From Flavobacteriales bacterium (GTDB lineage: Bacteria > Bacteroidota > Bacteroidia > Flavobacteriales > PHOS-HE28), in contig SSGN01000082.1 of the NCBI GenBank assembly GCA_008016945.1, positions 1-12,745 on the forward strand: 12,745 nt of DNA, in the 5' to 3' direction. Numbering within the stretch: position 1 is the first letter of the stretch; every line of letters begins with the position of its first letter. The notes under the pieces are model-generated. The model had not been told where the DNA came from. It ran no database searches and saw only the letters and a program-made list of their open reading frames with translations. Positions 1 to 12,745 of this stretch are shown in pieces. Position numbers and translations under genes: made by a program.

Positions 1-1
1 G

Positions 2-2164
2 CTACGTGCCGCGACCAGTGACACCGCAGGCCTTCTGCGCAACATCCCCGGCGTCAACCTGCAGGGAGCGGGAGGTGTCTCCAGCCTGCCCGTGGTCAAC
101 GGACTCGCTGGCGACCGCGTGCGCACCCAGGTCGACGGCATGGATCTGATCGCTTCCTGCCCCAACCACATGAACCCGCCGCTCTCGTACGTCGATCCAA
201 GCGCAGTCGAATCGCTCAAGGTCTACGCTGGAATATCGCCGGTCAGTGCCGGCGGCGACAGCATTGCCGGGACCATCGTCGCCAGGACGAAGGAACCGAA
301 ATTTGCAGCACCCGGCGAGGACTTGCTGTTTACCGGTGAGGCGGGCGCCTTCTATCGCAGCAACGGCAATGCTTATGGCGGCAACATCAACGCTACGCTG
401 GCCAATGAAAGCCTCAGCCTCACCTACACCGGTGCGACTGCGCAGGCCGACAACTACAAGGCTGGCGGAAATTTCAAGAACTACACGGCCACGGGCGTCC
501 CGGGACATGCGCTTGACCGCGATGAAGTCGGGTCAAGCGCGTACGAGACCCGTAACCACACGCTGGGCCTCGCCATGAAGGGGAGCAACCACCTCGTTGA
601 AGCGAAGCTCGGCTTTCAGGATCTGCCGTTCCAGAACTATCCGAACCAGCGCATGGACATGACTGAGAACCAGCAATGGCGCCTGAATCTGCGCCACCTC
701 GGGAAATACGACTGGGGATCGCTGGAAACCCGTGTCTATCACGAGAAGGTCGATCACAAGATGGACTTCGGTGATGACAAGCGCTTCTGGTATGGAGTCA
801 ACTCGGGGGGACCAGAAGGTGCCGACGGCCGCCTGACTCGAAACGGCTATCCATGCGCAATAGGGAGCAACTGCGCGGCCGGCATGCCGATGGAAACGGA
901 AAGCAAAAACAGCGGACTGACGATCAAGGCCGACATATCGCTAACGCAACAGGATCTGCTTCGTGTCGGTGGCGAATACCAGCACTATCGCCTTGATGAC
1001 TGGTGGCCCCCCTCGGGTAGCGGCATGTGGCCATATGACTTCATCAACATCAACGACGGCAAGCGCAACCGCACGGCGCTGTTCGGTGAATGGGAGGCTG
1101 CATACAGCGCGCAGTGGACGACCCTGATGGGCATTCGTTACGAGCACGTCAATACCGACGCCGGCAAGGTCCACGGCTACAACCTCGCCACGGCGCCGAC
1201 CAGCGGCTCGGGTGGCATGATGGGACAAACCACCGAGGCGGTTGCCTTCAACAACGCCGACCGCAGCAAGACCGACAACAACTGGAATTTCACGGCCCTC
1301 GCCCGTTACACGCCGTCGGAAACCAACGATGTCGAGTTCGGCATCGCGCGCAAGGTCCGCTCGCCGAATCTTTACGAACGCTACACCTGGTCGAGTTCGG
1401 GGATGATGGCCGGGATGAACAACTTCGTCGGCGACGGCAACGGCTACGTCGGCAACATCAACCTGAAACCTGAGAAGGCGCATACCGTCTCGGCAACGTT
1501 CAACCTGCATACCGCAGCACGCGACTGGGAATTCTCGGCGACGCCGTACTACACGTACGTTACTGACTACATCGACGCCGTACGGTGCCGCAACTCCACC
1601 TGCCTCGCCTCACTAGCCACCAACGCAACGACGACCAACAAGTTTGTCATCCTCCAGTACGCGAACCACGATGCGCGCCTCTACGGCCTGGACCTCGCTG
1701 GAAAGATGCCATTGGGAAAGACGGGCATCGGCGATTTCGGACTGCGTGGCCAGTTGAACTACACCAACGGCCACAACCGCGACACCGGCGACGACCTGTA
1801 CAACATCATGCCGCTCAACGCCAAGCTGACGCTGACGCACAAGACCGGCGGCTGGGACAGCGGCGTCGAGCTGGTGATGGTCAAGGCGAAGGACAACGTC
1901 TCCGAAGTGCGCAACGAGACCAAGACAGACGGCTATAGCCTCGTCAATCTCCGCTCGAGCTACACGCTGAAGAATGTCCGCTTCGACTTCGGTATCGAGA
2001 ACCTGTTCGACCGCAACTACGACCTGCCGCTCGGCGGCGCGTATATCGGCCAGGGTCGCACGATGTCGCTGAATCCGGTTGCAAGCGACGGCATGTTCGG
2101 CTGGGGAACGGCAGTACCGGGGATGGGCCGCTCGCTCTACGCCGGAGTGAACTACAAGTTCTGA
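2..2164 (+). CDS. oprC: TonB-dependent copper receptor, OprC/NosA type (5' partial)
   Basis: This is an outer-membrane beta-barrel receptor that imports copper using TonB energy. The frame is open from base 2, so the signal peptide, TonB box and start of the plug lie outside the window. The visible 720 residues begin inside the plug (NIPGVNLQG, then VNGLAGDRVRTQVDGMDL) and end in YKF, the aromatic terminus usual for barrel proteins. In the plug, CPNHM (158-172) matches the CxxxM half of the copper site described for Pseudomonas OprC. HKM (755-763) in the barrel matches the HxM half, about 199 residues later. Methionine-rich loops occur at 653-661, 884-892, 1217-1222 and 1403-1417. NosA, the Pseudomonas stutzeri relative, is linked to copper supply for nitrous-oxide reductase, which fits the nirS/nirC neighbours. 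The gene converges on the nine-gene minus-strand operon. The family call is firm; copper binding is inferred from the motifs. Confidence 0.92.
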   Translation, partial: LRAATSDTAGLLRNIPGVNLQGAGGVSSLPVVNGLAGDRVRTQVDGMDLIASCPNHMNPPLSYVDPSAVESLKVYAGISPVSAGGDSIAGTIVARTKEPKFAAPGEDLLFTGEAGAFYRSNGNAYGGNINATLANESLSLTYTGATAQADNYKAGGNFKNYTATGVPGHALDRDEVGSSAYETRNHTLGLAMKGSNHLVEAKLGFQDLPFQNYPNQRMDMTENQQWRLNLRHLGKYDWGSLETRVYHEKVDHKMDFGDDKRFWYGVNSGGPEGADGRLTRNGYPCAIGSNCAAGMPMETESKNSGLTIKADISLTQQDLLRVGGEYQHYRLDDWWPPSGSGMWPYDFININDGKRNRTALFGEWEAAYSAQWTTLMGIRYEHVNTDAGKVHGYNLATAPTSGSGGMMGQTTEAVAFNNADRSKTDNNWNFTALARYTPSETNDVEFGIARKVRSPNLYERYTWSSSGMMAGMNNFVGDGNGYVGNINLKPEKAHTVSATFNLHTAARDWEFSATPYYTYVTDYIDAVRCRNSTCLASLATNATTTNKFVILQYANHDARLYGLDLAGKMPLGKTGIGDFGLRGQLNYTNGHNRDTGDDLYNIMPLNAKLTLTHKTGGWDSGVELVMVKAKDNVSEVRNETKTDGYSLVNLRSSYTLKNVRFDFGIENLFDRNYDLPLGGAYIGQGRTMSLNPVASDGMFGWGTAVPGMGRSLYAGVNYKF

Positions 2165-2178
2165 ACTCCGAAAAGGAA

Positions 2179-2209
2179 GGCCCCGTCAACCTGCGGTGTC
2201 GACGGGGCC
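2179..2209. terminator. Bidirectional intrinsic terminator between converging genes
   Basis: A 9-bp perfect stem, GGCCCCGTC (2179-2187) pairing with GACGGGGCC (2201-2209), encloses a 13-base loop. It is followed on the plus strand by ATATTTT and, read on the minus strand, by TTCCTTTTC. It lies 15 bases after the copper-receptor stop and 38 bases after the stop of the last permease gene, so it can end transcription from both sides. Confidence 0.8.
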
Positions 2210-2246
2210 ATATTTTGCAGTTCCAGCCAGAATCAGTTCAGCGTTC

Positions 2247-3692
2247 TCAGCGTCCGAGACTGCGAACATAGTAACTTGCCAGCATCAGGGCGGCGAGCAG
2301 GAAAACCACTGCCGCCGTGGCAGGCAGGAGGCTCTCCGGTGCTTTTTCCCGAACCGAGAAACGTGGCAGGCGGTCGTAGTCGGCCCGCGTCAGGGGCAAG
2401 CTGCGCGCGGCACGCTCTGCAATGAAAAAATCCCGCCACTCGCGATGAAAGGTATCGAGTGCCGCCTCAAACTGCCGGTAGCGCGCCCTGCCATTTCCTG
2501 AAAGGTCGATCATTGCAGCTTCGGCCAGCATTGCCGGGGAGAGAAAGGCCAGTCGAGCAGCGAGCCGGGCCTGCTCGTCTACGCGCGCGTCGTGGCGGGC
2601 CAGCACGGCATCGGCACGCTCGGTGGCGATGGTCTGTACGGCAATGCGTTGCAGCATCCGCGTCCGCTCGTCTACCTTGCCCGCTGTTTTCGCCGCGGTC
2701 TCGCCATACTCGTCGCGGTAGCGCGCCTCTTCGGCGGCACGGTCACGCTCGGCGTCAATCGCGGCGCTGCGGGAAGCAAGTATGACTTCCGCACGCGGTG
2801 GCGCCGGATACGTCGCCTCGGAAAGCGCGGTCGAAAAGGCCGGAATCAGGAGCACGAAAACCAGCCAGGCACCGACCAGTGTCAGCGCATTGAGGGCCGA
2901 ATCGCGTCGCAAGGCATTGACGAAGGCTGCCAGCGCCAACCAGAACGATGCGTAAGCGACGACCAGAAGCGACAGCCATATCAGCGAGACGAGCGGAAGT
3001 GCGTGCGACGAATATGTTGCAAGCGCAATACCGGCATTGACGGCGACGAGTGTCACTCCGACAGGCAGCCCGCCGCGGACAAGCAGTTTACCGCCGAAGA
3101 CAGTCGCAAGCGAAGCCGGCGATGCGGCGTTGAGTGAAAACGTCCCCTGCTCGCGCTCTCCGGAGACAAGGTTGTAGGTGAGTGCCAGCAGACAGAGCGG
3201 CAGCACGAAGACGAGCACGAAAACAAGATCGAAGGTGCCGGCCGACAGATGCGCCGGATTGTTGATTTCTTCGGTAAAGAGAAAGCTGTCCTTGCTGCCT
3301 GCGCGCAGGCGCACCGCAGGCGGAAAGGCTTCGCCAGCACCAGCCGCCACCAGCGCCAGCGGGACGGGGGGCAAGGCAGCTGTCGGCCCGATACGGTTGC
3401 TGACGGCAAAGGCGTTGCGCGGATCCCGGTAAAAACGGTCTGGGGCGGCGATCCTGCCCGACTCGATCGCCTCGATCTGGGTGACCAGTTCGGCGCGCTG
3501 CTTCGCCTCGGCGTCCTGCATCACGGCAACCGCCCGTTCGCGTGCCTCAACCACGGCACGCCCGCTGACCAGCGCCTGAACGATAGCAGCAAGGAGCAAG
3601 GCTAGTACCAGCCAGACGGCGGGATCGCGCCGCATGAGTTTGAGCTCGAAGCACGCGGCAACCCGCAATTCGGAAAAGTGCTTCAGGCGCAT
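2247..3692 (-). CDS. ABC-2 type transporter permease B (DUF3526-like)
   Basis: This is a 481-residue inner-membrane permease, the last gene of the operon. A short cytoplasmic N-terminus (about 1-25) leads to TM1 (26-44) and then a first hydrophilic loop of about 110 residues. TM segments follow near 154-176, 205-226, 232-258 and 267-286. Next comes a long, mostly helical hydrophilic region (about 290-450) rich in Arg, Glu and Ala, and a final TM at 455-475. GEREQGT (178-184) after TM2 is the cytoplasmic coupling-helix signature of ABC-2 permeases. I place the start at the ATG at 3692, one base after the upstream permease stop (TGA-G-ATG), which implies translational coupling. The frame is open further upstream, but only by overlapping the preceding gene. 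The layout matches the DUF3526 class of ABC-2 permeases as I remember it. The substrate and direction of transport cannot be read from sequence. Confidence 0.85.
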   Translation of the reverse strand: MRLKHFSELRVAACFELKLMRRDPAVWLVLALLLAAIVQALVSGRAVVEARERAVAVMQDAEAKQRAELVTQIEAIESGRIAAPDRFYRDPRNAFAVSNRIGPTAALPPVPLALVAAGAGEAFPPAVRLRAGSKDSFLFTEEINNPAHLSAGTFDLVFVLVFVLPLCLLALTYNLVSGEREQGTFSLNAASPASLATVFGGKLLVRGGLPVGVTLVAVNAGIALATYSSHALPLVSLIWLSLLVVAYASFWLALAAFVNALRRDSALNALTLVGAWLVFVLLIPAFSTALSEATYPAPPRAEVILASRSAAIDAERDRAAEEARYRDEYGETAAKTAGKVDERTRMLQRIAVQTIATERADAVLARHDARVDEQARLAARLAFLSPAMLAEAAMIDLSGNGRARYRQFEAALDTFHREWRDFFIAERAARSLPLTRADYDRLPRFSVREKAPESLLPATAAVVFLLAALMLASYYVRSLGR

Positions 3693-3693
3693 C

Positions 3694-5208
3694 TCACACA
3701 GCCCTGAGGCGCGCCACGGAGCGCAGCGCGAACAGCGTACAGCCAAACGCCCAGAGGGCCAGCGCTGCCAGATTGCGGGCGTCGCCGGTGAGCACCTCGC
3801 CGATCGAAGGGTGCTGGTAGGCGAAAGAAGGAATGCTGGCGAACAGGGCAGGCGGCGCCTGATAGTCGGGACCGCCGTTTCTCGCGTTGCGGATGAGATC
3901 GTCACTCACGATCTCCTGGATCAGGCGGCGATGGCCTTCGGCTTGCGTCGTGAAATGATACTGATGCCGGCTGTCAGTACCCGCCAGCGCCATCGACACT
4001 GGCTGTACGGCAAGTGACGGCAGCAGGGCGCCGGGCAGGGCGCGGAGCGCGTCCTGACGATCGATGGCGGCCTGCAGCGCGGCATGATGCCGGTCGAAAA
4101 TGCGATAGCCGGCATGGTCGTCCTCGCGCAACGAGAGGCCACGGAAACTCACAGGCAGGTCTTCGATGCGGGATACGCCGTATTCGGCAAGCACTCGTGC
4201 CTTGAAGGCGACAAAGGCCGGATGCGATTCGTCGTGGCCGAACAGTTGCCGTTTGTCGGCGGCAATCGCGTCACGGAACTGCTGCGCGCTGGGCAGGGGA
4301 GCAAAGGAGCGAACCCAGTCGCTGCTCAGGCGGGGCGCGAGGAAGGTATTGGCCAGCCAGAACGCGAGCAGTATGACGAGCGCGGCGCGAGAACTTTTCG
4401 CCCGTGCCGAAACCGCCAGCGCCAAGGCGACGAAGCCGGCCAGATAGAGCGCATAAGCGACAGCGAGCGCGCCGAGACGGAGCACGCTCTGGCCGTGATC
4501 GGAGACGCCGCTGTGGTGTTCGAGGTCAAGGGTGTAGATGCCGGCGAACACGCCGATCGCGGCGGGGAGCAGGAGTATAAAGAGGGCTCCGGAAATCGCC
4601 ATGGCTTTGCCCGCGAGCAAATCGCGCGGCCGAACCCCCAACGCAAGAACCTGCCGCAAGGTGCCGCGCTCACGCTCGCCCGAGAACCCGGCAAAAGCCA
4701 GCAGGATGGCCAGCAAGGACAGCAATGCCTGCAGGATGAAGGCCAGCGACAAACCGTTGCCGGCGCGCCCCGGCAAGCCCGAATCGCGTGCGGGCCGAAA
4801 CTGCGCCTCGTTCTGTTTGTGCGCCTCCAGCCAGATTGCCGCGCCGACATGGGCATCGACGCCGGGGTCGGCCAGCGCAAGGACACCGACCGGCTTGAAC
4901 GCGTACTGCCCGAAATGCGCTGCTGCGTGGGGGTTCTTGGCGCCCTGCCCATCCCACAGCGAACGGTCGGCGAGCATCGCAGCAGAGCGCTCGCGATCGA
5001 GGCGCTGCGCCTGCGTGAAGCCTGCGATCAGCGCAGCCAATAACAGCAGCAGCGAAACGACGGCCAGCAGCCGCAGGCGGGAATCACGCACCAGTTCGCG
5101 CCACTCGCGCCGGGCGACGGTCAGCGCCGGCGACGCCGCCGGGCGTGCGAGCGTGGGGGCTGGAGCGACTTCCTCGCCGGTTTGCATGCTTGGCCGATGC
5201 AGGTCCAT
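3694..5208 (-). CDS. ABC-2 type transporter permease A (DUF3526-like)
   Basis: This is a 504-residue inner-membrane permease, paired with the next gene, to which it is similar in layout but not in detail. A Pro/Ala-rich cytoplasmic leader (1-30) precedes an amphipathic stretch ending in REWRELVRDSRLR (34-46) and TM1 (about 46-64). An extracytoplasmic domain of about 90 residues follows. TM segments lie near 155-175, 204-226, 245-267 and 275-292, then a large hydrophilic domain (about 293-478) and a last TM (480-496). GERERGT (177-183) is the ABC-2 coupling-helix signature, the counterpart of GEREQGT in permease B. The hydrophilic domain is rich in His (for example 325, 329, 365, 374, 375, 415, 418, 426), of unknown meaning. 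The start ATG lies 27 bases after the ATPase stop and has no strong ribosome binding site; M8 is an alternative start. It probably forms a heterodimer with permease B around the ATPase. Confidence 0.85.
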   Translation of the reverse strand: MDLHRPSMQTGEEVAPAPTLARPAASPALTVARREWRELVRDSRLRLLAVVSLLLLLAALIAGFTQAQRLDRERSAAMLADRSLWDGQGAKNPHAAAHFGQYAFKPVGVLALADPGVDAHVGAAIWLEAHKQNEAQFRPARDSGLPGRAGNGLSLAFILQALLSLLAILLAFAGFSGERERGTLRQVLALGVRPRDLLAGKAMAISGALFILLLPAAIGVFAGIYTLDLEHHSGVSDHGQSVLRLGALAVAYALYLAGFVALALAVSARAKSSRAALVILLAFWLANTFLAPRLSSDWVRSFAPLPSAQQFRDAIAADKRQLFGHDESHPAFVAFKARVLAEYGVSRIEDLPVSFRGLSLREDDHAGYRIFDRHHAALQAAIDRQDALRALPGALLPSLAVQPVSMALAGTDSRHQYHFTTQAEGHRRLIQEIVSDDLIRNARNGGPDYQAPPALFASIPSFAYQHPSIGEVLTGDARNLAALALWAFGCTLFALRSVARLRAV

Positions 5209-5235
5209 GACAGAGAGGTCTTCAATCGCCAGACG

Positions 5236-5973
5236 TCAAGCGGCCAGCCCGCCGCGGGAGACGTCGAGATAGGCACGCTCCAGACTCAGGTGATCGGTTG
5301 CCGCGGTATCAAAGGTCGCCGCCAGACGGCCGCGCTGCATGATGCCGACACGCGTGCCGCATTGCTGGGCCAGAAAAAGATCGTGCGTCACCATGAGCAC
5401 GGCCATGCCGCGTACGCTGAGCGTTCCGATGAGGCGGGCGAATTCGTTGGCCGCCAGCGGGTCGAGGCCGGAGGTGGGCTCGTCGAGCAGCAGCGCCCGC
5501 GCGTTGCGGGCCAGGGCGATTGCGATGCCGACTTTCTGCCGCATGCCTTTCGAATAGCCGGCGACACGGCGATCCATCGCTTCGGCCTGCAGCCCGGCCT
5601 CGGCGAGCCAGCCGCGCAACTCGCCATCGGAATGGCCGCGTCCGGCGGCAAGCGTCGCGAAATAATCGAGATTTTCGACGCCGGAAAGATTGCCGTAGAG
5701 CATCACCGTTTCGGGGATATAGGCGAGGTGCTGCCGGGCACGCTGCGGCTCGGCGGCGCTGTCGATGCCACAGACGAGCGCGGAACCCGCGCTCGGCGAG
5801 ATGAAATTCAGAAAGAGGTTGACCGTCGTCGTCTTGCCGGCACCGTTCGGCCCGAGCAGGCAGAAGACTTCACCGCCCGCCACCCCGAGATCAAGCGCAT
5901 CGAGGGCAACGGTATCGCCATAGCACTTGCTCAGGCTACGTGCTTCAAGCAGGGCGGATGTCATGGCGCTCAT
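5236..5973 (-). CDS. ABC transporter ATP-binding protein (NosF/CcmA-like family)
   Basis: This is a 245-residue cytoplasmic ATPase that would power the two permeases encoded immediately after it. All nucleotide-binding motifs are present: Walker A GPNGAGKT (41-48), a Q-loop position reading IPE with Glu88 as is common in the ABC-2 drug/NosF-type branch, signature YSKGMRQKV (140-148), Walker B ALLLDEP (160-166), D-loop SGLD (168-171) and switch His197 (THD). The start ATG at 5973 directly abuts the TGA stop of the propeller gene (TGAATG), so translation is probably coupled. ATG at residue 4 is an alternative start. Length and motif pattern match single-domain ATPases of ABC-2 systems rather than binding-protein-dependent importers. 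Standing between a secreted propeller gene and two permease genes, it recalls the order of nosD-nosF-nosY, but the substrate is unknown. Confidence 0.93.
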   Translation of the reverse strand: MSAMTSALLEARSLSKCYGDTVALDALDLGVAGGEVFCLLGPNGAGKTTTVNLFLNFISPSAGSALVCGIDSAAEPQRARQHLAYIPETVMLYGNLSGVENLDYFATLAAGRGHSDGELRGWLAEAGLQAEAMDRRVAGYSKGMRQKVGIAIALARNARALLLDEPTSGLDPLAANEFARLIGTLSVRGMAVLMVTHDLFLAQQCGTRVGIMQRGRLAATFDTAATDHLSLERAYLDVSRGGLAA

Positions 5974-7164
5974 TCAATTCAAGGGGAAGACACGCATGCC
6001 TTCGAGCTCGCTGCGCCAGAAAACAAAGAGTCGATCGCCCTTGGCCAGCAACCGCGGCTGGTCGTTCGCGCCGGCGCTGTGTGCGAGATCAACGGCGCGG
6101 AAGCTGGCCCCGCCGTCCTCGGATATCTCGCCTTTCAATTGCGTACGCTCACCATCGAACTGCTTCCAGACGATACCGACACGCGCTCCGATGACCCGGA
6201 GATCGGCGTGGGCAGCACCCGCCTCACCGATCTTGCGTTGGGCGCTGACGGCATCACTTGCCTTCTTCGGCAGACGACCGTAAAAGACGCGGCCCTCTCC
6301 GCCGCCCACCTGGTTGAACCAGACGGCATGGCGGTTGCCCGCCTCGTCGACGGCGAGCGAAGGTCCGTGATGGGGACAGCCGTCGATCTTCCAGCGGTCG
6401 AAAGTGGCACGAAGTACTTCCTCCGGCCGGCCATCCCGGCCGATGCGCGCAATCGCGTGATCCCGCTCGTTCGGCACGAAAACGTGGCGCCACAGGAACA
6501 GCGGAGAACCGTCGGAATCCAGTGCGGATGCAATTCGACAACATTCGCATGAATGATCGGCAACCTTCTGCTCGGGTTCGAAGCTTCGACCACCGTCGCG
6601 CGAAGTCGCTGCATAGATTGCCGCGCCCCGGTACGCCTTCTTGTCCCCCTTCTGCGCCTCCAGATCACGTTTGTCTATCCACGCCAGCACGACGCGACTG
6701 TCTGCTGCCACCACCATCGACTCAAAACGGTGGGTAATTTCATTGCGGTCACGATGAACCGTGATCGGCTCTGAGAAACTGGAACCATCGGTGGTCCGGG
6801 CCAGCCGGATTGCTCCAGAGAAGGGGCGACTCAGCGGTTGAGTCCAGGACACCAGTACAGCACCATCGGCGTCAAACGCCAGCTTCGGCCGATTTTCACC
6901 ATCGGCCGAGATGGCTTCTGGACGCGCGTTGACGACAGTCGGAGCTGACCAGGTGACGCCGTCGTCGCCACTTCGGTAGAGCATGAGATGCTCACCTTGC
7001 TTGGCGACAGCCAGCAGTTGTCCGTCAGGCGCGAATGCAGCGGCAGAACCGAGTTCGACCCTGGCTTTCTTCCCCATCGTGGGCATGGCCTCTGCAGCCT
7101 GGAGACGCTCCGGCCCGTAGGCAAGTGCAATCCCCAGCATGAGGCTCAGAATCACCTGCTTCAT
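5974..7164 (-). CDS. Secreted sialidase-like (Asp-box/BNR) beta-propeller with CxCC and CPHH motifs
   Basis: This is a 396-residue exported protein. The signal peptide is about residues 1-25 (MKQVILSLMLGIALAY, cleavage near AAEA). Asp-box repeats of the sialidase/BNR type recur: SGDDGVTWS (65-73), TTDGSSF (124-130), SRDGGRSF (188-195) and SEDGGASF (348-355), so a beta-propeller fold is expected. It is probably not a real sialidase. Its striking features are H204-S-C206-E-C208-C209 and C263-P-H265-H266, plus H227 and H236, a cluster that could bind a metal or a thiol partner. The start chosen is the ATG at 7164, which shares one base with the receptor stop (TGATG); the frame runs upstream to 7275 only inside the receptor gene. 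The gene lies between a TonB-dependent receptor and an ABC system, so a periplasmic carrier or assembly role is inferred. The fold is well supported and the function is unknown. Confidence 0.82.
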   Translation of the reverse strand: MKQVILSLMLGIALAYGPERLQAAEAMPTMGKKARVELGSAAAFAPDGQLLAVAKQGEHLMLYRSGDDGVTWSAPTVVNARPEAISADGENRPKLAFDADGAVLVSWTQPLSRPFSGAIRLARTTDGSSFSEPITVHRDRNEITHRFESMVVAADSRVVLAWIDKRDLEAQKGDKKAYRGAAIYAATSRDGGRSFEPEQKVADHSCECCRIASALDSDGSPLFLWRHVFVPNERDHAIARIGRDGRPEEVLRATFDRWKIDGCPHHGPSLAVDEAGNRHAVWFNQVGGGEGRVFYGRLPKKASDAVSAQRKIGEAGAAHADLRVIGARVGIVWKQFDGERTQLKGEISEDGGASFRAVDLAHSAGANDQPRLLAKGDRLFVFWRSELEGMRVFPLN

Positions 7165-9482
7165 CAGTATTTCAACCGCGCTTCGGCGAAGTACGTCCGC
7201 CCGGGGTAGGGATGGGGGCCGACATAAGCCTTCTTGTCGGTAAGATTGTCGATACCGACGGCCACACTTCCCCATTTGCCAAGGTTGTAGCCAAGTTTTG
7301 CATCCGCCATCGTGAATGAAGAAACACCGCCCGGCGTTGAACTGTGGACATCGGTGTTATCCAGACTGCCATACTGTTTCCCTTCGTGGCGAACGCCAAG
7401 CGAAGCCAGCCACGGCCCTGTCCGATAGCTGCCCAGCACCGAAGCACGAACGTGCGGCACACGTGGCCAATCCTTGCCTTCAGATGCGGGATTGGTGGGA
7501 TTGCTCAGCGTTTCTGAATGCGCGACGGCAATACTGCCTTGAAGATCAAACCCGAGTACGAAAATGTCGGTTCCCTGGTAAGCCGTTTCGATACCGCGCG
7601 TCCGAACATGCTTGACGTTCTGGACGGTCGTCACCGTCGTCGCTCCGACAAGCTGTGACTGCTGGAAAATTGCATTCTTGATGTCATCTTCAAACAGGGA
7701 AATGCGCAGACTGGAATTCCCCAATTCCCGAATGGCGGACAACTCCTTGGCATCATTCACCTCCGGTTTCATGTTCGGGTCATTGCTGACCAGCGAGGTT
7801 CCAGACCGCGCTCCCTGGAAAAGTTCAGACACGGTTGGAAAGCGAACGCCTCTCCCAACCGATGCGCGCGCCAGCCATTCGTCATTAACTGTATAGGCAA
7901 GCGACAGCTTAGGACTGGTTGCGGAATCCTTCCTGTCTGCGTAATTAACCTGTGGTTTAGCGGTAGCCTGAACATCGTACTGAGAGCCATCGTAGGCACG
8001 GAAACGCTCGTAGCGAACACCGAAAGTGGCCACCCAGTCGGGCATGAACCGCCAAGCATCCTGCCCGTAAAGGGCCTGAACCTGAGTTTTGCCGAAGTAA
8101 TTCTGGCGCTCGCTGGTCCTAGTGTCAGAATCTCGCCAGTAGCTCAGTGCATAAACGCGGTTTTCCAGCGTGTAGTTGTTCTGGTGGTAGCCGACTGTCA
8201 GCGCATGATTTTCACCGGCTCCCGGCGTATAGGTCCCCTGAAGCTCGAAGGTTCGCCACCCGGTTCCGTCACCCTTGGTATAGGTCCCCGTCGTCACACC
8301 GCTATAGGCAATAGGGTCAGAACGATCCGATGTCAGACTGGTGTTCTCGATGACCCGATAGCTGGAGAGCTGAATCGACGAATTCCAACCGGTGGCATTA
8401 CGTGTCCGCAGCCGCCCGCCGAGTTGCTCGTGTTCTTCATTGCCTCGTTGCGGCGCCATGAGGGGAATCGAATAGCGACTTCCGTTGATATTCACGTAGC
8501 CAGCGGTGGCACCTGTCGCTGGCGTTCCGACGCCACGCCACAGTTCGCTACCGGTCGCCGCATTTGTCAAAAGGGAGTGGTTATAGACTTTGTAGTCATT
8601 GGTCCAGTGAGCGTAGAGTGCATCGGCTTGGAGCGTCGGAGTGATATCGTAGGCAAGCTTGAATTTTGCTTGCTCCTGAACCCCTTTCTGCATATTGATC
8701 GCACCGACGATGACTCTCGGATTGCCATTCTGATCGCGGTCGGCAACGGCACCATTCGCTACTGGCAGTCCACCTACCGCCCCCCCGACAAAAGTAGCGG
8801 CCGCATACCCCATTGGCTGTGATTCATACGCCATCCGGTTGAGTGCCACGGCAAGCGACAGATCGCCCCAACGATTGCCCGCATAGGCGCTTTCCTGATC
8901 GTTGGTGTAGCCTTTCTTGTAGCCGTAGTTATCGTAGTTCTGATGGTAAACCTGCGCACTCCCAGAAGCCTCGAATTCCTTTGGGGTCCGCGTCGTAATT
9001 GCCACTGTAGTACCGATCGAGTTGCCAGGATAAATGGCGGAGAAAGGTCCATAGAGGACGTCGACGCGCGAAACTTCTTCAGGCGCAACGATGCTCCAGC
9101 GCGGCGCGTCGAATCGCCCGAGGAAGTTGGAAATCAGATAGCCGTCGACATAGGCCAAGCCCCGTGCAGGCTGAGTCGTACCGAACGAGCGACCACCCAG
9201 GTTCGCATTCCGATCGCCGATGAAACGCTTGCGGACGGTTGTATTCGGTGCATATCGCAACGCATCTTCCGTATTCAGGAAGCTTTGCGTCTCCAGCGCT
9301 TCTCGGGTAGTTGAAAACGTTGAGGCCGGAAGGTTGGGATCGAGCGGCGCCCGCGCACCCGACACCGATACAGGCGCCAGTTCGCGCTCCGTTGCAACGC
9401 CTTGCGCGAGCGCATGCGTGGAGAATGCTCCAAGCAACAGTGCTGACAGGCGCCTCATCGGCAGTTTGTGCGTCGAAAACAT
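7164..9482 (-). CDS. TonB-dependent outer-membrane receptor, ligand unknown
   Basis: This is a 772-residue outer-membrane receptor. The signal peptide is 1-26 (ending THALA before QG). A probable TonB box, ELAPVSVSG, lies at 34-42. The plug runs to about residue 180 and includes RVDVLYGPFSAIYPGNS, a typical plug C-terminal motif. The barrel fills the rest and ends in ARLKY, with an aromatic last residue. The start is the ATG at 9482 because AGGAG (9490-9494) sits 7 bases upstream; an in-frame ATG at 9533 has no such support. The mature protein contains no cysteine, and no CxxxM copper motif was seen. I also see no FRAP/NPNL haem-receptor motif, so the ligand could be a siderophore, a copper-chelating metallophore or something else. 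It follows tonB-exbB-exbD in the same operon and so has its own energising complex. Its base composition looks less GC-rich than that of the ABC genes. Confidence 0.9.
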   Translation of the reverse strand: MFSTHKLPMRRLSALLLGAFSTHALAQGVATERELAPVSVSGARAPLDPNLPASTFSTTREALETQSFLNTEDALRYAPNTTVRKRFIGDRNANLGGRSFGTTQPARGLAYVDGYLISNFLGRFDAPRWSIVAPEEVSRVDVLYGPFSAIYPGNSIGTTVAITTRTPKEFEASGSAQVYHQNYDNYGYKKGYTNDQESAYAGNRWGDLSLAVALNRMAYESQPMGYAAATFVGGAVGGLPVANGAVADRDQNGNPRVIVGAINMQKGVQEQAKFKLAYDITPTLQADALYAHWTNDYKVYNHSLLTNAATGSELWRGVGTPATGATAGYVNINGSRYSIPLMAPQRGNEEHEQLGGRLRTRNATGWNSSIQLSSYRVIENTSLTSDRSDPIAYSGVTTGTYTKGDGTGWRTFELQGTYTPGAGENHALTVGYHQNNYTLENRVYALSYWRDSDTRTSERQNYFGKTQVQALYGQDAWRFMPDWVATFGVRYERFRAYDGSQYDVQATAKPQVNYADRKDSATSPKLSLAYTVNDEWLARASVGRGVRFPTVSELFQGARSGTSLVSNDPNMKPEVNDAKELSAIRELGNSSLRISLFEDDIKNAIFQQSQLVGATTVTTVQNVKHVRTRGIETAYQGTDIFVLGFDLQGSIAVAHSETLSNPTNPASEGKDWPRVPHVRASVLGSYRTGPWLASLGVRHEGKQYGSLDNTDVHSSTPGGVSSFTMADAKLGYNLGKWGSVAVGIDNLTDKKAYVGPHPYPGRTYFAEARLKY

Positions 9483-9489
9483 TCTCTTT

Positions 9490-9494
9490 CTCCT
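9490..9494 (-). promoter_or_regulatory. Ribosome binding site of the second TonB-dependent receptor
   Basis: AGGAG on the minus strand is spaced 7 bases from the ATG at 9482. It decides the start in favour of residue MFSTHK rather than the upstream in-frame ATGs at 9533 and 9521. Confidence 0.85.
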
Positions 9495-9546
9495 GATTTT
9501 ATTGCTTTGGCCTGTCGTCATGACTGTGACCATGTTTCGTAAGTAG

Positions 9547-9969
9547 CTATTTGGGTTCGGTAACGAAAGCGATCTTGGCCAAACCTGCCTTCTGCGCCGC
9601 CGCCAGAACCTCGGTCACGCGCTCGTAACGTGTGCCGCGGTCAGCGCGCAGGTGAAGCTCGGGTTCGCTGCCAGCTGCCGCGATCGACTGGAAGCGCGAT
9701 TCCAGGCCATGGATCTCGTTGCGGTCGAGACGCTCGCCGTCGACGAATACGCCCCCTTCGCCATCGATCGCGACGGAAACCACGCGCGGCTTATCGTCAA
9801 GCCGTGTCGAATCGACCTTGGGCAGATCGACCGCTACTGCCTGATGAAAGAGCGGCGCAGTGATGATGAAGATGACCAGCAGCACGAGCATCACGTCCAC
9901 CAGCGGCGTGGTGTTGATCTCGGCCATCGGTTGGGTGACGCCGCCGCTGTCGAAGGATCCGAAGGACAT
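9547..9969 (-). CDS. exbD: Biopolymer transport protein ExbD
   Basis: This is a 140-residue inner-membrane protein with one N-terminal TM (about 24-42) and a periplasmic domain, and it is part of the proton-driven ExbB-ExbD-TonB motor. The family motif AEINTTPLVDVMLVLLVIF (16-34) contains the essential membrane aspartate at position 25. The periplasmic part ends in the usual pattern LRADRGTRYERVTEVLAAAQKAGLAKIAFVTEP. Length is normal for the family. The ribosome binding site AAGGAG (9975-9980) overlaps the exbB TAA stop and lies 5 bases before the ATG, so the gene is transcribed and probably translated together with exbB. A 64-base spacer separates it from the receptor gene, the largest gap within the operon. 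Confidence 0.95.
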   Translation of the reverse strand: MSFGSFDSGGVTQPMAEINTTPLVDVMLVLLVIFIITAPLFHQAVAVDLPKVDSTRLDDKPRVVSVAIDGEGGVFVDGERLDRNEIHGLESRFQSIAAAGSEPELHLRADRGTRYERVTEVLAAAQKAGLAKIAFVTEPK

Positions 9970-9978
9970 GGCAGCTCC

Positions 9979-10713
9979 TTAGGCCGATTTCGCGGAACGT
10001 GCGGCGGCGAGATCGACCAGCTTGTCGCCGGGACGACCGCGCAGGCCGGTGGTGAGGTAGGCGTGCAGGTCGTGTGCGAAGCCGTCAAGGCGCGCCAGCG
10101 TCAGGCGGTTGGCGCGGGTGAAGGCGTTGTAGGCGAGCACCGCGGGAATGGCCACGAAGAGGCCGGCGGCGGTCATGATGAGCGCTTCGCCGACCGGGCC
10201 GGCGACCTTGTCGAGTACGACCTGGGTCGCACCGGAAAGCCCGACGAGGGCATGGTAGATGCCCCACACGGTGCCAAAGAGGCCGATGAAAGGTGCCGTG
10301 GAGCCGACCGAGGCGAGGAAGGTCAAGCCGGACTCGATGCGCGCCTGAGATTCGACGATCTGGCTACGCACAGCACGCGTGACGAACTCGCTGGCAGAGA
10401 CGCCGGCACCGATGCCGCGAGCGGCGTGCTGGCGGTGCAGTTCGGCGGCGTTGACGCCAGCGATCGCCAGTCCGCTGAGAATGCCTGTCTTGTCCTCATT
10501 ACGAACCGCTTCGATCGCCTCGGGCAGCGATTCGGCCCCCCAGAAGGCGTTCTGCGCACGCAGGTGACAACGGCGGGCCTGCCAGACGCCGTGGATCTTG
10601 CCGGCCATGACATACCAGCTGGCAAGCGACAGGCCGAGCAGCAGGATAGCCACGAAGTGCGTCACGGCATCGCCTTGCGACCAGAATTGCGCCAATCCCA
10701 TTTCCATTCTCAT
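9979..10713 (-). CDS. exbB: Biopolymer transport protein ExbB (MotA/TolQ/ExbB family)
   Basis: This is a 244-residue inner-membrane protein that forms the pentameric proton channel of the TonB energising complex. Three TM segments are visible: about 19-37, 130-155 and 176-199, with the family's large cytoplasmic loop between the first two. The conserved block SVGSTAPFIGLFGTVWGI (135-152) precedes TM2/TM3, and GPVGEALIMTAAGLFVAIPAV (172-192) carries the expected Glu and Thr of the channel. The ATG at 10713 is backed by TTCCTT on the plus strand (AAGGAA read on the gene strand, 10719-10724), 5 bases upstream. ATGs at residues 3 and 5 are weaker alternatives. It lies 13 bases after the tonB stop and directly before exbD. 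TolQ is excluded because tonB and a receptor gene flank it. Confidence 0.95.
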   Translation of the reverse strand: MRMEMGLAQFWSQGDAVTHFVAILLLGLSLASWYVMAGKIHGVWQARRCHLRAQNAFWGAESLPEAIEAVRNEDKTGILSGLAIAGVNAAELHRQHAARGIGAGVSASEFVTRAVRSQIVESQARIESGLTFLASVGSTAPFIGLFGTVWGIYHALVGLSGATQVVLDKVAGPVGEALIMTAAGLFVAIPAVLAYNAFTRANRLTLARLDGFAHDLHAYLTTGLRGRPGDKLVDLAAARSAKSA

Positions 10714-10726
10714 GTTCGTTCCTTGC

Positions 10727-11392
10727 TTAGCTGTTCAATGTGAAATTCAGCGGCACCAGCACCGAGGCTTCGATCGCCTGATCGCCCTGCCGCGCCGGCA
10801 CGAAACGCCAGCGCTCAACGGCAGCCCGGCCGGCCTCGTCGAGGCGCGGGAAACCGCTCGATTTGCTGACTTCGACGGAGAGTGGCAGGCCCTGGCTGCT
10901 GACGCGGACGCGCAGCACGAGCTTGCCCTCCTCGCCGAGCCGACGGGACATCGGCGGGTAGACGGGCTTTGGGTTCTGCAGGTAGTCGGCATCGAAACGG
11001 GCTGCGACGATCGGTACCGGTGCAGCGACAGGGGCTTGCACCAGCGGAGCGGCGACAGGCTCGGGCTGTGGCGCCACGACAAAGCTGGCCTGAGCATCAG
11101 CCTTCTTTGCGACCGCCATGATCGGCGGCGGCGTCAGTGCCTTTTTCGGCGCCGGCTGCGGCGGCAAGGGCTTGGGCGGTTCGAGCTTCGGCGGCGCCGG
11201 CGGCGAGAGTTCGAGCATGCGCACGGCAAGCGCCTTCACTTGTGGCGGCACGGCAGGGCGGGCGGCAGCATAAATGATCAGCAGCAGGAAGAGGGCATGC
11301 GCTGCCAGCACGAGCAGCGCGAAGGAGCCGCTCCGCCACGGGGCGGTGACGACGGTGTTGCCCGGCAGCGCATAATAAGCCGCATCACTCAC
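10727..11392 (-). CDS. tonB: TonB-family energy-transducing protein
   Basis: This is a 221-residue protein with a cytoplasmic N-terminus (1-22), a single TM anchor (about 23-44, with His32 inside it), a Pro/Ala/Lys-rich periplasmic spanner (46-128, with PPAPPKLEPPKPLPP) and a C-terminal TonB domain (139-220). That domain has NPKPVYPPMSRR, LRVRVSSQG and GRAAVERWRFVPAR in the order expected for the family. I choose a GTG start at 11392: it overlaps the TlpA-like gene stop as GTGA and has GAAGGAG (11401-11407) 8 bases upstream. An in-frame TTG at 11413 extends the frame but lies before that ribosome binding site. It is probably dedicated to the receptor of this operon, and it could also serve the neighbouring copper receptor. 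Confidence 0.92.
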   Translation of the reverse strand: MSDAAYYALPGNTVVTAPWRSGSFALLVLAAHALFLLLIIYAAARPAVPPQVKALAVRMLELSPPAPPKLEPPKPLPPQPAPKKALTPPPIMAVAKKADAQASFVVAPQPEPVAAPLVQAPVAAPVPIVAARFDADYLQNPKPVYPPMSRRLGEEGKLVLRVRVSSQGLPLSVEVSKSSGFPRLDEAGRAAVERWRFVPARQGDQAIEASVLVPLNFTLNS

Positions 11393-11871
11393 CGGGCATT
11401 CTCCTTCACCCAACGCTCCAGCCGCGCGGCGGGAATCAGCCCGGAGACGGCCTCGATGCGATGATTCCTGTCGAACAGATAGGTGCGTGGCAACTCACCG
11501 TACCACTTGGGGTCGATTTCGAAACGCAAGCGTTCCGGCGCCGCCTCATCAGAGAAAATCCATTGCTGCGTGGACCGCAGCCCGAACCCGGCCGCAATTT
11601 CAGCCGCACGCGGCGCTTCATCCTGGGAATCAGTGGCTACCAGCACCACATCCAGCCCCGGATAGCGCCGTTTCAGCGCACCGAGCGCCTTCAATTCTGC
11701 CGGGCAGTGGGCGCAGCCGATCGACCAGAAGGCCAGGACAAAAGATCTACCCTGCCGTTCAGCCACGATCCGTTCCATCGTGCCAGGAGCGAAACTGCGG
11801 AGATGACCGGCAGAGGCATGCGCCGCACCGGCAAGAATCAGCAGCAGACAGGAAAGATAGCGGAACAGCAT
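11389..11871 (-). CDS. Secreted TlpA-like thioredoxin-fold protein
   Basis: This is a 160-residue exported protein with a thioredoxin fold, the first gene of the operon. The signal peptide is about 1-22 (MLFRYLSCLLLILAGAAHA). The active site is C53-A-H-C56 in the context FWSIGCAHCPAELKAL, and Pro128 in GELPRTYLFD is the cis-proline expected next to it. Such proteins keep periplasmic cysteines reduced; TlpA of Bradyrhizobium does this for copper-loading steps of oxidase assembly. The CECC/CPHH propeller encoded downstream is a natural candidate partner, but that is inference. The start is uncertain: a GTG at 11877 in the same frame adds two residues, and neither has a strong ribosome binding site. 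The stop overlaps the tonB GTG. An FNR-type palindrome lies about 105 bases upstream. Confidence 0.88.
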   Translation of the reverse strand: MLFRYLSCLLLILAGAAHASAGHLRSFAPGTMERIVAERQGRSFVLAFWSIGCAHCPAELKALGALKRRYPGLDVVLVATDSQDEAPRAAEIAAGFGLRSTQQWIFSDEAAPERLRFEIDPKWYGELPRTYLFDRNHRIEAVSGLIPAARLERWVKENAR

Positions 11872-11891
11872 CGACACGCCCGGAAAGGTTC

Positions 11892-11907
11892 AATTCGGGC
11901 TCGAATT
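11892..11907. promoter_or_regulatory. Inverted repeat in the leader of the tlpA-like/tonB operon
   Basis: AATTCG (11892-11897) and CGAATT (11902-11907) are perfect inverted hexamers with a 4-base spacer, about 21 bases upstream of the first start codon. It could be an operator or a weak mRNA hairpin. No regulator family is assigned. Confidence 0.35.
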
Positions 11908-11932
11908 CTATGTGTTCGGATCGCTTAATCCG

Positions 11933-11949
11933 TGCGACATATCGTCGCA
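11933..11949. promoter_or_regulatory. Inverted repeat TGCGAC-N5-GTCGCA in the operon control region
   Basis: Perfect 6-bp arms (11933-11938 and 11944-11949) flank ATATC. Its centre is about 41 bases downstream, in gene orientation, of the FNR-type box centre, which is where a class II FNR-type promoter would place its transcription start. A repressor operator is possible; no regulator family is recognised. Confidence 0.35.
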
Positions 11950-11975
11950 GAACACGCCGTTCGCGACCTTATCGC

Positions 11976-11989
11976 TTGACCTTGGTCAA
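11976..11989. promoter_or_regulatory. FNR/ANR/DNR-type binding palindrome upstream of the nine-gene operon
   Basis: TTGACCTTGGTCAA consists of TTGAC-N4-GTCAA, an intact dyad of the CRP/FNR superfamily (FNR consensus TTGAT-N4-ATCAA; nitric-oxide-responsive DNR/NNR sites commonly have the C/G variant). It lies between the nirC terminator and the TlpA-like gene, on the correct side to control the operon. No convincing -10 box was found at the exact class II distance, so the promoter start is not assigned. Oxygen- or NO-dependent control is inferred. Confidence 0.7.
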
Positions 11990-12020
11990 ATCCGGGTGAA
12001 ATAGTGGCCGGCACAAGAAA

Positions 12021-12037
12021 GCCCGCACAAGGCGGGC
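12021..12037 (-). terminator. Intrinsic terminator downstream of nirC
   Basis: A GCCCGC/GCGGGC stem with a 5-base loop is followed in the minus direction by TTTCTTG, about 45 bases after the nirC stop. The T-run is imperfect. A second hairpin at 12050-12070 sits just before it. Confidence 0.6.
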
Positions 12038-12049
12038 CGGGATGAAGCG

Positions 12050-12070
12050 CGCGAGTCAGCGTAACTCGCG
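12050..12070 (-). other. Hairpin just downstream of nirC
   Basis: CGCGAGT (12050-12056) pairs with ACTCGCG (12064-12070) around a 7-base loop, 12 bases after the nirC stop. It has no T-run, so it may stabilise the 3' end of the mRNA or act together with the adjacent terminator. Confidence 0.5.
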
Positions 12071-12081
12071 GTGCCTTCTGC

Positions 12082-12402
12082 TTATTGTTCCGGGAAGCCC
12101 TCGAGCAGGCGATCGACAATCCACTCGGCTTCAGGCTCGGAAAGAAAACGATGCCAGGGCGGCATCGGGGTGCCGGGGCGACCGCCGTAGATCGTCGCGA
12201 CCAGCGCTTCCTTCGGCACGTCGCGTTCCTTGAGCGCCTTGGCCGTAAGCGCAGGGCCAAGCCCGCCATTGAGGGTCATGCCATGGCAGGAACCACAGTC
12301 CTGGCGCACCATGCGCACCAGCTCGCGCTGCCGCTCGGGGGGCGGTTCCGATGCGGCCAGTGCAGGCGCGGAGACAAGAATGAGCAGAGAGAAGTAACGC
12401 AT
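12082..12402 (-). CDS. nirC: c-type cytochrome NirC (cytochrome c55X)
   Basis: This is a 106-residue periplasmic monohaem cytochrome c. The signal peptide is about 1-16 (MRYFSLLILVSAPALA). The haem-binding site CGSCH follows in VRQDCGSCHGMTLNGGLGP, and the axial methionine is in GGRPGTPMPPW. This pattern and the small size are those of NirC, which donates electrons to, or helps mature, cytochrome cd1 nitrite reductase. NirM/c551 is less likely because its motif spacing differs. The gene follows nirS on the same strand, as in known nir clusters. However, a strong terminator lies between them, and no nirF or other d1-haem genes follow. The ATG at 12402 has only a weak ribosome binding site (GTGGATGT). 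A frame starting at 12412 is an out-of-frame shadow. Confidence 0.87.
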   Translation of the reverse strand: MRYFSLLILVSAPALAASEPPPERQRELVRMVRQDCGSCHGMTLNGGLGPALTAKALKERDVPKEALVATIYGGRPGTPMPPWHRFLSEPEAEWIVDRLLEGFPEQ

Positions 12403-12489
12403 ACATCCACATTTGATGATCGTGCGGCCTGCCGGTGCGAAGTCCCGAACCCTGCGGCCATGAAAGTGCGAAGTTTACCCGAGCAGGCG

Positions 12490-12517
12490 AAAAAAAACCG
12501 GGGGCCGAAGCCCCCGG
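12490..12517 (-). terminator. Strong intrinsic terminator of nirS with UUCG loop
   Basis: On the minus strand, CCGGGGGC-TTCG-GCCCCCGG (12517-12498) forms an 8-bp stem capped by the very stable C(UUCG)G tetraloop. It is followed by eight Ts (12497-12490). It stands 36 bases after the nirS stop and before nirC. Confidence 0.92.
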
Positions 12518-12553
12518 TTTTAGCTTGCGTTGAACGCTAGAACAATCAGCCGA

Positions 12554-12745
<192 letters not shown>

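Follow-up and report, generated by a model that had tools for sequence, protein, structure and literature searches.

The stretch of DNA analysed here (12,745 nucleotides, referred to as the window) carries a nine-gene operon that consists of two joined modules: a core encoding a TlpA-like thioredoxin, TonB, ExbB, ExbD, a TonB-dependent receptor and a β-propeller, and a triad of one ABC ATPase and two ABC-2 permeases. The best explanation, to which we assign a probability of about two-thirds, is that the core is a copper-acquisition system, while the triad is a recruited ZnuGHI-like module that partners the receptor. The core looks like a widespread and apparently undescribed copper route through the outer membrane to copper enzymes. 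Little is known about the passage of copper through the outer membrane to periplasmic enzymes, nitrous oxide reductase among them, and denitrifiers release N2O when copper is limiting.

Results

According to the ORF coordinates in the window, the nine genes are located on one strand (minus) with intergenic gaps of at most 64 bases. The first gene (11,389–11,877) encodes the TlpA-like thioredoxin, which has a signal sequence read by eye and one CxxC at residues 55–58. Its stop is overlapped by the GTG start of tonB (10,727–11,392; PF03544 and TIGR01352 over cut-off), the overlap being 4 bases. The exbB (9,979–10,713; PF01618) and exbD (9,547–9,969; PF02472) genes follow after 13 and 9 bases, respectively, and a gap of 64 bases leads to the gene of the 772-aa TonB-dependent receptor (7,164–9,482; PF00593, PF07715). 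This gene overlaps by 1 base with that of the propeller (5,974–7,164; 396-aa numbering), the product of which has a signal sequence read by eye and relatives annotated as exo-alpha-sialidase. The gene of the ZnuG-like ABC ATPase (5,236–5,973), assigned by PF00005 and the triad context, begins without any intervening base, and those of two ZnuH/I-like ABC-2 permeases with DUF3526 (3,694–5,208 and 2,247–3,692; PF12679 and PF12040 in both) follow after gaps of 27 bases and 1 base. Upstream of the operon lie the gene of a NirC-type cytochrome c (12,082–12,402, minus strand; PF13442) and the C-terminal end of nirS for cytochrome cd1 nitrite reductase (12,554–12,745, minus strand; PF02239, E 2.8e-17). 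At the other side, the gene of an OprC/NosA-type copper receptor (2–2,164, plus strand), the N-terminus of which falls beyond the window edge, converges on the operon. The coordinates and domains thus confirmed the gene order, the single strand, the short gaps and the nirS–nirC and copper receptor neighbors given in the first-pass annotation, and the nine-gene operon is real. An Rfam search gave no match.

The FNR-type box reported in front of the operon was also verified: a perfect FNR/Dnr-type box, TTGACCTTGGTCAA (TTGAC-CTTG-GTCAA), is found at 11,976–11,989, roughly 100 bases ahead of the first gene. The pattern TTGAYNNNNRTCAA matched once in the window versus 0.01 expected and was present in three of 200 shuffles. 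In an Accumulibacter locus (L007), TTGATCTACGTCAA, likewise an FNR-type box, lies at position 1,618 between nirC and tlpA, and the nirS–nirC adjacency recurs there together with the box. As for the terminators assumed on both sides, terminator-like hairpins do occur in both flanking gaps, between the convergent oprC-type gene and the operon (2,179–2,209, minus strand, 12-pair stem) and, by hairpin scan, between nirC and the operon (12,020–12,038, minus strand), but hairpins of this kind were no more numerous in the region than in shuffles (10 vs. 10.2).

The gene company of the propeller was counted in 78 related loci, within 5 kb of the propeller, by a six-frame profile search. The search profiles were derived from genes of these very loci, and the CxxC/RAPP test given below is independent of them; weak loci (L019–L021), 10 of 76 propeller places and four duplicate loci were left out, and 12 class-sample loci (L153–L164, of 20 places besides G003) stand outside the counts. 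A receptor was found near the propeller in 75 loci and a TlpA homologue in 64, in most relatives adjoining the propeller or fused to it, while TonB, ExbB and ExbD occurred in 32, 30 and 32 loci, respectively. The DUF3526 permeases, the co-occurrence of which with the propeller and tonB–exbBD had been proposed earlier as a check, were present in 0/78 loci.

Copper-related genes were recurrent in the same neighborhoods: DUF2946 in 21 loci, PCuAC in 18, an OprC-type receptor in 13 and NosZ in three. DUF2946 gave 31 hits per Mb near the propeller versus 1.6 in the far flanks; the density of PCuAC, a chaperone tied to haem–copper oxidase assembly according to PMC12914433, was only about fourfold lower far from the propeller (24 vs. 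6 hits per Mb). For SCO, hits in the far flanks outnumbered those near the propeller (five vs. one). All 23 DUF2946 proteins contained CxxC and R(A/G)PP 44–47 residues apart, one of them with RGPP. These motifs are the hallmarks of CruR and mediate copper repression in Bordetella (PMC9426467). The six-frame scan revealed no CruR-type ORF in the window; two loci with receptors 62–64% identical to that of the window (L093 and L095) have one in front.

Among 249 genomes of one family, the propeller gene was detected in 73 and a nosZ match in 149. As to tracking with nosZ, which the first-pass annotation had suggested checking, nosZ was found in 59/73 propeller genomes versus 90/176 others, an association uncorrected for kinship and completeness. 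In 14 of the 73 carriers, the genomes of which may be incomplete, there was no nosZ match. The proposed metal handling linked to denitrification was supported, and for the core it could be narrowed to copper, but service to denitrification alone was not supported in view of these 14 carriers and the loci with PCuAC. The best reading is that copper acquisition serves cuproenzymes, not only those of denitrification.

The three ABC-transporter genes appear to form an add-on module of their own. DUF3526 permeases were found near a TonB receptor in 15/15 genome clusters, accompanied by the ATPase in 14 (not in L149). No propeller was found in these 15 clusters, four of the genomes (G010, G011, G110 and G213) have a propeller elsewhere, and the window is the only joined case seen. 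The earlier idea of a propeller/ABC unit, taken as a conserved one, was not supported, considering that none of the 78 propeller loci had such a permease. The arrangement in the window, an ATPase and two ABC-2 permeases beside a TonB receptor, is of the ZnuGHI type. Of 14 control genomes, only that of Caulobacter had DUF3526, which would fit ZnuH and ZnuI being DUF3526 proteins. The sequence search of solved structures gave nothing useful for permease 1.

The same distribution bears on whether propeller and ABC genes together make up a single machine of the NosDFY kind, in which copper or sulfur would be processed during the assembly of metallocentres. The absence of any base between the propeller and ATPase genes would agree with this, as would an ABC ATPase and a permease of PF12679 type, which we take to be the family of NosY, near denitrification genes. 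NosF was the best non-eukaryotic PDB chain for the ATPase (E 9e-39), level with the mycobacterial exporter Rv1218c (1.6e-38), but eukaryotic ABCA chains outscored it. Furthermore, the window has two different DUF3526 permeases, a TonB receptor and, as a partner, a propeller rather than a NosD-type β-helix, and in the permease clusters a receptor lies near, while no propeller was found. We regard such a machine as unlikely.

The propeller contains exactly four cysteines (C206, C208, C209 and C263), which are invariant in 44/44 aligned propellers and in 39/39 of another alignment, that of the window included. Its AF2 model shows a propeller fold with a pLDDT of 89.1. The TlpA-like protein of the window has a single CxxC, the TlpA-type active-site motif, and its Pfam AhpC-TSA score of 24.0 is slightly short of the cut-off of 26; CxxC was present in 36/36 separate TlpA-like ORFs of the relatives. 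In the Steroidobacter-type loci the propeller and TlpA are encoded in one ORF. Five distant plasmid homologues among the 44 aligned propellers, which were our own choice from 64 records, lie near genes of CopC, CopD, multicopper oxidase or heavy-metal ATPase. Such surroundings speak for a copper role of the propeller in general, but they would also suit a core that protects the envelope against copper or senses it there, instead of taking it up. We consider the latter quite unlikely, since the closer relatives tie the propeller to a TonB receptor, often with its own motor, which is an importing arrangement, and the CruR-type ORFs found in 21/78 loci are of a kind that in Bordetella switches the operon off at plentiful copper (PMC9426467).

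Because the triad resembles ZnuGHI, and triads of this kind are found in zinc clusters under Zur control, uptake of zinc, or of transition metals in general, by the whole operon has to be considered. In Caulobacter crescentus, znuGHI, which encode an ATPase and two ABC-2 permeases beside the TonB receptor gene znuK, are repressed by Zur (PMC4176598). Moreover, a ZIP transporter and a Fur-family gene adjoin the permeases in L127 and a Fur-family gene does so in L131. In the window, however, the triad is joined to a copper-type propeller operon with an FNR-type box, and no Zur-like box (GTTATNNNATAAC, our own reading of the sites in PMC4176598) was found with up to two mismatches, which is weak evidence because 0.93 would be expected by chance. 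Where the core lacks a triad, it is associated with CruR-type ORFs, PCuAC and OprC, and in Eleftheria an annotated DUF2946 gene and a receptor gene precede another triad. Uptake of zinc or of transition metals in general is very unlikely as the function of the whole operon.

The receptor of the operon has no cysteine. Its His426 and His433 are invariant in its 27 nearest propeller-linked relatives; in 41 database relatives these two were conserved in at least 90%, and His351 and His757 were invariant. The propeller-linked receptors are diverse, which weighs against the copper reading: of 68 compared, 34 aligned to that of the window over more than 400 residues (29–71%) and the other 34 did not. 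Structure comparison of the receptor model (pLDDT 85.5) recovered no more than the fold common to such receptors, and CrtA was not among the best 50 structural matches listed, which proves nothing. The identity of the receptor with CrtA was rejected: 9RVQ, which together with 9RVX represents the CrtA sequence cluster in the PDB, was not matched by the single sequence at E 1e-3, and the profile search matched CrtA weakly (E 5.2e-7), as the last of 47 matches listed.

The best family models for this receptor were haem or siderophore receptors, all below their cut-offs, the only PDB match of the single sequence at E 1e-3 was a haem receptor, and its PDB matches include PhuR and PqqU. One source names its relatives iron-complex receptor. 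Similarly, structure comparison matched the propeller fold with lectins and sialidases, PF13088 or PF02012 is assigned to many propeller relatives, and the sequence search of solved structures gave nothing useful for the propeller. It is nevertheless highly improbable that haem, ferric siderophore or sugar is taken up and that the propeller acts as a glycosidase or lectin, given that the propeller scores 22.8 bits with PF13088 against a cut-off of 31.4 for this GH33/BNR family, that its only cysteines are the invariant four, and that copper genes are enriched near it. The sugar or sialidase reading was not pursued further on account of these points, and by the tests made on its sequence, the propeller does not appear to be a sialidase.

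Discussion

The core encodes together a dedicated TonB–ExbB–ExbD motor, an outer-membrane receptor, a four-cysteine propeller and a CxxC thioredoxin. If it is a copper-acquisition system, its proteins would bind and transport copper as follows. The motor would drive the receptor, by which chelated copper enters the periplasm, the presumed location of both the propeller and the TlpA-like protein. The propeller may accept copper, probably as Cu(I), at a site of Cys-x-Cys-Cys and Cys-Pro-His, while the TlpA-like protein would keep the propeller thiols reduced and may also supply electrons for the reduction of Cu(II) to Cu(I). Copper would then reach cuproenzymes, among which nitrous oxide reductase and haem–copper oxidases are the most likely recipients here. 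The FNR-type box may turn the operon on with denitrification or low oxygen, and the ABC-2 triad, recruited to the copper operon, would most likely move metal or leftover chelator across the inner membrane, be it inward or outward. The full chain, in which the receptor feeds a thioredoxin-reduced tetra-cysteine propeller that supplies NosZ and oxidases, and the fused ABC pair extends the copper path across both membranes under denitrification control, is put forward tentatively, as possible rather than probable. If the copper reading holds, the propeller would be a testable copper step, thiols would offer another solution than the PepSY_TM protein of the CrtA system, and the sialidase name that its family bears in databases would be corrected.

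The CruR–CrtA–CrpH system is a Bordetella pertussis operon with a copper TonB transporter, as described in PMC12914433, PMC9426467 and PMC13038864, and its PepSY_TM protein was suggested by its authors to be a copper reductase. The relatives of the operon resemble it in having a receptor operon behind a DUF2946 uORF (21/78) and, in some cases, PCuAC and TonB–ExbBD; the receptor without conserved cysteine and the proposed copper supply to respiratory enzymes are further likenesses. In place of the putative PepSY_TM reductase, however, a four-cysteine propeller and a TlpA-like thioredoxin are present here, and in the window the receptor gene is followed by those of the propeller and the ABC ATPase, not by a PepSY_TM gene. 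Judged by these sequence tests, the operon appears to be neither CrtA nor NosDFY. PqqU (YncD)/YncE of E. coli also differs, as its genes are divergent and no TonB motor or thioredoxin is found in the 12 kb shown. Among the literature matches listed, no receptor–propeller–thioredoxin system was described in titles or abstract openings, and no paper was found on DUF3526 together with a TonB-dependent receptor.

The likeness to OprC/NosA concerns the neighboring receptor, the gene of which is convergent to the operon and lies outside it, while the operon has its own cysteine-free receptor. OprC-type genes with CxxxM-HxM were also those counted at up to 5 kb from the propeller in 13/78 relatives. 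The NCBIfam copper-receptor model TIGR01778 gave 129.8 bits against a cut-off of 472.45 for the neighboring receptor, truncated as it is at the N-terminus, and two haem-receptor models outscored it, both also below their own cut-offs. All PDB matches of this receptor at E 1e-3 were OprC. Its plug CxxxM (C53xxxM57) aligns with that of OprC and its HxM (H252xM254) lies in the barrel, corresponding to the CxxxM plug and HxM barrel motif given for OprC in PMC8610252. C53, M57, H252 and M254 were each invariant in 16/16 aligned OprC-type members.

Organization of the operon and its conserved core

The genes followed the minus-strand order tlpA-like, tonB, exbB, exbD, TonB-dependent receptor (7164–9482), beta-propeller (5974–7164), ABC ATPase (5236–5973) and two ABC-2 permeases (permease 1, 3694–5208; permease 2, 2247–3692). 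Neighbouring genes overlapped by up to 4 bases or were separated by no more than 64; the stop of the receptor gene overlaps the start of the propeller gene, and the propeller stop is followed at once by the start codon for the ATPase. The same-strand, tightly spaced nine-gene operon described in the first-pass annotation was borne out; this nine-gene form is known from one window. On the same strand, nirC and the nirS end were located upstream of the operon, while an OprC-type receptor gene, convergent with the operon, lay on the other side (this gene, truncated by the window edge, scored far below the cut-off of the NCBIfam copper-receptor model). The FNR-type box proposed in front of the operon proved to be a perfect palindrome about 100 bases upstream of the first gene (1 seen vs. 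0.01 expected). The flanking terminators also proposed there are plausible by position, but their number was no greater than chance.

The propeller was found at 21 loci in a genome scan, in 73 of 249 genomes of the family of the Dechloromonas locus L003, and in 21 of 369 genomes of a class sample that includes the L003 reference genome. Seventy-eight loci, namely 66 of the 76 family propeller places and 12 more from the genome scan, part of them from metagenome-assembled genomes, were searched with profiles in all six frames up to 5 kb from the propeller. A receptor was present in 75/78 and TlpA in 64/78, and in five further loci (L004, L007, L067, L070, and L075) TlpA lay at 5.0–5.5 kb, heading an operon with the six-gene order of the window. 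Motor genes were less frequent (TonB 32, ExbB 30, and ExbD 32 loci), and every TlpA and motor match inside the 5-kb limit was on the propeller's strand. In Steroidobacter-type loci, propeller and TlpA-like thioredoxin form a single ORF of about 520–550 residues, which was clear in L010, L012, and L015, while the domain report of L011 was unclear. The receptor–propeller–TlpA set is also carried by two contigs, L013 and L014, whose label as a Klebsiella pneumoniae MAG seems questionable. Of 12 class-sample loci, four (L155, L156, L162, and L163) have a sensor kinase gene and a response regulator gene next to the receptor–propeller operon. By eye these resemble RegB/RegA; in L162, the pair examined with Pfam, the domains were HATPase and Response_reg with a Fis-type HTH_8.

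The window propeller has exactly four cysteines, which were invariant in all 44 aligned sequences, the window's included; the fourth is followed by an invariant Pro and then by His in at least 90%. Judged from these motifs, C-x-C-C and C-P-H form a plausible soft-metal site. The structure model (mean pLDDT 89.1) predicted a lectin/sialidase-type propeller, and sialidase identity was rejected on family score.

The ABC genes belong to a separate module

The first-pass annotation had joined propeller and ABC genes into one unit serving denitrification enzymes, which did not hold as a conserved unit. No DUF3526 permease was detected within 5 kb of the propeller in any of the 78 loci. The permease 1 protein matched 2/18 genomes (E 1e-5), 3/249 (E 1e-10), and 8/369 (E 1e-20), and all 15 genome clusters thus represented were examined. 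A Pfam-verified TonB receptor lay near the permease in all 15, although L146 and L149 have an unrelated ORF in between. Fourteen clusters showed the ATPase, the exception being L149, whose permease 1 has an internal stop. No propeller was found in these 15 clusters; four of the genomes (G010, G011, G110, and G213) carry both at separate places. Since neither permease nor propeller was found at the other's loci in these samples and both occur near receptors, the window unites two modules, each travelling with TonB receptors, and the ABC genes are outside the conserved core. Permease 1 also matched 12 plasmid records, five of which were examined: the receptor adjoins the triad in Eleftheria, Blastomonas, and Spirosoma, none was seen within 8 kb of it in Methylocystis, and the Variovorax record is unannotated.

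Among the matches listed, relatives of permease 1 at about 55–62% included proteins of Methylocystis, Methylosinus, and planctomycetes, for example Singulisphaera and Paludisphaera. Methylocystis and Methylosinus are methanotrophs with high copper demand. NosDFY identity was rejected, the partner in the window being a propeller instead of the NosD beta-helix. The triad resembles ZnuGHI of Caulobacter, an ABC-2 ATPase with two permeases next to the receptor ZnuK and repressed by Zur (PMC4176598), and Caulobacter was the only one of 14 control genomes with a DUF3526 match. A Zur-like box was sought in the window with no hit (0.93 expected by chance). Other triads lie near Fur-family or ZIP genes in L127 and L131, near a DUF2946 gene in Eleftheria (annotated) and L132 (below cut-off), and near PCuAC in G010.

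Evidence for copper as the probable substrate

In 21/78 loci a DUF2946 ORF lies no more than 5 kb from the propeller and on its strand; the density of hits was 31 per Mb near the propeller compared with 1.6 in the far flanks (binomial p 8e-6). All 23 proteins have CxxC followed, 44–47 residues on, by RAPP (22) or RGPP (1). The copper-responsive uORF product CruR of Bordetella has the same hallmarks with 45 intervening residues (PMC9426467). The receptors of two such loci, L093 and L095, are 62–64% identical to that of the window, in which a CruR-type ORF was searched for and found absent. A second CruR-type ORF precedes another receptor gene in L093 (8057–8557; the receptor is OprC-type) and L101 (12364–12801), which suggests that OprC genes, too, can come under CruR-type control.

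PCuAC chaperone genes occurred in 18/78 loci, 17 of 18 hits being on the propeller's strand, at 24 hits per Mb near and 6 far (p 0.007); only 20 such genes were found across 18 genomes. Their proteins in propeller loci show H-x10-M-x21-H-x-M, the spacing of the PCuAC motif, without exception. SCO genes were rarer near the propeller (1 hit vs. 5 in far flanks). OprC-type receptors lay within 5 kb in 13/78 loci (p 0.009), and C53, M57, H252, and M254 are kept by all 15 group members and by the window's; CxxxM-HxM is the OprC copper site (PMC8610252). Sixty-four plasmid records matched the propeller; in five that were hand-picked from them, the distant homologue has genes for CopC, CopD, multicopper oxidase or a heavy-metal ATPase around it, and one also adjoins amoCAB. 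On two Roseobacter-group plasmids (L022 and L023) a homologue lies near petA, response regulator, L,D-transpeptidase, cytochrome c, and multicopper oxidase genes.

From the gene set, motifs, predicted fold and co-occurrence, the following route of transport and copper transfer may be proposed. The receptor would import chelated copper, driven by the operon's own TonB motor; propeller and thioredoxin are probably exported, judging from signal sequences read by eye; the propeller would accept copper on its thiols, which the TlpA-like protein would hold reduced. This last step is supported by the single-ORF form and by the fact that in most loci TlpA and propeller are neighbours.

In the CrtA system of Bordetella a PepSY_TM protein, speculated by the authors to be a copper reductase, comes after the receptor (PMC13038864); in the window, unlike there, its place is occupied by the propeller–thioredoxin pair. 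CrtA identity of the window receptor was rejected by sequence searches against solved structures. PqqU was among its nearest solved relatives, and E. coli pqqU and yncE form a similar receptor–propeller neighbourhood. In a literature search that lacked most subscription papers, none of the papers listed gave a description of the receptor–propeller–thioredoxin system.

Link to denitrification

That the system tracks with nosZ was upheld in part. In the family sample, 59/73 propeller carriers had a nosZ match compared with 90/176 others (Fisher odds ratio 4.0, p 1e-5, uncorrected for kinship or genome completeness), although 14 carriers, whose genomes may be incomplete, had none. A match was defined as E 1e-20 to TIGR04244 (149 genomes, 75 above the model cut-off); the weaker matches below cut-off probably represent partial genes as well as clade II enzymes. 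In the flanks retrieved, nosZ was also missing from most of the loci that carry PCuAC or DUF2946. Considering these loci and the 14 carriers, copper is likely supplied to oxidases as well.

The nosZ centre lay 1.8–2.4 kb downstream of the propeller centre in L002, L070, and L071, and nosZ was 6.6 kb away in L133. In the former three, a small protein gene on the opposite strand lies between them (11232–11783 in L002, without Pfam match). FNR-type boxes numbered 5 (one intragenic) in the scanned start regions of the 78 loci against 0.77 expected, the box of the Candidatus Accumulibacter locus L007 being excluded from this count. The L007 box lies in the same intergenic gap as that of the window, and the order nirS, small ORF (without Pfam match), nirC, tlpA, tonB, exbB, exbD, receptor, propeller is that of the window; OprC, PCuAC, and SCO genes come next on the other strand.
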